Positions 1 through 64,000 of a stretch of DNA of 64,000 nt are shown in pieces. Positions within the stretch are counted from its first letter, which is position 1; every line of letters starts with the position of its first letter. The position numbers and the translations under genes were made by a program. The stretch lies in assembly GCF_001889265.1 (NCBI RefSeq), contig NZ_CP018151.1:3472001-3536000 (forward strand), given 5' to 3'. This DNA comes from Microbacterium sp. 1.5R. GTDB lineage: Bacteria > Actinomycetota > Actinomycetes > Actinomycetales > Microbacteriaceae. The notes beneath the pieces were generated by a model. That model was not told the origin of the DNA, did not search any database, and saw nothing but the letters and a program-made list of their open reading frames with translations.

Positions 1-1635
1 GTAGGGCACCGGGTCGGCGCCGACCAGGCTCAGCACGAACAGGTAGCCGGAGATGAGGAAATGCGCGACCATCCACTCGTGGCCGAGGTGCTCGAACATC
101 GACCAGCGCACCAGGTCGGTGAAGTAGAACGCCCACAGCGACAGGATGAAGATGCCCGCCGCCACGAACGGGTGGGTGACGACCTTCGAGAACGGCGAGT
201 GCACGGCCCACATGATCCATTCGCGACCACCGCGGGTGCCGTCGTCGCGCTTGTGGATCGCTCGAAGGGCCAGCGTGACCGGCGCCCCCGAGACCAGCAG
301 CAGCGGGATCGCCATCGACAGCATCATGTGCCCCAGCATGTGCACGCTGAAGAGATACTCCTGATACGCGTTGATCGGGCCGCCCGTGACCCAGAGCAGC
401 ATCAGCATTCCCAGCACCCAGAACACGGTGCGGTGGATCGGCCAGCGGTCGCCACGGAGCCGCAGTCGGCGCACGCCGACGAGGTAGAGGAAGAGGCCGA
501 ACCCGGCGGCCACCAGCCAGAGCACGTCGATGTCCCACGCCGTGAACCAGCGGTCGATCGTGAACTCCGGCGGCAGCGGGGAGCGGGTGAGGTTCTCGGC
601 GGGGGTCTGCACGAACGCCGCCTCCTCGCCGGTGGGCGGGGGCGTGCGCGCGAGCGCGGCGGCAGCCCCCGAGGCCAGACCCATCAGAGCGACCTCGCAC
701 AGCACCAGCATCCAGAACCAGCGCGCGGCTCCGTCGTCCTCGAGCCGAGGGATCAGGCGGGTGCGATACCAGGCGCCCAGCATTCCCATACCGACGAGGA
801 GCACGACCTTCGCGAGCAGGATGGTGCCGTACGGCGTCCAGAGCTGCGAGATGTCGCCGAACGAGACGACGGAGCGGGCGAGACCCGAGATCGCGACGAC
901 GGCGAACGCGGCGATCGCGAGACTCGAATAGCGGCTCACCAGCTGCGCTGTGCCCACGCCCGAGCGGTCGCGCAGGATCACGACGAGCAGCAGGCCGCCG
1001 AGCCACACCGCCGCGCCGATCGTGTGCAGCAGGATCGAGTTCACCGCGATGTTGTGACCGGCGAGCTCCCCGGAGTGACCCTGCGTCGCCAGCGGAAGGA
1101 AGGATGCCGCGGCGAGGATCGCCGTGATGAGCGTCGGCGTCCACGTGCGCCACGCGAACGCGAGCACGGTGATCACCGAACCCATGATGGTGGTGATCAG
1201 CCATGACTGACCGAGCGGCAGTTGCAGCAGGAATCGTCCGAGCTGCTCACCGAACTCGCGCTCGGCGCTCAGCTGCGGGTTGAAGGCCGCCATGAAGGTG
1301 AAGAATCCGCTGATGCCGGCGGTGACCGTGAAGACGGCAGCGCCGGCCGAGGCCGTGTTGAGCGCCGTGTCGAATGACTTCTCCTCGCTGCGCAGGGCGA
1401 ACAGCGCCAGCACGAGCGAGCCCAGCATCGCCGCGGCCGCGATGTTCATCACGAGCTTGACGATGGGGGTGGCCCAGCGCACGAAGGGACCCGGATCCTG
1501 CAGAAGCAGCGGAGCCGCGCCTCCGCCGATCACGAGGGCGAAGATCACGCCGATCAGTCCGGTCGCGAGCAGGATGCCGATTCCGGCCGCGCGATACGCG
1601 GAGCGGGTCGGGGTCTGCACGGCGCGGGCACTCAC
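1..1635 (-). CDS. CopD-CtaG fusion membrane protein (3' part missing)
   Basis: Polytopic membrane protein joining an N-terminal CopD-like copper-resistance domain to a C-terminal CtaG-type cytochrome c oxidase assembly domain. The 545 visible codons read through many hydrophobic segments. The CopD-like half has HTIGAAVWLGGLLL near residue 205. The CtaG half has HMLGHMMLSM near residue 435 and HEWMVAHFLISG near 525, whose histidines fit metal binding. It continues past the window edge. I chose GTG at 1635 because an in-frame TAG lies four codons upstream; GGAGGG directly abuts it, so a GTG five codons later is an alternative. Likely role in copper delivery to the terminal oxidase in the plasma membrane (family knowledge). 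The fold assignment is good; the exact function is inferred. Confidence 0.85.
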   Translation of the reverse strand, partial: MSARAVQTPTRSAYRAAGIGILLATGLIGVIFALVIGGGAAPLLLQDPGPFVRWATPIVKLVMNIAAAAMLGSLVLALFALRSEEKSFDTALNTASAGAAVFTVTAGISGFFTFMAAFNPQLSAEREFGEQLGRFLLQLPLGQSWLITTIMGSVITVLAFAWRTWTPTLITAILAAASFLPLATQGHSGELAGHNIAVNSILLHTIGAAVWLGGLLLVVILRDRSGVGTAQLVSRYSSLAIAAFAVVAISGLARSVVSFGDISQLWTPYGTILLAKVVLLVGMGMLGAWYRTRLIPRLEDDGAARWFWMLVLCEVALMGLASGAAAALARTPPPTGEEAAFVQTPAENLTRSPLPPEFTIDRWFTAWDIDVLWLVAAGFGLFLYLVGVRRLRLRGDRWPIHRTVFWVLGMLMLLWVTGGPINAYQEYLFSVHMLGHMMLSMAIPLLLVSGAPVTLALRAIHKRDDGTRGGREWIMWAVHSPFSKVVTHPFVAAGIFILSLWAFYFTDLVRWSMFEHLGHEWMVAHFLISGYLFVLSLVGADPVPY

Positions 1636-1672
1636 CCCTCCAGCCTAAGCCGCGGATCCGGGGAGGACGCAC

Positions 1673-1706
1673 GAAGGCCGCCCCCGACGGATCGGGAGCG
1701 GCCTTC
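1673..1706 (-). terminator. Stem-loop after hup
   Basis: Near-perfect inverted repeat with arms built on GAAGGCCGC plus CCCGA around a 4-base loop, 15 bases past the hup stop. The T tract is weak. It probably terminates or stabilises the hup transcript before the copD-ctaG gene. Confidence 0.7.
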
Positions 1707-1720
1707 GAAGAGGTGCGGTC

Positions 1721-2008
1721 TTACTTGACGGCAGCCTTGAGCTTGGAACCAGCGGTCACCTTGACGCGGTGGCCAGCCGGGATCTTGATCTCGGCGCCGG
1801 TCTGCGGGTTGCGGCCCGTGCGAGCTGCGGTCGCGACCTGCTCGAACGAGATCCAGCCCGGGATCGAGACCTTGCTGCCCTTGGCAACAGCGTCGGAGAC
1901 CGAGGAGAACAGCGCGTCGAGGACACCCGAGACGGTGGCCTGGCTCTGGCCGGTGGCAGAAGCGATGCTCGCGACGAGCTCGGTCTTGGTGATGGACTTG
2001 TCAGCCAT
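1721..2008 (-). CDS. hup: HU family DNA-binding protein
   Basis: Histone-like nucleoid protein of 95 residues, the usual HU length, without the lysine-rich tail of mycobacterial HupB. It begins MADKSITKTELVASIA. The DNA-intercalating arm signature GRNPQTG is at residues 65-71, followed by EIKIPAGHRVKVTAG. The start at 2008 is set by GGAGG four bases upstream; a longer in-frame reading adds 35 residues unlike HU. The leader carries a small hairpin (2053-2068, GAGGGC/GCCCTC). Expected to bind and bend DNA as a dimer. Very sure of identity. Confidence 0.96.
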   Translation of the reverse strand: MADKSITKTELVASIASATGQSQATVSGVLDALFSSVSDAVAKGSKVSIPGWISFEQVATAARTGRNPQTGAEIKIPAGHRVKVTAGSKLKAAVK

Positions 2009-2327
2009 GTCATCCTCCAGCGACGAGGTTCCCGTCGCATCGTTGTGGTTCAGAGGGCTGCTGCCCTCCGTTGGTCGAGTGACCGCCTTGAATGTACCAA
2101 CCACCACCCACATTTCCGCGTCATTTCGCGGGTTTTGGGCTTTTCGGCGGCGTGTCGTGGGGCAGAAGTGACGAATGTGACTCGTGGGGCATCGATTTCA
2201 GCGCCCGTCGGCCTCATCGTGGGAAGGAGATCTCTTGCCGCGAAGGGGCGGAATCACCGTTCGATCCTTGCGTGAGAGAGATCTCCTTCGCTCGGCGCGC
2301 GCAGATCAGCCCGGGCGACGACGCGTC
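2009..2327. other. Intergenic region between hup and an XRE gene
   Basis: This 319-base stretch holds the hup leader with its small hairpin (2053-2068) and, at 2223-2289, one copy of a 67-bp palindromic repeat. I see no further coding potential. Confidence 0.6.
2223..2289. repeat. 67-bp palindromic repeat, family A, copy 1
   Basis: Outer arms are GAAGGAGATCTC and its exact reverse complement GAGATCTCCTTC; the inner arms are weaker. The same outer arms or close variants recur at 4609-4675, 5615-5681 and 51000-51066, each copy exactly 67 bp long and all in non-coding DNA. Confidence 0.85.
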
Positions 2328-2873
2328 TCAGGTCGGTTCGGCCGTCGTCGTGGCGGTCGGGGATGCGTCGTCGGCCGTGGCGGAGGCCATCGCGGCGCGG
2401 CGCTTCGCACGACGGGTGCGGGTCTCCTTCGACAACGGGTACCGGGCGTCCAGCCGGGGCTCGAGGACGATCCGACGCAGCGCAGTGAGGATCACGTACC
2501 CGCCCACCCAGTAGGACAGGAACAGCACGAGTCCATACGAGAACGTGAAGCTCAGCAGCGTGCACACGATGCCGATGCCGACATAGAGCCAGGTCCAGGC
2601 GTGGGCGATGCGATCACGCGCGGCCTGCTGGTCATCCGTGCGCTGCTGCAGCGAATCGACCCGGCTGCTGAGTGCCTCATCGTCGATCGTGGCGAAGAGG
2701 TCCCGCACCGGCACCTGCAGCGCATCCGCGACCAGAGACAGCGTCTCCAGGCTCGCATCCTGTCCGGCTTCCAGGCGCTGCACGGTTCTGAGTCCCACGC
2801 CGCTCTCGGTCGCCAGTCGTTCCTGAGTCCACCCCTGCGCCTGGCGCAGTTCCGTGATTCGTGTCGTGTTCAT
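2328..2873 (-). CDS. XRE-family regulator with two membrane segments
   Basis: The N-terminal cro/cI helix-turn-helix (about residues 2-60, TQERLATESGVGLRTVQRLE) is followed by a short coiled linker and a hydrophobic region near residues 90-140 that fits two membrane helices joined by a short turn. The tail is basic, then Ala/Thr-rich. This layout resembles small membrane-anchored XRE proteins with a 2TM domain of unknown function. ATG 2873 has GGAGG upstream; ATG 2882, three codons earlier, is an equal alternative. The gene stands alone, so the target is unknown. Confidence 0.8.
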   Translation of the reverse strand: MNTTRITELRQAQGWTQERLATESGVGLRTVQRLEAGQDASLETLSLVADALQVPVRDLFATIDDEALSSRVDSLQQRTDDQQAARDRIAHAWTWLYVGIGIVCTLLSFTFSYGLVLFLSYWVGGYVILTALRRIVLEPRLDARYPLSKETRTRRAKRRAAMASATADDASPTATTTAEPT

Positions 2874-2988
2874 GTCCTCCATGCTCTCCAGCGGCCCCGA
2901 TCCGCCGCCACGCCACCGAGCCGCCAGTCAGCCGCCAGCTGGCCGCCATCGACCCGCCGCCATCCGCCGCCCCGTCGCCGTCGCCGCG

Positions 2989-3597
2989 TCAGAGCGGGCG
3001 GTGGGCGGCGACCACCGAGCGTGCGGTGCGCTCGAACGCCGGCGTGACCCGCTCGTCTCCGTCGAGGTACCCGCCGACGAGCGCGGCGTCGCGCAGCAGC
3101 ACGAGGGACGCCGCGACATCGACGGGGCTCTCGAGGCCGGCCTGCTCGGCGACGGCCTGGAGCGTCGAGCGGAACCACTCCCGGTGCTCGTCGATCAGCA
3201 GACGGACGGCACCGTCGGCATCCGGATACTCCGCTGCCGCGTTGATGAACGGGCAGCCACGCGTGTGCCGGAGGCGGATGTCGGCGGCGATGCCGTCGAT
3301 CACGGCGTCGACCAGCTGCGCAGGATCCGTCACCGCCTCGCCCGCGTCGGCGAACATCGCGCGGAGCATCTCGTCTTCGTTGCGCAGGTACGCGAGGACG
3401 AGGTTCTCCTTGCCGCCGAACTGGTTGTAGAGCGTCGCCCTGGTGACCGCGGCCTCATCGATGATGCGGTCGACGCCGACCGCATGGATCCCCTCTTCGT
3501 AGAAGAGCCTGGTGGCGGTGTCGATCAGCCGGGTGCGGGCTGCGCTGGGCCGCTTCGGAGCCGTCGTCGGAGCGGAGGTGGAAGTCGTGGTCTTCAT
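2989..3597 (-). CDS. TetR/AcrR-family repressor
   Basis: A 202-residue TetR protein. The N-terminal HTH lies about residues 18-65 (RLIDTATRLFYEEGIHAVGVDRI, then RATLYNQFGGKENLV), followed by a helical ligand domain. RGCPFINAAAEYPDADG is typical of the TetR subfamily near small hydrolases and oxidoreductases. The start at 3597 is chosen for AGAGGG seven bases upstream. It is divergent from an alpha/beta hydrolase gene, with a 20-bp palindrome (3651-3670) between them. It most likely represses itself and the hydrolase and is released by an unknown, probably lipophilic, ligand. Confidence 0.9.
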   Translation of the reverse strand: MKTTTSTSAPTTAPKRPSAARTRLIDTATRLFYEEGIHAVGVDRIIDEAAVTRATLYNQFGGKENLVLAYLRNEDEMLRAMFADAGEAVTDPAQLVDAVIDGIAADIRLRHTRGCPFINAAAEYPDADGAVRLLIDEHREWFRSTLQAVAEQAGLESPVDVAASLVLLRDAALVGGYLDGDERVTPAFERTARSVVAAHRPL

Positions 3598-3650
3598 GAT
3601 GATCCCTCTCATCGTGTCATCCGATTCGGGTTTTCGGGAATAGGTTGTGC

Positions 3651-3670
3651 TAGATAGAACGTTCGGTCTA
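3651..3670. promoter_or_regulatory. TetR operator
   Basis: TAGATAGAACGTTCGGTCTA is an inverted repeat (TAGA..GAAC/GTTC..TCTA, 16 of 20 positions symmetric) in the only gap between the divergent tetR and hydrolase genes. Size and position fit an operator controlling both. Confidence 0.8.
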
Positions 3671-3722
3671 CTATCAGCGTAACGCACTCGCACCGGGCGG
3701 GGCAGACATAGGAGAAGAAACG

Positions 3723-4550
3723 ATGAACAGCACCGACAAGACCCCGATCGTCCTGATCCACGGACTCTGGATGACGCCGAAGAGCTGGGACACGTGGGCC
3801 GAGCGGTTTCGCGCGCAGGGTCACGAGGTGATCATCCCGGGATGGCCCGGGATCGACGACCGCTCCGTCGAGGACATCCGCCGCGACCCGTCGGCCCTCA
3901 AGGGGATCGGCCTGAAGCAGATCGCCGACAACTACGAGCGCATCATCCGTGCGCTTCCGGTCAAGCCGATCATCATGGGCCACTCGTTCGGCGGCGTGCT
4001 CACCCAGATGCTCGCCGACCGCGGCCTCGGCGCCGCCTACGTGGGCGTGGCCCCGGGACAGACCGCCGGCGTCACCGCACTGCCCCTCTCGACCCTGTGG
4101 ACCGGAACGCCGATCCTCTCCAACCCCTTCGGCATCAACGGAGCCAAGCCGCTGTCGAAGCGCCACTTCCACTTCACGTTCGGCAACGACCTCCCCCGCG
4201 CAGCATCCGACGCCCTCTGGGAGGAGTACGCCGTGAACTCCTACAACAAGGTCTTCTTCGAGGGCGTGACCTCGGTGCTCAACGAGAAGGGCGGAGTCAC
4301 CCACGTCGACTACGCACGCGCCGACCGCGCCCCGCTGCTCGTCATCACCGGCGAGATCGACCACGTCGTGCCCCCGGCCATCGGACGCGCGATCGTGAAG
4401 AAGTACCACTCGTCCGGCAGTACCGCCATCGTCGAGTACAAGGAGTATGCGGGCCGCACCCACCGTCTCGTCAGCCAGGACGGCTGGGAGGAGATCGCCG
4501 ACTACGCGCTCACCTGGGCGGTGGAGCACGCGACAGCATCCGTCGCCTGA
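3723..4550 (+). CDS. Alpha/beta hydrolase
   Basis: A 275-residue single-domain alpha/beta hydrolase. The oxyanion region is LIHGLWM (residues 11-17). The nucleophile elbow GHSFGG puts the serine at 88, the acid is likely Asp213 in GEIDHVVP, and the base is His247 in GRTHRLV. There is no signal peptide, so it is cytoplasmic. AGGAGAAG precedes the ATG. It is divergent from a TetR repressor with a shared operator, so it is probably induced by a compound it degrades, such as an ester or other reactive small molecule. The substrate cannot be read from sequence. Confidence 0.88.
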   Translation: MNSTDKTPIVLIHGLWMTPKSWDTWAERFRAQGHEVIIPGWPGIDDRSVEDIRRDPSALKGIGLKQIADNYERIIRALPVKPIIMGHSFGGVLTQMLADRGLGAAYVGVAPGQTAGVTALPLSTLWTGTPILSNPFGINGAKPLSKRHFHFTFGNDLPRAASDALWEEYAVNSYNKVFFEGVTSVLNEKGGVTHVDYARADRAPLLVITGEIDHVVPPAIGRAIVKKYHSSGSTAIVEYKEYAGRTHRLVSQDGWEEIADYALTWAVEHATASVA

Positions 4551-4608
4551 TGCGGGGCGCTGCGGCGCCTCGGAGGGCATCTGCGATACGGAGAGCGCCT
4601 CGGTGTGC

Positions 4609-4675
4609 GAAGGAGATCTCGCGCAGCGAAGGACTGGATGAGGCATTCGGTCCTTCGCTGGGTGAGATCTCCTTC
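4609..4675. repeat. 67-bp palindromic repeat, family A, copy 2
   Basis: The best-preserved copy. Arms of about 33 bases start GAAGGAGATCTC and continue with CAGCGAAGGAC in both directions, with only a few mismatches. It lies between the convergent hydrolase and DUF559 genes and could fold into a long RNA hairpin on either strand. Confidence 0.88.
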
Positions 4676-4691
4676 TCTGCAAGCGAGGACA

Positions 4692-5516
4692 TCAGCCGAG
4701 ATGCCTGCCCTGAGCGACAGCATCCATGATGATCGCCTGCACTTCTGGCCAGCGAGCCATGATCTGCTCGTATCCGAACCGCAGCACGTGATAGCCACGG
4801 AGCATGAGCCGTGCGTCATGCTCGATGTCCGTCGTCCGCTGCGCTCCGACGTGTGTCGCTCCGTCGATCTGAATCACCAGGCGCTCGCCGATCAGGAGGT
4901 CGACACGGTGTCCGTGCAGCCACGCCTGCTGCACCATCGCAAGACCCAACCACCGCAGCCTCGACACGAAGATCGTCTCGAGACCCGAGTCCGAGAACGG
5001 CCTGGCGGATTCGAGCAGCTCCCGGGCGGCGGGCGGCAGCTCGAATCGCGACAGCACACGCTCGTCGACGAGCCCCTTGTTCAGAGCCGACTCCCAGATC
5101 ACCAGGGCGGTCTCTCTCGGCTGGCAGCGCGCCACCACGGCGAGGGTGTTGACGAGCCCGTCGACGGTCGAGTCGGGGTCGCGCTGAACCACCGGGCGCG
5201 ACCAGTGGACGACGACCTGCGACGGCACCCGCACGCGGGCGGCATTCGGGCGGGCAGCCACGTGGACAGACGATGCGTTCGGCACCCACAACCCCATGCG
5301 CTCGGCTGCGGTGACGCAGGTGATGACGACCCCGCGAGTCGCGGCGCCCACGACGATCGGGTCGGCATCGGGCAGCGCAATCCATCCTCGGCGGATCGAT
5401 CTCACCGCACCGAGCTCCTTCGCACGGCGCAGTGTGTGAGCGCTCACCCCGAGTGACCGAAGTCGCTCGACGCGCGCGACCCCACCCTGACGTTCGAGCT
5501 CGGTGACCGCATCCAT
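4692..5516 (-). CDS. DUF559 / AbiEi-like two-domain protein
   Basis: 274 residues. The N-terminal part (1-70) resembles the winged-helix domain of AbiEi-type antitoxins (GGVARVERLRSLGVSAHTLRRA, then a GWIALP step). The C-terminal part (about 185-270) is a DUF559 domain of the Vsr-like PD-(D/E)XK fold: GLETIFVSRLRWLG, HRVDLLIGERLVIQIDG with candidate catalytic Asp and Glu residues, and a closing LRFGYEQIM. Proteins of this design are common and multicopy in Microbacteriaceae. The role is unproven, perhaps nucleic-acid cleavage or toxin-antitoxin. No partner gene is adjacent. Confidence 0.8.
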   Translation of the reverse strand: MDAVTELERQGGVARVERLRSLGVSAHTLRRAKELGAVRSIRRGWIALPDADPIVVGAATRGVVITCVTAAERMGLWVPNASSVHVAARPNAARVRVPSQVVVHWSRPVVQRDPDSTVDGLVNTLAVVARCQPRETALVIWESALNKGLVDERVLSRFELPPAARELLESARPFSDSGLETIFVSRLRWLGLAMVQQAWLHGHRVDLLIGERLVIQIDGATHVGAQRTTDIEHDARLMLRGYHVLRFGYEQIMARWPEVQAIIMDAVAQGRHLG

Positions 5517-5614
5517 CAGGCGATACTCCCCCGTGGTCGGCTTCCGAGGAGGCCGCGCACCCGGCCCCTGTAGAGAACCGTGAACTCGGCCCCTCGGTGC
5601 AGAGCGACTGCTGC

Positions 5615-5681
5615 GAAGGAGATCTCATGCAATGAAGGAGCGAATGGCGCAGCATCCCCTTCTCAGCGAGAGATTCCCTTC
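5615..5681. repeat. 67-bp palindromic repeat, family A, copy 3
   Basis: The left arm GAAGGAGATCTC pairs with GAGATTCCCTTC at the right end, so this copy is slightly decayed. It lies between the DUF559 gene and the rpsN terminator. Confidence 0.8.
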
Positions 5682-5710
5682 GCAGCGAGCGCCGCAACAC
5701 GAGTCGCGGA

Positions 5711-5732
5711 TGCCGGGCCGCAGGCCCGGGCA
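5711..5732. repeat. GC-rich hairpin
   Basis: TGCCGGGCC pairs with GGCCCGGGCA (one bulge) around a GCA loop, four bases from the rpsN terminator. It may be a second stage of that terminator. Confidence 0.5.
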
Positions 5733-5735
5733 TAG

Positions 5736-5773
5736 CGAAAGGGGCGAGGATCCGAAGATCCTCGCCCCTTTCG
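5736..5773 (-). terminator. rpsN terminator with UUCG tetraloop
   Basis: A perfect 17-bp stem closes on CTTCG when read on the minus strand, giving a C(UUCG)G tetraloop and ending in CCCCTTTCG. It lies 17 bases past the rpsN stop and is the clearest intrinsic terminator in the window. Confidence 0.92.
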
Positions 5774-5789
5774 GCTTGTCTGCTGAGAC

Positions 5790-6095
5790 TTACCAGCTGG
5801 ACTTGGTGACACCGGGCAGCTCGCCACGGTGTGCCATGTCACGGAAGCGGACGCGCGAGACGCCGAACTTCGTGAGGACACCGCGGGGGCGGCCGTCGAT
5901 GACGTCGCGCGAACGCACGCGAGCCGGCGACGCGTTGCGCGGCAGCTTCTGCAGGCCGACGCGTGCGGCCTCGCGGGCCTCGTCGGTGGCGTTCGGGTCG
6001 ACCAGGGTCTTCTTCAGCTCGGCGCGACGCTCTGCGTAACGCTCGACGATGACCTTGCGCTGCTCGTTGCGAGCGATCTTGCTCTTCTTAGCCAT
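5790..6095 (-). CDS. rpsN: 30S ribosomal protein S14, zinc-free type
   Basis: The 101-residue long form of S14 ([17 protein letters not shown]... ending [11 protein letters not shown]). It has no cysteine, so it lacks the CXXC zinc site of the short S14 form. Motifs [20 protein letters not shown] and [14 protein letters not shown] are diagnostic. It is last in rpmB-rpmG-rpsN, three bases after the rpmG stop, and is followed by a strong terminator. It assembles into the small-subunit head. In many actinobacteria zinc-free paralogues are Zur-repressed, but I see no Zur box here. Confidence 0.97.
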
Positions 6096-6098
6096 TGA

Positions 6099-6269
6099 TC
6101 AACGCTCCTCTCGGAATTCGACGTGCTGACGGATGACCGGGTCGTACTTCTTGAGCACGAGGCGGTCGGGGGTGTTGCGGCGGTTCTTCTTGGTCACGTA
6201 CGTGTAGCCCGTACCTGCCGTGGAGCGCAGCTTGATGATCGGACGTACGTCCTGAGCCTTCTTGGCCAT
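6099..6269 (-). CDS. rpmG: 50S ribosomal protein L33, zinc-free type
   Basis: 56 residues ([20 protein letters not shown]... ending [14 protein letters not shown]), the normal L33 length, with no cysteine and so no zinc ribbon. The ATG overlaps the rpmB stop by one base (TAATG), so the two are translationally coupled. The short reading frame was found by direct translation. Part of the large ribosomal subunit. Confidence 0.95.
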
Positions 6270-6505
6270 TAGAGCTTCACACCCTTCGCCTGGAGGTCCT
6301 TGACCACGTTCTCGATGCCGCGGACGTCGATCACCTTGATGCCCTTGGCGGACACGTTGAGCGTGATCTTACGACCGAGCGAAGCGACGAAATAGGTCTT
6401 CTTCTGCACGTTCGGGTCGAAGCGACGCTTCGTCCGGCGGTGCGAGTGCGAGACGTTGTGACCGAAGCCGGGAACAGCTCCTGTCACCTGGCACACTGCT
6501 GCCAT
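6269..6505 (-). CDS. rpmB: 50S ribosomal protein L28, zinc-free type
   Basis: 78 residues ([20 protein letters not shown]). Cys5 is the only cysteine, so the four-cysteine zinc site of the C+ form is absent. [18 protein letters not shown] is the conserved rRNA-binding core. GGAG lies seven bases before ATG 6505. It is first in rpmB-rpmG-rpsN. The 160-base leader holds an 18-bp palindrome (6527-6544) and a second inverted repeat, but no match to a TGAnAAnnnTTnTCA Zur box. Confidence 0.96.
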
Positions 6506-6526
6506 GATGTGACTCCTTCTATACCG

Positions 6527-6544
6527 TGAGACCGGACGGTCTCA
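6527..6544 (-). promoter_or_regulatory. 18-bp palindrome in the rpmB leader
   Basis: TGAGACCG and CGGTCTCA are perfect arms around two bases, 22 bases before the rpmB start. It could be a repressor operator or an RNA hairpin just upstream of the ribosome-binding site. A further inverted repeat (ACGCACA/TGTGCGC) sits at 6615-6636. Confidence 0.55.
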
Positions 6545-6665
6545 CCCAAGATCCCTTGTCTGCGCGCCACCCCGCATCGCCGATCTCTCGGCCGAAGAAG
6601 GGGAAGCACGCGAACTACGCACAGGAGTGTGCGCAGACAAAGAGTCAGTTTAGCACGACCCCGAG

Positions 6666-8786
6666 TCAGACCCGAACGACCTCGAGCAGCAGCGCCGCGC
6701 CCGGCGCGAGCAGGGGCAGGGGCACCCCGACCGTCTCGAAGAACGCGCCGGTCGCCTCGATCCCGGCATCCAGCCAGGCGGGGTCCGAGACCTGGTGCCG
6801 CGTCGCGGTTCCCAGCTCGTCCCGCACCCACAGCCGGTAGCGCCCGCCGGGCTGCAGTCCGGGGACGCGGGTGCGCGGCGTGAACGCGTCGACCGACGCA
6901 CCCTGCCGCACCCACGCGAACACACCGCGGGAGCCGTCGACCGCGACGACGCCGTGCAGCAGCGTCTCGTCGTCGACCTCGTCGCTGCGCACGGTGACCC
7001 CGGAGTGCAGCAGCGGCCGCAGCTCGCGATAGAGCGCCGTCCAGCGGGTCAGCGCCTCCCGCTCGTCATCCGTGCACCGCGTGATGTCCCACTCGATGCC
7101 GGCGTGCCCGAACAGCGCGGTGGCCATGCGGAACGGCAAGGATGCCGCGCGATGCGTCGTCTCGGCGACCGGCGGACCGACGTGAGACCCCACGACCTCC
7201 GGGGGCACGAGAGTGCCTGTCCAGCGCTGGATCTGCTGCCGTTCGATCGGATCGTTCGAGTCCGAGCCCCAGACGCGCTGGGTGCGCTGGAGCACCCCGA
7301 GGTCGACGCGGGCTCCGCCGCTCGCGCACGACTCGATCTCGAGAGAGGGATGCCGCTCGCGCAGCGCGTCGAGCAGGGCGTAGAAGGCGGCCGTCTGAGC
7401 GTGCACGGACGCGCGGCCGGTGTGCGGCGACACCGCGGCGTGCAGGTCGCGGTTGTGGTCCCACTTGATGAAGTCGATGCCGATCTCGGAGACCAGGGCG
7501 TCGATGCGCTCCAGCAGGTGGGCCGCGGCATCCGGGTTCGCCAGGTCGAGCACCTTCTGATGCCGCCAGGTGGGCGCGTCGGGCGCGGCCTGCAGCACCC
7601 AGTCCGGATGCTGCGCGGCGAGGTCGGAGACCGGGTTCACCATCTCGGGCTCGAACCAGAGACCGAACTGCATCCCGAGACCGTGCACCTGATCGGCGAG
7701 CGGCCGCAGCCCCTCCGGCCACTTGGCGTCGTCGATGAACCAGTCGCCGAGTCCTGATCGGTCGTCGGGCCGTCCGCGGAACCATCCGTCGTCGAGCACG
7801 AACCGCTCGACGCCGACGGATGCCGCAGCCTCGGCCAGCTCGATGATCTTCGCGGGGTCGTGGTCGAAGTACACGGCCTCCCAGGTGTTGAGCACGAGAG
7901 GACGCGGCGTCGTGGGGTGTGCGGAGAACGCGCGGACGGTCTGATGCAGGCGGGCCGACACGGAGTCGAGCCCGCTCTCGCCGTAGGCGAGGAACACCTG
8001 CGGCGAGACGTAGGTCTCCCCCGCGCCGAGCCGGATCTCGCCGGGCAGCAGCAGTTCTCCCCCGCCGAGCACCGCCCCGTGAACGCCGGCGCCCTCGGGG
8101 AGCCTCTCGACGCCGACTTCGAGGTCCCCGCTCCACGCGACGTGCGCGGTCCACAGTTCCCCTCGGCGGAAGCCGAACCCGTCGGTGCCGATCGCGGTCA
8201 GGTACGGGGCGTCGTGGCCACCGCGACCGCGGCGCACCTGACGCAGGTGCGCTCCGTGGCGCAGGGCGCCTCGCTGTGGTCGCCGCTCGCCCGTCCAGCG
8301 TCCGGTGTGATCGAGCACCTCGGTCGCATGTGCGGGGATCGGCAGCAGGATGCGCGCGGCGAGCAGGTCGAGCGGCTCGGCAGCATCCGCCGTGCTCGTC
8401 ACCGACACCTGGGCGGTGAGCACGCCGACGGCATCCAGCTCGAGATCGAGGACGACGGATGCGCCGGCCGCGGGATCCGCGAACTCCCCGCGCAGCGATG
8501 ACTCCGTCGCCTTCCACCCGGTCGAGCGCAGCAGCGGAGCGCTGTGCAGCCCGCCGCGGTGCCAGGCGAGCGCCGGGGCGCCGGACCATCCGTCGGCTTC
8601 GACGGCCAGCAGCGGGACGGTGCGCGAGGCGTCGAACGAGCTGAACGTCACAGCTCCGGTCGACGACACCGCGAGTGCGTCGAGGTCGGCGGTGTCGAGC
8701 GCCGCGCCCCAGTGCAGCAGTCGCGCACTCGTCGTGTCGATGACGACGCTGACGCCGGCCGAGGTCAGGTGGACGAGTTCGCTCAT
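6666..8786 (-). CDS. GH36 alpha-galactosidase
   Basis: 706 residues, the usual length for a GH36 enzyme. An N-terminal beta-sandwich (1-290) precedes a TIM barrel. Motifs: RFVLDDGWF (328-336), FGLWFEPEMVNP (374-385), FIKWDHNRD with nucleophile Asp443, SCASGGARVDLG (486-497) and GSDSNDPIERQQIQ (507-520) carrying the acid/base aspartate. No signal peptide, so it hydrolyses imported alpha-galactosides such as melibiose or raffinose in the cytoplasm. It follows the lipoprotein gene after a strong stem-loop and probably belongs to the same LacI-controlled module as the GH42 gene. Confidence 0.94.
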   Translation of the reverse strand: MSELVHLTSAGVSVVIDTTSARLLHWGAALDTADLDALAVSSTGAVTFSSFDASRTVPLLAVEADGWSGAPALAWHRGGLHSAPLLRSTGWKATESSLRGEFADPAAGASVVLDLELDAVGVLTAQVSVTSTADAAEPLDLLAARILLPIPAHATEVLDHTGRWTGERRPQRGALRHGAHLRQVRRGRGGHDAPYLTAIGTDGFGFRRGELWTAHVAWSGDLEVGVERLPEGAGVHGAVLGGGELLLPGEIRLGAGETYVSPQVFLAYGESGLDSVSARLHQTVRAFSAHPTTPRPLVLNTWEAVYFDHDPAKIIELAEAAASVGVERFVLDDGWFRGRPDDRSGLGDWFIDDAKWPEGLRPLADQVHGLGMQFGLWFEPEMVNPVSDLAAQHPDWVLQAAPDAPTWRHQKVLDLANPDAAAHLLERIDALVSEIGIDFIKWDHNRDLHAAVSPHTGRASVHAQTAAFYALLDALRERHPSLEIESCASGGARVDLGVLQRTQRVWGSDSNDPIERQQIQRWTGTLVPPEVVGSHVGPPVAETTHRAASLPFRMATALFGHAGIEWDITRCTDDEREALTRWTALYRELRPLLHSGVTVRSDEVDDETLLHGVVAVDGSRGVFAWVRQGASVDAFTPRTRVPGLQPGGRYRLWVRDELGTATRHQVSDPAWLDAGIEATGAFFETVGVPLPLLAPGAALLLEVVRV

Positions 8787-8807
8787 TGCCGCTCCAGACG
8801 AAAAGGG

Positions 8808-8841
8808 GGAGGCCCGCCCGTGAGCATACGGGCGGGCCTCC
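8808..8841 (-). terminator. Stem-loop between the lipoprotein gene and the GH36 gene
   Basis: Perfect 14-bp arms (GGAGGCCCGCCCGT and its complement) around a 6-base loop, eight bases past the lipoprotein stop and about 20 before the GH36 start. It may terminate partially or protect the upstream mRNA 3' end. Confidence 0.85.
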
Positions 8842-8849
8842 GAGAGGTG

Positions 8850-10181
8850 TTACTCCGTGACGGGGATCGATGCGGCCTTGAGCGCGTCGATGGTCGCCGT
8901 CTGGCCCTTCTCGATCGCGTCGAGCAGAGTGCCGTTGCCCGAGACCGCGGCCTTGAAGCCGTCGGACACGTCCGAGTAGGTCTGGGTCATGGTCGGGCCC
9001 CACGCGAAGTCGGGCGAGACCTGGGTGGCGGCGTCGGCGAAGACGTCGTAGATCTTCTGTCCGCCGTAGAACTCGACGCCCTCGGCGAAGACCGGCAGCT
9101 CGAGACCGGCTGTCGTGGCCGGGTAGAGGTTGGCGGCCTCGGCGAGCGCGGTCAGCGCCTCATCCGACGTGTTGAGCCACAGCGCGAACTTCGTCGCCTC
9201 GTAGACGTGCTCGCTGCCCTTGAGGACAGCGGTCGACGACCCGCCCCAGTTGCCGGCCGCGGTGCCGCCGGCCTCCCACTGCGGCAGCGGTGCGACAGCC
9301 CAGGAGCCGGCGGTGTCGGGGGCTCCGCTGGAGATCGAGTTGGCGCCCCAGACGGCGGAGTTCCAGGTCCAGACCTGACCGGAGTTGTAGGCGTTGTTCC
9401 ACTCGTCGGTCCAGGCGGGAACCGTGGCGACGAGGTCGTCGTCGAGCATGCTCTGCCAGAAGTCGGCGACCGTGGTGGTCGCGTCGTCGGCTAGCGACAC
9501 CGTCCAGCCCTCGTCGTCGCTCGAGAACCACTGAGCGCCGTCCTGCCAGGCGAAGCCGGCGAACTGGTTGATGTCCGACTGCGAGAAGTTGGTGATGTAT
9601 CCGCCGAGGTCACGGATCTTCACGGCCGCCTCGCGGTACTCGTCCCACGTGGTGGGGATCGCGATGCCGTTCTGCTCGAACAGGTCGGCGCGGTAGAACA
9701 GCGCCATGGGGCCGGTGTCCTGCGGAACGCCGTAGACGCCCTCGGTGCCGAGGGTGACCTGTCCCCAGGCCCAGTCGACGAACTGGTCCTCCGCGGCGAC
9801 GACGTCCTCACAGCCGCTGAGGTCTTCGAGGCCGTCCTGCACGAGGAAGTTCGGCAGCGCGTCGTACTCGATCTGACCGAGGTCGGGCGCATCGCCGGCC
9901 TTGATCTGGTTGAAGAAGTTCTGGTACGTGCCGCCGTTGCCGTTCGGGCCGGTCTGCACGTCGACCTGGATCTCGGGGTTGGCCTCGTTCCAGATCTCGA
10001 CGACGTCTTCGATGCCGGGGATCCAGGAGGTGAACTCGAGCGTGACGTCGCCGTCCGCCGGGGTGCACGCGGCGGCTTCGCCGCCGGTGCCGGAGCTGTC
10101 TCCGCCGGACGCCGAGCAACCGGCGAGCGCGAGTGCCGAGATGGCGATGACAGCGGCTGCCTTCATCTTCGAATGCTGCAT
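8850..10181 (-). CDS. ABC sugar-binding lipoprotein (galactoside module)
   Basis: 443 residues with a lipoprotein signal peptide (MKAAAVIAISALALAGC, lipobox LAGC) and a family-1 extracellular solute-binding fold (DVTLEFTSWIPGIEDVVEIW; later NNAYNSGQVWTWNSAVWG). It captures oligosaccharide at the membrane for the two permeases encoded upstream. AAAGGA precedes ATG 10181; the ATG five codons later would also give a functional signal peptide. Stem-loops flank it on both sides, a layout often used to raise binding-protein expression over permeases. The ligand is inferred from the flanking GH36 and GH42 genes. Confidence 0.92.
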   Translation of the reverse strand: MQHSKMKAAAVIAISALALAGCSASGGDSSGTGGEAAACTPADGDVTLEFTSWIPGIEDVVEIWNEANPEIQVDVQTGPNGNGGTYQNFFNQIKAGDAPDLGQIEYDALPNFLVQDGLEDLSGCEDVVAAEDQFVDWAWGQVTLGTEGVYGVPQDTGPMALFYRADLFEQNGIAIPTTWDEYREAAVKIRDLGGYITNFSQSDINQFAGFAWQDGAQWFSSDDEGWTVSLADDATTTVADFWQSMLDDDLVATVPAWTDEWNNAYNSGQVWTWNSAVWGANSISSGAPDTAGSWAVAPLPQWEAGGTAAGNWGGSSTAVLKGSEHVYEATKFALWLNTSDEALTALAEAANLYPATTAGLELPVFAEGVEFYGGQKIYDVFADAATQVSPDFAWGPTMTQTYSDVSDGFKAAVSGNGTLLDAIEKGQTATIDALKAASIPVTE

Positions 10182-10238
10182 TTCGATCCTTTCGTGGATG
10201 CGATGGGGGTGGTGCGGTAGGGATGGTGCGGTGGTGCG

Positions 10239-10263
10239 GGCCGCCCGGTCGGTCCGGGCGGCC
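10239..10263 (-). promoter_or_regulatory. Stem-loop between permease and lipoprotein genes
   Basis: GGCCGCCCGG and CCGGGCGGCC form perfect 10-bp arms around TCGGT. It sits seven bases past the last lipoprotein codon side of the permease stop, so it could be an attenuator or an RNA-stability element, not necessarily a full terminator. Confidence 0.6.
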
Positions 10264-10269
10264 GCCTGC

Positions 10270-11175
10270 TCACTTCAGGGCGCCGGCGCCCAGTCCGTTG
10301 CGCCAGAAGCGCTGGAGCAGGAGGAAGGTGACGATCAGCGGGATGACCGACAGCAGAGCGCCGATCAGCACGAGACCACGGAGTTCCGGCAGCTGGTTCA
10401 GCTGGTTGTTCCAGTTGTAGAGACCGAAGACGACCGGGAAGAGGTCTTCGGATCGCAGCATGATCATCGGCAGGAAGAAGTTGTTCCAGATGGCGACGAA
10501 CTGGAAGAGGAACATCGTCACCAGCGCGGGCGTCATCAGTCGGATGCTGACCGTGAAGAACGTGCGGATCTCCCCCGCGCCGTCGAGCCGACTCGCCTCG
10601 AGCAGTTCGTCGGGAACGGAGGAGGCCGCGAAGATCCGCGCCAGGTAGACGCCGAACGGACTCACGATCGACGGCAGGAACACCGACCAGAACGTGTTGG
10701 TCAGCTGCGCCTGGCTGAAGATGAGGAACAGCGGCAGCGCGAGGGCCGTGGCCGGAACCAGCACTCCGCCGAGCACGATGTCGAACATCAGGTCGCGGCC
10801 CGGGAACCGGTACTTCGCGAGGGCGTAGCCGGCCATGGCGGCGAGCAGGGTCGCGATGGCACCGCCGAGCGCGGCGTAGAGCACCGAGTTCAGCAGCCAG
10901 CGCAGGTAGACGCCGTCGCGGTAGGCGAACAGCTCGGCGATGTTGTCGAGCAGGTGGAAGTCGGCGAACCACAGCGGGGCGGTGGTCAGGATGTCGCCGG
11001 TCTCCTTGCTCGACGCGACGAGCAGCCACCACAGCGGCAGCAGGAAGTAGACCGTGAACACGGCCATGATCAGCATGGCGCCGGTGCGGGAGATGCCCGA
11101 CTCGCGAGCACCCTTTCCGCGCGGGGCCTGTGCGCGCGAGCCCCGACCGGGGGCGACGATCGTCATGGTGCTCAT
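10270..11175 (-). CDS. ABC sugar permease, MalG type (galactoside module)
   Basis: 301 residues, six predicted membrane helices. The EAA loop DELLEASRLDGAGEIRTFFTVSIRLMTPAL marks it as a carbohydrate-importer inner-membrane subunit of the CUT1/MalG type. The C terminus QRFWRNGLGAGALK is typical. ATG 11175 overlaps the previous permease stop in an ATGA junction. It pairs with the upstream permease; no ATPase gene is present, as is common in actinobacteria that use a shared MsiK-type ATPase. Confidence 0.93.
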   Translation of the reverse strand: MSTMTIVAPGRGSRAQAPRGKGARESGISRTGAMLIMAVFTVYFLLPLWWLLVASSKETGDILTTAPLWFADFHLLDNIAELFAYRDGVYLRWLLNSVLYAALGGAIATLLAAMAGYALAKYRFPGRDLMFDIVLGGVLVPATALALPLFLIFSQAQLTNTFWSVFLPSIVSPFGVYLARIFAASSVPDELLEASRLDGAGEIRTFFTVSIRLMTPALVTMFLFQFVAIWNNFFLPMIMLRSEDLFPVVFGLYNWNNQLNQLPELRGLVLIGALLSVIPLIVTFLLLQRFWRNGLGAGALK

Positions 11176-12101
11176 GCGTTCTGCTCCTTGCGCTGCATGT
11201 ACTTCATGAATCCGAACGACAGCACGAACGTCGTCACGGCCAGCACGACCGAGAACGCGGCCGCGAGGTTGGTGTTCGGGATGGATGCCGTGGCGTAGAC
11301 GGTCATGTTCGGGGTGAACGTGCTCGTGACCGCCGAGCTGAACGAACGGAAGACCTGCGGTTCGGCGAGCAGCTGCAGCGTGCCGATGATCGAGAAGATC
11401 GCGGTCATCACGATCGCCGGGCGCACCAGCGGGATCTTGATCGACCAGGCGATGCGCCACTGTCCGGCGCCGTCGAGGATGGCCGCCTCGTAGAGCTCCT
11501 GGGGGATCGAGAGCAGCGCCGAGTAGATGATCAGCATGTTGTAGCCGACGTAGACCCACGTCACGACGTTCGCGATCGACCACAGCACGAGGTCTGCCCC
11601 GAGGAAGTCGATGTTCTTGGTGATCGCGGTGAACGGCGAGAGGTTGGGCGAGAACAGCGAGCCCCACATGATCGCGGCGATGACACCGGGAACCGCATAC
11701 GGCACGAAGAACGCCAGGCGGAAGAAGCGCTTGCCGCGGACGAGCGGCGAGTCCAGCAGCAGCGCGAACAGCAGGGCCAGGCCGAGCATGACCGGCACCT
11801 GCACGACGCCGAAGGTCAGCATCCGCCCCATCGATGCCCAGAAGGCCTCGTTCTGGAAGACGAGCACGTACTGCGTAAAGCCGCCGAACACCTGCTCGGC
11901 CTTGCCGAAGGTGCCGTCGCGCTCGACCACGAGCAGGGACTGCCAGAACGCGTAGGCGATGGGGACGACGTAGAACAGCGCGAACAGCACGCCGAAGGGC
12001 ACGATGAGGAACGCGATGGCGCCCTTGTGCGGGATCCGTCGGCGGCGGCCCGGCGCCTTCGGCGCTGAGGCGACCGCCGGAGCAGCGAGCGTGGTGGTCA
12101 T
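11172..12101 (-). CDS. ABC sugar permease, MalF type (galactoside module)
   Basis: 309 residues with six predicted membrane helices and the EAA motif QELYEAAILDGAGQWRIAWSIKIPLVRPA. The first helix is at about residues 28-50 (GAIAFLIVPFGVLFALFYVV). ATG 12101 overlaps the GH42 stop by four bases, and its own stop overlaps the next permease start by four bases, so GH42-permease-permease are translationally coupled. Confidence 0.93.
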   Translation of the reverse strand: MTTTLAAPAVASAPKAPGRRRRIPHKGAIAFLIVPFGVLFALFYVVPIAYAFWQSLLVVERDGTFGKAEQVFGGFTQYVLVFQNEAFWASMGRMLTFGVVQVPVMLGLALLFALLLDSPLVRGKRFFRLAFFVPYAVPGVIAAIMWGSLFSPNLSPFTAITKNIDFLGADLVLWSIANVVTWVYVGYNMLIIYSALLSIPQELYEAAILDGAGQWRIAWSIKIPLVRPAIVMTAIFSIIGTLQLLAEPQVFRSFSSAVTSTFTPNMTVYATASIPNTNLAAAFSVVLAVTTFVLSFGFMKYMQRKEQNA

Positions 12102-14107
12102 ACATCCTCCTTGATGATGCGGACCGCACCGGCCGGCACCGGGCCGGTGGCGCGGGCGTCGGTGACGAGGTCGTGACCTGCGGCCGCGACCTCGGCATCC
12201 GTGGATCCGTGGTTGATGACGAACAGGAACGAGCCGGCATCGCCGGTGCGGCGCACGATCTCGACGTCGGGTCCGGCGCCGGGGACGGGCGCGACACCCG
12301 CGGATGCGGCGAGCCGTGCGATCAGTGCGCGGTAGTCCTCGCGAGCGGGCTGGGTGCCGAGGAACCAGGCCTCGCCCGCTCCCGTCGCGCGCCGCGTGAT
12401 CGCGGGGCGTCCGGCGGCGGGGCCGTCGACGAACGACGCGATGACCTCGGCATCCGTGGCCTTCAGGCGCTCGCTCCACACTGTCGCGGTCGTGCCGTCG
12501 GTCAGGGTGACGGTCTCGTCGGGACGCAGGGGCGTGAACTCCTCCGAGCGGATGCCGAGCAGGTCGCGGAACGCGCCGGGATAGCCGCCGGTGCGCACTC
12601 TGTCTTCTTCGTCGACGATGCCGCTGAAGAAGGTGATCAGTGCTGTCGCGCCGTTCTCGACCGCGCGGGCGATCGCCGCGGCATCCGCATCGCCGATGAG
12701 GTGCAGCGCGGGGACGATCAGCAGGCGGTGGCCGTCGAGGTCTGCGCCGGGGCGCACGACGTCTGTCGTGATGCCGGCATCCGCCAGCGCGGCATGCGCG
12801 GCATGCACCTGGCCGAGGTAGGTCAGCGCCTCGCTCGGACGGCCCTCGTTCTCGGCGGCCCACCAGCTCTCCCAGGAGAAGAACAGTGCGGCGTCGGCGA
12901 CGACGCGCGTCCCGGCGACCTCGCCCAGGCGATCGAGGAGTCCGCCGAGCGCGACGACCTCGCGCCACTGGTCGGAGTCCTCGCCCGCGTGCGGCACGAG
13001 TGCCGTGTGGTACTTCTCGGCGCCCTGGGTCGACGCCCGCCACTGGAAGAAGCAGATGCCGTCGGCGCCGCGCGCGATGTGGGCGGCGATATTGCGCTGC
13101 AGCTCACCGGGAGCTTTGGCGAGGTTGTAGGGCTGCCAGTTCACTGCGCCGGTCGAGGTCTCCATGAGCAGCCACGGCGCACCCTGGGCGAGGCCGCGGG
13201 TGAGGTCGGCGGCGAACGAGAGCTCGCCTCGCGCGTCGTCGAGGCGACGGTCGAGGTAGTGGTCGTTGGCGATCAGATCCATCTCCCCCGCCCACGACCA
13301 GTAGTCGAGGTTGCGGATGTGCGCGGTGACCATGAAGTTGGTCGTCACCGGCACGTCGCTCCGCTCGCGCAGGATCGCGGCTTCGGCGCGGTAGAGCGCG
13401 AGCTGCTCGTCGGAACTGAAGCGCTGGAAGTCGAGGATCTGCCCCGGGTTGCGCAGCGAGAGGGCCTGAGCGGGCACCCGCACGTCGTCGAAGTCGCTGT
13501 AGCGCTGGCTCCAGAATGTCGTGCCCCACGCCCGGTTCAGCGCGTCGATGTCGGCGTACCGCTCGCGCAGCCAGCCACGGAAGGCCTCGGCGCTCGTGTC
13601 GCAGTAGCAGAGCGCGTTGTGGCAGCCCAGCTCGTTCGACACGTGCCAGAGCGCGACGGCCGGGTGGTCGCCGTAGCGTTCGACGACACGGGTGACGACC
13701 TCGGCGGCGTACGCGCGGAAGAGGGGCGAGCTCGGGCAGTACCCCTGACGACCGCCCTGCTGGAAGACGGTCCCGTCTTCGCCGACCGGCAGGATCTCGG
13801 GATGCTGCGCGGTGAGCCACGGTGCGGGCGAGGCCGTGCCGGTACCGAGGTTGATGCGGATGTCCGCGGCGTGCAGCAGCGCGATGATCTCGTCGAGCGC
13901 CGCGAAGTCCCACACTCCCCTGGCGGGGTTGATCGACGACCAGCCGAAGATGTTGATCGCCACGAGACCCACGCCTGCCTGCTGCATGAGCCGCACGTCG
14001 TCGGGCCAGACGCTGCGGTCCCACTGCTCCGGGTTGTAGTCGCATCCGAAGACGAGGCCGCGCCCTGCGGAGAGGGTGGCGATGCGGTCGGACACAGCGG
14101 CGGCCAT
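12098..14107 (-). CDS. GH42 beta-galactosidase
   Basis: 669 residues, the usual GH42 size. Substrate-site start GCDYNPEQWD (21-30). The acid/base is Glu159 in ALWHVSNELGCHN, and the nucleophile is Glu316 in PWLLMETSTGAVNWQPYN. Cysteines at 161, 167 and 169 match the GH42 zinc cluster. I chose ATG 14107 because AAAGGAG lies eight bases upstream; longer readings run through the operators. No signal peptide, so it acts on imported beta-galactosides in the cytoplasm. First gene of the module, divergent from lacI. Confidence 0.95.
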   Translation of the reverse strand: MAAAVSDRIATLSAGRGLVFGCDYNPEQWDRSVWPDDVRLMQQAGVGLVAINIFGWSSINPARGVWDFAALDEIIALLHAADIRINLGTGTASPAPWLTAQHPEILPVGEDGTVFQQGGRQGYCPSSPLFRAYAAEVVTRVVERYGDHPAVALWHVSNELGCHNALCYCDTSAEAFRGWLRERYADIDALNRAWGTTFWSQRYSDFDDVRVPAQALSLRNPGQILDFQRFSSDEQLALYRAEAAILRERSDVPVTTNFMVTAHIRNLDYWSWAGEMDLIANDHYLDRRLDDARGELSFAADLTRGLAQGAPWLLMETSTGAVNWQPYNLAKAPGELQRNIAAHIARGADGICFFQWRASTQGAEKYHTALVPHAGEDSDQWREVVALGGLLDRLGEVAGTRVVADAALFFSWESWWAAENEGRPSEALTYLGQVHAAHAALADAGITTDVVRPGADLDGHRLLIVPALHLIGDADAAAIARAVENGATALITFFSGIVDEEDRVRTGGYPGAFRDLLGIRSEEFTPLRPDETVTLTDGTTATVWSERLKATDAEVIASFVDGPAAGRPAITRRATGAGEAWFLGTQPAREDYRALIARLAASAGVAPVPGAGPDVEIVRRTGDAGSFLFVINHGSTDAEVAAAGHDLVTDARATGPVPAGAVRIIKEDV

Positions 14108-14132
14108 CGGTGACGCTCCTTTGCGGATCATG

Positions 14133-14146
14133 TGTGCACGTGCACA
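14133..14146. promoter_or_regulatory. LacI operator 2
   Basis: TGTGCACGTGCACA is a perfect 14-bp palindrome between the GH42 start and its promoter, 46 bases (centre to centre) from the second copy at 14179-14192. Confidence 0.85.
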
Positions 14147-14178
14147 GTCCGCTGCGTCGAAACAGCGATCGGGATTTC

Positions 14179-14192
14179 TGTGAACGTGCACA
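14179..14192. promoter_or_regulatory. LacI operator 1
   Basis: TGTGAACGTGCACA differs from the perfect palindrome at 14133 by one base. It starts right after the proposed -10 of the GH42 promoter, a position suited to blocking transcription. Confidence 0.85.
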
Positions 14193-14193
14193 C

Positions 14194-14223
14194 ATCGTCG
14201 CATGTCGTGGCGAATCCCGTCAA
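14194..14223 (-). promoter_or_regulatory. Candidate promoter of the GH42 operon
   Basis: Read on the minus strand, TTGACG (14218-14223) is 18 bases from GACGAT (14194-14199). The -35 is strong and the -10 is poor. Operator 1 follows immediately. Confidence 0.5.
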
Positions 14224-14247
14224 GTCCGGGTCGCTAGGCTGTCGATC

Positions 14248-15258
14248 ATGAGCACTTCGGCCCGTCGTCGCAGCACCGTGCACGATGTCGCGCGCGTCGC
14301 CGGAGTCTCCAGAGGAACCGTCAGCCGCGTGATCAACGGCGGCTACGTGTCGGACGCCGCGCGCACCGCGATCGAAGAGGCGATCCGCGAGGTCGGCTAC
14401 GTGCCGAACACCGCCGCCCAGAACCTCGTGCGACAGCGCACCCAGGCCATCGCGTTCATCGTGCACGAGCCGCACGCGCTGTTCCTCGAAGACCCCAACA
14501 TCGGCGCGATCATGCTCGGCACGAACGAGACTCTCTCCGAGGCGGACTACCAGATGGTCTGCCTCGTGGTCGACTCGGTGCGAGACACCGAACGCGTCGC
14601 CCGCTACCTCAACGGCGGGTTCGTCGACGGCGCTGTGATCGTCTCGGCCCGAGCGCAGGATCCGATCACCAAGGCCGTGATGCGACTCGACCTGCCTGTC
14701 GCCTACGTCGGCCACCCACCCGACGTCGATGCCGCCTGGGTCGGCGTCGACAACCGCGGCGCCGCGCAGGCCGTCACCTCACGTCTGCTGGCGACCGGTC
14801 GCACGAGGGTCGGCATGATCGCCGCCGCCCTCGACCGCGACTCGGGCACCGATCGACTCGCCGGATTCACCGACGCTCTCGGCGACGACTTCGATCCGGA
14901 CCTCGTCGAAGAGGTGCCGCTGTACTCCTACGCCGACGGAGCCGCCGCCATGAGGCGACTGCTCGACCGAGCACCCGACATCGACGGAGTCTTCGCCGCG
15001 TCCGACGCGGTGGCCGCCGGAGCGATGTGGGCGCTGCGCGAAGCGGGACGGCGTGTGCCGGATGACGTCGGCGTGGTCGGCTTCGACAACAGCACGTGGG
15101 CGACGCGCACCACCCCGCTGCTCTCGACCGTCGACCAGCCGGCCGAAGGTCTCGGGGCCGCGGCCGCGGCATCCGTCCTCGCGCAGCTGCGCGACGATCA
15201 GCGTCCGCGCGAAGGGATCATGCTGCCGACGCCCGTGGTGTGGAGAGACTCGGCCTGA
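14248..15258 (+). CDS. LacI-family repressor of the galactoside module
   Basis: 336 residues. The HTH at about 10-35 (TVHDVARVAGVSRGTVSRVINGG) and hinge YVPNTAAQNLVRQRTQAIAF are followed by a periplasmic-binding-like ligand domain (VFAASDAVAAGAMWALREAG, DDVGVVGFDNS). ATG 14248 gives the canonical LacI N terminus; no good Shine-Dalgarno is visible, so the mRNA may be leaderless. It is divergent from the GH42 gene, with two TGTGnACGTGCACA operators in the gap. Inducer probably a galactoside or galactose derivative (inferred). Confidence 0.93.
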   Translation: MSTSARRRSTVHDVARVAGVSRGTVSRVINGGYVSDAARTAIEEAIREVGYVPNTAAQNLVRQRTQAIAFIVHEPHALFLEDPNIGAIMLGTNETLSEADYQMVCLVVDSVRDTERVARYLNGGFVDGAVIVSARAQDPITKAVMRLDLPVAYVGHPPDVDAAWVGVDNRGAAQAVTSRLLATGRTRVGMIAAALDRDSGTDRLAGFTDALGDDFDPDLVEEVPLYSYADGAAAMRRLLDRAPDIDGVFAASDAVAAGAMWALREAGRRVPDDVGVVGFDNSTWATRTTPLLSTVDQPAEGLGAAAAASVLAQLRDDQRPREGIMLPTPVVWRDSA

Positions 15259-15926
15259 GCGCCCCTCCCCCAGCGGAACGGCGAGACCGTCGGGTCACCG
15301 GAGATCCAGAAGCGCCAGGGGAATGCCGCGGTCCCGGCGATGCCGGCCACACCGACCCTCGGCCCGGTCGCCACATCGGTCACCGGTTCGTCACGCAGCC
15401 ACAGCTCGGCGCGGGCGCCCGCGAAGTCCGCTCCGGTGATCGCGTCGATGCCGTCGTGGATCGGATGCCGCAGGCCCGCCGACTGGCCGAATCGCCCGGG
15501 CCCGCGCGCGAGGTCGCGCAGCGCAGTCGCCGTCAGAGGGGGCGTCGCACGGCGGCGCACCGCGACAGCATCCGCCCCGTGCACCACCTCGCCCGCACGC
15601 AGCAGGATCCCGCCCGCCTGACCCTCGGGGCCCGAGACGACGTTCACGCACGAGTGGATGCCGTGACTCAGATAGACGTACAGGTGCCCCGGCTCGCCCC
15701 ACATCGTCGCGTTGCGTGCAGTGCGCCCCATGCGCGCGTGCGACCCGGGGTCGGCCGCCGGTCCCGTGCCCTGCCCGTGATAGGCCTCGACCTCGGTGAG
15801 TCGGAGTCGCACCTCGGAGCCGGCCACGACGGTGCGCAGCTCACCGCCGAGCAGCAGCGGAGCGACCTCGACCGGCAGCCCGCTCAGCTCGGCGCGGGTC
15901 GCTCGGTGCAGGGCATCCGTCGGCAT
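15198..15926 (-). CDS. 3-methyladenine DNA glycosylase (AAG/MPG family)
   Basis: 242 residues of the mammalian AAG-type fold. VRLRLTEVEAYHGQ holds the catalytic glutamate; GRTARNATMWGEPGHLYVYLSHGIHSCVNVV is the DNA-binding core, and LARGPGRFGQSAGL and GPRVGV follow. It would excise alkylated purines. ATG 15926 lies four bases after the upstream gene's stop; the longer frame runs into that gene. About 25 C-terminal residues lie beyond the usual end and overlap the convergent lacI 3' end by 61 bases, suggesting loss of an earlier stop. Confidence 0.9.
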   Translation of the reverse strand: MPTDALHRATRAELSGLPVEVAPLLLGGELRTVVAGSEVRLRLTEVEAYHGQGTGPAADPGSHARMGRTARNATMWGEPGHLYVYLSHGIHSCVNVVSGPEGQAGGILLRAGEVVHGADAVAVRRRATPPLTATALRDLARGPGRFGQSAGLRHPIHDGIDAITGADFAGARAELWLRDEPVTDVATGPRVGVAGIAGTAAFPWRFWISGDPTVSPFRWGRGAQAESLHTTGVGSMIPSRGR

Positions 15927-15930
15927 GGGC

Positions 15931-17778
15931 TCAGAACTGGGGGGCCGTCTGGCACCACGAGGCGTCGAAGCCGGTGAGCGCCACGATCTCGTCACCCGTG
16001 CGCAGGTCGAGCAGGTGCGTCTCGAGGTTCTCGGGCAGCGGCAGCAGCATCTGGTCGTAGGGGTTGTCGGCGAGCTCCGGCGCTATGACGACCGCGGCGT
16101 ACTGACCGCTGGGCGACGCGCAGGCCTGCAGGATCGAGTCGGTCGAATCGACCTCGACGAGCGGTGTCGCCGCGCCCTCGTCGTTGACCCGGATGACCGC
16201 CTGACCGACGGGCAGACCGTTCTCGTCGCGCGACACCACGTGGCGGAGGGTGCCGCCGGGGTACGGCGTGATCGTGATCGCGGTGCCGTAGTCGGGAGTC
16301 GATGCTTCGAGCGGCACCTCCGACCCGTCAGCGAGGTTCAGCTCGACCACCGTGCCGTCGAGTCGCTCGACGATCGCCGTGTACGTGCCCCGCGAGATGC
16401 CCTGGATGGTCGTCGCGAGTCCGAGGGACTGCACTCCCGCATCGGTCGAGCGGTCGACCAGCGAGAGCGCACCGTCGAAGTCGATGAAGAGCACGGCGGA
16501 GCTGTCCGGCACGAACTGCCAGACGAAGATGTTCGCCTCCTTGCCCCCGACCTCGGTCACCACCGGTTCGTCGTCGCCGCTCAGCGATTGGGTGACGAGC
16601 ACGCTGGCGCGCCCCTCCGTATCGCTGAGCTCCTTGTCGGAGTAGCTGTAGCCGACCAGACCCCCGCGGTCGGAGACCTGGATCGCCCCGACGTATCCGA
16701 CACCGGGCAGCTCGAGCTCGCGCTGATCCGTCCCGTCGCGGTCCATCACGAGCAGCTTCGAGCCCTCGTCCTCCTCGACCGAGACCACGAGCTGCGACGA
16801 CGTCGCGCGGAAGTCGTTGATCTTGTCGGCCGCGAACACGGGCTGTGCCTTCTCACCCGACAGGTCGGTGCGGAAGATCTGGTCGTTCCCGTCGGGGTCT
16901 CGGCGCAGCAGGAAGATGTGGGATGCCGGAGTCGAGAAGCTCGTCGACAGCGTGGCGCTCGGGCCGCCTCCGGCGCCGACCGCATCGGCGACCTTCACCG
17001 TGTACTCGGTGTCATCGTCGAGCGGCACGGTGAAGCGGATGCCGATGCCGCGGCCCGCGGCGTCGAGGGTGAAGGGCACGGCGGGATCGACCGTCACCTG
17101 CGATTCGTCGATCGCGGCGAGGGACTGGTTCGCGGTGAGGATGACCCGGCTGCCGGAGGTCTCGATGGCCTCGGTCGGGTCGACCTGCACCTCGGTGATG
17201 CGGGGTCCCTGGGTGAGGCTGACGACGCCGAGTCCCGCCCCCACCAGCACGAGGATGCCGAGCACAGCGCCGAGCGCCAGCAGGAACCGGCGGTCGCTCG
17301 GGGTGTCGGACTTCTCGGGCTTCGCGGGCTTCTCCGGCTTGGCGGGCTTCTCGGGCCTGGCGGCCTTTGCGGGCTTGGCGGCCTTCGCCGGCTTGGGCTT
17401 CTTCTCGGCCTTCGGCTTCTTCTCGGCCTTCGGCTGCACCGGCGCCGGGGGCGCGTAGTCGGTCGTGGAGTGAGCCGCGAACGACGTTGTGGACTCCGCA
17501 TCAGGCGGGACGAAGGTCGAACGCGTCGGCCGTTCGCCGCCGGCCCCGCGAGCCCCGCGAGCCCCAGGCGTGTCGGTCGCAGGAGACGTTCCGGCTCGCT
17601 CTGCCCCGCCGCCCTCGTCCGGCGATTCGGCGGTGGATTCGGCTGCGCCGGCGTCGCTCACCGACGGCGACGGGGAATCCGCGGCAGCAGCGGCCGCTTC
17701 CGCCTCGCGGGCGGCGCGCAGCTCGGCGCGCGTGCGCGGCACCGCCGGGAGGTCGGGGCGCTCGTCGTCAGTACTCAT
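15931..17778 (-). CDS. Membrane-anchored protein with Ig-like and beta-propeller regions
   Basis: I do not recognise a named family. 615 residues: an acidic disordered start, then a Lys/Ala/Pro repeat tract (about 115-158, units AKPAKA and EKPAKP), one membrane helix (165-187), an Ig-like domain (about 190-270, ITEVQVDPTEAIETSG then DDDTEYTVKV) and a long beta-rich part with propeller-like repeats (RDPDGNDQIFRTDLSG, LLVMDRDGTDQRELE, VLFIDFDGALSLVDR). The short basic side faces the cytoplasm and the propeller faces outward. It overlaps the YcgQ-like gene by 11 bases at its start, so it is probably in the zinc run. Surface sensing or metal-related scaffolding is only a guess. Confidence 0.8.
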   Translation of the reverse strand: MSTDDERPDLPAVPRTRAELRAAREAEAAAAAADSPSPSVSDAGAAESTAESPDEGGGAERAGTSPATDTPGARGARGAGGERPTRSTFVPPDAESTTSFAAHSTTDYAPPAPVQPKAEKKPKAEKKPKPAKAAKPAKAARPEKPAKPEKPAKPEKSDTPSDRRFLLALGAVLGILVLVGAGLGVVSLTQGPRITEVQVDPTEAIETSGSRVILTANQSLAAIDESQVTVDPAVPFTLDAAGRGIGIRFTVPLDDDTEYTVKVADAVGAGGGPSATLSTSFSTPASHIFLLRRDPDGNDQIFRTDLSGEKAQPVFAADKINDFRATSSQLVVSVEEDEGSKLLVMDRDGTDQRELELPGVGYVGAIQVSDRGGLVGYSYSDKELSDTEGRASVLVTQSLSGDDEPVVTEVGGKEANIFVWQFVPDSSAVLFIDFDGALSLVDRSTDAGVQSLGLATTIQGISRGTYTAIVERLDGTVVELNLADGSEVPLEASTPDYGTAITITPYPGGTLRHVVSRDENGLPVGQAVIRVNDEGAATPLVEVDSTDSILQACASPSGQYAAVVIAPELADNPYDQMLLPLPENLETHLLDLRTGDEIVALTGFDASWCQTAPQF

Positions 17779-18559
17779 ACGGGTCCTGAGGCTCGTCGAT
17801 CGCGGTGACGGTGGTGGGCTCGACGTGCAGCGAGCCGTCGGCATCCGCCTTGACCGTGCCCTCGACCTCGACCCACTGGCCGGTGTCGAACTCTCCCGCA
17901 TCGATCGTCACCGGTAGCGTCGCCGGCTGCGCGTCGATCACGCAGTGCGTGATGACGAGGCGCGTGAGGTTGACGCCGTCGGCATCCGTGGGGGTGACGA
18001 AGCCGGTCAGCGTGACCGTCTTGCCGTCGTAGGCGGCGGTGTTGGTCGCCGTCGCGAACACGCTCGCCCAGTCGCCCACCCCGAAGGTCGCGGTGTCGGC
18101 GACCCCGAGGGTCACATCGTCGGCCCCGGCGAACAGCGCGGTCTGCTCTCCGACCCGCGACATCGCCAGCTCGACCGACAGCGATGCGGGCGGCAGCACG
18201 AGCGCTGCGATGACGACACCCGAAGCGACGACACCTCCGGTGACCGTGCCCACGAGGGCGAGGCTGCGGCGAGGCGACGGCTCGGCATCCGCATCCGTGC
18301 CGTGTCCGTGATCGTGTCCGTGGTCGCCTTCTTCGCCGAGCGGCAGGGTGCACGACCAGATCGCTCCGGCAAGCGTCACGACGGCCGCGGCGCAGGCGAA
18401 CCACACCGACTCGGGGCTGATGTAGAGATTCAGGCGACCGGTCAGGCCGAGTCCGAGCGTGACGACCGAGATCACCGTGGCGAGACCGATGCCGAGCCAG
18501 CGGGTGCCCAGGGCACGGGCGCGCGAGCGGGCCTGCGTGGGGTGCGCGTGATCAGACAA
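17768..18559 (-). CDS. YcgQ-like (TIGR03943) membrane protein
   Basis: 263 residues. Two N-terminal membrane helices (about 20-40 and 50-70), a histidine-rich loop HGHDHGHGTD (about 79-88), a third helix (about 100-122) and a soluble domain with CVIDAQPATLPV and a VEVEGTVK strand typical of the family. These proteins pair with COG0701 permeases, and here the permease stop overlaps its start by eight bases. The His-rich loop and adjacent zur and znu genes support a role in zinc or another divalent metal. Transport direction is unknown. Confidence 0.85.
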   Translation of the reverse strand: MSDHAHPTQARSRARALGTRWLGIGLATVISVVTLGLGLTGRLNLYISPESVWFACAAAVVTLAGAIWSCTLPLGEEGDHGHDHGHGTDADAEPSPRRSLALVGTVTGGVVASGVVIAALVLPPASLSVELAMSRVGEQTALFAGADDVTLGVADTATFGVGDWASVFATATNTAAYDGKTVTLTGFVTPTDADGVNLTRLVITHCVIDAQPATLPVTIDAGEFDTGQWVEVEGTVKADADGSLHVEPTTVTAIDEPQDPYEY

Positions 18560-19586
18560 GGACGTTCACCCCGATCCCGATCGCGAAGGCGGCGAACAGC
18601 ACCACGCCGACGATCCCGACGAGGGTGCGGGTGGTGAAGGTCGTGCGCATGAGAGCGAGCATCTTCACGTCGACGAGCGGGCCGACGAGCAGGAACGCCA
18701 CGAGCGCGCCCGACGAGAAGGTGGAGGCGAACGACAGGGCGAAGAAGGCGTCGACGTTCGAGCAGATCGCGACGGTCATCGCGAGGGCCATCATCGCCAG
18801 GATGGACAGCACCGGGTTCGAGCCGATCGCCAGCAGCACCTCGCGCGGGATCAGCACCTGCACCGCTCCGGCGAGCGCCGATCCGATCACGAGCGCGGGC
18901 ATCACGGCGCGCAGCTCGACGAGGAACTGTGTGAGGCTGCGACGCACCGGGGTGCCGTGCTCGTGCGTGACGCGATCGCAGGTGTCGATGAACCGCTGGG
19001 TGAGCAGCGAGTCGGGCGAGGGGTGGCGGCTGTAGATCCAGCCGATGAGGTTGGCGATCAGGTATCCGCCGATGAGACGGGCCACCAGGATGCCGTCATC
19101 GAAGCCGAATGCCGCGTGCGTGGTCAGGATCACGATCGGGTTCACGATCGGGGCGGCGATCAGGAACGTCAGCGCCTCGGCCGGTGCGAGCCCGCGCATC
19201 ATGAGACCGCGGGCGAAGGGCACGTTGCCGCACTCGCACACCGGGATGAGCATGCCGAGCAGCGACAGCACCGCACGCCGGGCCCATGCGCGCTTCGGCA
19301 GCCAGCGGTGGATGACGTCGGCGGGCAGCCACACCTGGACGACGATCGACAGCAGCACGCCGAGGATCACGAACGGCAGCGCCTCGATGAGCACGCTCAG
19401 GGCGAGGGTCAGTCCGTCCTGAGCCCTGCTGGGCAGGCTCGCGGTGAAGAGCGACGGAAGGAACCGGTCGATCAGGAAGAGCGCGAGCACGATCGCGGCG
19501 CCGAGGCCGACCCCGATCCACGGCGAGCGCGGCGATCGGGAGGGCCGGTGCGAGTGCACCGTCCGTGGAGCGGCCTGGGTGGTCAC
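18552..19586 (-). CDS. COG0701-family permease (YcgR/DUF318)
   Basis: 344 residues, about eight to ten membrane helices. Signature SLLGMLIPVCECGNVPFARGLMMRG (about residues 105-130) has the C-E-C-G metal-site motif of this family; FLIAAPIVNPIVI and SNVDAFFALSFAS are further conserved segments. GTG 19586 overlaps the zur stop by four bases (GTGA), which fixes the start. Family members are linked to metal handling; with the YcgQ-like partner downstream and Zur upstream, a zinc-related role is likely but inferred. Confidence 0.85.
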   Translation of the reverse strand: MTTQAAPRTVHSHRPSRSPRSPWIGVGLGAAIVLALFLIDRFLPSLFTASLPSRAQDGLTLALSVLIEALPFVILGVLLSIVVQVWLPADVIHRWLPKRAWARRAVLSLLGMLIPVCECGNVPFARGLMMRGLAPAEALTFLIAAPIVNPIVILTTHAAFGFDDGILVARLIGGYLIANLIGWIYSRHPSPDSLLTQRFIDTCDRVTHEHGTPVRRSLTQFLVELRAVMPALVIGSALAGAVQVLIPREVLLAIGSNPVLSILAMMALAMTVAICSNVDAFFALSFASTFSSGALVAFLLVGPLVDVKMLALMRTTFTTRTLVGIVGVVLFAAFAIGIGVNVLV

Positions 19587-19999
19587 GCGTTCGCTGCCTC
19601 TTCGGCGTCCCGCTTGTTGGTGCAGGAGGCGCACAGCCCGAAGATGTCGACCACGTGCGCGGCATCCGTGAAGCCGTGGAGGGCCGCGGTGCGGTGCGCC
19701 CACTGCTCGACGTCGGTCGCCTCGATCTCGACCGTGAGTCCGCAGTTGCGACAGATCAGGTGGTGGTGGTGGCCCTGCGTCGTGCAGGCGCGGTAGAGCG
19801 CCTCGCCTTCGGGGCTCTGCAGCGAGTCGGCGTCGCCGGCTGCGGCGAGTCCGGCCAGGGCCCGATAGACCGTGGCGAGGCCGATGCCGGTGTTGTCGTC
19901 GCGGAGCGAGGCATGCAGATTCTGCGCGCTGACGAATCCTCGCGCGTCGGCGAGGGCTTCGCGCACGCGATCGCGCTGCCAGGTGTTCCGCTGAGCCAT
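19583..19999 (-). CDS. zur: Fur-family zinc regulator Zur
   Basis: 138 residues. Winged helix in the N-terminal half (QRDRVREALADARGFVSAQNLHASL, then GLATVYRALAGLAAAGDAD). Metal ligands: HHHHLICRNCGLTVEIE and a C-terminal CASC, giving two CXXC pairs for the structural zinc, plus the histidine cluster. I call Zur and not Fur because znuABC is immediately upstream and a Zur-box match precedes znuA. When zinc-loaded it should repress the run, including itself, as it has only 44 bases between it and znuB. Confidence 0.9.
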   Translation of the reverse strand: MAQRNTWQRDRVREALADARGFVSAQNLHASLRDDNTGIGLATVYRALAGLAAAGDADSLQSPEGEALYRACTTQGHHHHLICRNCGLTVEIEATDVEQWAHRTAALHGFTDAAHVVDIFGLCASCTNKRDAEEAANA

Positions 20000-20043
20000 A
20001 CCCACGATTCTAGGCGCGCCGCCCTTGCCGGGCCCTGGGAACG

Positions 20044-20922
20044 TCAGGCCCGCACGCGGCGCACGCCGCCTCGGGCGCGCTGGATGATCCAGCACACGAC
20101 GTAGATCGTGAACGACAGGGTCGTGATGTACGGACTCACCGGCAGCGTGCCCGCGAGGGCGAGCAGGATGCCGCCGACGGCCGACACGAACCCGAAGAGC
20201 GCCGCGAGCAGAGGCACCGCGACCGGCCCGGCCGAGACGCGCATGGCGGCCGCCGCGGGAGTCACGAGCAGCGCCATCACGAGCAGGGCGCCGATGATGT
20301 GCACGCTGACCGCGACGATCAGACCCAGCAGCACCATGAAGAGCAGGCTCACCGCGCGGGTCGGCACACCGCGGGCCGCGGCCGACTCGGGGTCGAGCGA
20401 GTCGAAGCGCAGCGGGTTCCACATGAGCAGCAGCCCGAGCAGCACGACGATGCTGATGCCGAGCAGCCACCCGAGGTCGGGGCTCGAGACCGAGACGATC
20501 TGTCCGGTCAGCAGACTGAAGCGGTTGGCGCTGCGCCCGTCGTAGAGCGACAGGAAGAGGATGCCGAGGCCGAGGCCGAACGGCATGAGCACCCCGACGA
20601 TCGAATTGCGATCTCGGGCCTTGGCCCCCAGGACGCCGATCAGGATCGCCGCCACGAGCGCACCGCCGAGGGATCCGACGACCACGCTGCCCCCGAAGAG
20701 CAGCGCTGCGGCGGCACCCGCGAACGAGAGCTCGCTGACGCCGTGCACCGCGAACGCGAGGTCGCGCTGCATCACGAAGACGCCGATCAGTCCGCCGACG
20801 ATGCCGAGCACCGCACCCGCGATGATCGAGTTCGCGAGCAGGGCGACGAGCTCGCCGTAGTCCTGGAACGAGAACACGTCACTCCAGTCGACCGCAGGCA
20901 CGATGCCGGTGATGACCTTCAT
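20044..20922 (-). CDS. znuB: Zinc ABC transporter permease
   Basis: 292 residues with about eight or nine membrane helices of the ABC-3 (metal) permease family. GVSELSFAGAAAALLFG, LVMALLVTPAAAAMRVS and VSVHIIGALLV are characteristic. ATG 20922 overlaps the znuC stop by four bases. With ZnuC and ZnuA it forms the high-affinity zinc importer in the plasma membrane. Confidence 0.93.
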   Translation of the reverse strand: MKVITGIVPAVDWSDVFSFQDYGELVALLANSIIAGAVLGIVGGLIGVFVMQRDLAFAVHGVSELSFAGAAAALLFGGSVVVGSLGGALVAAILIGVLGAKARDRNSIVGVLMPFGLGLGILFLSLYDGRSANRFSLLTGQIVSVSSPDLGWLLGISIVVLLGLLLMWNPLRFDSLDPESAAARGVPTRAVSLLFMVLLGLIVAVSVHIIGALLVMALLVTPAAAAMRVSAGPVAVPLLAALFGFVSAVGGILLALAGTLPVSPYITTLSFTIYVVCWIIQRARGGVRRVRA

Positions 20923-21773
20923 GCGGCACCTCCGTGGTCGTGGTCGTGGTCGTGCAGGTGGTGGGGCTCGGCATCCGGCACCCCGACGACGACGAGTCGG
21001 TCGCCGGCGCGCAGCACGAACACCGGGGTGCCGTAGAGCTCGGTGAGCACGCGGGTCTGCAGCACCTCTTCGGGGGTGCCGAGCACGAAGCGACCGCCGG
21101 CGATGTACAGGATGCGATCGACGCGGCCGAGGATCGGGTTGATGTCGTGGGTGACGAACAGCACGGCGGCGCGGCGATCGCGACGCTGGCGATCGATGAT
21201 GTCGGTGATCGCGACCTGGTTCGCGAGATCGAGGTTCGACAGCGGCTCGTCGCACAGCAGCAGGGCGGGTTCGTCGGCAAGCGCCTGACCGACGCGCAGT
21301 CGCTGCTGCTCACCGCCCGACAGGAGGCCGACCCGGCGGTCGGCGTAGTGCGCGGCTCCGACCGAGGCGAGCAGCTGATCGACCTTGGCCTTGTCGCCGC
21401 GGTGCGGGATCGGGAAGCCGAAGCGGCTGCCCTGCACACCGAGCGCCACGAGGTCGCGGGCTCGCATGCTCGTGTCGGGAGCCAGCGAGCGCTGCTGCGG
21501 GATGTATCCGATGCGCGGGTTGCCCTTGCGCACCGGCCCGCCGGCGACCGAGATCTCGCCGGCCGACAGCGGCTGCAGGCCCAGGATGCTGCGCAGCAGC
21601 GTGGTCTTGCCCGAACCCGACGGTCCGAGCACGGCGATGAACTCCCCGGGCTCGACGGTCAGGTCGAGGCCCGACCACAGTTCCCGATCACCGCGCTGGA
21701 GGGCGGCTCCCCGCACCTCGAGCACGGGGTTCGACTTCTCGGCTCCTGCCCGCGCGTCGGCGGCGGCGCTCAC
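20919..21773 (-). CDS. znuC: Zinc ABC transporter ATPase
   Basis: 284 residues. Walker A GPSGSGKTTLL (about 50-60), Q-loop YIPQQRSL, signature LLSGGEQQRLRVGQAL, Walker B ALLLCDEPLSNLD and H-loop VTHD. The tail HHLHDHDHDH is a metal-binding histidine run, unusual for an ATPase but fitting zinc handling. It overlaps znuA and znuB by four bases each. Confidence 0.95.
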   Translation of the reverse strand: MSAAADARAGAEKSNPVLEVRGAALQRGDRELWSGLDLTVEPGEFIAVLGPSGSGKTTLLRSILGLQPLSAGEISVAGGPVRKGNPRIGYIPQQRSLAPDTSMRARDLVALGVQGSRFGFPIPHRGDKAKVDQLLASVGAAHYADRRVGLLSGGEQQRLRVGQALADEPALLLCDEPLSNLDLANQVAITDIIDRQRRDRRAAVLFVTHDINPILGRVDRILYIAGGRFVLGTPEEVLQTRVLTELYGTPVFVLRAGDRLVVVGVPDAEPHHLHDHDHDHGGAA

Positions 21774-22765
21774 GACTGGAGCGCGTCGGCGAGGCTCTGG
21801 ATCGCGTCACTCATCCACTCAGAGTACGACGATCCTTCGGGCAGCAGCTCCGTGAACGCGACGAGAGGGATGCCGGCGGCGGTCGCGGCATCCTCGACGC
21901 GCTGCGTCTCGGCCCCGCCGGTCTGCGCATTGGTGAGCACGGCTGCCACGTCGCCGCTGGCGACGACGTTCAGGGTCTCGAGCAGGGTCGCGGGGGCGAC
22001 ATCGCTGCCCTCCTCGACCGACTCCGCGAATCCCTCGGGGGTCACATCGGTGAGTCCGGCGGCGGTGGCGATGTAGCCGGGCAGCGGCTCGGTGATGATC
22101 ACATCGGCGCCGGCGGCATCCGTCTTGAGGGTCTCGAGGTCGGCTTCGAAGCCCTCGAGGTCGGCGACGATGTCCTCGGCGTTGGCGGTGAACTCCGCCT
22201 CGCCGTCGGGGTCGATCTCGGCAAGCTCGTCGGCGATCGCCTCGACCACGTGGATCATCGTGTGCGGGTCGAACCAGACGTGCTCGTTGAAGCCCTCGAT
22301 GTGATTGTGGCCCTCATGCCCCTCTTCACCCTCGGCGTGGTCGTGATCGTGCTCTTCCTCGGTCGCGCCCTCCTCATCGGAGTGACCCTCGTTTCCCGGG
22401 AAATCGTGCGAGAACTCGACGGCGGTGACGATGTGCGGGTCCTGGGCATCCTGCAGCAGGGTGTCGATGAAGCCGTCGTAGCCGCCGCCGTTCTCGATCA
22501 CGAGGTCGGCCTTCTGCACCGTCAGGCGGTCACGGGCCGAGGCCTCGTACGAGTGCGGGTCCTGCGTGGCCGAGGTGATGATCGAGGTCACGTCGACGCG
22601 GTCGCCGCCGATCTGCTCGGCGAGCGAACCGTAGACATTGGTGCTCGCGACGACCGTCACCGCTCCGCCGTCGCCGCCCTCTCCCGCAGCGGGGGTGGTC
22701 GAGCATCCGGCCAGCGAGAGTGCGGCGACGGATGCGAGGGCGAGGGCGACGAACGGCTTCTTCAT
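21770..22765 (-). CDS. znuA: Zinc-binding lipoprotein of the ZnuABC importer
   Basis: 331 residues. The lipoprotein signal ends at LSLAGC, followed by a cluster A-I metal-binding fold. A histidine/glutamate-rich loop (EEEHDHDHAEGEEGHEGHNH, about residues 143-162) is the zinc-specific ZnuA signature; further ligands include HVWFDPHTM. ATG 22765 gives the standard N terminus; a GTG three codons upstream is possible. A Zur box lies 22 bases upstream. First gene of the eight-gene run. Confidence 0.94.
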   Translation of the reverse strand: MKKPFVALALASVAALSLAGCSTTPAAGEGGDGGAVTVVASTNVYGSLAEQIGGDRVDVTSIITSATQDPHSYEASARDRLTVQKADLVIENGGGYDGFIDTLLQDAQDPHIVTAVEFSHDFPGNEGHSDEEGATEEEHDHDHAEGEEGHEGHNHIEGFNEHVWFDPHTMIHVVEAIADELAEIDPDGEAEFTANAEDIVADLEGFEADLETLKTDAAGADVIITEPLPGYIATAAGLTDVTPEGFAESVEEGSDVAPATLLETLNVVASGDVAAVLTNAQTGGAETQRVEDAATAAGIPLVAFTELLPEGSSYSEWMSDAIQSLADALQS

Positions 22766-22786
22766 GTCCCCCACTCTAAACGCTAA

Positions 22787-22801
22787 TGAGAACCATTATC
22801 A
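22787..22801 (-). promoter_or_regulatory. Zur box
   Basis: TGAGAACCATTATCA (read the other way TGATAATGGTTCTCA) fits TGAnAAnnnTTnTCA in both directions and sits just upstream of znuA. No second match was seen before zur or the permease gene, so this site may govern the whole run. Confidence 0.85.
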
Positions 22802-22834
22802 AATCGGTGGGCTAGGGTGGCACGCTTCACAATC

Positions 22835-22910
22835 GATTGCAGGGCCGACGCACGGATGCAGGACGAGAAACCGTGTTCTCGCCCTGCATCCGTGCTTTCG
22901 TCCTGCAATC
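22835..22910. repeat. Palindromic repeat, family B, copy 1
   Basis: A 76-bp palindrome with arms of about 34 bases: GATTGCAGG, six variable bases, GCACGGATGCAGG, then CGAGAA, with few mismatches. The same core is at 49021-49097. It lies between znuA and the GH13 stop (22919) and may serve as a terminator. Confidence 0.88.
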
Positions 22911-22918
22911 AGACCGGC

Positions 22919-24598
22919 TCAGCCGATGAGACCCGGCGCGATCCACACGGTCGAGTCCGCCGGGACCGCCCCGTCGACCACCGTGCCGAGGACGACATCG
23001 GCGGCATCCGCTCCGAGGTCGAACGGCTCGGTGCCGAAGTTCGTCACGATCTGCCAGCCGTTCGGGCGAGCGAAGCGCAGCACATCGGGCCGGCCGGTCT
23101 CGATCCACTCCAGGCTCTCCTCGGTCTGCAGCTCGTGCCGCAGCCGCAGCGCCTCCCGGTAGAGCGAGAGCGTCGACGACGGATCGGCGGCCTCGACATC
23201 GACCGCGGACTCGGCGAACCACGCGGGCTGCGGCAGGTGCGCCTCAGCGGATCCGAAGCCGAACGACGGTCCGGATGCGGTCCAGGGCAGCGGCACGCGG
23301 CATCCGTCCCGTCCCAGTCCGTCGAAGACGGCACCACGGAAGAACGCCGGGTCCTGACGCTGCTCGGGCGCGACGTCGGCGACCTCGTGGAGGCCGAGCT
23401 CCTCGCCCTGATACAGGTAGGTGCTGCCGGGGAGCCCGAGCAGCAGCAGCGTCGCAGCGTGCGCTCGGCGAAGACCCGCCTCGCGATCGAGCTGATCCTC
23501 CGGCCCGCCGGACGCGACCCACTCGACCCCTTGCTTCACTCCGGTGCGCCCCTCGAGCGGCGCGAGACCGTAGCGCGTCGCGTGACGGGTGACGTCATGG
23601 TTCGACAGCACCCACGTCGTCGACGACCCGGTGGCCTCGGACTGCGCGAGGTTGTCGGTGATGATCGTGCGGAACTGCGTCGCGTCGAAGTCGGCGACCA
23701 GCAGGTCGAAGTTGAACGCCTGCCCGAGCCCCTCGGCCGAGGCATACCGTGCGCGGCGCTCGGGAGTGCTGACCCAGGCTTCGGCCACGGCGGTGCGGGG
23801 CGGGTCGTACTCGTTGAAGACCCGGCGCCACTCGGCGTAGATCTCGTGCACGTCGTCGCGGTCGTGCAGCGGATGGTTGCCGTCGTGCGGGAGCAGCTCG
23901 AGATCGGCGGTGCTGGGCAGCGGCTCGGTCAGATCCTTCGTCAGCATGTGGGCGACATCGATGCGGAAGCCGTCGACCCCGCGGTCCGACCAGAAGCGCA
24001 GCGTCGTCAGGAAGTCCTCGCGCACCTCCGGGTGGTCCCAGTTGAAGTCGGGCTGTTCGGGGGCGAAGCTGTGCAGGTACCACTGGCCGTCATCGACCCG
24101 CTCCCACGCCGATCCGCCGAACGCGGCGGTCCAGTCGGTCGGCGGCTCCGCGCCGTCGGGACCGGATCCCTCGCGGAAGATGTACCGCTCGCGGGCCGCC
24201 GAGCCGCGGCCTGCGGCGAGCGCCTCCTGGAACCACTCGTGCAGGTCGGACGAATGGTTCGGCACGATGTCGACCACGACGCGGATGCCGCGCTCGTGCA
24301 GCGCCGCGACCATGTCGTCGAAGTCGTCGAGCGTGCCCAGGCGCGGATCGACGTCGCGGTAGTCGGCCACGTCGTAGCCCCCGTCTGCCAGGGCCGACGG
24401 ATAGAACGGGCTGAGCCACACGGCGTCGATGCCGAGGTCGCGCAGGTAGTCGGCCCGCGAGACGATGCCAGGGATGTCACCGAGGCCGTCGCCGTTCGCA
24501 TCGGCGAAGCTGCGGGGGTAGATCTGGTAGACGGCGGCCTGGCGCCACCATGCGGCCGTCGTGTCGTCGCGGGTCTCGGTGAGAAGCGCATCGGTCAT
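22919..24598 (-). CDS. GH13 alpha-glucosidase
   Basis: 559 residues. GH13 motifs in order: YQIYPRSFADANGDGLGDI (24-42), DIVPNHSS (110-117), GFRIDVAHM with nucleophile Asp214, AVAEAWV with acid/base Glu273, and LSNHDV with Asp335. The calcium-independent oligo-1,6/alpha-1,4-glucosidase subfamily fits best. No signal peptide: it works on imported malto- or isomalto-oligosaccharides or related alpha-glucosides. It is last in an operon with two permeases and a binding protein, opposite a ROK regulator. Exact linkage preference is not visible. Confidence 0.93.
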   Translation of the reverse strand: MTDALLTETRDDTTAAWWRQAAVYQIYPRSFADANGDGLGDIPGIVSRADYLRDLGIDAVWLSPFYPSALADGGYDVADYRDVDPRLGTLDDFDDMVAALHERGIRVVVDIVPNHSSDLHEWFQEALAAGRGSAARERYIFREGSGPDGAEPPTDWTAAFGGSAWERVDDGQWYLHSFAPEQPDFNWDHPEVREDFLTTLRFWSDRGVDGFRIDVAHMLTKDLTEPLPSTADLELLPHDGNHPLHDRDDVHEIYAEWRRVFNEYDPPRTAVAEAWVSTPERRARYASAEGLGQAFNFDLLVADFDATQFRTIITDNLAQSEATGSSTTWVLSNHDVTRHATRYGLAPLEGRTGVKQGVEWVASGGPEDQLDREAGLRRAHAATLLLLGLPGSTYLYQGEELGLHEVADVAPEQRQDPAFFRGAVFDGLGRDGCRVPLPWTASGPSFGFGSAEAHLPQPAWFAESAVDVEAADPSSTLSLYREALRLRHELQTEESLEWIETGRPDVLRFARPNGWQIVTNFGTEPFDLGADAADVVLGTVVDGAVPADSTVWIAPGLIG

Positions 24599-24643
24599 GA
24601 GGGGTGTTGCTCCTTCGTGTTGCGGTCCGGGGTGTGCGACGTG

Positions 24644-25522
24644 TCAGCCCTTGACGGCGCCCTGTGTGACGCCCTCCATGACGAAGCGCTGCGTGAACAG
24701 GTAGGCCAGGATCGCCGGGGCCATCGCCATGAGGTACGAGGCGAACGACACGTTGTAGTTGTTGCTGAACTGGGTCTGGAAGAGGTTCTGCCGCACCGGC
24801 AGCGTCTGCAGCGCGGGATCGGAGATGATCAGCGACGGCATCATGAAGTCGTTCCAGGCGTAGAGGAAGGCGAAGATGCCGACCGTCGCGCTCATCGGCG
24901 CCAGCAGCGGGAAGATCAGCTGCCAGAACGTCTGCCAGGTGGTGGCGCCGTCGATGCGGGCGCTCTCTTCGAGCTCGATCGGGATCGACCGCAGGAACGC
25001 GGTGAACAGCAGCACGCTGAAGCTCAGCTGGAACATCGTCGCGAGGATGATCACGCCGAACGGGTTGTCGAGTCCCACCCAGCCGGTCAGCTGGATCTGC
25101 GGCAGCGCCACCACGGGGAACGGGATGAACATCGCGGCGAGCAGATAGAAGAACGACCAGCGGAACAGGCGGTGGTCCCAGTTGCGGACGATCGCGTACG
25201 ACGCGAAGGCCGCGAGCACGATCGTCGCGATCACGGTGCCGGCCGTGACCAGCAGCGAGATCCCCGCGCCGACCGGGAACTTCGTGAGATTCCAGGCCTC
25301 GACGAACCCGTCGATGCTGAAGGGCGCCGGCAGCGAGAACGCGTTGCCGTCGACCGCCTGACCCGTGGTCTTGAACGCCATCGAGATCGTGACGTACAGC
25401 GGCAGCAGCACGGTGACGGCACACAGGATCAGGATGATCGTGCCCGACCAGTTGACGCGCTCCATGCGGACGCGCGGCTTCTTGCCCGAGGTGGGGATGG
25501 TGGTGAGTGTCTGCGTCGACAT
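24644..25522 (-). CDS. ABC sugar permease, MalG type (alpha-glucoside module)
   Basis: 292 residues, six predicted helices after a short polar start. EAA loop IELEESARIDGATTWQTFWQLIFPLLAPM is typical of CUT1 importers, and the C terminus ends QRFVMEGVTQGAVKG. ATG 25522 shares one base with the preceding permease stop (TGATG). Works with the MalF-type permease and the lipoprotein encoded just upstream. Confidence 0.93.
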   Translation of the reverse strand: MSTQTLTTIPTSGKKPRVRMERVNWSGTIILILCAVTVLLPLYVTISMAFKTTGQAVDGNAFSLPAPFSIDGFVEAWNLTKFPVGAGISLLVTAGTVIATIVLAAFASYAIVRNWDHRLFRWSFFYLLAAMFIPFPVVALPQIQLTGWVGLDNPFGVIILATMFQLSFSVLLFTAFLRSIPIELEESARIDGATTWQTFWQLIFPLLAPMSATVGIFAFLYAWNDFMMPSLIISDPALQTLPVRQNLFQTQFSNNYNVSFASYLMAMAPAILAYLFTQRFVMEGVTQGAVKG

Positions 25523-26523
25523 CAGAGTGCGTTCCTTCCGCGGGTCAGCGAGAGCTGCAGCAGGGAGATGAGCACGGCGACGATGAAGAAGATCGTCGCG
25601 TTGGCCATCTGGTAGGCGTAGTCGCCGCCGTTGAAGCCCGCGATGATCGTCATCGCGACGCTGCGGGTGGCGGTGCCGGGACCGCCGTTGGTGAGGCCGA
25701 CGATGATGTCGTAGGCGTTGAGGAAGCCCTTGAAGCCCAGGATGACGTTGATCACCACGTACCCCGCGACGAGCGGAAGCGTGATGCGGAAGAGCTGCTG
25801 CCTCTTGTTCGCTCCGTCGATGCTGGCTGCCTCGTAGACCTCGCCCGGCACCGAGAGCAGGCCGGCGATGTAGATGAGCAGTGTGCCCGGAACCGCCTGC
25901 CACGCGGTGACGATGACGATCGCCACCCACGCGAGATCGGGATTCGCGAGCAGACTGGTCGAGAGCCACGGGATGCCGGTGGCGGCACCCGCGGCAGGGA
26001 TCGAGTTCGAGAACAGGAAGTTGAAGACGTAGGCGATGATGATGCCCGAGATCACCATGGGGATCACGAAGATCGTGCGCAGCCCCGTCTTGAACCGGAT
26101 GCGGGAGGTCAGCCCGACCGCCAGCAGGAACGCGATCACGTTGACGACGATCACCGTGGCGATCGAGAAACCGAACGTGAACAGGTAGCTCTGCAGGATG
26201 GCCGGGTCGCTGAACATCGCGATGTAGTTGGTCAGCCCGTTGAAGCTCCACTCGCCGATGCCGATCGAGTCGGTGAAGCTGAAGAAGATGCCCATGATGC
26301 CGGGCACGGTGATCGCGAGCGTGAAGATGACCAGCGTCGGCAGCAGGAACAGGTAGTAGATCGGCTCGACCTTGCGGGTGCGGCGACCGAGCTTGCGGGT
26401 GCCTCCCGTGATGATCGCCGTGGTGTCGGTCGTGGGGGTGTTGGGCTTCGTGATCGTGCCCGCCGTCGGCCTCGACGACGAGGGGTTGGGGGCTGCCGGG
26501 TTGGGCAGAGCGGTGTTCGTCAT
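25522..26523 (-). CDS. ABC sugar permease, MalF type (alpha-glucoside module)
   Basis: 333 residues. A proline/asparagine-rich cytoplasmic start (about 60 residues) precedes six helices. EAA loop GEVYEAASIDGANKRQQLFRITLPLVAGY. ATG 26523 overlaps the lipoprotein stop by four bases. Transmembrane partner of the following permease. Confidence 0.93.
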   Translation of the reverse strand: MTNTALPNPAAPNPSSSRPTAGTITKPNTPTTDTTAIITGGTRKLGRRTRKVEPIYYLFLLPTLVIFTLAITVPGIMGIFFSFTDSIGIGEWSFNGLTNYIAMFSDPAILQSYLFTFGFSIATVIVVNVIAFLLAVGLTSRIRFKTGLRTIFVIPMVISGIIIAYVFNFLFSNSIPAAGAATGIPWLSTSLLANPDLAWVAIVIVTAWQAVPGTLLIYIAGLLSVPGEVYEAASIDGANKRQQLFRITLPLVAGYVVINVILGFKGFLNAYDIIVGLTNGGPGTATRSVAMTIIAGFNGGDYAYQMANATIFFIVAVLISLLQLSLTRGRNAL

Positions 26524-27863
26524 GGCGTGGACTCCTCTGTCTCGCCGGATGCTGAGTCCTCACCGGAGGCGTTGTCCTGGGTCGACGGGATGGGAGCGCG
26601 GAACGCGATCCTCGCCCAGTCGGCATCCATGGTGCGCAACGTGGAGGTCGGGGACGCGCCCAGCACCATCGCCTGCGCGTAGTTGAAGACCGGCAGGGTT
26701 CGGGGCACGAGCACCGAGGGTCCCTGATAGATCTGGCCGTTGTCGTAGTACTCGATCATTCCCTCGATCCGAGGGTCGTCCGGGGCCGGTGCGTCCTTCG
26801 TCGGGGTGAACCCGAGCTGCGACGCGTTGTAGGCCTCGATGTTCTCGGGCTGGAACAGGTACTCGAGGAAGTCACCTGCTGCCTCCTGGTGCTGCGACCC
26901 CTCGGGGATCATCGCGGCGAGGTCCATGTTGACGCGCACGCCGAGGTCGGCGGGATCGTCGGTCATCGGCAGCGGGAAGGTGCCGAGGTCGAGGTCGGGA
27001 GCCGTCTTCTCGATCTCGCTGAACGCCCACGGCCCCTGCAGGTACATCGCCGCCTCGCCCTTGCCGAATGCGAGATTGCCGTCGCCGTATCCGCGGCTCG
27101 CGGCATCCGCGTTGGTGTACTCGGTCGCGAGGGTCATCATGCGGTCCATGGGCTCGGCGAAGTCCTTCTCGAACGACACCTCGGAGTCGGGACCGACCTC
27201 GGTACCCTCCTCCGCGAGGGTGTCGAAGAAGTCGATCACGTCGACCGAGCCGCCGGCGGTGTAGTCGTACCAGCCCTGCGCGACGGTCCAGTCGTCCTTG
27301 AAGGTGGCGTAGAAGGGGTCGATCCCCGCCTGCTTCAGCTGATCGCACACGGCGAGCAGCTCGTCCCACGTCTGCGGGACCTCGAGGCCCTGCTCGTCGA
27401 AGATCTGCTTGTTGTAGATGACCGACGCGCCCATCACCGAGTACGGCAGCGCGCTCGTGCGCCCCTCGCACGAGCCGTACTGCTCCATGAGCGGCTGCAG
27501 GTCGTCGCGGATGGTCGAGGCGGCCTCGGTGTCGGAGAGATCCGTGAGCGCGCAGCGCTGCACGAACCGGGCGATCTCGTAGTTGTAGTTGGCCAGCATG
27601 ATGTCCGGCGGGTTGCCGCGCACGAAGCTCGCCGACACGACGTCGACACCCGAGGTGTCGATCTCGACGCGCACCTTGTCCTGCGAGGAGTTGTACTCGG
27701 CGACGAGCTCTGTCATGAACTCGATCGCCTCGCGTTTGCTGAACGTGAAGCGGATGGTCTCGGTTCCGCCGGCCGTCGAGCAGCCGGTCAGAGCCGCTCC
27801 GACCAGGGCGAGCGCGGCCGCACCGGCCACCAGCTGCGCCGGGCGTGGGGGTTTCACAGACAC
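26520..27863 (-). CDS. ABC sugar-binding lipoprotein (alpha-glucoside module)
   Basis: 447 residues. Signal peptide with lipobox ALTGC near residues 24-28; family-1 solute-binding fold (IRFTFSKREAIEFMTELVAEYN, PDIMLANYNYEIARFV, GKGEAAMYLQGPWAFSEIEK, DFLEYLFQPENIEAYN). First gene of the operon with two permeases and a GH13 enzyme, so the ligand is probably an alpha-glucoside. The acidic tail ASGEDSASGETEEST is unusual and may be a flexible end. Confidence 0.92.
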   Translation of the reverse strand: MSVKPPRPAQLVAGAAALALVGAALTGCSTAGGTETIRFTFSKREAIEFMTELVAEYNSSQDKVRVEIDTSGVDVVSASFVRGNPPDIMLANYNYEIARFVQRCALTDLSDTEAASTIRDDLQPLMEQYGSCEGRTSALPYSVMGASVIYNKQIFDEQGLEVPQTWDELLAVCDQLKQAGIDPFYATFKDDWTVAQGWYDYTAGGSVDVIDFFDTLAEEGTEVGPDSEVSFEKDFAEPMDRMMTLATEYTNADAASRGYGDGNLAFGKGEAAMYLQGPWAFSEIEKTAPDLDLGTFPLPMTDDPADLGVRVNMDLAAMIPEGSQHQEAAGDFLEYLFQPENIEAYNASQLGFTPTKDAPAPDDPRIEGMIEYYDNGQIYQGPSVLVPRTLPVFNYAQAMVLGASPTSTLRTMDADWARIAFRAPIPSTQDNASGEDSASGETEESTP

Positions 27864-27892
27864 CGTCGTCCTTTCGTCCGGTAGATCCGCAG

Positions 27893-27904
27893 ACTAAATC
27901 TAGT
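27893..27904. promoter_or_regulatory. Candidate ROK operator
   Basis: ACTAAATCTAGT is a near-palindrome (10 of 12 positions) in the gap between the divergent lipoprotein and ROK genes. Read on the minus strand it overlaps TAGATT, the best -10 candidate for the glucoside operon. Confidence 0.5.
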
Positions 27905-27964
27905 GAGCGAATTTACTTCGATGAACGGTACTCTCTCATCTGGACGAGAGTGAGGTCAAGGCCC

Positions 27965-29185
27965 GTGACAGAAGTCTCCGCAGGTCTCGGCACCGGACGA
28001 GCCAGCGTCGGCGCCATCCTCGACTTCGCCTGGGCGGCCGGGGAGTTCACCGCGACCGAGGCGATGGCGAGCACCTCGCTGACCCGTTCGACAGCGATCG
28101 ACGGGATCGACACCCTCGTCGATGCCGGGGTGCTGCGCGAGCTGCCCAACGCCCGCGCCGCCGGAAGCTACCGCGCAGGACGCCCGGCGCGACGTTTCGT
28201 GCTGGCATCCGACCTGGGCGTCGTCATCGGGGTGGATGCCGGAGACACCCACCTCGCGGTGACCGTCGCCGACCCCACCGACCACACTCTCGTGCACCAC
28301 CGCACCGACCTCGAACCGACGCAGACCGCGGCGGCACGCCGCGCCACGATCCTCGACCAGATGCAGCACGCGCTCGCCGAGGCCGAGGTCTCGCGCGAGG
28401 CGGTGCTCGCGATCTGCGTCGGCGTCGCCGCGCCCGTCAACCGGGCGGGCATCTCTCCGCCGCATCCCGAGGGCTTCTGGGAGCGCACGAACCCCGGTCT
28501 CGCCGAGGCGCTCGCCGACTGGGCCCCCGTCGTGGAGATCAAGAACGACGCACAGCTCGCCGCGATCGCCGAGGGCTCGGCCGGCGCAGCCATCGGATGC
28601 CGTGACTACGTCGCCCTGCTCGCGAGCGAACGCTTCGGCGGCGGCGTCGTGGTCGACGGCCACGTGCTGCACGGCGCTCACGGTGGAGTCGGCGAGGGTG
28701 TCGTGTTCGACCACATCATCGGCGTCGGCTCGGCTTTCGGTCTGCGCTACGCCCTGCAGGATCAGGTGCGGGCGGCGGTCGAGAGCGGCGAGATCTCCTT
28801 CGAATCCCCGATCGGGCGGCTCGCACGCGAGGAGCGCATCGACCCCCGCGCCGTGCTGACGGCGGCGGCAGCCGGCGATGCCGATGCGCTCCTGGCCACC
28901 TCCCGCGTCGGCGCGACGCTCGCCCGTGTGGTCGGCGTGCTCGGCAGCATGTACGACCCCTCCCGCGTGATCGTGTGCGGGGCGGTGGCCGAGAGCATCG
29001 CCCCCGTTCTCACGGCTGCGCGCGAGGTGCTGCCGGCCCAGCTGCACCTGCCGGCACCCGAGATCCTCGCCTCGACGCTGGGCGCCGAGGTCGTCTCGAT
29101 CGGCGCCGTCGCGACCGCGCGCAGGGCGGCGCGCGAGGTGGCCGTGCCGCTGCTCGCGGAGCGGCGGCTCAGCGCGGTGAGCTGA
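27965..29185 (+). CDS. ROK-family transcriptional regulator
   Basis: 406 residues. N-terminal winged HTH (about 10-60, FTATEAMASTSLTRSTAIDGIDTLVDAGVLRE) is fused to a sugar-kinase-like ROK fold (VVIGVDAGDTHLAVTVAD, CVGVAAPVNRAG, IKNDAQLAAIAEG, GGVVVDG). The ROK cysteine zinc motif is absent, as in many regulators. GTG 27965 follows a weak GAGG; a longer frame runs into the promoter. Divergent from the alpha-glucoside operon, which it most likely controls. Inducer unknown. Confidence 0.9.
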   Translation: MTEVSAGLGTGRASVGAILDFAWAAGEFTATEAMASTSLTRSTAIDGIDTLVDAGVLRELPNARAAGSYRAGRPARRFVLASDLGVVIGVDAGDTHLAVTVADPTDHTLVHHRTDLEPTQTAAARRATILDQMQHALAEAEVSREAVLAICVGVAAPVNRAGISPPHPEGFWERTNPGLAEALADWAPVVEIKNDAQLAAIAEGSAGAAIGCRDYVALLASERFGGGVVVDGHVLHGAHGGVGEGVVFDHIIGVGSAFGLRYALQDQVRAAVESGEISFESPIGRLAREERIDPRAVLTAAAAGDADALLATSRVGATLARVVGVLGSMYDPSRVIVCGAVAESIAPVLTAAREVLPAQLHLPAPEILASTLGAEVVSIGAVATARRAAREVAVPLLAERRLSAVS

Positions 29186-29189
29186 CGTC

Positions 29190-29729
29190 GTGCGAGAACC
29201 AGAGCCGCAGCGCTCCCCGTCATCGATCGAACTGCTCCTCGACGCAGAGGCCGAGGCCGCGGTCCGGGCCGAATGGAATGCTCTCGCGGCGCGCGGCCTG
29301 TCGAGCCTCGCGGGGCACACGTCGGCGAGCAACCGCCCTCACATCACGCTGGTCGCACGCGTCGACCTGTCACCGCCCGGACCAGATGTCTTCGCCGGCA
29401 TCCCGTCGTTCCCGATCACGCTGGGCGCTCCCCTGCTCTTCGGCTCCGGAGATCGCCGTGTGCTGGCGCGGAGCATCGTTCCCCGTGCGGAGTTGATCCA
29501 CCTCCGCGAGACGATCCTCTCCGCCGTCGGGCCGGGTGACGATGCCCCGCATACCGCGCCGGGCGAGTGGATGCCGCACGTCGCCCTCGCCCGACGGTTG
29601 CGGGTCACCGATCTGGCGGACGCGCTGGATCTCATCGGCGGCGACATCCACGCTCACGCGCGCAGTGTGCGGCACTGGGACCCCGGCACCGCGCAGATCA
29701 CTGCGCTCGCGGAGCTGCGTCAGGCGTAG
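29190..29729 (+). CDS. 2'-5' RNA ligase superfamily protein
   Basis: 179 residues with the two HXT/S-like motifs of the 2H phosphoesterase fold: RPHITLV (about residues 49-55) and MPHVALA (about 127-133; valine-alanine replaces the usual T/S). The first H-x-T is intact and the second is H-x-A, so catalysis is uncertain. GTG start four bases after the ROK stop, so it is likely cotranscribed. The 3' end overlaps the convergent reductase gene by 10 bases. Specific role unknown, perhaps cyclic-phosphate chemistry. Confidence 0.85.
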   Translation: MREPEPQRSPSSIELLLDAEAEAAVRAEWNALAARGLSSLAGHTSASNRPHITLVARVDLSPPGPDVFAGIPSFPITLGAPLLFGSGDRRVLARSIVPRAELIHLRETILSAVGPGDDAPHTAPGEWMPHVALARRLRVTDLADALDLIGGDIHAHARSVRHWDPGTAQITALAELRQA

Positions 29730-30634
29730 TCGCTGTCGTCCACCGGGGAAGGCGCCGACCCCCGGCTCTCGATGGCGCCCCACAGCGCCTCCGGGACCTC
29801 CGCCTGCTCCAGCTCGTCGAGCTGCTCACGACGATGCGGTCTCGACACCCCGACGACTGTGGAGTCGACCAGCGGGGACCGCAGCGAGTAGTGCAGCGCT
29901 GCGGCAGCCATCGACGTTCCCTGCTCCGCGCAGACGCGCTGCAGACGCTCGGTCCACCTCAGCAGCTCCTCGCCGGCAGGTCGATAGGCGTACTGCGCAC
30001 CGGAATGCGGCCCCTTGACGAGCAGTCCCGAACCGAAGGGCGCAGCGTTGAACACGGCCATGCCGCGTGCCTTGGCGTCGGCGAACACACTCTCAGCCGA
30101 GTGATCCACGAGCGTGAATCGGTTGTGGATCAGCACGGCGTCGAACACCCCCGTCTCGACGTACTTCGCCATCAGCGGGACCGGAGCCGCCGCCACACCG
30201 ATCGCGTCCACCACGCCGGCGCTCCGCAGTTCGATGAGCCCCTGCACCGCGCCCCCGATCGAGATCGTGTCCTCGAACGACACCGAGTACGGGTCGTGCA
30301 GGTGCAACAGCGGAAGCCGGTCGACCCCGAGCCGCGCGGTCGTCTCCTCGAACGAGCGGAGGACGCGGTCTCGGTCGAACACGCCCGTCTCAGGGTCCTG
30401 ATCCACCTTCGAGATGACTCGCGAACCGTCCATCCCCAGCTCGCGCAGCGCGATGCCGATGACGGCTTCGGATCGACCGGCCGAGTAGTTGTTCGACGTG
30501 TCCACGAACCCGTGCCGGCTCGTGAGCAGGTCGATGGCGACATCGACGGCCGCTCTCTCCTCGGCGGATCCCGGCTCCGAATGCCGGCCGAGGCCGGAGG
30601 TTCCGAGGGTGATGGCAGTCGGTTCGATCCTCAT
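29720..30634 (-). CDS. Aldo/keto reductase
   Basis: 304 residues from ATG 30634 (MRIEPTAITLGTSGLGR). DTSNNYSAGRSE carries the catalytic aspartate and tyrosine, ISKVD the lysine and LLHLHDPYS the histidine; SRPHRREQLDEL fits the NADPH site. The extra 16 upstream residues in frame are unlike the family. Close to D-threo-aldose 1-dehydrogenase-like proteins, but the substrate is not determinable. Confidence 0.88.
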   Translation of the reverse strand: MRIEPTAITLGTSGLGRHSEPGSAEERAAVDVAIDLLTSRHGFVDTSNNYSAGRSEAVIGIALRELGMDGSRVISKVDQDPETGVFDRDRVLRSFEETTARLGVDRLPLLHLHDPYSVSFEDTISIGGAVQGLIELRSAGVVDAIGVAAAPVPLMAKYVETGVFDAVLIHNRFTLVDHSAESVFADAKARGMAVFNAAPFGSGLLVKGPHSGAQYAYRPAGEELLRWTERLQRVCAEQGTSMAAAALHYSLRSPLVDSTVVGVSRPHRREQLDELEQAEVPEALWGAIESRGSAPSPVDDSDYA

Positions 30635-30701
30635 CCGCGTTGAGTCCGTTCTGTCGGGGCGGTCATCACGGTTCTCCGCCACTGTATCCCCGCTGTCCGC
30701 C

Positions 30702-32057
30702 TCACTCCACGAGCAGTGCGGGCTCCTCGAGCACGGATGCCACGTCGGCGATGAAGCGGCTCATGCCGTCGCCGTCGATCACGCGGTGGTCGAACGAGCC
30801 TGCGACCGTGGTCACCCAGCGGGGGCGCACCTCGCCGTCGACGACCCACGGCTTCTGGCTGATCGTGCCCATGGCCACGATGCCCGCCTCGCCGGGGTTG
30901 ATGATCGGGGTACCGGCATCCATCCCGAACACACCGATGTTGGTGATCGTGATCGTGCCACCCTGCTGGTCGGCGGGGCTGGTCTTGCCCTCGCGCGCCG
31001 TCAGGGTGAGCCTGTTCAGAGCGCGGGCGAGGTCCTTCATGCTGAGGTCCTGCGCGTCCTTGATGTTCGGCACGAGCAGACCGCGAGGCGTCGCCGCGGC
31101 GATGCCGAGGTTCACGTAGTGGCGCACCGCGATCTCCGCGCCACCCTCGGTCTCGATCCACGCGGCATTCACCATCGGGGTGCGGCGGGCAGCCCAGATG
31201 ACGGCGCGGGCCATGATCAGCAACGGCGAGACGCGGATGTCGGCATAGTCGGGCGATGCCTTGAGCCTCTTGACGAGCTCCATCGTGCGGCTCGCGTCGA
31301 TCTCCTTCCACACGGTGACGTGCGGAGCGGAGTACGCGCTCTGCACCATCGCCGACGAGGTCGCCTTGCGCACGCCCTTCACAGGGATCGACTCGGTGCG
31401 GTCGTCGGACACCGGGGCGGATGCCGGCGCTGCCGACACTCCACGGGCGAGGCCCGCCGGCGTGCTCTGCGGTGCGGGCACGGTCTCTTCGCGCACGGCG
31501 CCCCACTCGGGCGTCTCGATGTTGCGGAAGACGCTGGCCTGCGAGGCGTGGGTCATCACGTCGTCGCGAGTCACCTCGCCGTCGGCTCCGGTGGGCGTGA
31601 CCGTGGTGAGGTCGACGCCCAGATCGCGGGCGAGCTTGCGGATCGGCGGCTTCGCGATCACGCCGACCGACGAGCGCACCGGGCGCTCCGCCGGACGCTT
31701 GCGCCGCGACGTCGCACCGCCGCCCGTGCCGTAGCCGACGAGAACCGACCCGCCGCCCTCTTCCGGCGCGGGGGCCTCCGCGGTGGCGATCTTGCCGGGT
31801 CCGGCGTCGTCGCGCGCATCGGTCACGAAGGTGATGATCGGCGAGCCGACCTCGACGGTCGCGCCCTCGGCGGCGAGCAGCTCGCCGACGACTCCGGCGT
31901 GCGGCGACGGCAGCTCGACGAGCGACTTGGCGGTCTCGATCTCGCAGATGACGTCGTTGATGGCGACGGAGTCACCCGGCGCGACCTTCCATGCCACGAT
32001 CTCGGCCTCGGTCAGGCCCTCGCCCACATCGGGGAGGTTGAAGTTCTGCGTGCTCAT
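30702..32057 (-). CDS. bkdC: Branched-chain 2-oxoacid dehydrogenase E2
   Basis: 451 residues: lipoyl domain (1-80, lipoyl lysine at 44 in EIETAKS), Ala/Pro linker, peripheral subunit-binding domain (about 135-172, [16 protein letters not shown]), and a C-terminal acyltransferase core with [16 protein letters not shown] holding the catalytic histidine. It transfers acyl groups from E1 to CoA. Third gene of E1alpha-E1beta-E2; no E3 gene is present, so it probably uses a shared Lpd. Confidence 0.93.
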
Positions 32058-32093
32058 GTGCGGTCCTTTCGGAACGGTGAGATCAGGGTGAGA

Positions 32094-33074
32094 TCAGTAG
32101 GCGAGCGAACGGTCGACGGCCTCGAGGATGCGGTCGGCGTCGGGGAGGTAGGTGCCCTCGAGCTTCGCGGGCGGGAACGGAGTGTCGTATCCCGAGACGC
32201 GGAGCACGGGAGCTTCGAGCGCGTAGAAGGCGCGCTCCATGACGGTCGCGGCGATCTCGCTGCCGATGCTGACGAAGCCCTGGGCCTCCTGGGCGTAGAC
32301 CATGCGTCCGGTCTTGCGCACCGAGCTCAGGATGGGCTCGTAGTCGACCGGAGACAGTGACCGCACGTCGACGACCTCGCAGCTGGTGCCCTCGGCCTCG
32401 GCGAGCGCGGCCGCCTGCAGCAGGGTCGTGACCATGGCTCCGTGTCCGACGAGCGTGACGTCGGATCCCGTGCGCACGACGCGAGACGAGTGCAGCGGGG
32501 CGGCGGACGCGTCGAGCTCGACCTCGCCCTTCTGCCAGTAGCGGCTCTTCGGCTCCATGAAGATCACCGGGTCGTTGGACGCGATGGCCTCCTGGATCAT
32601 CCAGTAGGCATCGTTCGGCGTCGACGGCGACACCACCCGCAGGCCGGGGGTGTGCGCGAAGTAGGCCTCAGGGCTCTCCTGGTGGTGCTCGACCGCTCCG
32701 ATGTGCCCGCCGTAGGGGATGCGGATCACGATGGGCAGGCTGATCCTGCCCTCGTGTCGGTTCGTGAGCTTGGCGAGCTGGGTCGTGATCTGGTCGAACG
32801 CGGGGAACACGAACCCGTCGAACTGGATCTCGATCACCGGACGGAACCCGGCCATCGCGAGCCCGATCGCGGTGCCGACGATCCCCGACTCCGCGAGGGG
32901 TGTGTCGAGCACGCGGCGGTCGCCGAAGTCGCGCTGCAGGTGCTCGGTGACCCGGAAGACACCGCCGAGCTTGCCGATGTCCTCGCCCATGAGCAGGACC
33001 TTGGAGTCGTCTTCGAGCGCCCGGCGCAGGCCCGAGTTCAGCGCCTTGCTGAGGGGCATCGTCTCGAGGGTCAT
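32094..33074 (-). CDS. bkdB: Branched-chain 2-oxoacid dehydrogenase E1 beta
   Basis: 326 residues (MTLETMPLSKALNSGLRRAL). Typical motifs: LLMGEDIGKLGGVFRVTEHL, TPLAESGIVGTAIGLAMAGF, RIPYGGHIGAVEHHQESPEAY and EVVDVRSLSPVDYEPIL. ATG 33074 gives the usual N terminus with GAGG 11 bases upstream; ATG 33113 would add 13 residues. Forms the thiamine-diphosphate heterotetramer with E1 alpha, decarboxylating oxoacids from Val, Leu and Ile. Confidence 0.94.
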   Translation of the reverse strand: MTLETMPLSKALNSGLRRALEDDSKVLLMGEDIGKLGGVFRVTEHLQRDFGDRRVLDTPLAESGIVGTAIGLAMAGFRPVIEIQFDGFVFPAFDQITTQLAKLTNRHEGRISLPIVIRIPYGGHIGAVEHHQESPEAYFAHTPGLRVVSPSTPNDAYWMIQEAIASNDPVIFMEPKSRYWQKGEVELDASAAPLHSSRVVRTGSDVTLVGHGAMVTTLLQAAALAEAEGTSCEVVDVRSLSPVDYEPILSSVRKTGRMVYAQEAQGFVSIGSEIAATVMERAFYALEAPVLRVSGYDTPFPPAKLEGTYLPDADRILEAVDRSLAY

Positions 33075-33189
33075 GCGTGCACCGTCCTCGACGTCGTGAA
33101 CTTCTGCGGCCATACGCACGTTCGGCGGCCACTGCGCGCAGCGCGGGCCGCGAAAGTCGCTCCTGGCCGAGAATCCTGAAGGCAGTCCA

Positions 33190-34317
33190 TCACTTGCCGT
33201 CTCCTTCGAACGATGCCTCGTAGCGCGTGTGCCAGGCCTTCTGCTCCGCCACGAGCGGATGCGGGTCGCTGTACACGTGATCGAAGATCTTGTCTGCGGT
33301 CGGCGATCCGAGCTCGACGCTGCGTGAACGCAGGTCCTCGGCGGCGTCGGCCGCCTCGGCATCCACGTCGGCGAAGAACTGCCCCGCCGCTCCCCTGTTC
33401 TCGAGGAAGGCGCGCATGCGGTCGATCGGGTCTCGCAGCGCCCACGACTGCTCTTCGTCGGAGCCGCGGTACTTCGTGGGATCGTCGCTGGTGGTGTGCG
33501 CGCCGAGACGGTACGTGACCGCCTCGATCGCCCGGGGACCGTGGCCGCTGCGGGCTTCATCGAGAGCGACGCGCGACACGGCGTAGCTGGCGAGGACGTC
33601 GTTGCCGTCGACGCGGACGCTGGGGATGCCGTAGCCGGCGCTGCGCTCGACCAGCGGCACCCGCGACTGCGTCGCGACCGGCACCGAGATCGCCCAGTGG
33701 TTGTTCTGCAGGAAGAAGACGGTGGGAGCCTGGTAGCTCGCGGCGAAGACCATCGCCTCGTGCACGTCGCCCTGGCTCGACGCCCCGTCGCCGTAGTAGA
33801 CGATGACGGCTTCGTCCTTGTCGACGTCGCCGGTGCCGGATCGACCGTCGAAGTTCAACGCCATCGCGTAGCCGGCTGCATGCAGCACCTGCGAGCCGAG
33901 AACCAGGGTGTAGAGGCGGGTGTTGCCGTTCTTGGGGTCTGTCGGATCCCAGCCGCCGTGCGAGACACCGCGCATCAGCTTGATGATGTCGACGGGGTCG
34001 ACGCCGCGGATGCGCGTCACGGCGTGCTCGCGGTACGACGGGAAGAGCGTGTCCTGGGCGCGGGCGGCGCGGGCGGACCCGACCTGGGCGGCCTCCTGCC
34101 CACGGCTCGGCGGCCACAGCGCCAGCTGTCCCTGTCGCTGCAGGTTGGTGGCCTGGGTGTCGATCGCGCGGATGACCACCATGTCCCGGTAGAACTGCTC
34201 GAGCTCGGCGTCGCTGATCGCCTCGATCAACGACAGATACTGCTCAGCAGCCGGACTCGGCGTGAAGCGGCCATCCTGATCCAGGACGCGGACGAGTTCA
34301 GTCTCTGACGAGGTCAC
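33190..34317 (-). CDS. bkdA: Branched-chain 2-oxoacid dehydrogenase E1 alpha
   Basis: 375 residues from GTG 34317. The ThDP-binding motif GDGASSQGDVHEAMVFAASYQAPTVFFLQNN and the phosphorylation-loop-like YRLGAHTTSDDPTKYR are clear; SYREHAVTRIRGVDP is also conserved. A start 12 codons upstream is possible, but GGGGG just before 34317 and the family start favour it. First gene of bkdABC. Confidence 0.94.
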   Translation of the reverse strand: MTSSETELVRVLDQDGRFTPSPAAEQYLSLIEAISDAELEQFYRDMVVIRAIDTQATNLQRQGQLALWPPSRGQEAAQVGSARAARAQDTLFPSYREHAVTRIRGVDPVDIIKLMRGVSHGGWDPTDPKNGNTRLYTLVLGSQVLHAAGYAMALNFDGRSGTGDVDKDEAVIVYYGDGASSQGDVHEAMVFAASYQAPTVFFLQNNHWAISVPVATQSRVPLVERSAGYGIPSVRVDGNDVLASYAVSRVALDEARSGHGPRAIEAVTYRLGAHTTSDDPTKYRGSDEEQSWALRDPIDRMRAFLENRGAAGQFFADVDAEAADAAEDLRSRSVELGSPTADKIFDHVYSDPHPLVAEQKAWHTRYEASFEGDGK

Positions 34318-34413
34318 GACCCCCACGCTACCCGCGCGCGCATGCCCGGTCACGCATACCTAGGACGTCCTCGCATCTGCCGGGAACCCGGAGAAACGGC
34401 GGAACGGCGCGGA

Positions 34414-35487
34414 TCAGCGCAGTGACGATGCGACATCGAGCACGCGCGCCACGGATGCCTCCTCGCCCACGGAGATGCGGATGCCGTCACCCGGGAACGG
34501 GCGCACGATGAGGTCGGCGGCGACGAATGCGGCGGCGACCTCGTCGGTGCGCTCGCCGGTGGGCAGCCAGATGAAGTTGGCCTGCGAGTCGGGCACGTCC
34601 CAGCCCTGCCGACGCAGCCCCTCGAGCAGGCGCGTGCGGCGCTCGACGATCACCGCGACGCGCTCGAGCAGCTCGGACTCGGCGTCGAGGCTCGCGATCG
34701 CGGCGTTCTCGGCTGCCGACGTGACGGAGAGCGGGATGCCGGTGGTGCGCGCGGCATCGAGGACCTTCTCGTTGCCGATCGCGTATCCGATGCGCAGGCC
34801 CGCGAGTCCGTAGGCCTTCGAGAAGGTGCGCAGCACGACGACGTTCGGATGCCGCTCGAACACCCGCTCGGCGAGACCGTCGACCGCCCCGGGCACCGTC
34901 ACGAACTCGGCGTAGGCCTCGTCGAGGACGATCAGCACATCGGCGGGGACGCGCTCGACGAACGTCGCGAACTCGTCGCTCGTGATGATCGGACCGGTCG
35001 GATTGTTCGGGGTGCAGAGGATGACGGCACGCGTGCGCTCGGTGACCGCCTCAGCCATCGCGTCGAGGTCGTGACGGGAGTCGGGCGTGAGAGGCACCTG
35101 CACCCCGGTCGCGCCCGCGACGAGCGGCAGACTCGGATAGGCCTCGAACGAGCGCCAAGCGTAGACGACCTCGTCACCCACGGAGGCGGTCGCGAGGATC
35201 AGCTGGTGGAGGATCGAGACGCTGCCCGCAGCCACGTGCACCTGGTCGGGCTCGACGGCGTACCGTGCACCGAGTCGTACGCGAAGGCGGCCGGCGGTGG
35301 CATCCGGGTATCGGTTGATGGGCGTCGTGTGCTGCAGCGCCGCGGCGACCGACGGAAGCGGCTCGAACGGGTTCTCGTTGCTCGAGAGCTTGAATGCGTC
35401 GGGGCCCGCCTGCTTGCCCTGTCGGTACGGCGCCAGGGCGGCGATGGCGGGACGGATGCGCGGAAGGATCGGGTCGGTCACAGTCAT
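34414..35487 (-). CDS. Histidinol-phosphate / aromatic aminotransferase
   Basis: 357 residues, class I/II PLP aminotransferase. [13 protein letters not shown] (35-47), CTPNNPTGP (158-166), VLDEAYAEF (188-195), [16 protein letters not shown] with PLP lysine 224, and a C-terminal [13 protein letters not shown]. Annotated relatives are called hisC, but a lone copy outside a his operon in actinobacteria is often Pat, the aromatic aminotransferase making Phe/Tyr. Next to bkdA, which also fits amino-acid metabolism. I leave the symbol open. Confidence 0.9.
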
Positions 35488-35539
35488 GAGTCTAGATTCC
35501 GCGGCGCTCCCGCGCCCCACATGGAAGACTGGACGGACT

Positions 35540-35944
35540 ATGCGCTTCATCATCCGAGTCGTCGTCAACGCGTTCGCCCTCTGGGTCGTGACGCTGATCC
35601 CCGCCCTGCAGGTGCAGATCAGGGCGTTCGCGCCGGGCGAGACCCTGCAGCTCGTGCTGACCCTGCTCGCGGTGGCCGCGATCTTCGCGCTCGTGAACAC
35701 CGTCATCGGCACGGTGGTGAAGATCGTCGCGTTCCCGCTGTACATCATCACCCTCGGACTGATCGGCTTCGTGATCAACGGCTTCCTGCTGTGGCTCACG
35801 GCGTGGATCACGAGCGGGTTCGGCTGGGGTCTCACGGTCGGCAGCTTCTGGTGGGGCGTGCTCGCCGCGCTCATCATCTCGCTGATCAACGGTGTCTTCG
35901 GCTTCATCCTGCGTCCGCAGAGCAAGAAGCAGCGTCGGGACTGA
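35540..35944 (+). CDS. Phage-holin-4-like (PF04020-type) membrane protein
   Basis: 134 residues with four membrane helices: [60 protein letters not shown] and [20 protein letters not shown], ending in a basic tail. This is the widespread small integral protein family once named for holins; it is a chromosomal housekeeping protein of unknown role, not evidence of a phage. Divergent from the aminotransferase. Confidence 0.85.
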
Positions 35945-35971
35945 CGCCCGCCGGCGCACCTCGCGCGGCCG

Positions 35972-37249
35972 TCATCCGACACGCTCGGCCTGATACTCGG
36001 TGCGCTCGACCACCTCGGCGGTGTCGAGTTCGCGCCAGAACTCGTGCATCGCATCGATTCGCTGGTCGCTGAGCTCATCGGCCATCTCCGCGGTGTCGAT
36101 GTACGTGTCGAGGTGGTGCGCGTCGACCGTCAGGTCCCCGAGGGTGTCCTGCGGGGTTCCTTCAGTGAGCAGGGTGATGCTGTCATCCGACCCGGTCCCC
36201 TCGGGCGATCCTCCGCCGGCCAGCCCGGAGACCACGTCGTCGGAATGACGCAGCTGGATGATGGTCTGGTCGTCATCCAGGGTCGGCTCGACCGGGCTTC
36301 CCGCCGTGATCTGCATCTGCACGTCGAACGGACTCTCCATCGCGAGGTGAGCGGCGACCATGGCCGATTGCGAATGGGCGACGACATCGACCTCATCGCC
36401 CGGCTGCGCCCCCGCCGCCTCGAGCGCCTCGATCGTCGCCTGATACGACGCGGATCTCTTCCCGGTGTAGAGCTCGGCGTTGGACTTGGAGTCCCACGGC
36501 TGCGCACCTCCCCACGCGACGCTCTGCGTTCCTTCCAGGTAGGCGACGAACTTCGTGGTGCCGTCGGCGAAGGAGTACTTCTCGACGGCGACCTGCGCTC
36601 CGACGGCGACCGGCATGCGCCTCAAGGCTCCGGCCAGGCCCGAGGGCGCCCCCTGGGGCGAGGACGTCTTCACCGGCGAGACCGTGACGGGGTCGGCCGT
36701 GCCCTGCAGCCTCTCGCCGGGGAGCACCTTGCCGAACCCCGAGAACGCCCCGACGAGCGCCGCGGTCCCGAAGACGTGGTCGTACAGGGCGGGCGTCACG
36801 AGGTTGCCCGTGAGGCCTTCGAATCGTCTGGCGCGCCACTGAGCGACGAGGTCGTCGGCCATCTTCGAGATGCGTTCGTCCGACGCAGCAAGACGATCGG
36901 CTCGTCGTGTCAGCCGCTGCGCCGTGCTCGGATCGGTCTGCGCGAGCATCTCCGCCTCCGCTCGCAGCTCGACGTATTCGTAGGCATCGGCCATGAGAAG
37001 GGTGGACTCGGCGGTCTCCTGGCACTCGGAGCGGAGTCGAGCGACGTGCTCGCCCGACGCCCACAGCCCCACCGTGTCGACGTGCTCGCTGAAGCCAGGA
37101 GAGTCGACGATGATCCGATGCGCTCGCATGATGGCCGAACGCGCATCGTCATAACGGGAGGCGACGGCATCGATGCGGTGAGCGACATCGCGCAGCACGT
37201 CGGGGTCGACGGCGATCGCTCCCCCGTGGTCGATCGTCAGCCCTGTCAT
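35972..37249 (-). CDS. Helical WXG-like N-terminus fused to lipase-like alpha/beta hydrolase
   Basis: 425 residues. Residues 1-145 are helical, with [10 protein letters not shown] at 63-72 resembling a WXG turn. The C-terminal part is a lipase-like hydrolase: [14 protein letters not shown] places Ser293 in an A-H-S-Q-S elbow, RHSDDVVSG near 334-342 may give the acid, and DAHHLDTY near 377-384 the histidine. No signal peptide. It overlaps an 87-residue WXG-like gene by four bases. The design resembles type VII-exported effectors, but no ESX machinery is in the window, so export is only a hypothesis. Confidence 0.75.
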
Positions 37250-37509
37250 GAGACGTCGATCCGTTCGGCCTCTGACTCACGGCTGCGCATCTCGGATGCC
37301 TCGACGCGTGTCCTCCGTCGGAGATCGTCGAGCGAGTGCTGCATCGCGCGCACCCCGTCGGAGTGCCAGTCGGTGTCGGCGGTGAGGACGGCGAGCGATG
37401 CGCGCACGTCGTCGAGCGCCTCGACCGCGCTGCGGAGCGCTGCCACGGCGCGGGACTGGGCCCAGGCGGTGTCTGCGGCGCCGGTCTGTGCGAGTGCGAA
37501 GGAGTACAT
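37246..37509 (-). CDS. Small WXG-like helical protein
   Basis: 87 residues, almost wholly helical, with DTDWHSDGVRAMQHSLDDL (46-64): W48-H-S-D-G52 at a turn between two helices, as in WXG100/ESAT-6-like proteins. The C-terminal half is charged. ATG 37509 is the first plausible start; no strong Shine-Dalgarno is seen. It overlaps the downstream hydrolase by four bases (ATGA), so the two are made together. A partner or chaperone of the hydrolase is likely (inferred). Confidence 0.65.
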   Translation of the reverse strand: MYSFALAQTGAADTAWAQSRAVAALRSAVEALDDVRASLAVLTADTDWHSDGVRAMQHSLDDLRRRTRVEASEMRSRESEAERIDVS

Positions 37510-37676
37510 GCGCCCAGCATCCGCGATCCACTGCCGCTGCGATGTGCGGACGACCCTCGGATCTCGGGCCTCGTGAGCAGTTGGCTCGGTCGCGGCACCG
37601 GTGCAGAACGGGTGCGCCCGACCGGCCCCGGATCTCCGGCATCGCGCGATCGGGCTGCGACCGGCAGAATAGGACG

Positions 37677-38216
37677 GTGACATCCCCGGATCCCTTCCGC
37701 GTGATCTTCGTGTGCACGGGGAACATCTGCCGCTCTCCGATGGCGGAGGTGGTGTTCCGCGATCTCGCGGAACGTCAGGGTCTCGGCTCGCGGATCGTCT
37801 CCCGCAGCGCGGGAACAGGCGATTGGCACCTCGGCGAACGGGCCGACCACCGCACTCTCGATTCCCTCAGCCGCCGCGGCTACGACGGCTCACTCCACCG
37901 CGCGAAGCAGTTCACCTTCTCCTCCTTCTCGGAGAACGACCTCGTCGTCGCCCTCGACCGCACTCATGAGCGCATCCTGCGCGAGTGGGCCGCCAACGAG
38001 GACGAGGAGGGCAAGGTCACCCTGCTGCTCGCCTTCGACCCCGACGCGCACAGCCAGGATGTCCCCGACCCCTACTACGCCGGCGCCGAGATGTTCGATT
38101 CGGTGCTCGGTATGATTGAGACCGCGACTCGCGGGCTGTTCCGCCAGCTCGAGCCGGCTCTCCGCCAGCCCCGCACGCCCCGCACTCCCGGGGCCCGATC
38201 AGGAGGACTCCCCTGA
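37677..38216 (+). CDS. Low-molecular-weight protein tyrosine phosphatase
   Basis: 179 residues. P-loop VCTGNICRSPMAEVVF puts Cys13 and Arg19 in CX5R; DPYYAG supplies the general acid. RIVSRSAGTGDWHLGERADHRT is typical of the family. GTG 37677 has AGGACG just upstream. The last codons overlap the purB start in a CTGA junction. Dephosphorylates tyrosine residues on unknown proteins. Confidence 0.92.
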   Translation: MTSPDPFRVIFVCTGNICRSPMAEVVFRDLAERQGLGSRIVSRSAGTGDWHLGERADHRTLDSLSRRGYDGSLHRAKQFTFSSFSENDLVVALDRTHERILREWAANEDEEGKVTLLLAFDPDAHSQDVPDPYYAGAEMFDSVLGMIETATRGLFRQLEPALRQPRTPRTPGARSGGLP

Positions 38217-39595
38217 CTTTCCAGCCTTCGCTCCCGCCCCAGCCGCTGAGCCCCCTCGACGGTCGCTACCGCGGCGCCGTCACCGGCCTCGCCGACTTCC
38301 TCTCGGAGGCCGGCCTCAACCGCGCCCGTGTCGAGGTAGAGGTGGAGTGGCTGATCGCGCTCACCGACCGCTCGCTCTTCGAGACGAGCCCCCTGTCGGA
38401 TGCCGACAAGGAGCGCCTGCGCGCCCTCTACCGCGACTTCGGCCAGGCCGAGATCGACTGGCTCGCCGAGAAGGAAGCCGTCACGCAGCACGACGTGAAG
38501 GCGATCGAGTACCTCGTGCGCGACCGCCTGTCGGCCCTCGGCCTCGACGCGATCGCCGAGCTCACCCACTTCGCCTGCACAAGCGAGGACATCAACTCCG
38601 CGTCCTACGCCCTGACCGTCAAGCGCGCGGTCGAGGAGGTCTGGCTGCCGGGTCTCGACGTCGTGATCGCGAAGCTCCGCGAGCTGGCCGCCGAGCACGC
38701 CGACGCCGCGATGCTCTCCCGCACCCACGGTCAGCCGGCCACTCCGTCGACCATGGGCAAGGAGCTCGCCGTCTTCGCGTGGCGTCTCGAGCGCGTGCGC
38801 GCGCAGATCGCAGCATCCGACTACCTCGCCAAGTTCTCGGGCGCGACCGGCACCTGGTCGGCGCACATCGCCGCCGACCCCGACGCCGACTGGCCCACCA
38901 TCTCGCGCGAGTACATCGAGGGCCTGGGTCTGGGCTTCAACCTGCTGACCACGCAGATCGAGTCGCACGACTGGCAGGTCGAGCTCTACGATCGCGTGCG
39001 TCACGCCGGCGGGATCCTGCACAATCTCGCCACCGACATCTGGACGTACATCTCGCTCGGCTACTTCGCGCAGATCCCCGTCGCGGGCGCGACCGGATCG
39101 TCGACGATGCCGCACAAGATCAACCCGATCCGGTTCGAGAACGCCGAGGCCAACCTCGAGATCTCCGGCGCCCTGCTGGCATCCCTCGGACAGACCCTCG
39201 TCACCAGCCGACTGCAGCGCGACCTCACCGACTCGACGACGCAGCGCAACATCGGCGTCGCGTTCGGCCACTCGCTGCTCGCGATCGACAACCTGCGTCG
39301 CGGTCTGAACGCCATCTCGCTCTCGCGCGACGTGCTGCTCGCCGACCTCGACGTGAACTGGGAAGTCCTCGCCGAAGCAATCCAGACCGTCATCCGCGCG
39401 GAGGTCGTCGCCGGCCGCTCGTCGATCACCGACCCCTACGCACTGCTGAAGGAGCTCACCCGCGGTCACCGCGTGGGCGCCGCGGACCTGGCGGAGTTCG
39501 TCGAGGGACTCGAGATCGGGGATGCCGCGAAGCAGCGTCTGCTCGCCCTGACCCCCGCCTCGTACACCGGCATCGCCGAGCAGCTCGCGAAGTAG
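38213..39595 (+). CDS. purB: Adenylosuccinate lyase, CTG start
   Basis: 460 residues if read from CTG 38213 (LTFQPSLPPQPLSPLDGRYRG). The next ordinary start, GTG 38342, would remove 43 residues, including the conserved LSPLDGRYR. AGGAGG lies six bases before the CTG, and the CTG overlaps the phosphatase stop as CTGA. Motifs: TSEDINS, SRTHGQPATPSTMGKE and the signature GSSTMPHKINPIRFENAE. It catalyses two steps of purine synthesis. A hairpin follows the stop. Confidence 0.93.
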   Translation: MTFQPSLPPQPLSPLDGRYRGAVTGLADFLSEAGLNRARVEVEVEWLIALTDRSLFETSPLSDADKERLRALYRDFGQAEIDWLAEKEAVTQHDVKAIEYLVRDRLSALGLDAIAELTHFACTSEDINSASYALTVKRAVEEVWLPGLDVVIAKLRELAAEHADAAMLSRTHGQPATPSTMGKELAVFAWRLERVRAQIAASDYLAKFSGATGTWSAHIAADPDADWPTISREYIEGLGLGFNLLTTQIESHDWQVELYDRVRHAGGILHNLATDIWTYISLGYFAQIPVAGATGSSTMPHKINPIRFENAEANLEISGALLASLGQTLVTSRLQRDLTDSTTQRNIGVAFGHSLLAIDNLRRGLNAISLSRDVLLADLDVNWEVLAEAIQTVIRAEVVAGRSSITDPYALLKELTRGHRVGAADLAEFVEGLEIGDAAKQRLLALTPASYTGIAEQLAK

Positions 39596-39597
39596 CG

Positions 39598-39634
39598 CGA
39601 ACGCGCGGGTGCCGCTGAGGCATCCGCGCGTTCG
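39598..39634 (+). terminator. purB terminator hairpin
   Basis: CGAACGCGCGGGTGCC pairs with GGCATCCGCGCGTTCG across a GCTGA loop, a 16-bp stem with a single G-U, three bases past the purB stop. There is no clear T tract. Confidence 0.8.
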
Positions 39635-39635
39635 G

Positions 39636-39721
39636 TGCGGGGCCAGAAACGCACCGCGCGCGCGATGCGGGGCCAGAAACGCACCGCAATCGGCCGAATC
39701 GGATGCGAAAGTGACCCCGCA
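39636..39721. repeat. Duplicated inverted-repeat element
   Basis: TGCGGGGCCAGAAACGCACC occurs at 39636 and again at 39666 (22-base direct repeat, 30 apart). The second copy pairs imperfectly with a right arm ending GTGACCCCGCA near 39721. Confidence 0.7.
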
Positions 39722-39790
39722 GCGAAGCGACCCGCAGCCAAGCGACCCGCAGCCAAGCGACCCGCAGCGAAGCGACCCGCAGCGAAGCGA
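39716..39790. repeat. 15-bp tandem array
   Basis: Five units of CCCGCAGCGAAGCGA, with G or C at the ninth base. It begins at the outer end of the neighbouring palindrome and lies between convergent purB and MFS genes. Confidence 0.9.
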
Positions 39791-39836
39791 CCCCGCACGA
39801 ATCTGACCCGGCGCCGGGTCACCAACGCCGTGCGGG

Positions 39837-41270
39837 CTAGGGGCGGGGTTCTCCGGAGTGCGCGCCCGCCGGGTCCCGCGGCATGAACGCCGCGGCGATC
39901 AAGGTGAGCACGGCCACGACGGCGGCAGCGATGAACACCCAGACGGATGCCGAGATGATGGTCGCCGGGTCCTCGGGTCCCGCGCCCTGCGCGATCACCG
40001 AGTTCGAGATCGCGCCGAACACGGCCACCCCGAGCGCGCTGCCCGCCGAGCGGGCGAAGGCGTTCATGCCGGTCACGGCACCCCGCTCGCCCCAGCCGAC
40101 CGAGGCCTGAGCCGCGATCAGCGTCGGGGCGGCGCTCCAGCCGAGGCCGAAGCCCAGGACGAATGCCACGGCGGCGATCGAGAACGGATTGGGCCAGGGA
40201 GAGACCACCGCCAGAGCGATCGCCGCGACCGCGGTGATCGACATGCCGGTGAGCGCTGTGCGTCGGAAACCGATCCGCATGTACAGCCGGCCCGCGTTCG
40301 CGGCGGCGAGCGGCCAGCCGAGGGTGACCGCCGCGACGGCCAACCCCGACAGCAGCGGCGCGATGCCGATGGACCCTTCCAGATATGCGGGTGCGAAGCT
40401 CGTCACGCCGGTCATCAGGGCGCCGATGCCCAGGGAGACGATCGTGGTCGTGAGGATCAGCGGCCGCGCCGCCAGGCGCAGGTCCACGATCGGCTCGGCT
40501 GCGCGACGCTCGACGAGGCCGAAGGCCACGAGCGCCGCGGCGCCGAGTCCGAAGCAGACGGCACTGGGGATCGACAGCCACGCCCAGGCGTTGCCGCCCT
40601 CCAGCATCCCGAGGATCAAGCCCGTGAGTCCGACCGTGAGCAGCACGGCACCGGCGTAGTCGATGCGATGACGCTGCGTCTGCTTCTCTTCGTGATACCG
40701 CCGCAGCAGCATCCATCCCGCGATCAGACACAGCGGGATGTTGACCCAGAAGATCCACCGCCAGGCGTCGAGCTGGGCGAAGATGCCGCCGAGCGCCGGC
40801 CCGACGACAGAGGAGATCGCCCACACCGAGGCGATGTACCCCTGCACCTTGGCGCGCTCGGCGACCGTGTAGATGTCGCCGACGATCGTCATCGACATCG
40901 GCGCGACGGCACCGGCGCCGAGGCCCTGGATGATGCGGAACACGATCAGGGCGGTCATGCTCCAGGCGAAGCCGGAGAGGACCGACCCGAGCAGGAACAG
41001 GGCGATGCCGAGCAGGATGATCGGCTTGCGGCCGACGGTATCGGCGAAGCGCGAGTAGATCGGCACGCTGACCGCCTGTGCGAGCAGATAGACCGAGAAG
41101 AGCCAGGGGAACTGCTGGTAGCTGCCCAGATCGCGCACGATGCTGGGCACCGCGGTCGCGAGGATCGTCGCGTCGATCGCGATCAGCCCCGTGGCGAGCA
41201 TGAGGGCCCCGAGCACCGGGCCTCGTTCCGACCTGAGTCCGATGGAGGCGCGGTCGATCGAGGCAGTCAC
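39837..41270 (-). CDS. MFS transporter, DHA2 (EmrB/QacA) family
   Basis: 477 residues, about 14 membrane helices. Motif A is SRFADTVGRKPIILLG (about 73-88), motif B RIIQGLGAGAVAPM, and motif C (antiporter) SVVGPALGGIFAQ. ALDATILATAVP-like DATILATAVPSIVRDLG at helix 1 is typical of drug:proton antiporters with 14 helices. Probably exports a toxic compound; substrate unknown. Its neighbours give no clue. No regulator is adjacent. Confidence 0.88.
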   Translation of the reverse strand: MTASIDRASIGLRSERGPVLGALMLATGLIAIDATILATAVPSIVRDLGSYQQFPWLFSVYLLAQAVSVPIYSRFADTVGRKPIILLGIALFLLGSVLSGFAWSMTALIVFRIIQGLGAGAVAPMSMTIVGDIYTVAERAKVQGYIASVWAISSVVGPALGGIFAQLDAWRWIFWVNIPLCLIAGWMLLRRYHEEKQTQRHRIDYAGAVLLTVGLTGLILGMLEGGNAWAWLSIPSAVCFGLGAAALVAFGLVERRAAEPIVDLRLAARPLILTTTIVSLGIGALMTGVTSFAPAYLEGSIGIAPLLSGLAVAAVTLGWPLAAANAGRLYMRIGFRRTALTGMSITAVAAIALAVVSPWPNPFSIAAVAFVLGFGLGWSAAPTLIAAQASVGWGERGAVTGMNAFARSAGSALGVAVFGAISNSVIAQGAGPEDPATIISASVWVFIAAAVVAVLTLIAAAFMPRDPAGAHSGEPRP

Positions 41271-41321
41271 TACAGGGACAAGCCGTCGCAGCCCGGGACT
41301 ATTCCGGTCGCGATGGCGAAC

Positions 41322-41365
41322 CTTGCGATCCGGTCAGGAGGAGCTTGCGATCCGGTCAGGAGGAG
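41322..41365. repeat. 22-bp tandem duplication at a gene 3' end
   Basis: CTTGCGATCCGGTCAGGAGG followed by AG occurs twice in direct tandem (41322-41343, 41344-41365). The second unit contains the stop codon of the minus-strand gene ending at 41356. Confidence 0.9.
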
Positions 41366-41709
41366 GACGTGCGGCCCGGCTTGTCGGCGCCCGGCTCGTC
41401 GGGAGTCTCGGGGTCGAACAGCACGGGGCGGTCGACCTTCTTGGTGACCTCGGCCGGGTCGACCACGAGGATCAGCATCGCGAGGAACAGCAGCGTGACG
41501 ATGAATGCACCGCCGCCGACCACCAGGCCGAGCGCGATCGGCGTGAGGCCGTCGTAGGTGCCGTTCGCGATGGCGTTGTTCACCCGGGCGGTGAAGGCGC
41601 CGGTCGACACGAGCGTCACCACCGCGGCGAAGACACCGCAGCCGAGAGCGATGCCCAGCAGGTGCAGCGGGCGCAGAATGTCGCGTCGGGTGGGCTTCTC
41701 GTCGCTCAT
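41356..41709 (-). CDS. Two-helix membrane protein of unknown function
   Basis: 117 residues. A basic start (MSDEKPTRRDILRPLHLL), two membrane helices (about 15-37 and 58-82, LALGLVV..LFLAMLILVV) and an acidic, charged tail. I do not recognise a family. It overlaps the upstream membrane gene by four bases (ATGA), so they form a two-gene unit. Its 3' end carries a 22-bp duplication that includes the stop codon. Confidence 0.75.
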   Translation of the reverse strand: MSDEKPTRRDILRPLHLLGIALGCGVFAAVVTLVSTGAFTARVNNAIANGTYDGLTPIALGLVVGGGAFIVTLLFLAMLILVVDPAEVTKKVDRPVLFDPETPDEPGADKPGRTSSS

Positions 41710-42356
41710 CGCTCTCCTCCGTGCCCGGCGGGGGCGGGGTCGTTCTCGATCGTGGTCCCGGCGGCGACAGCATCCGCTCGCTTCGGGGTCAGACCGGCGA
41801 TGCCGAGGAAGACCGCGACGATGGCCGCGTATCCGCCGAACATCCCGACGCCGAGGATGATGCCGGTGAGCTCGAACGCACCGGCTCCCTCGATGGCGTA
41901 CGGCTGCACGAAGCCCGCCGGGATCGCGATCAGGAGCACGGCCAGCAGCAGGCCGAAGGCGCCGAGGGTGATCGAGTCCCGTGCGGTCGCATCGCCGGCT
42001 TTGCGAGCACGGAGTCCGACGACGAGCTCGAGGATGCCGGTCGAGACCGCCCAGGCGATCACGACGACGAAGAAGAGGTCTTCGGTACGCCATGCGGGCA
42101 CACCGGCAGTCATCCCGGCGACGAAGCTCAGCAGGGCGAACACGACGGACGGCCAGCGCTGACCGGCCGGGTAGACGAGCCACGCGGCGACGATCATCAC
42201 GAGGCCGGTGGTGAGCACGAAGCCGCTGAAGACGGAGAGACCGACGGCCGCCGAGTGATCGGGCGAGAAGGTGATCATCACTGCAGCGGCGGCGGCGAAG
42301 AGCGCGCGCAGCAGCTGAAGATGACGCACGGTGAACGCGCGGGCGGTGGCAGACAT
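41706..42356 (-). CDS. Six-helix membrane protein, DUF308-like
   Basis: 216 residues with about six membrane helices (from LLRALFAAAAAVMITFS through FLGIAGL) and a short C-terminal tail. The pairwise helix repeat with GFVLTTGLVMIVAAW and AVSTGILELVVGLRA resembles HdeD/DUF308 proteins, but I am not sure. Four-base overlap with the next gene. Function unknown. Confidence 0.75.
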   Translation of the reverse strand: MSATARAFTVRHLQLLRALFAAAAAVMITFSPDHSAAVGLSVFSGFVLTTGLVMIVAAWLVYPAGQRWPSVVFALLSFVAGMTAGVPAWRTEDLFFVVVIAWAVSTGILELVVGLRARKAGDATARDSITLGAFGLLLAVLLIAIPAGFVQPYAIEGAGAFELTGIILGVGMFGGYAAIVAVFLGIAGLTPKRADAVAAGTTIENDPAPAGHGGER

Positions 42357-42657
42357 GAAGATCGAGGGTCCTCCGGGGGTGTTCCCCCCAGTCTACGCGG
42401 GGGCGCTGAGTGAGCGCCGACACCGGAGAGGTGTTCGCGGGGCCCGATGGATCTCCCCAGATCGATCATCAGGCCCCGCGACAGAACGCAGCGACGGGGG
42501 CGACACTGCGTCAGGCCGAGTGGTCGCGAGGTCGGGCACCCTGCTCACGACTGCTCAGCCGATAGACCCCAGAAATAGCACCTCGTCCCCTACGCGATGC
42601 TGGTGTGGTCGTATGCTCACTCTAGGGCTCGATTCTTCACATACCGGAGGGGGTGCT
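42357..42657. other. Intergenic region with a long hairpin
   Basis: About 300 bases between divergent genes, with no coding potential I can support. It includes the leader of the XRE gene and a hairpin at 42435-42481 (TCGCGGGGCC arms continuing with GATG and GATCT on both sides). Confidence 0.6.
42435..42481. repeat. 47-bp inverted repeat
   Basis: Perfect outer arms TCGCGGGGCC and GGCCCCGCGA, then imperfect inner arms ending GATCT/AGATC. Not related to the 67-bp family beyond the GATCT core. Confidence 0.75.
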
Positions 42658-42660
42658 GTG

Positions 42661-43569
42661 ATGAGCATGGAAAGTGGTCTGCGCCGATATGCCGATGTGT
42701 TCGCAGCGTCCTTCCGCGACGCGATCAATGCGCGTGGATTGACTCTGGCGCGGCTGCACGAGCAGCTGCGCGCCCGCGGCAACAGCGTGTCCATGGCGAC
42801 GCTCAGCTACTGGCGGTCCGGAGCTCGGCGCCCCGAGGGCGCCCAGTCGATGGCCGCGCTCGGCGACATCGAGCAGCTGCTGCACCTCGAGCCCGGCTCT
42901 CTCACCGCCCTGCTCGGCACCACGAACCGCACCGGTCCGCTCGGACCCAACCTCTTCCCGCTCGACGAGCAGGAGCTCGAGGATGCCGTCAAAGAGGCGT
43001 TCGCCGCTCTCGGCGCGGAGTACCCCGACACGTCGCGCGAACTCACGACCCACTCGGTGACGGACGTGGATGCCGCGGGCAACGTCTCGTACTCGATCAC
43101 GCGCAGCATCGTGCAGTCGACCGTCGGCACCGTCGCGTCGATCCCGTTCCTCGAGATGACACCGGGCATCAGCACTCCCGCGCCGTTCATCGAGGCGGTG
43201 GCGGGAGGACGCATCGCTGCCCGGTACTCGCACCCGAACGGCGAGGTGCACGGCGTCCTGTTCGAACTCGACGTTCCTCTGACCGCTCCGAGCACCGCGA
43301 TGGTCGAGTGGTCGGTCGCCTACCCCCCGGACTATCCGCCCCAGCGCGAGACGGGTCATGCCGTCGCCCGGCAGACCAGGGAGCTGCTGGTGTGGACGCG
43401 ATTCCACCCCGACGCGCTGCCCGACCGGATCGAAGAGCGCGTCGAGACGCCGGACGGCTCGAAGATCACCGAGCTGTCGCTCGAGGGCCGCAATTCGGTG
43501 CACCAGGTGCGACGCGCATTCGGACCCGGACTGCTCGGCGTCGCCTGGAGCTACGCCGACGGGCGCTGA
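42661..43569 (+). CDS. XRE-like regulator with unknown C-terminal domain
   Basis: 302 residues. N-terminal region (1-65) looks like a divergent HTH (FRDAINARGLTLARLHEQLRARGNSVSMATLSYWRSGARRPEG) in which SYWRSG.R.P replaces the usual recognition helix. The rest is beta-rich and unrecognised, possibly a ligand domain (VWTRFHPDALPDRIEERVETPDG). GGAGG lies about 10 bases before the ATG; GTG one codon earlier is possible. Targets unknown. Confidence 0.8.
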   Translation: MSMESGLRRYADVFAASFRDAINARGLTLARLHEQLRARGNSVSMATLSYWRSGARRPEGAQSMAALGDIEQLLHLEPGSLTALLGTTNRTGPLGPNLFPLDEQELEDAVKEAFAALGAEYPDTSRELTTHSVTDVDAAGNVSYSITRSIVQSTVGTVASIPFLEMTPGISTPAPFIEAVAGGRIAARYSHPNGEVHGVLFELDVPLTAPSTAMVEWSVAYPPDYPPQRETGHAVARQTRELLVWTRFHPDALPDRIEERVETPDGSKITELSLEGRNSVHQVRRAFGPGLLGVAWSYADGR

Positions 43570-43602
43570 CCGCGCCCGTTCGCGGGCTCGGAGCCGACCG
43601 AC

Positions 43603-44439
43603 TCACCCGGGCTGATCGCCGACCGCGACCGGACGCCCCGGAGTGTTCGACCACTGGCTCCACGAGCCGGGGAAGACCTTCGCCTCGATGCCGATCTCAT
43701 CCAGCACCAGCGCGGTGTGCGCCGCCGTGATGCCCGAGCCGCAGTAGGCCGCGACGGGCGTCCCCTCGGTCACCCCGAGGGCGGCGAAGGTCGCCTGAAG
43801 GGTATGAGTGTCGAGGATCCGGCCCTCGGCATCCAGATGGGCGGCCATCGGGACGTTGAGCGCGCCCGGAATGTGCCCGGCGATCGGATCGAAAGGCTCG
43901 TGCTCTCCCCGATAGCGATCCGGCGCGCGCGCGTCGAGCAGCACACCGGTGTCGACGAACGAGGCGGCCTCGTCGATCGAGATCGCATCGCCGCCGATCT
44001 CGTCGAGGACGACGTCGCCGGGCTCGGCCTGCACGTCATCGTCGGCGACCGGAAGGCCGGCGGCCGTCCACGCGCGGATGCCGCCGTCGAGGACGCGCAC
44101 GTCGACACCGCCCTGACGCAGCAGCCACCATGCTCGTGACGCGCTGACTCCCTTGGCGTCGTCATAGGCGACGACGACGTCACCCCGGTTCACACCCCAC
44201 CGCCGGGCGGCATCCTGGAGCGTCGCCGTGGAGGGCAGGGGGTGCCGGCCGTCCGAGGGTTCGCCGTGGGTGGCGAGCTCGGTCGCGAGCGGCACGAAGA
44301 CCGCCCCCGGGATGTGGCCCGCGAGGTAGTCCTCTCGGCCGTCGGGCCGGTCGAGTCGCCAGCGCACGTCGATCACACGCACGGGGGTCTCGGACGTCAG
44401 CAGATCGTGCAGTTCGGTGGCGCTCACGAAGTTGCTCAT
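43603..44439 (-). CDS. Thiosulfate/3-mercaptopyruvate sulfurtransferase
   Basis: 278 residues with two rhodanese domains. The N-terminal one (1-128) is the inactive type, with DVRWRLDRPDGREDYLAGHIPGAVFV. The C-terminal one has the active Cys233 in AAYCGSGITAAH. DRYRGEHEPFDPIAGHIPGA is conserved. The CGSGIT loop favours mercaptopyruvate sulfurtransferase (SseA-like). Cytoplasmic. Divergent from the EamA gene. Confidence 0.9.
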   Translation of the reverse strand: MSNFVSATELHDLLTSETPVRVIDVRWRLDRPDGREDYLAGHIPGAVFVPLATELATHGEPSDGRHPLPSTATLQDAARRWGVNRGDVVVAYDDAKGVSASRAWWLLRQGGVDVRVLDGGIRAWTAAGLPVADDDVQAEPGDVVLDEIGGDAISIDEAASFVDTGVLLDARAPDRYRGEHEPFDPIAGHIPGALNVPMAAHLDAEGRILDTHTLQATFAALGVTEGTPVAAYCGSGITAAHTALVLDEIGIEAKVFPGSWSQWSNTPGRPVAVGDQPG

Positions 44440-44573
44440 GATCCGAGGCTAGCGAGACGCCGTCCGGATCGCGCACCCGGCCGTATTCCGTCGACATATC
44501 GGGCCGATCGGCGATTCGAGACGGCGGTCGGCGCGGCGCTAGGCTCGTCCCGGCCGCGTCGAGAAAGGACAGC

Positions 44574-45461
44574 ATGTCCACTCGATTCCGCTTCATGAGC
44601 CTGCGCCGACAGGAGGTCGCCCTCATCGCCGTGACGGCGGTCTGGGGCAGCACATTCCTCCTGGTGCACTGGGCGATGCAGCACTCGGGGCCGTGGTTCT
44701 TCGTCGGCATCCGGTTCCTGGTCGCCGGCGCGATCAGCATCGTCATCTTCCGCCGGGCGCTGCGCGGCATCCGCTGGCGCGACATCGGCGCCGGGGTCGC
44801 GATCGGCGTGATGATCTATCTCGGATACGGATTGCAGACCGTCGGGCTGCAGACCATCGATTCGAGCACCTCGGCGTTCATCACCGCGATGTACATCCCT
44901 CTCGTGCCGCTCGCGCAGTGGGCCGTCTTCCGCAAGCGCCCACCGGCCATGGCGTTCGTGGGCGCCGCGCTCGCGTTCCTCGGACTGCTGCTCATCGCGG
45001 GACCCGATGCGTTCGCCCTGACCCTCGGGGCGGGCGAGATCCTGACGCTCATCAGCACCCTGCCCATCGCGGCCGAGATCATCCTGATCAGCGTGTTCGC
45101 CGGCCGGATCGACCTCGGCAGGATCACGATCATCCAGCTCCTCACCGCCGGAGTGCTCGGCATCCTCACCATGCCGATCGTCGGCGAGGGCCTGCCCGAG
45201 TTCTCGTGGATCTGGGTCGGCTGCGCAGTCGGACTCGGAGTGGCGAGCTGCGTCATCCAGCTCACGATGAACTGGGCCCAGAAGTCCGTGTCCCCGACCC
45301 GCGCGACGATCATCTATGCGGGCGAACCGGTCTGGGCGGCCGTGATCGGGCGCATCGCCGGTGAACGCCTGCCCGTCGCCGCGCTGATCGGCGGAGCGCT
45401 CGTGGTGCTCGGCATCCTCGCCAGCGAGCTCAAGCCCGTGCGTCGTCGTTCCGCGGAGTAG
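44574..45461 (+). CDS. EamA/DMT-family transporter
   Basis: 295 residues, about 10 membrane helices in two EamA repeats: RRQEVALIAVTAVWGSTFLLVHWAMQ at the start and a second repeat from LTLGAGEILTLIST with YAGEPVWAAVIGRIAGE near 247-263. Exports or imports small metabolites; substrate unknown. Its stop overlaps a GTG that could start the next gene (TAGTG). Confidence 0.88.
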   Translation: MSTRFRFMSLRRQEVALIAVTAVWGSTFLLVHWAMQHSGPWFFVGIRFLVAGAISIVIFRRALRGIRWRDIGAGVAIGVMIYLGYGLQTVGLQTIDSSTSAFITAMYIPLVPLAQWAVFRKRPPAMAFVGAALAFLGLLLIAGPDAFALTLGAGEILTLISTLPIAAEIILISVFAGRIDLGRITIIQLLTAGVLGILTMPIVGEGLPEFSWIWVGCAVGLGVASCVIQLTMNWAQKSVSPTRATIIYAGEPVWAAVIGRIAGERLPVAALIGGALVVLGILASELKPVRRRSAE

Positions 45462-45505
45462 TGCGCCAGCGGGAATATCGGGGGCGTCGGCGCGTTGCAC
45501 CCGAC

Positions 45506-46165
45506 ATGATTGAAACTTCAACCGTCGTTCCGGTCGCCACAGAGCGGACGCGGGTGCGCGTGCCGATGCGCTTCGCCGACGGGTTCTCGACCACGGCGGA
45601 TGTCGTCACATTCGACGGACTGATCGACGGCCGCGAGCACCTGCTGCTCGGGCTCGGCGACTGGAGGACCGCCATGGAGCGCGCGGCCGACGGCGGCGAC
45701 GCACCCCTCGTGCGTCCGCACAGCGAATGCCTGACCGGTGACGTGTTCGGTTCTGAGCGCTGCGACTGCGGCCCGCAGCTGCGTGAAGCCGTCGAGCGCA
45801 TCGCCGAAGACGGCGGGTTCCTGCTCTACCTGCGCCAGGAGGGTCGGGGCATCGGCCTCTACGCCAAGCTCGACGCGTACGCGCTGCAGGATGCCGGCCT
45901 CGACACGTACGAGGCGAACGTCGCACTCGGCCGCGGAGAAGACGAACGCGACTACACGATCGCCGCGCAGATGCTGCAGGCGGTGGGCGTCGACAGCATC
46001 CGTCTGCTGAGCAACAATCCCGACAAGGCGGCACAGCTCGACGCCCTCGGCATCCGCGTCACCGAGCAGGTGGCCACCGGCGTGCACCTGTCGGACGCGA
46101 ACCACCGCTACCTCGAGGCCAAGCGCGACCACACCTCGCACACGCTCGACCTGTCAGCCGCCTGA
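45506..46165 (+). CDS. GTP cyclohydrolase II-like (RibA) protein
   Basis: 219 residues from ATG 45506. Zinc cysteines 75, 86 and 88 sit in HSECLTGDVFGSERCDCG; catalytic RQEGRGIGLYAKLDAY follows (110-125), then the LLSNNPDKAAQLDALGI end motif. This is a stand-alone GCH II domain without the RibB half and outside a rib operon, so it may be a paralogue for flavin or specialised biosynthesis. GTG 45461 is an alternative start overlapping the EamA stop; neither has a strong Shine-Dalgarno. Confidence 0.85.
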   Translation: MIETSTVVPVATERTRVRVPMRFADGFSTTADVVTFDGLIDGREHLLLGLGDWRTAMERAADGGDAPLVRPHSECLTGDVFGSERCDCGPQLREAVERIAEDGGFLLYLRQEGRGIGLYAKLDAYALQDAGLDTYEANVALGRGEDERDYTIAAQMLQAVGVDSIRLLSNNPDKAAQLDALGIRVTEQVATGVHLSDANHRYLEAKRDHTSHTLDLSAA

Positions 46166-46638
46166 TGAACGCGCAGCTGGCGAGCGAGCGGAGGCTCGAC
46201 GATGCGGAGATGCAGACGTGGCTGCCGACCATCCGGTTCGTGCAGCTGCTGCCGCAGGTGCTCGATCGCACGCTCAAGGCCGAGACCGGGCTCAAGCACT
46301 CGCACTACGCGATCCTGGTGACCCTCGCAGGTCAGGGTGATCGTGCGATCCCGATGACCGAGCTCGCGCAGATCGCCGGGCTCAGCCGCTCACGACTCAG
46401 CCACGCGATCGACTCGCTCGAAGACCGCGGCTGGGTGACGCGCACCTCGTGCAGCAGCGACAAGCGCACGCTGACCGCTGCGCTGACGGATGCCGGTCGT
46501 GACCTGTTGCGGGCGGCGGCGCCCGTTCATGTGGCACAGATCCGCGAACTGATCCTCGACCCTCTGACCGCAGAGGAGAGGGAGCAGCTCGGCACGATCT
46601 CGGCCAAGCTGCTCCCCGGCGTCGCCGCCGCTCTCTAG
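46165..46638 (+). CDS. MarR-family regulator
   Basis: 157 residues with a MarR winged helix (about 45-125: YAILVTLAGQGDRAIPMTELAQIAGLSRSRLSHAIDSLEDRGWVTRTSCSSDKRTLTAALTDAG). Its ATG shares a base with the ribA-like stop (TGATG), so the two are coupled. It may regulate this operon. The 3' end is two bases from the convergent aldo/keto reductase. Confidence 0.88.
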   Translation: MNAQLASERRLDDAEMQTWLPTIRFVQLLPQVLDRTLKAETGLKHSHYAILVTLAGQGDRAIPMTELAQIAGLSRSRLSHAIDSLEDRGWVTRTSCSSDKRTLTAALTDAGRDLLRAAAPVHVAQIRELILDPLTAEEREQLGTISAKLLPGVAAAL

Positions 46639-46639
46639 G

Positions 46640-47518
46640 TCACGCCTCGGGGATCTCGCGGCCGAAGGTCTCGAGCGTGACGTCCTCGGGCTCGGGGCCA
46701 CGGCGCACACCGGTGTCGAGCGCATCGATCGCGTCGAGCTGGTCGGCGGTGAGCTCGAAGTCGAAGACGTCGAAGTTCTCGGCGATGCGGGCGGGACGCA
46801 CCGACTTCGGCAGCGCGGAGCGACCCTGCTGCAGGTGCCAGCGCAGCATCACCTGTGCCGGCGACTTGCCGTGCTCTGCGGCGATGGCCGTGAGCGTCTC
46901 GTCGTCGAAGACGGATGCGCCGTTGGGGCGGTAGGCCGTGATGCCGCCGATGGGCGACCACGCCTGGGTGACGATGCCGGCCGCGGCATCCGCCTGCTGC
47001 ACCTCGCGCTGCTGGAAGTAGGGGTGCACCTCGATCTGGTTGAGCGCGGGGACGATGCTCGTCTCCGCCGCCAGCTTGTCGAGGTGCTCCACCATGAAGT
47101 TGCTGACGCCGATGGCGCGCACCCGACCGTCGGCGAGCAGGGTCTCGAGCGCCTTATAGGCACCCAGGGTGAGGTCGAAGCGGGTCGGCAGAGCCTGGTG
47201 CAGGATCAGCAGGTCGAGCTGATCGACCCCGAGCTTGCCCGTCGACTTCTCGAACGCGTGCAGGGTCTCGTCGTAGCCGAAATCGCTGATCCAGACCTTG
47301 GTCTCGATGAAGACCTCGTCGCGCGCGATGCCGGTGCGGCGGATCGCCTCGCCCACCTCGCGCTCGTTGCCGTACGCAGCGGCGGTGTCGATCAGGCGGT
47401 AGCCGGTCTCGAGAGCGGTGCTGACGGCATCGACCGTCTCGTCCGGAGCGGCCTGGAACACTCCGAAGCCGAGGGCAGGCATCTCGATGCCGGTGTTGAG
47501 CGTGATGTTCATCGTCAT
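46640..47518 (-). CDS. Aldo/keto reductase (2,5-diketo-gluconate reductase type)
   Basis: 292 residues. DTAAAYGNEREVGEAI holds catalytic Asp and Tyr, IETKVWISDFG the lysine and LLILHQALPTRF the histidine; GVSNFMVEHLDKL, QIEVHPYFQQREVQQ and LPKSVRPARIAENFDVFDFEL are all typical. The start could be ATG 47518 or ATG 47512. Divergent from an HTH/MmyB-type regulator 86 bases away, which likely controls it. NADPH-dependent reduction of carbonyls; substrate not known. Confidence 0.92.
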   Translation of the reverse strand: MTMNITLNTGIEMPALGFGVFQAAPDETVDAVSTALETGYRLIDTAAAYGNEREVGEAIRRTGIARDEVFIETKVWISDFGYDETLHAFEKSTGKLGVDQLDLLILHQALPTRFDLTLGAYKALETLLADGRVRAIGVSNFMVEHLDKLAAETSIVPALNQIEVHPYFQQREVQQADAAAGIVTQAWSPIGGITAYRPNGASVFDDETLTAIAAEHGKSPAQVMLRWHLQQGRSALPKSVRPARIAENFDVFDFELTADQLDAIDALDTGVRRGPEPEDVTLETFGREIPEA

Positions 47519-47604
47519 ACCTCCAGTGTGCGCGTCCGCTCACACGCGAGGGAGAGTCCACCAGTACCTCCCTTCGTCGCGACAGGGGGCGTACCGTCGC
47601 ATAC

Positions 47605-48492
47605 ATGGACACCCGCAGCGAGGTGCGCGAATTCCTCTCGTCGAGGCGCGACCGCATCACCCCCGACCAGGCCGGCCTCCCCGCATTCGGCGGCAACCGG
47701 CGTGTGCCGGGGCTGCGCCGTGAAGAGGTGTCGCTGCTCGCCGGCGTCAGCGTCGACTATTACACCCGACTCGAACGGGGCGATCTGTCCGGCGTCTCCG
47801 ACAGCGTGCTCGATGCGCTCGCCCGTGCTCTTCAGCTCGACGAGGCCGAGACCGCGCATCTGTTCGATCTCGCCCGCACCGCGAACGCCTCACCCGTCGC
47901 CCGCAAGCCGCGCAAGAAGGTCGAGACGCTGCGCCCCAGCATCCTGCGCCTGCTCGACGCGATGACCGAGGCGCCGGCGATCGTGCGCAACAACTACTTC
48001 GACTACCTCGCGGCGAACGCGCTCGGCCGCGCGCTCTATGCGCCGCTCTTCACGACCCCGGTGCCGAACAGCGCCCGCTTCGCCTTCCTCGACCCGGCCG
48101 CACAGACGTTCTACCCCGAATGGGAGCGAAACACCCAGGAGCTCGTGGCCGCGATGCGCGGCGAAGCGGGGCGCAACCCGTTCGACCGCAAGCTCACCGA
48201 TCTCGTCGGCGAGCTGTCGACGCGCAGTGAGCGGTTCCGCACCCTGTGGGCGGCGCACAACGTGCGCTTTCACCGCAGCGGTGTCAAGCGCATCAACCAC
48301 CCGGTCGTCGGCGAGATGGAACTCACCTACGAGGCGTTCGAGCTGCCGGCTGACCCGGGCCTGCAGATGTCGACGTACACGGCGGAGCCGGGAACGGCAT
48401 CCGCCGACAAACTGCGGATGCTCGCGAGCTGGGCGGCGACCGACGCTGCCGATGGGACCATCGATGCGCCTTCAGAGCGCACCGAGGCCTGA
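47605..48492 (+). CDS. XRE regulator with MmyB-like ligand domain
   Basis: 295 residues. HTH region at about 30-85 with the subfamily signature RRVPGLRREEVSLLAGVSVDYYTRLERGDLSGVSDSVLDALARAL, followed by an MmyB-like ligand domain (EAPAIVRNNYFDYLAANALGRALYAPLF). These proteins commonly sit divergently from aldo/keto reductase or short-chain dehydrogenase genes, as here. They are thought to bind fatty acid-like ligands (family knowledge). Confidence 0.9.
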   Translation: MDTRSEVREFLSSRRDRITPDQAGLPAFGGNRRVPGLRREEVSLLAGVSVDYYTRLERGDLSGVSDSVLDALARALQLDEAETAHLFDLARTANASPVARKPRKKVETLRPSILRLLDAMTEAPAIVRNNYFDYLAANALGRALYAPLFTTPVPNSARFAFLDPAAQTFYPEWERNTQELVAAMRGEAGRNPFDRKLTDLVGELSTRSERFRTLWAAHNVRFHRSGVKRINHPVVGEMELTYEAFELPADPGLQMSTYTAEPGTASADKLRMLASWAATDAADGTIDAPSERTEA

Positions 48493-48493
48493 T

Positions 48494-48510
48494 TTCTGCT
48501 CTGAGCAGAA
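48494..48510. promoter_or_regulatory. PopR-box-like operator
   Basis: TTCTGCTCTGAGCAGAA is a perfect 17-bp palindrome 39 bases before the PopR-like gene. Its core TCTGCT-N3-AGCAGA matches the Streptomyces PopR box TCTGCC-N3-GGCAGA at 10 of 12 positions, so it is probably an autoregulatory site. Confidence 0.8.
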
Positions 48511-48549
48511 CCGCTCGAATCGTGCGCTGACGGCGGATTATCGTGAGGC

Positions 48550-48906
48550 ATGGCCGACCTCGTCCCGTTCCCTCGCGCACCTCGCTCTGCCCGCCCTCGT
48601 CCCAGTGAGCCCGAGCCCCTATGGCGCCAGATGGTCGGCGATCAGCTGCGCCGTCGACGACACGACCGGGACGAGACCCTGACCGAGACGGCAGGGAACG
48701 CCGGAGTCTCGCCGCAATACCTCTCCGAGGTCGAACGGGGACTCAAGGAGCCGTCGAGCGAGATGATCGCGGCGATCGCCGGGGCCCTCGACACCTCGCT
48801 GATCGAACTGACGAGCGCCGTGGCCGACGAGCTGCGCCAGGCGACGATGGCGCCGGCATCCGCTGCGGTGTCCGCCACCCGCGGGGCCTTCGCCCTCGCC
48901 GCCTGA
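48550..48906 (+). CDS. PopR/ClgR-like XRE regulator
   Basis: 118 residues. HTH at about 30-85 (LRRRRHDRDETLTETAGNAGVSPQYLSEVERGLKEPSSEMIAAIAGALDTSLIELT), the ClgR/PopR signature. The protein ends AFALAA. In Streptomyces PopR the terminal alanines target it to ClpP proteolysis, so this end suggests a Clp-degraded activator. A PopR-box-like palindrome precedes it and related boxes precede the ClpP operon 1.4 kb away. The symbol popR is not assigned because orthology is unproven. Confidence 0.85.
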   Translation: MADLVPFPRAPRSARPRPSEPEPLWRQMVGDQLRRRRHDRDETLTETAGNAGVSPQYLSEVERGLKEPSSEMIAAIAGALDTSLIELTSAVADELRQATMAPASAAVSATRGAFALAA

Positions 48907-48918
48907 CGGCTCGTCTCG

Positions 48919-49032
48919 TCTGCCCGCCCGTCTGAAGGTCCGTCTGCAGGTCCGTCCGTCTGCAGGTCCGCCCGTCTGACGGTCCGTCCGTCTGCAGGTC
49001 CGTCCGTCTGCAGGTCCGTCCGTCTGCAGGAC
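48919..49032. repeat. 16-bp tandem array
   Basis: Units TCTGCAGGTCCGTCCG: five full-length units after two 12-base ones, with a final partial unit that is also the outer end of the palindrome at 49021. Located between the convergent PopR-like gene and clpP2-type gene. Confidence 0.9.
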
Positions 49033-49097
49033 TTCGGCACGGATGCAGGACCAGAACGGCAGAATCATCCTGCATCCGTGCCCCGATCCTGCAGACG
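49021..49097. repeat. Palindromic repeat, family B, copy 2
   Basis: Outer arms CGTCTGCAGG and CCTGCAGACG; inner core GCACGGATGCAGGA matches the copy at 22835. Arms are about 30 bases with several mismatches. It ends about 15 bases before the ClpP-like stop (49112) and may act as a terminator. Confidence 0.85.
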
Positions 49098-49111
49098 AAC
49101 GCCGTGGCCCC

Positions 49112-49705
49112 TCAGTCCGCCCGCTCCCCCAGCACGGTGTCGACCAGACCGTAGTCCCGGGCGGCGGATGCCGTGAAGACGCGATCCCGGTCGGTGTCGG
49201 CGCGCAGCTCGCTCAGCGAGCGTCCGCTGTGCCTGGCGAGGATCGACTCCATGTCGGAACGCACCCGCACGACCTCGTCCGCCGCGAGGATGAGGTCGGG
49301 GATCGCTCCCCGCGACTGGCCCGCCGGCTGATGCAGCACGATGCGGGCGTGCGCGAGAGCTGCCCGCTGTCCCGGAGCCCCTGCCGCGACCAGCAGCGCC
49401 GCCGGCCCGATCGCCTGACCCACACACGTCGTCGCGATCGCCGGACGCACGTGCTGCATGGTGTCGTAGATCGCGAGCGCCGCCCCCGGGTCGCCACCTT
49501 CGCTGTTGATGTAGAACTGGATGCCGGAATCCTGGCTGTCGGCATCGAGGTGCAGCAGCTGCGCGATCAACGCGTTGGCGACTCCGGCGTCGATGCCGGT
49601 GCCGAGATAGATGACCCGCTCGGCGAGCAGGTGCGAGTAGACGTCCATGACGCGTTCACCGCGCGGATGCTGCGCGATGACGTTGGGGATCGTGTAACCG
49701 CTCAT
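49112..49705 (-). CDS. ClpP-like subunit lacking the catalytic serine
   Basis: 197 residues, full-length ClpP fold. YTIPNVIAQHPRGERVMDVY and IQFYINSEGGDPGAALAIYD are normal. The nucleophile segment reads CVGQAIGPAALLVAAG, aligning Gly100 with the catalytic serine (GQAASMGA in active ClpP). His125 in ARIVLHQP and Asp174 in DTDRDRVFTAS remain. The DNA (GGT CAG GCG ATC GGG CCG) rules out a misread. It is therefore probably inactive alone and needs the active partner encoded just upstream, with which it overlaps by four bases. Similar to ClpR-type regulatory subunits. Confidence 0.9.
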   Translation of the reverse strand: MSGYTIPNVIAQHPRGERVMDVYSHLLAERVIYLGTGIDAGVANALIAQLLHLDADSQDSGIQFYINSEGGDPGAALAIYDTMQHVRPAIATTCVGQAIGPAALLVAAGAPGQRAALAHARIVLHQPAGQSRGAIPDLILAADEVVRVRSDMESILARHSGRSLSELRADTDRDRVFTASAARDYGLVDTVLGERAD

Positions 49706-50316
49706 GCGCCCGCACCCAGCCCGACCCGGGCCCGACGACGCGGCATGAGATCCGCGAGCGAGGCGACGATCTCGTCGATGAACCCATAGTCCTTCGCCTG
49801 CTCCGCCGTGTACCAGCGGTCGTGCAGCGAGTCCTCGAAGATGCGCTCCACGGGCTGTCCGGTGTCGGCCGCGATCAGCCCGAGCACGGTGTCGCGCATG
49901 TGCCTCAGGTCGTCGGCCTGCGTCTCGAGCTCGCCCGCCGAGCCGCCGATCCCCGCCGAGCCCTGATGCATGAGGATGCGCGCGTGCGGGAGCGCCCTGC
50001 GCTTGCCCCTCGCCCCGGCTGAGAGGAGGAACTGCCCGGCGCTGCACGCGAGCCCGAGTGCGAGGGTCGACACGTCGTTCGGCACGAGGGTCATGAGGTC
50101 GCGGATCGCGAGCATCGCCGGCACGGAACCACCGGGCGAATGGATCCACAGGGCGATGTCGGTCGTCGGATCCTCCGCCGAGAGGGTGAGCAGCTGCGTC
50201 ATGAGCAGCGTGCCGTTGTCGTCGTCGAGGGCGCCGTCGAGCACGAGCACTCGTTCGTGGAACAGTGCCCGGCGGGCCTCGGGGCCGAACTGCGGGATGG
50301 GGTTGTCTTCGCTCAT
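49702..50316 (-). CDS. clpP: ATP-dependent Clp protease proteolytic subunit, active type
   Basis: 204 residues with an intact triad: Ser92 in LGLACSAGQFLLSAG, His117 in ILMHQG and Asp166 in LHDRWYTAEQA. LWIHSPGGSVPAMLAI is the oxyanion/handle region. First gene of a two-gene operon with a serine-less paralogue. The promoter region carries PopR-box-like repeats. It likely forms a mixed barrel with the second subunit and a ClpX/ClpC ATPase encoded elsewhere. Confidence 0.92.
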   Translation of the reverse strand: MSEDNPIPQFGPEARRALFHERVLVLDGALDDDNGTLLMTQLLTLSAEDPTTDIALWIHSPGGSVPAMLAIRDLMTLVPNDVSTLALGLACSAGQFLLSAGARGKRRALPHARILMHQGSAGIGGSAGELETQADDLRHMRDTVLGLIAADTGQPVERIFEDSLHDRWYTAEQAKDYGFIDEIVASLADLMPRRRARVGLGAGA

Positions 50317-50349
50317 GGCCCCAGCATCCGCCGCCGTGTCGGAGTGCGG

Positions 50350-50365
50350 GCGAGTATCCGCTCGC
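50350..50365. promoter_or_regulatory. Inverted repeat before clpP
   Basis: GCGAG and CTCGC around six bases, 34 bases upstream of the clpP start. It could be part of the promoter-proximal operator. Confidence 0.4.
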
Positions 50366-50366
50366 G

Positions 50367-50437
50367 GCAGATCGGCCCAGAGCAGATAGGCCCAGAAAAG
50401 ATCGGCCCCAGCAGATCCACCCGTGCAGATCGGTTCG
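50367..50437. promoter_or_regulatory. 15-bp repeats resembling PopR boxes upstream of clpP
   Basis: Degenerate units GCAGATCGGCCCAGA repeat with a 14-15 base period. The unit at 50372-50386, TCGGCCCAGAGCAGA, fits TCTGCC-N3-GGCAGA at 10 of 12 positions. The array is 51 or more bases upstream of clpP and also precedes the divergent thioesterase gene. Confidence 0.65.
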
Positions 50438-50485
50438 GCATCCTCGCGTAACACCCCCGACTCACGCGACTCCTACCCTCGAAGC

Positions 50486-50953
50486 ATGGCGAAGCAGAAG
50501 ACACCCGAGTGGCAGTGGTCCGAAGACGGCATCAACTTCCGCACCCGCAAATGGGTGAAGCCGGAAGACCTCAACGCGAACGGATCGCTGTTCGGCGGCA
50601 GCCTGCTGAAGTGGATCGACGAAGAGGCCGCGATCTACGCGATCGTGCAGCTGGGCAATTATCGGGCCGTGACGAAGCACATCTCCGAGATCAACTTCGA
50701 GGCCTCAGCCGTGCAGGGCGACCTGATCGAGATCGGCCTGCAGGCCACGCACTTCGGCACCACGTCTCTGACCATGCGCGCCGTCGCCCGCAACATGATC
50801 ACGCGCAAGCGCATCCTCACGATCGAGAAGATCGTTTTCGTGAGCCTGGACGACGACGGGATGCCGACGCCGCACGGATACGACGAGATCACGTACAACC
50901 GCGATCGGATGCCGACCGAGCGCATCGCCACGGGGACGATCCGTCTGCCCTAG
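50486..50953 (+). CDS. Acyl-CoA thioesterase (hotdog fold)
   Basis: 155 residues. NANGSLFGGSLLKWIDEEAAIYA is the hotdog central helix with the catalytic Asp/Asn region; HISEINFEASAVQGDLIEIGLQATHFGTTSLTM follows. Similar to YciA/BACH-type thioesterases hydrolysing acyl-CoA in the cytoplasm. ATG 50486 follows a weak GAAG. Alone, but near an acyl-CoA ligase. Confidence 0.88.
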   Translation: MAKQKTPEWQWSEDGINFRTRKWVKPEDLNANGSLFGGSLLKWIDEEAAIYAIVQLGNYRAVTKHISEINFEASAVQGDLIEIGLQATHFGTTSLTMRAVARNMITRKRILTIEKIVFVSLDDDGMPTPHGYDEITYNRDRMPTERIATGTIRLP

Positions 50954-50999
50954 CCGCGGCTCCCGCCCGCTCGTCCGCCCGTGTTCGGGCCTCCGTTCA

Positions 51000-51066
51000 G
51001 GAGGAGATCCCTCGCACCGAAGGACCAGGCAGTGGATTCGGTCCTTCTGAGCGAGGGATCTCCTTC
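51000..51066. repeat. 67-bp palindromic repeat, family A, copy 4
   Basis: GGAGGAGATCCC and its near-complement GGGATCTCCTTC flank inner arms GAAGGACC and GGTCCTTC. Same 67-bp length as the three copies near 2-6 kb, although 45 kb away. Between thioesterase and acyl-CoA ligase genes. Confidence 0.87.
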
Positions 51067-51144
51067 CGCACGTGCGGGGGTCAGAGGCCGGCGTCTGCGC
51101 TCGGTGCGAGGATGGAACACGTCTGCCGAGCAAAGGAGCCCAGA

Positions 51145-52854
51145 ATGAGCCGCAGCGCCACCGCAGCCACGACCGCGATCAGAGAGATGCGCGACTTCCT
51201 GTTCGCGAACGCGACGGACTACGCCGCGGCACGCGAGGGGTTCGCCTGGCCTGCGCCCGCTGAGTTCAACTTCGCGCTCGAATGGTTCGATGTGATCGCC
51301 GGCGAGTCGCCCGACCGCCCGGCGGTGCAGATCGTGTCAGCCGACCTCAGCCTCGAGTCGTGGACCTACGGCGAGCTGTCGAACCGCTCCGACCAGGTCG
51401 CCGCCTGGCTCACAGGACTCGGCATCGGGCGCGGCGACCACGTCATCGTGATGCTCGGCAACGCCATCGAACTCTGGGAGGTGATGCTCGCCATCACCAA
51501 GGTCGGCGCGGTGTCGATCCCCACCTCGACGCTGCTCTCGGCATCCGACCTGGCCTACCGCGTCGACCACGGACACGCCCGCGCCATCGTGACGCTCGGC
51601 GGCCTGGCCGAGCGCATCGCCGACATCGACGGCGACGTCCTGCGCATCGGGGTGGGCGAGGGCATTCCGGCCGGGTGGACGCGCTTCGACGATTCCGCCG
51701 ACGCTCCGACGACCTTCGAGCCCGACGCCGCGACCCCCGCCGATGACACGGCTCTGCTCTACTTCACGAGCGGCACGACCAACCGTCCGAAGCTCGTGCA
51801 GCACACCCACGTGTCGTACCCGATCGGGCATCTGTCGACCATGTGGTGGCTCGGTGTGCGCCCCGACGACGTGCACCTGAACATCTCGTCGCCGGGTTGG
51901 GCGAAGCATGCGTGGTCGAGCTTCTACTCGCCCTTCCTCGCCGAGGCGACCGTGTTCGTCTACAACTACGACCGCTTCGACGCGAACACCCTCATGCAGG
52001 TCATGGACACGCATCATGTCTCGACGTTCTGCGCGCCGCCCACCGTGTGGCGGATGCTGATCCAGGCCGACCTCGGGCGCTTGACCCACCCGCCGCGCGA
52101 GCTCGTCGGAGCCGGCGAACCGCTGAACCCCGAGGTCATCGACCGGGTGCAGGAGGCGTGGAGAGGCACGATCCGCGACGGCTTCGGCCAGACCGAGATG
52201 ACGGCCTGCGTAGGCAACTCCCCTGGTCAGGTCGTCAAGATCGGATCGATGGGACGACCCCTGCCCGGATACCCCGTCGTGCTGCTCGACCCCGCGACCG
52301 GTGAGCTCGCCGAGCACGAGGGCGAGATCGCGCTCGACCTGGCGCATCCTCCGGTGGGGCTCATGGCCGGGTACTACGACGACCCCGAGAAGACGGCCGA
52401 GTCGCGCGTCGGCGGATACCACCACACGGGCGACATCGCCCAGCGGGATGCCGACGGCTATCTGACCTACATCGGCCGGGCGGACGACGTATTCAAGGCG
52501 TCCGACTACAAGATCTCGCCGTTCGAGCTCGAGTCGGTGCTGCTGGAGCACGACCTCGTGATCGAGGCGGCGGTGATCCCGAGCCCCGATCCGACGCGGC
52601 TCGCAGTCCCGAAGGCTTACGTGTGCCTGCGCCCCGACGCGGTCGGATCCGACGCCGAGGCCGCGCGATCGATCTTCGCGTACGCCCACGACCGGCTGTC
52701 CTCGCACCTCTGGGTGCGGATCATCGAGTTCGTGCCCGAGCTGCCCAAGACGATCTCCGGCAAGATCCGCCGGGTCGAACTGCGCGCGCGAGAGGCCCAG
52801 CGCGTGGCCTCAGGAGACGAGGCCGCGCAGCACCGGGATCGCGACTACCGCTGA
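51145..52854 (+). CDS. AMP-forming acyl-CoA ligase (acetyl/medium-chain type)
   Basis: 569 residues of the ANL superfamily. P-loop ALLYFTSGTTNRPKLVQHTH, then HLNISSPGWAKHAWSSFYSPFL, FGQTEMTACVGNSPG, GYHHTGDIAQRDADGYLTYIGRADDVFKASDYKISPFELESVLLEH and the C-terminal lysine motif ELPKTISGKIRRVELR. Resembles acyl-CoA synthetases of the MACS/acetyl-CoA synthetase branch. AAAGGAG seven bases before ATG 51145. Activates a short or medium carboxylic acid. Confidence 0.92.
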   Translation: MSRSATAATTAIREMRDFLFANATDYAAAREGFAWPAPAEFNFALEWFDVIAGESPDRPAVQIVSADLSLESWTYGELSNRSDQVAAWLTGLGIGRGDHVIVMLGNAIELWEVMLAITKVGAVSIPTSTLLSASDLAYRVDHGHARAIVTLGGLAERIADIDGDVLRIGVGEGIPAGWTRFDDSADAPTTFEPDAATPADDTALLYFTSGTTNRPKLVQHTHVSYPIGHLSTMWWLGVRPDDVHLNISSPGWAKHAWSSFYSPFLAEATVFVYNYDRFDANTLMQVMDTHHVSTFCAPPTVWRMLIQADLGRLTHPPRELVGAGEPLNPEVIDRVQEAWRGTIRDGFGQTEMTACVGNSPGQVVKIGSMGRPLPGYPVVLLDPATGELAEHEGEIALDLAHPPVGLMAGYYDDPEKTAESRVGGYHHTGDIAQRDADGYLTYIGRADDVFKASDYKISPFELESVLLEHDLVIEAAVIPSPDPTRLAVPKAYVCLRPDAVGSDAEAARSIFAYAHDRLSSHLWVRIIEFVPELPKTISGKIRRVELRAREAQRVASGDEAAQHRDRDYR

Positions 52855-52861
52855 GTGCGGC

Positions 52862-53269
52862 TCAGCCTGCGAGCGCAGGCTGACTGCCGGTGCTCGGCGC
52901 TTTCGTGGAGCGCGGCGGGACCGTCGGCTCGGGCGCGTCGACCACAGCCTGGATCCGCGCGGCGCGGGCGACCTCACGGGCAGGCTCGCCCGCGTTGACG
53001 ATCCCGCGTGCGACGGCTCCGATCACCAGCATCGCGACGAGCACGATGCCGGACACGAGCAGCGGCGTCCACTGATTCGCGAACGATGCCGTGGTGCTGA
53101 GCATCGCGCTCGGGATCCACAGTCCTACCGCTCCGCCGGCGAGACCCGCCGCTCCGCGCATGATCGCGACTCCCGCCACGATCGCGCACAGCGCCGCGAG
53201 CACGGCCCCCACCACTCCGATCGGCACCAGTATCGATGCCAGTTCGCTTGCCACCCTTGACGATGTCAT
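52862..53269 (-). CDS. Small membrane protein of unknown function
   Basis: 135 residues: three membrane helices (about 12-38, 48-60 and 72-92; ILVPIGVVGAVLAALCAIVAG, LLVSGIVLVAMLVIGAVA) and a proline/threonine-rich cytoplasmic tail. No recognised domain. ATG 53269 or GTG one codon earlier. Convergent with the acyl-CoA ligase gene. A GGTCCGCGGACC palindrome lies just upstream (53281-53292). Confidence 0.65.
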   Translation of the reverse strand: MTSSRVASELASILVPIGVVGAVLAALCAIVAGVAIMRGAAGLAGGAVGLWIPSAMLSTTASFANQWTPLLVSGIVLVAMLVIGAVARGIVNAGEPAREVARAARIQAVVDAPEPTVPPRSTKAPSTGSQPALAG

Positions 53270-53373
53270 CACGACCCCCCGGTCCGCGGACCCTCCGCAT
53301 CACCAACATTACGAAGTGTCGGCATTCTGGGCATCCATCTGAAGGATGATGTTCCTCAACCGTGACGCGTTGT

Positions 53374-54846
53374 TCAGCGGCGCTTCAACCGTGCGAACCG
53401 GGACCTCTTGACCACTCGCACCGGCTGGGTGACGACCGCGTCGACGACCATCGAGCCGTCGGTCGGACCGATGATCGCCATCGCCGACGTCTCGGTGGAC
53501 TCGATCGGGTCGACCGGCATGCGGGCGAGCGACCGGTGAGCGCGCACGTACGCGGGCACCAGCAGCACGATCGCGCCGAGCCAGGCGAGAGGGTTGCTGA
53601 GCGCGACGCCCTCGAATCCGATGAGCGCGCCGAGCACGACGGCCGCTCCCACGCGCATCACCAGCTCGATCACGCCCGTGACGGTGGGGATGAGGGTGTG
53701 GCCGAGGCCCTGCAGCGCCCCGCGGAGCACGAACAGCACACCGAGGGCCCAGTACCCGCATCCGTTGATGATCAGCATGAGGTGCGCGAGTCGCACGACC
53801 TCGTCGGACCCCTCACCGACGAACAGGCGCACCATCGGCGTGCCGAACGCGATGATGATGACGCCGAGTGCGATGCCGGCGGCGATCGCCATCCAGGTGC
53901 CCTCGACGACCCCTCGACGGATGCGGTCGGGGCGGCGCCCGCCCAGGTTCTGCGCCGTGTACATCGACGACGCGAGGCCCAGCGACGAGAGGAAGGCGAC
54001 CGCGAGGCCGTCGACGCGGGATGCCGTCGTGTAGGCCGCGACGGCATCCGAGCCGAGCGTGTTCAGCGCCACCTGCACGGTGAGCGTGCCGATCGCGATG
54101 ATCGATGCCTGGAATCCCATCGGCAGACCGAGGCGCAGGTGCTCCCTGAAGTCGTCGCGGGTGACTCGCCAGTCGGCGCGACGCAGGTGCAGCATCGGCA
54201 GGCGACGGCGCACGAACTCGAGGCACAGTGCGACGGAGACGGCCTGGGCCACGACGGTCGCGAGGGCTGCGCCGCCGACTCCCCACTCGAGCGGACCGAC
54301 CATCAGGATCACGAGGCCGACGTTGAGCGCGCACGAGACGGTCAGGAAGATGAGCGGCGTGCGCGAGTCGCCGATCGCCCGGATGATCGCCGAGAGGTAG
54401 TTGAAGAACATCGTCGCGCTCGCGCCGATGAAGCTGATCTGGGTGAAGACCGTCGCCTCGGGCATGAGCTCGGCCGGCGTCTGCAGCAGCTCGAGCACGG
54501 GTCGGGCGATCAGGGGCGCGACGATCGTGAGCACCACGCTCGTGATTCCGGTCAGGATCACGCCGGTCGCGACCGAGCGGCGCACGGCGGCACCGTCACC
54601 CGCTCCGAACGCCTGCGCGATGGGGATCGCGAAACCGCTGGTCAGACCCCAGGCGAAGCCGATGAGCAGGAACAGCAGGCTGCCGGTGGCGCCGACGGCT
54701 GCGAGGGACTCGACGCCGAGGTGCCGGCCGACGACGACGGCGTCGGCGAACTGGTACATCTGCTGCACGACGTTTCCGAGCAGCAGGGGAATGGAGAACG
54801 ACAGGATGACACGCCACGGACGGCCCGTGGTCAGAGAGGTGGCCAT
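53374..54846 (-). CDS. MATE-family efflux transporter
   Basis: 490 residues, 12 helices in two MatE halves: NVVQQMYQFADAVVVGRHLG (helix 1-2 region) and GLPMGFQASIIAIGTLTVQVALNTLGSDAVAAYTTASRVD, the usual second-half start. ATG 54846 gives the canonical beginning MATSLTTGRPWRVILSFSIP, without a strong Shine-Dalgarno. Na+ or H+ driven export of drugs or metabolites; substrate unknown. Divergent from the amino-acid permease. Confidence 0.9.
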   Translation of the reverse strand: MATSLTTGRPWRVILSFSIPLLLGNVVQQMYQFADAVVVGRHLGVESLAAVGATGSLLFLLIGFAWGLTSGFAIPIAQAFGAGDGAAVRRSVATGVILTGITSVVLTIVAPLIARPVLELLQTPAELMPEATVFTQISFIGASATMFFNYLSAIIRAIGDSRTPLIFLTVSCALNVGLVILMVGPLEWGVGGAALATVVAQAVSVALCLEFVRRRLPMLHLRRADWRVTRDDFREHLRLGLPMGFQASIIAIGTLTVQVALNTLGSDAVAAYTTASRVDGLAVAFLSSLGLASSMYTAQNLGGRRPDRIRRGVVEGTWMAIAAGIALGVIIIAFGTPMVRLFVGEGSDEVVRLAHLMLIINGCGYWALGVLFVLRGALQGLGHTLIPTVTGVIELVMRVGAAVVLGALIGFEGVALSNPLAWLGAIVLLVPAYVRAHRSLARMPVDPIESTETSAMAIIGPTDGSMVVDAVVTQPVRVVKRSRFARLKRR

Positions 54847-54992
54847 GAGAGAAGAGGCTCGCAGAACTGGGGGATGATCGGGGGTCGTACCAGGATATCG
54901 AATCGATTCGGTTGGATGCCATCCCCGATCGCCAAGTACGGTCGGAAGGATGCCGCAGCGGGACGCGGCACGGAACACCGGAGGTTCGAGCG

Positions 54993-56453
54993 ATGACGAC
55001 AGAGAAGACAGGCGGATCCGGCGGGGTGGACGGGTCGGCCGACGGCGACGAGCAGCACCTGAAGCGGGCACTGAGCAACCGGCACATCCAGCTGCTCGCG
55101 ATCGGCGGCGCGATCGGCACCGGCCTGTTCATGGGCAGCGGCAAGACCATCTCGGTCGCGGGCCCCTCGGTCATCTTCGTCTACATGATCATCGGCTTCA
55201 TGCTGTTCTTCGTCATGCGGGCGATGGGCGAGCTGCTGCTCTCGAACCTCAAGTACAAGTCGTTCAGCGACTTCGCCAGCGACCTGCTCGGCCCGTGGGC
55301 GGGGTTCTTCACCGGATGGACGTACTGGTTCTGCTGGGTCGTCACCGGAGTCGCCGACGTGATCGCGATCGCCGGCTACACGGATGCGCTGTTCCCCGGC
55401 ATCCCGTTGTGGATCCCCGGCGTGCTGGTGATCGTCATCCTGCTCGCGCTGAACCTGCCCACCGTCGCCGCCTTCGGCGAGATGGAGTTCTGGTTCGCGC
55501 TCATCAAGATCGTGGCGATCGTGGCGCTCATCATCACAGGTCTCGTGATGATCTTCACCGGCTTCCAGCACGATGCGGGCACGGCGAGCTTCGCGAACCT
55601 GTGGGATCACGGCGGCATGTTCCCGCACGGGTTCATGGGCTTCGTCGCCGGGTTCCAGATCGCTGTCTTCGCGTTCGTCGGCGTCGAGCTCGTCGGCACC
55701 GCCGCGGCCGAGACGAAGGACCCCGAGAAGAATCTGCCGAAGGCGATCAACGCGATCCCGATCCGCATCCTGCTCTTCTACGTCGGCGCCCTCGTCATCC
55801 TGATGGCCGTCACGCCCTGGACCGAGTACGTCGCGGGCGAGAGCCCCTTCATCGCGATGTTCGCTCTCGCGGGCCTCGGCATCGCCGCCACCGTCGTGAA
55901 CCTCGTCGTGCTGACCTCGGCCATGTCGAGCGCCAACTCTGGCATCTACTCGACCTCGCGCATGGTGTTCGGGCTCGCACAGGACGGCGATGCGCCCCGG
56001 CTGTTCGGGCGCCTGTCGAAGCGCCGCGTGCCGCAGAACGCGCTGTTCCTGTCGTGCATCCTGCTGCTGTCCGGTGTCGTGCTGCTCTACGCCGGCAAGG
56101 ACATCGGCACCGCGTTCGACATGGTCACCACGGTCTCGGCGGTGTGCTTCATGTTCGTCTGGACGATCTTCCTGTGCAGCTACCTGGTCTACCGGCGCCG
56201 GCGGCCCGAGAAGGTCGCCGCATCGAGGTTCCGGATGCCGGGCGGCATCTTCATGGTCTACGTCGTGCTCGCGTTCTTCGTGTTCATCCTGTGGGCGTTG
56301 ACGACACAGCCCGATACGCTGACCGCGCTGCTCGTGACCCCGATCTGGTTCGTGCTGCTGCTCGTCGCGTGGCTGTTCGTGCGGAAGTCGCAGAACCACC
56401 TGACCCGGCACGCCGCGCACATCGCCTACCTGCGCGACGACTCGGCGGAGTAG
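54993..56453 (+). CDS. Amino-acid permease, CycA/APC type
   Basis: 486 residues, 12 helices. Helix 1 signature LKRALSNRHIQLLAIGGAIGTGLFMGSGKTISVAGPS is that of amino-acid/polyamine permeases; KDPEKNLPKAINAIPIRILLFYVG is the conserved loop. Closest to D-serine/D-alanine/glycine or aromatic transporters (CycA/YtnA/ProY). GGAGG eight bases before ATG 54993. Imports amino acids by proton symport. Confidence 0.88.
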   Translation: MTTEKTGGSGGVDGSADGDEQHLKRALSNRHIQLLAIGGAIGTGLFMGSGKTISVAGPSVIFVYMIIGFMLFFVMRAMGELLLSNLKYKSFSDFASDLLGPWAGFFTGWTYWFCWVVTGVADVIAIAGYTDALFPGIPLWIPGVLVIVILLALNLPTVAAFGEMEFWFALIKIVAIVALIITGLVMIFTGFQHDAGTASFANLWDHGGMFPHGFMGFVAGFQIAVFAFVGVELVGTAAAETKDPEKNLPKAINAIPIRILLFYVGALVILMAVTPWTEYVAGESPFIAMFALAGLGIAATVVNLVVLTSAMSSANSGIYSTSRMVFGLAQDGDAPRLFGRLSKRRVPQNALFLSCILLLSGVVLLYAGKDIGTAFDMVTTVSAVCFMFVWTIFLCSYLVYRRRRPEKVAASRFRMPGGIFMVYVVLAFFVFILWALTTQPDTLTALLVTPIWFVLLLVAWLFVRKSQNHLTRHAAHIAYLRDDSAE

Positions 56454-56467
56454 TCGCGACGGCTCGG

Positions 56468-58203
<1,736 letters not shown>

Positions 58204-58254
58204 TCCACAACAGCGCCCGGATATTCTGGATGACGCGATCTCGGAAGGAGAGCG

Positions 58255-59184
58255 ATGTTCGACAGCCCGCTCTCGGCTTCCGCCTACGAGATCCTCGGGG
58301 TGGACCCCACCGTCGACGACGGCGAGCTGCGGCGCGCCTATCGTCTGCGACTGCGCCAGACCCACCCCGACACCGGAGGGGACGCGGCCGTGTTCATCCA
58401 GGTGCAGCGCGCGTGGGAACTCGTCGGCACGCCCGAGGGCCGCGCCGCCTATGACCGTCGCTCCGGCGCCCACCCCGGCATCCCCGCCGAACCGGAGTGG
58501 AACGGCTGGCGGCCGCAGTCGGCGACCCGCACCGACACGCGTCCCCGGGCGCGGTCGTACGGCCACCCCGGCGGATGGCGTCGAGAGCGCTACCTCTCAC
58601 TCATCCGCGAGTGGGCCGGCCGTGGCGTCGAGGTGCCCGATCCCTACGACCCGGCGCTCGTGCGATCAGCACCGCGAGACCTGCGACGGCTGCTCGCCGA
58701 TGCCCTCGCGGAAGAGGCGACGGCCCGCACCGTCAGCGCCCTCGGAATGGGATTCACGGTCTGGCACGACGTCGCGACCGGCGCCGACCCCGACGACAAG
58801 CTCGACCACGTCGTGCTCAGTCCGTCGGGTCTCTACGGCGTGATGTCGGAGGACTTCGGCGGCGTCGTCGGATTCCGCCGCGGCGAGATCACCGGCCCGA
58901 GCCTCGGCACACGCGCGCCCGTCACCGCGGCGCTCGGCCGCATGCGCACCGTCGCGAAGGCCGCCAAGGTGAAGTTCGGCGGTCTGATCATGGTGCTCCC
59001 CGACGACGACCTGGCACAGGCCGTCACGCCTCTGGGCAGCAGTCGCGGGGTGCCCGTCGTGGTCGTGCGGCGCAGCGCCCTGGCGATGGTGCTGCGCCAG
59101 GGAGTGCCCGGCGCACGAGCGATCGGCGGCAACGAACTGTTCGACGTCCGCACCCGACTGCAGCAGACCGTCACCTTCGTCTGA
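58255..59184 (+). CDS. J-domain protein with NERD-like C-terminal part
   Basis: 309 residues. J domain about 8-60 with HPD at 37-39 in RLRQTHPDTGG. A basic linker (60-120) leads to a C-terminal domain in which DPDDKLDHVVLSPSGLYGVMSEDFGG (about 178-203) resembles the NERD-domain core LDHVVVGPGGVFVI, but with few of the usual catalytic acids. The GRRGG-free J domain suggests a specialised DnaK co-chaperone. Combination of J and NERD-like parts is unusual; function unknown. No dnaK nearby. Confidence 0.8.
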   Translation: MFDSPLSASAYEILGVDPTVDDGELRRAYRLRLRQTHPDTGGDAAVFIQVQRAWELVGTPEGRAAYDRRSGAHPGIPAEPEWNGWRPQSATRTDTRPRARSYGHPGGWRRERYLSLIREWAGRGVEVPDPYDPALVRSAPRDLRRLLADALAEEATARTVSALGMGFTVWHDVATGADPDDKLDHVVLSPSGLYGVMSEDFGGVVGFRRGEITGPSLGTRAPVTAALGRMRTVAKAAKVKFGGLIMVLPDDDLAQAVTPLGSSRGVPVVVVRRSALAMVLRQGVPGARAIGGNELFDVRTRLQQTVTFV

Positions 59185-59220
59185 CCCTGGTCGCGCCCTG
59201 TCGGCATCCGTCCGGCCCTC

Positions 59221-59250
59221 TTGACGGGCGTCGTCAAACCGGTTTACACT
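59221..59250 (+). promoter_or_regulatory. Candidate promoter of the mannoside module
   Basis: TTGACG (59221-59226) is 18 bases from TACACT (59245-59250). Operator O1 lies in the spacer. Confidence 0.6.
59236..59245. promoter_or_regulatory. LacI operator O1
   Basis: Perfect 10-bp palindrome AAACCGGTTT between -35 and -10, ahead of the LacI-type gene. Confidence 0.82.
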
Positions 59251-59268
59251 CGCTGCACCCGCACTGTC

Positions 59269-59278
59269 AAACCGGTTA
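59269..59278. promoter_or_regulatory. LacI operator O2
   Basis: AAACCGGTTA (one mismatch) with an extended TCAAACCGGTTAAA context, 33 bases centre to centre from O1, about three helix turns, suited to cooperative binding. Confidence 0.78.
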
Positions 59279-59334
59279 AACCGACGCCTGGCGAAGATGC
59301 GGACGATCAGCCCGATGTTCCACGAGGAGGTGGC

Positions 59335-60327
59335 ATGAGCCGCACGACGATCGCCGACGTCGCCCGCGAGGCGGGAGTCACCAAGGCCACCGTCTCTCAC
59401 GCGATGAGCGGCAAGCGCCCCATCTCCGACGACACCAGGGCGAAAGTGCTCGCCGCCGCGGAGAAGCTGAACTGGGTGCCGAGCCAGAGCGCCCGCGCGC
59501 TGGCCACCCAGAAGGCCAACGCCCTCGCCGTCGTGCTGGCCCGCGACCCCGAGGTCATCGCGAACGACTCGTTCTTCCCCGCGTTCATCGCCGGCGTCGA
59601 GTCCGTGCTGGCCGAGACCGAGACCGCCCTGATCCTGCAGGTGGTTCCCGATCGGGCGGCAGAGGAACGCGCCTATCGCTCGCTCAGCCACGGGCGGGCC
59701 GACGGCGCCCTGCTCCTCGATCTTCGGAACGACGACTGGCGCGTGCCGCTGCTCGAAGAACTCGGCCTGCCGGCCGTGCTGGTCGGCGCCTACGAGCAGC
59801 CGACCCGCTTCTCGTGCGTACGCACCGATGACGACGCCCCGGTGCGCGAGATCATCGCCCACCTGCGCGCCGAGGGGCATGAGCGCATCGCGCACGTGGC
59901 CGGCCCTCTCGACTACGTGCACTCGCGGGTGCGGGCGGATGCCTACATCGACGCCGTGGGCGGAGACGCACTGCTGCGCGAGGGCGACTTCACGGCATCC
60001 AGCGGTCGTGAGCGCACCACCGAGCTGCTCGCGCTTCCCGAGCGACCGACCGCGATCCTCTACTCCAACGACACGATGGCGATCGCCGGGTTGTCGTACG
60101 CCCGCTCGAGCGGACTCAGCATCCCCCGCGATCTCGCGATCGCCGGCTTCGATGACGACCACCTCTCGGCCCACCTCTCCCCTGCGCTCACGAGCGTCTC
60201 GTCGGGTCCTGCCGCACGTGGCCGCGCGGCAGCCCGCCTGCTGCAGGCCGACATCCTCGGCGCCGAACCGCGCACCGAGGTCGTCGACTGCAACGTCGTG
60301 CACTTCCGGGAGAGCACCACCCGCTAG
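59335..60327 (+). CDS. LacI-family repressor of the mannoside module
   Basis: 330 residues. HTH TTIADVAREAGVTKATVSHAMSGKRPIS (4-31) with hinge NWVPSQSARALATQKANALAVV, then a sugar-binding fold (AILYSNDTMAIAGLSYARSSG, LAIAGFDDDHLSAHLSPALTSV). GAGGAGG lies four to ten bases before ATG 59335. First gene of a probable five-gene run and likely autoregulated through the AAACCGGTTT operators. Confidence 0.93.
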   Translation: MSRTTIADVAREAGVTKATVSHAMSGKRPISDDTRAKVLAAAEKLNWVPSQSARALATQKANALAVVLARDPEVIANDSFFPAFIAGVESVLAETETALILQVVPDRAAEERAYRSLSHGRADGALLLDLRNDDWRVPLLEELGLPAVLVGAYEQPTRFSCVRTDDDAPVREIIAHLRAEGHERIAHVAGPLDYVHSRVRADAYIDAVGGDALLREGDFTASSGRERTTELLALPERPTAILYSNDTMAIAGLSYARSSGLSIPRDLAIAGFDDDHLSAHLSPALTSVSSGPAARGRAAARLLQADILGAEPRTEVVDCNVVHFRESTTR

Positions 60328-60362
60328 ACGATCACCCGAACCATCGCGTCAAGGAGGACAAC

Positions 60363-61631
60363 ATGAAGAAGAAGATCCGCGCAGCAGCGCTCTTGGGAGC
60401 CGTCGCACTGGTCGCCACCGGATGCTCGTCAGGAGGCGGGGGCGGCGACGCCTCGGCCGACGGCACCGGCTCCATCGACATCTGGCTGTCGAACAACGAG
60501 CAGGAGGTCGCCTGGGGCACCGCCGTCGTCGACGCCTGGAACGCCGAGCACCCCGACGAGAAGGTCAACGCCCAGGAGATCCCCGCGGGCTCGTCGTCGG
60601 AAGAGGCCATCACCGCCGCGATCACCGCCGGCACCGCACCCTGCCTCGTCTACAACGTGGCCCCGGCCGCCGTCTCGGGCTGGGTCAAGCAGGGCGGACT
60701 CGTCGACCTCAGCACCATGGAGGGCGGCAGCGACTACATCACCGAGCGCGGAGGAGAGGTCGACTCGTATGCGACCGACGGCAGCTTCTACCAGCTGCCC
60801 TGGAAGTCGAACCCCGTCATGGTCATGTACAACAAGGCGCTGTTCCAGGCCGCGGGCATCGATCCCGAGGACCCGCAGATGAACACGTACGACGCGTTCC
60901 TCGAGGGGTCCAAGGCGATCGTCGCCTCCGGTGTGCAGAGCGCCATCTGGCCGGCTCCGACGAGCGAGTTCTACCAGCCCTGGTTCGACTTCTACCCGCT
61001 CTACCTCGCCGAGACCGACGGCACCATGCTCGTCGAAGACGGCAAGGCGACGGTCGACTCGGATGCCGGCCGCGAGGTCGCCGAATTCTGGAAGACGTTC
61101 TATGACGAGAAGCTCTCGCCGAACGAGGCGTCGACCGACGATGCGATGTCCGCCGGCACCACCGCCATGCAGCTCGCCGGTCCGTGGGCGATCCCCTCGT
61201 ACGCCGAGACCGTCGACGTCGGGTTCATGCCGGTCCCGACCAGCGACGGCCGCGAGAACCCGACGACCTTCGCCGACTCGAAGAGCGTCTCCATGTTCAC
61301 CGCGTGCGAGAACCAGGGCACCGCGTGGGAGTTCCTGAAGTTCTCGACGAGCGTCGACAGCGACGGACAGCTGCTCGAGGCCACCGGTCAGATGCCGATG
61401 CGCACCGACCTCACGGAGACCTACGCCGACTACTTCGATGCGAACCCGAACTACGTCGCGTTCGCCGAGCAGGCCGAGGCGACGGCCGATGTGCCCAGCA
61501 TCCCGAACTCCGTGGAGGCCTGGCAGGCGTTCCGCGACGAGTACTCCGCCGCCGTGATCTTCGGCAAGGAGTCGATCGACGACTTCCTGAAGAACGCCAC
61601 GACGAAGATCGACGACCTCGTCGCCGAGTGA
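60363..61631 (+). CDS. ABC sugar-binding lipoprotein (mannoside module)
   Basis: 422 residues. Signal peptide MKKKIRAAALLGAVALVATG with lipobox VATGC, a glycine/serine linker, then a solute-binding family-1 fold (SIDIWLSNNEQEVAWGTAVVDAWN, PWKSNPVMVMYNKALFQAAGIDP, GTTAMQLAGPWAIPSYAE). GGAGG before the ATG. Ligand probably a beta-manno-oligosaccharide, inferred from the downstream GH130 gene. Confidence 0.92.
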   Translation: MKKKIRAAALLGAVALVATGCSSGGGGGDASADGTGSIDIWLSNNEQEVAWGTAVVDAWNAEHPDEKVNAQEIPAGSSSEEAITAAITAGTAPCLVYNVAPAAVSGWVKQGGLVDLSTMEGGSDYITERGGEVDSYATDGSFYQLPWKSNPVMVMYNKALFQAAGIDPEDPQMNTYDAFLEGSKAIVASGVQSAIWPAPTSEFYQPWFDFYPLYLAETDGTMLVEDGKATVDSDAGREVAEFWKTFYDEKLSPNEASTDDAMSAGTTAMQLAGPWAIPSYAETVDVGFMPVPTSDGRENPTTFADSKSVSMFTACENQGTAWEFLKFSTSVDSDGQLLEATGQMPMRTDLTETYADYFDANPNYVAFAEQAEATADVPSIPNSVEAWQAFRDEYSAAVIFGKESIDDFLKNATTKIDDLVAE

Positions 61632-61641
61632 TGAGTCTGCG

Positions 61642-62607
61642 ATGACGCTCCGAGACGACGCCGTCGCGGACGTGGCCGGGGGCACTGCAGCCCCGGCCCA
61701 GTCCGCGGGCCGGCCACCGAGGGCACGGTTGCGCACCCGACTGCTGGGTGCGCAGCCGATCGGCGGCCTGTTCGCGCTGCCGTATCTGGTCTTCGTGCTG
61801 GCGATCTTCGCGTTCCCGCTGGGATTCGCGGTCTACATCGCCTTCCACGACTACTTCTTCACCGCCCCCAACGTCGAGGTCGAGCGACCGTTCGTGGGCT
61901 TCGACAACTTCGTGACCGTGCTCACCGACCCGAGAGTGCTCGGTTCGTTCCGCAACACCCTGATCTTCCTCGTCATCAACGTGCCGCTCACCGCCGTGCT
62001 CTCGCTCGTGCTGGCCGCGGCGCTGAACACCGGCATCCGCTGGGTCGCCGCCTACCGCGTGGCGTTCTACGTGCCGTATCTGACGGCCAGTGTCTCGCTC
62101 GTCGGCGTGTGGATGCTGCTCTTCTCGGGCAACGGTCTGATCAACACGATCCTCGGCCCGCTCGCCCCCGATCCGTCGTGGCTCGTGAACAGCGGGCTGG
62201 CGATGCCGATGATCGCGCTCTACGTCACGTGGAAGCAGCTGGGCTTCTACATCCTGCTGTATCTCGCGGCGCTGCAGAACGTGCCGAAGGAGCTCTACGA
62301 ATCGGCCGAGACCGACGGCGCGGGAGCATTCTCCCGATTCTGGAACGTCACGGTTCCCGGCGTCCGTAGCGCCACCACGCTCGTGCTGATCCTGTCGATC
62401 ATCACCGGAGCCAACCTCTTCACCGAGCCCTACCTGTTGACCAACGGCGGTGGCCCCGACGGCGCCTCGTCGACCCCCGTGCTGCTGATCTACCAGCTGG
62501 GCATCCAGCAGCAGAACCCCGACACCGCGGCAGCGATCGGCATGATCCTCGTGATCCTGGTCGGGATGCTGTCACTCGCCGCCAACCGCGCGACCAGGGA
62601 GCGATGA
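61642..62607 (+). CDS. ABC sugar permease, MalF type (mannoside module)
   Basis: 321 residues, six helices after a disordered start. EAA loop PKELYESAETDGAGAFSRFWNVTVPGVRSATT and the segment YLTASVSLVGVWMLLFSGNGLIN are typical. Ten bases after the lipoprotein stop; its own stop overlaps the next start by four bases. Confidence 0.93.
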   Translation: MTLRDDAVADVAGGTAAPAQSAGRPPRARLRTRLLGAQPIGGLFALPYLVFVLAIFAFPLGFAVYIAFHDYFFTAPNVEVERPFVGFDNFVTVLTDPRVLGSFRNTLIFLVINVPLTAVLSLVLAAALNTGIRWVAAYRVAFYVPYLTASVSLVGVWMLLFSGNGLINTILGPLAPDPSWLVNSGLAMPMIALYVTWKQLGFYILLYLAALQNVPKELYESAETDGAGAFSRFWNVTVPGVRSATTLVLILSIITGANLFTEPYLLTNGGGPDGASSTPVLLIYQLGIQQQNPDTAAAIGMILVILVGMLSLAANRATRER

Positions 62608-63449
62608 CCATGAGACGCACGCGTTCGCTGCCCCGCATCCTGAGCCTGATCCTGCTCACGGTCGCGGCCATCGGCTTCGCCTTCCCGTTCTACTTCATGC
62701 TGGTCGGGGCCTTCCAGGAGAATCCGACGAACTCGCCCAGCGAGCTCTTCCCGACGAGCGGGTGGACGGTCGACAACTTCCTCGCGATCGACTCCCGCAT
62801 CGACCTCGCGGGCTCCCTGCTCAACTCGCTGATCTTCACGGCGGGTGTGCTGCTGGGCACCGTGGTGTTCGGGCTGCTCGCCGGATATGCGATCGCGAGG
62901 CTCGACTTCCGCGGCCGTGGCGTCATCTGGGTGCTCATGCTGCTCGTGCAGATGGTGCCGTTCCAGCTGCTGATGATCCCGCTCTACGTGCAGATCACCC
63001 GCAATTACGGGCTCGGCGATTCATACATGGGCATGATCCTGCCGTTCCTCATCAACACGACCGCGGTGTTCATCTTCGTGCAGTTCTTCAAGGCGCTGCC
63101 CGTCGAGATCTTCGAGGCGGCGCGCATCGACGGAGCCGGCGAGATCCGGCTGCTGACGTCCGTCGCGATCCCGCTGATCAAGCCGGTACTCGTCACGGTG
63201 GTGCTGGTCACGTTCATCGGCCCCTGGAACGAGTTCCTCTGGCCGTTCCTCATCACGAAGGACGCGTCGCTGCAGCCGCTCGCCGTATCGCTCGCCAACT
63301 ACATTTCCAACGTCGCGCAGTCGACGGCGAATCCCAACGGGGCCATCCTCGCCGGCGCCACGGCGCTCGCGTTCCCCGTCGTCATCCTGTTCATCGTCTT
63401 CCAGCGGTTCTTCCGAGCCACCGACCTCGGCGCCGCCGTCAAAGGCTAG
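62604..63449 (+). CDS. ABC sugar permease, MalG type (mannoside module)
   Basis: 281 residues, six helices. EAA loop PVEIFEAARIDGAGEIRLLTSVAIPLIKPVL; ends QRFFRATDLGAAVKG. ATGA overlap with the upstream permease. No ATPase gene within the module. Confidence 0.93.
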   Translation: MTMRRTRSLPRILSLILLTVAAIGFAFPFYFMLVGAFQENPTNSPSELFPTSGWTVDNFLAIDSRIDLAGSLLNSLIFTAGVLLGTVVFGLLAGYAIARLDFRGRGVIWVLMLLVQMVPFQLLMIPLYVQITRNYGLGDSYMGMILPFLINTTAVFIFVQFFKALPVEIFEAARIDGAGEIRLLTSVAIPLIKPVLVTVVLVTFIGPWNEFLWPFLITKDASLQPLAVSLANYISNVAQSTANPNGAILAGATALAFPVVILFIVFQRFFRATDLGAAVKG

Positions 63450-63464
63450 CCAGAAAGGCACCCC

Positions 63465-64000
63465 ATGTTCACCGGAGCAACCTTCCCCCTGGGCCCCTTC
63501 GTCCCCTACGAGGCCAATCCCATCCTTCGACCGAAAGGCGACAGCTGGGAGTCGGCCAATCTCTACAACCCGGCCGCGATCGTCGACGGCGACGAGGTCG
63601 TGCTGCTCTATCGGGCGCACGCCGACGACATCGTCTCGCACATCGGCATCGCGCGATCGAGCGACGGCGTGAACTTCACCCGCGAGGACGCGCCGATCCT
63701 CTCCCCCTCAGAGGACTACGAGCGCTTCGGATGCGAGGACCCGCGCATCGCGCTGATCGACGGCACCTACTATCTGACCTACACGGGATGGGACCGACGC
63801 AGCGCCCAGCTCTGCCTCGCCACCTCGACCGACCTGCGCACCTGGACCAAGCACGGCCCGCTGTTCGACGACTTCGACACGTTCAAGACCATGGATCCGC
63901 GTGGGTTCAACTGGTCGAAGGCCGGCGTGATCGTGCCGCAGAAGATGCACGGCAAATGGTGGATGTACTTCGGCGAGGGGGCGATCTACTGGGCGACCAG
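63465..64000 (+). CDS. GH130 beta-mannoside phosphorylase (3' end outside window)
   Basis: First 178 residues of a GH130 five-bladed propeller phosphorylase. EANPILRPKGDSWESANLYNPAAIV (16-40), VLLYRAHADDIVSHIGIARSSDGVNF (46-71), YERFGCEDPRIALIDGTYYLTYTGW (85-109) with the conserved EDPR, then TMDPRGFNWSKAGVIVPQK. AAAGG precedes ATG 63465. It phosphorolyses beta-1,4-mannosyl or related linkages to mannose 1-phosphate in the cytoplasm. Specificity (mannobiose, mannosyl-glucose or mannosyl-GlcNAc) is not decidable. Confidence 0.9.
   Translation, partial: MFTGATFPLGPFVPYEANPILRPKGDSWESANLYNPAAIVDGDEVVLLYRAHADDIVSHIGIARSSDGVNFTREDAPILSPSEDYERFGCEDPRIALIDGTYYLTYTGWDRRSAQLCLATSTDLRTWTKHGPLFDDFDTFKTMDPRGFNWSKAGVIVPQKMHGKWWMYFGEGAIYWAT

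Follow-up and report, generated by a model that had tools for sequence, protein, structure and literature searches.

Closely related systems have been described in several lineages. In the housekeeping ClpP1P2 protease of Mycobacterium tuberculosis and Streptomyces, ClpP1 gives the needed catalysis and ClpP2 docks the ATPase (PMC9067928, PMC9765437): in M. tuberculosis catalysis by ClpP1 alone is needed, and a clpP2 S110A strain grows normally with no visible effect (PMC9067928), and in Streptomyces full activity is kept with ClpP2 S131A and the ATPases dock on ClpP2 only (PMC9765437). Streptomyces also has an accessory clpP3clpP4 operon under the control of PopR, a ClgR paralogue that is degraded by ClpP1P2 (PMC9765437, PMC12607617). 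The PopR site is given as TCTGCC-3N-GGCGAATCTGCC-3N-GGCAGA with a 15-bp spacing, and ClpP1P2 is said to recognize PopR for degradation probably through its two C-terminal alanines (PMC9775585). A further point of comparison is ClpR of cyanobacteria, plastids and apicoplasts, an inactive ClpP paralogue that resides in a mixed core.

The window, that is the whole stretch of 64,000 nucleotides of DNA that was analysed, contains an accessory clpP locus with a second subunit that is devoid of the catalytic serine. It comes from Microbacterium sp. 1.5R, a soil bacterium. We regard it as quite probable that this locus encodes an actinobacterial back-up Clp protease of the clpP3-clpP4-popR type, with a catalytic ring and an inactive ring for docking or gating. 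At the level of sequence, it can be recognized as a second operon-encoded pair of ClpP1-like and ClpP2-like subunits, accompanied by tandem PopR-type operators and by a regulator of ClgR/PopR type that is encoded convergently and ends in Ala-Ala.

Genes and active sites of the Microbacterium locus

The features of the locus are the following:

48550..48906, plus strand: ClgR/PopR-type helix-turn-helix regulator of 118 aa, downstream of and convergent with the clpP pair, C-terminus ...FALAA (ssrA-like)
49112..49705, minus strand: 'B', the ClpP4-like second subunit, a 197-aa ClpP homologue that starts at 49705 (ATG) and stops at 49112
49702..50316, minus strand: 'A', the ClpP3-like first subunit, a 204-aa ClpP homologue with Ser92-His117-Asp166 intact and a short N-terminus
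50356..50372, read on the minus strand: putative PopR-type operator box 1, ATCTGCC-GCG-AGCGGAT, about 40 bp upstream of the A start codon
50371..50387, read on the minus strand: putative PopR-type operator box 2, ATCTGCT-CTG-GGCCGAT, 15 bp from box 1
50367..50433: 15-bp repeat array of 4.6 copies with GCAGAT half sites, overlapping the operator and running past both boxes

A lies upstream of B, and the stop of the former and the start of the latter share a 4-base ATGA overlap. Profile searches match B to PF00574 at 201.6 bits (cut-off 20.2) and A at 180.1 bits; the plus strand of 49112..49705, read for ClpP, contains none. An earlier note on this DNA, which left the strand unstated, had read a Gly encoded by GGG at residue 100 of B in place of the catalytic Ser, with His125 and Asp174 kept. 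The gene is on the minus strand, and frame, codon (49408..49406) and alignment all agree with this reading: Gly100 occupies the position of the ClpP nucleophilic Ser in the loop CVGQAIGPAALL, and His125 and Asp174 fall in the alignment columns of the other two triad residues. By alignment, the catalytic Ser-His-Asp triad of B is incomplete in that Ser alone is missing and His-Asp are retained. The intact triad that had been assigned to the operon partner is likewise read in 50316..49702. The B protein starts directly at the mature N-terminus, and its axial-loop region there reads YTIPNVIAQHPRGER; apicoplast ClpR is likewise without a prodomain (PMC7966870). An AlphaFold2 model of B, built from a 64-row alignment, has a mean pLDDT of 92.3, and Foldseek with this model retrieves 9ndj chain H at the top (TM 0.93), followed by E. 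coli and M. tuberculosis ClpP entries with TM about 0.9. Judged from its sequence, B is a ClpP2-like protein under purifying selection that has lost the nucleophile but retained the docking Tyr, the region of the axial loop and, as predicted, the fold, and is to be classified as a non-peptidase homologue of the Clp protease family (PF00574 / MEROPS S14).

The genome (3.62 Mb, one contig) encodes four ClpP proteins, namely the A/B pair and a housekeeping pair of 198 and 213 aa in which both triads are intact. Both best match and tree indicate that A is ClpP1-like and B is ClpP2-like, and their gene order is that of the housekeeping operon, which suggests that the whole operon might have been duplicated. 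Three matches to the ClpB_D2-small family in the same genome are candidate Clp ATPases.

Triad loss in accessory second subunits

A scan of named genomes, from which the best 80 of 414 confirmed stretches were taken, gave together with the Microbacterium sp. 1.5R locus a set of 81 loci. Here the B triad reads GHD in 52, GDD in 1, AHD in 27 and SHD in 1, and the partner A reads SHD in 81/81. Gly is found in 52/52 named Microbacterium loci, and among the other 28 named loci of these best 80 of 414 there are 27 with Ala and one with Ser. In one of the 52 named Microbacterium copies (L071) Asp stands in for the triad His. Thus, to the question of whether Gly is fixed, raised in the earlier note for this locus across Micrococcales, the answer is affirmative for all Microbacterium copies examined, whereas elsewhere in the order the position is occupied by Ala, Ser, Thr or Phe. 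As Gly recurs in 52/52 named loci, and all four of its codons are in use among 56 Microbacterium copies, it can be attributed neither to a chance event nor to a sequencing slip. Given that the Gly of Microbacterium shares a clade with Ala relatives, and that TCN, GCN and GGN are connected by single steps, the likely path would be from Ser via Ala to Gly.

Median pairwise dN/dS values in two groups of Microbacterium are 0.099 and 0.086 for B and 0.128 and 0.127 for A; the housekeeping pair has medians of 0.079 for the first and 0.155 for the second subunit. These values bear on the possibility that B is decaying, with the serine lost under relaxed selection and the gene on its way out. Such decay might account for the several triad positions that are lost in many ways, and for the many Microbacterium genomes without a second pair (a ClpP match occurs in 148 of the 149 genomes sampled, and at least four ClpP-family matches in 79/149). 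However, we hold it to be extremely unlikely, as the dN/dS of B, at 0.09 to 0.10, is not above that of its catalytic partner, and Gly100 is kept in 56/56 Microbacterium copies via all four codons (GGC 28, GGT 14, GGA 9, GGG 5). A pseudogene or a sequencing error was likewise ruled out by the fixation of Gly, the use of all four Gly codons and purifying selection.

The comparison was extended to 296 genomes sampled from the class and 248 sampled from the order, with the housekeeping pairs of the class as control; 322 loci were kept, and first and second subunits were assigned by domain position. Part of the triad is lost in 177/239 accessory B subunits and the triad is intact in 62/239, counts that lean to groups with many genomes. 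Hence triad loss, which the earlier note took to be uncommon for described actinobacterial ClpP pairs, is frequent in the accessory copies; at the same time, the 62 B subunits with a whole triad imply that loss is not required. The nucleophile position of the 239 B subunits is occupied by Ser in 85, Ala in 72, Gly in 65, Glu in 11, Trp in 4, Phe in 1 and Thr in 1, and there are changes of His and Asp too. Accessory A subunits have Ser-His-Asp in 237/238, the exception being L267, whose partner reads 'SH-' because the frame breaks before Asp and was scored as not intact. Housekeeping second subunits are intact in 83/83 and first subunits in 80/82. In L304 and L306 a Glu replaces the triad Asp of the housekeeping first subunit. 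In terms of genomes, accessory B is present in at least 90/296 of the class, and part of the triad is lost in 63 of those 90. Accessory loci outside the named set span 53 genus codes (29 with all lost, 20 with all intact and 4 mixed) and 20 family codes, with loss in 17 of the latter. In-frame TGA was flagged in the order rows G537, G597 and G587, which were kept since the second-subunit frame is open.

Unusual residues occur in two groups. In L111-L114 the accessory B has Trp at the nucleophile position (VGQAAWTAAV), and 3/4 of these also have Thr for the triad Asp. In the genus with the code f24g45 (L121, L122, L123, L125, L126, L128, L137, L138, L139, L148, L149) Glu is found at the nucleophile position, with His or Asn for Asp. 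The Streptomyces-like B follows another route in that it keeps Ser and loses His (SGD in 14 and SGE in 1, n=15), whereas in Microbacterium B Ser is replaced by Gly and His-Asp are kept. A plasmid copy from Streptomyces fungicidicus shows the same annotated arrangement, the operator box and a regulator ending in LCLAA, and its B is 87% identical to that of L164, for which reason the family f23 was taken to be Streptomyces or near it.

Accessory and housekeeping B are separated by a branch with a support of 0.963 in a tree of all rows, and with 100/100 in a careful tree that used 75 of the 239 accessory B as representatives along with 8 housekeeping rows, the three triad columns being excluded. 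On the careful tree, parsimony requires a minimum of 8 changes between the intact and the lost state and of 5 between Ser and non-Ser; for the nucleophile letters the minimum is 12, for the triad His 7 and for the triad Asp 12. Parsimony is blind to whether these are losses or regains. Gly requires at least 3 changes on well supported branches. In Actinomadura hibisca, Ser within an Ala group could be a regain. A minimum of 8 separate switches between the two states suggests that evolution can dispense with catalysis by the ClpP2-type ring of a two-ring Clp protease, as the mutants of M. tuberculosis and Streptomyces had suggested. With the all-row tree rooted at the midpoint, ten housekeeping first genes of f23 (L307-L316) fall on the ClpP2 side; the three of these that were compared are ClpP1-like, with 57-59% identity to ClpP1 and 50% to ClpP2, and all ten were counted as first subunits. 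A phage origin was considered and rejected, the 115 matching phage records all being less than 60% identical.

Could another nucleophile allow B to act as a protease after all? Close to the site, Thr93 and Cys94 show good conservation, but both belong to the strand that precedes the elbow, and housekeeping ClpP2 has Val, Ile or Phe there. Another conserved Ser taking over, which the earlier note had named as a finding that would speak against its own reading, was sought in the nucleophile elbow along with Thr and Cys, and none of the three is conserved at >90% there across the 154 non-Ser B subunits. Accordingly, this alternative is highly improbable. The half-inactive mixed barrel put forward in that note is partly supported, namely by the sequence features: the triad kept in A, the Ser lost and the fold kept in B, and purifying selection. 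The note had compared it with ClpR-containing complexes; the closest system that we found is the ClpP3/ClpP4 back-up protease of Streptomyces with PopR. Relative to ClpR, the losses described here lie within the actinobacterial ClpP2-type clade and often affect one residue; absence of the whole triad is not seen in the B of Microbacterium sp. 1.5R, in which Ser alone is missing. The remark that no study of the matter was known was nearly right: in the open-access literature we found no study of an inactive accessory subunit, although PMC9067928 notes that S. coelicolor and N. asteroides have an inactive clpP allele. Triad loss in the accessory ClpP2-type subunit thus seems hardly discussed in the open literature.

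The A gene adjoins accessory B in 238/239 loci, and in the remaining one, L126, B is at a contig end (L126 and L191 have a single ClpP only). This is relevant to a different role for an inactive B, as a modulator of the housekeeping protease that enters or replaces ClpP2 rings and alters activity or the choice of ATPase, rather than working mainly with A. Indeed, gene order and best match both assign B to the ClpP2 type, the docking Tyr is kept, and an ADEP producer is reported to have a ClpP homologue by which ADEP-activated complexes of ClpP1 are disrupted (PMC12607617). Nevertheless, if B were a free modulator, one would expect to meet it without A in some genomes, and the near-constant adjacency to A renders this role improbable.

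Docking pocket and inhibitor sites

The pocket was compared at positions 60, 62 and 82, which we take to be the equivalents of E. coli Y74, Y76 and F96 in a numbering without the propeptide, and additionally at position 112. It binds both Clp ATPases and ADEP, and Y74, Y76 and F96 are three positions mutated in PMC9765437. The sampled housekeeping pairs, which keep their triads as given above, have aromatic residues at positions 62 and 82 in both subunits, and the accessory pair diverges from them. In accessory A, an aromatic residue is found at position 60 in 1/238 (versus 67/82 in housekeeping ClpP1), at position 62 in 202/238 (Trp 134, Tyr 63, Phe 5; versus 82/82, with Tyr in 80), at position 82 in 14/238 (versus 82/82) and at position 112 in 108/238 (versus 82/82). 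In Microbacterium sp. 1.5R itself these four positions read A, W, L and R in A, and Y, Y, F and Y in the housekeeping ClpP1 of the same genome. Accessory B is likewise not aromatic at position 60; it has the Tyr62 equivalent in 236/239 (82/82 in housekeeping ClpP2) and F, Y or H at position 82 in 239/239 (His in 77), whereas position 112 is hydrophobic in 49/239 versus 75/82 in housekeeping ClpP2, and aromatic in 32/239. Taken together, A is without much of the aromatic pocket of housekeeping ClpP1, and B has kept two docking positions and lost one, so that the complementarity is partial. On the tree, A-pocket and B-triad changes yield 6 phylogenetically independent pairs, with the second trait rarely differing, which is too few to link the two.

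An asymmetry is also apparent at the N-terminus. The YxxP segment before the axial loop is present in accessory B, with Pro in 239/239, and its Tyr column is a gap in 238/238 accessory A and in 72/82 housekeeping ClpP1. As this gap is common to most housekeeping ClpP1, A did not newly lose its N-terminal residues, and the asymmetry predates the accessory pair.

One possible reading of these pocket changes is that the pair owes its retention mainly to being inhibitor-proof: with the pocket of A changed and the reactive serine of B gone, the sites of natural ClpP-directed antibiotics would have been removed. The ClpP1 pocket binds ADEP (PMC9765437), A is less aromatic than housekeeping ClpP1 at positions 60, 82 and 112, and Streptomyces ClpP3P4 is termed ADEP-insensitive (PMC12607617); further, S. 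coelicolor without clpP3 and clpP4 is killed by beta-lactones (PMC9775585). On the other hand, covalent inhibitors could still attack the serine kept in 237/238 A subunits, 202/238 of these subunits retain an aromatic residue at position 62, and the Streptomyces-like B retains its Ser and loses His. We therefore consider it rather unlikely that resistance is the chief reason for which the pair is kept. A broader proposal, for which we see somewhat better prospects though it too is tentative and more doubtful than not, is that throughout actinobacteria various mutations have time and again pushed the back-up barrel into a hard-wired asymmetry, with a catalytic ring that has no docking pocket left and a ring for docking or gating that is unable to cut, the altered poison sites making it an inhibitor-proof spare. 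If this were true, the sites of the known natural ClpP poisons would be altered on both sides, i.e. the ADEP pocket of the ClpP1-type and the serine of the ClpP2-type subunit. The changed ClpP1-type pocket also offers a reason in sequence for the reported insensitivity of ClpP3P4 to ADEP, and the findings bear on which subunit ClpP-directed drugs should target.

Regulator and operator sites

The best NCBIfam match of the regulator is ClgR at 68.2 bits, which is below the equivalog cut-off of 170, as expected of a ClgR paralogue. A second ClgR-like regulator in the genome (G000:C1:1545339-1545563) is 45% identical to the product of 48550..48906 over 75 residues and may be ClgR itself. A convergent regulator is found near the accessory pair in 216/239 fetched stretches, within 300 bases in 178/216, and 205/216 of these regulators have an Ala-Ala C-terminus; beside housekeeping pairs it occurs in 5/83 versus the 216/239 accessory ones, in sets that differ in the length of the stretches. 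Between the regulator gene and the clpP pair there is a 16-bp tandem repeat, GTCCGTCTGCAGGTCC, in 5.8 copies at 48938-49030.

A de novo search for palindromes in the upstream stretches, made without reference to the published PopR site, returned TCTGCC-N3-GGCAGA as the commonest; it is exact in 48/238 accessory loci, while any palindrome reaches at most 3 in five shuffles. This is the PopR site given in PMC9775585. With up to 2 mismatches, the box is present in 194/238 accessory stretches, 15/82 housekeeping stretches and 6/238 shuffled ones. Pairs of boxes with a spacing of exactly 15 bp are seen in 75/238 accessory loci with up to 2 mismatches and in 127/238 with up to 3; such pairs are found in 11/82 housekeeping-clade loci and in none of the shuffles. 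Both boxes of Microbacterium sp. 1.5R have two mismatches each to the consensus. A degenerate box, drawn up after inspecting the boxes of the accessory family, has one perfect match in the genome, namely box 1, and with one mismatch allowed 23 sites versus 10 for the reversed pattern. As the repeat array is longer than the two boxes, more regulator dimers might bind.

The gene content, the operator and the regulator end of the Microbacterium locus thus fit the PopR system. It has in common with ClpP3-ClpP4-PopR of Streptomyces lividans and S. coelicolor two adjacent clpP genes besides the housekeeping pair, a regulator paralogous to ClgR with an Ala-Ala end, and an operator of PopR type with a spacing of 15 bp. 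In the back-up protease of clpP3-clpP4-popR type that we infer for Microbacterium, A and B would assemble as stacked rings, B being catalytically inactive. ClpX or ClpC would dock on the B ring, which might act as a gate and hand the substrate to the catalytic A ring. The loss of catalysis in B could then be seen as completing a division of labour that already exists in ClpP1P2, where the ClpP1 serine alone is needed. By analogy to Streptomyces, PopR-type control would mean that working housekeeping ClpP1P2 degrades the regulator via its Ala-Ala end, and that upon failure of ClpP1P2 the regulator accumulates and the A/B pair is switched on.

Tandem PopR-type boxes are also seen in 11 loci of the family f22 (L170, L172, L173, L176, L179, L182, L184, L185, L186, L187, L189), in which the pair nevertheless groups with housekeeping ClpP and has both triads intact.
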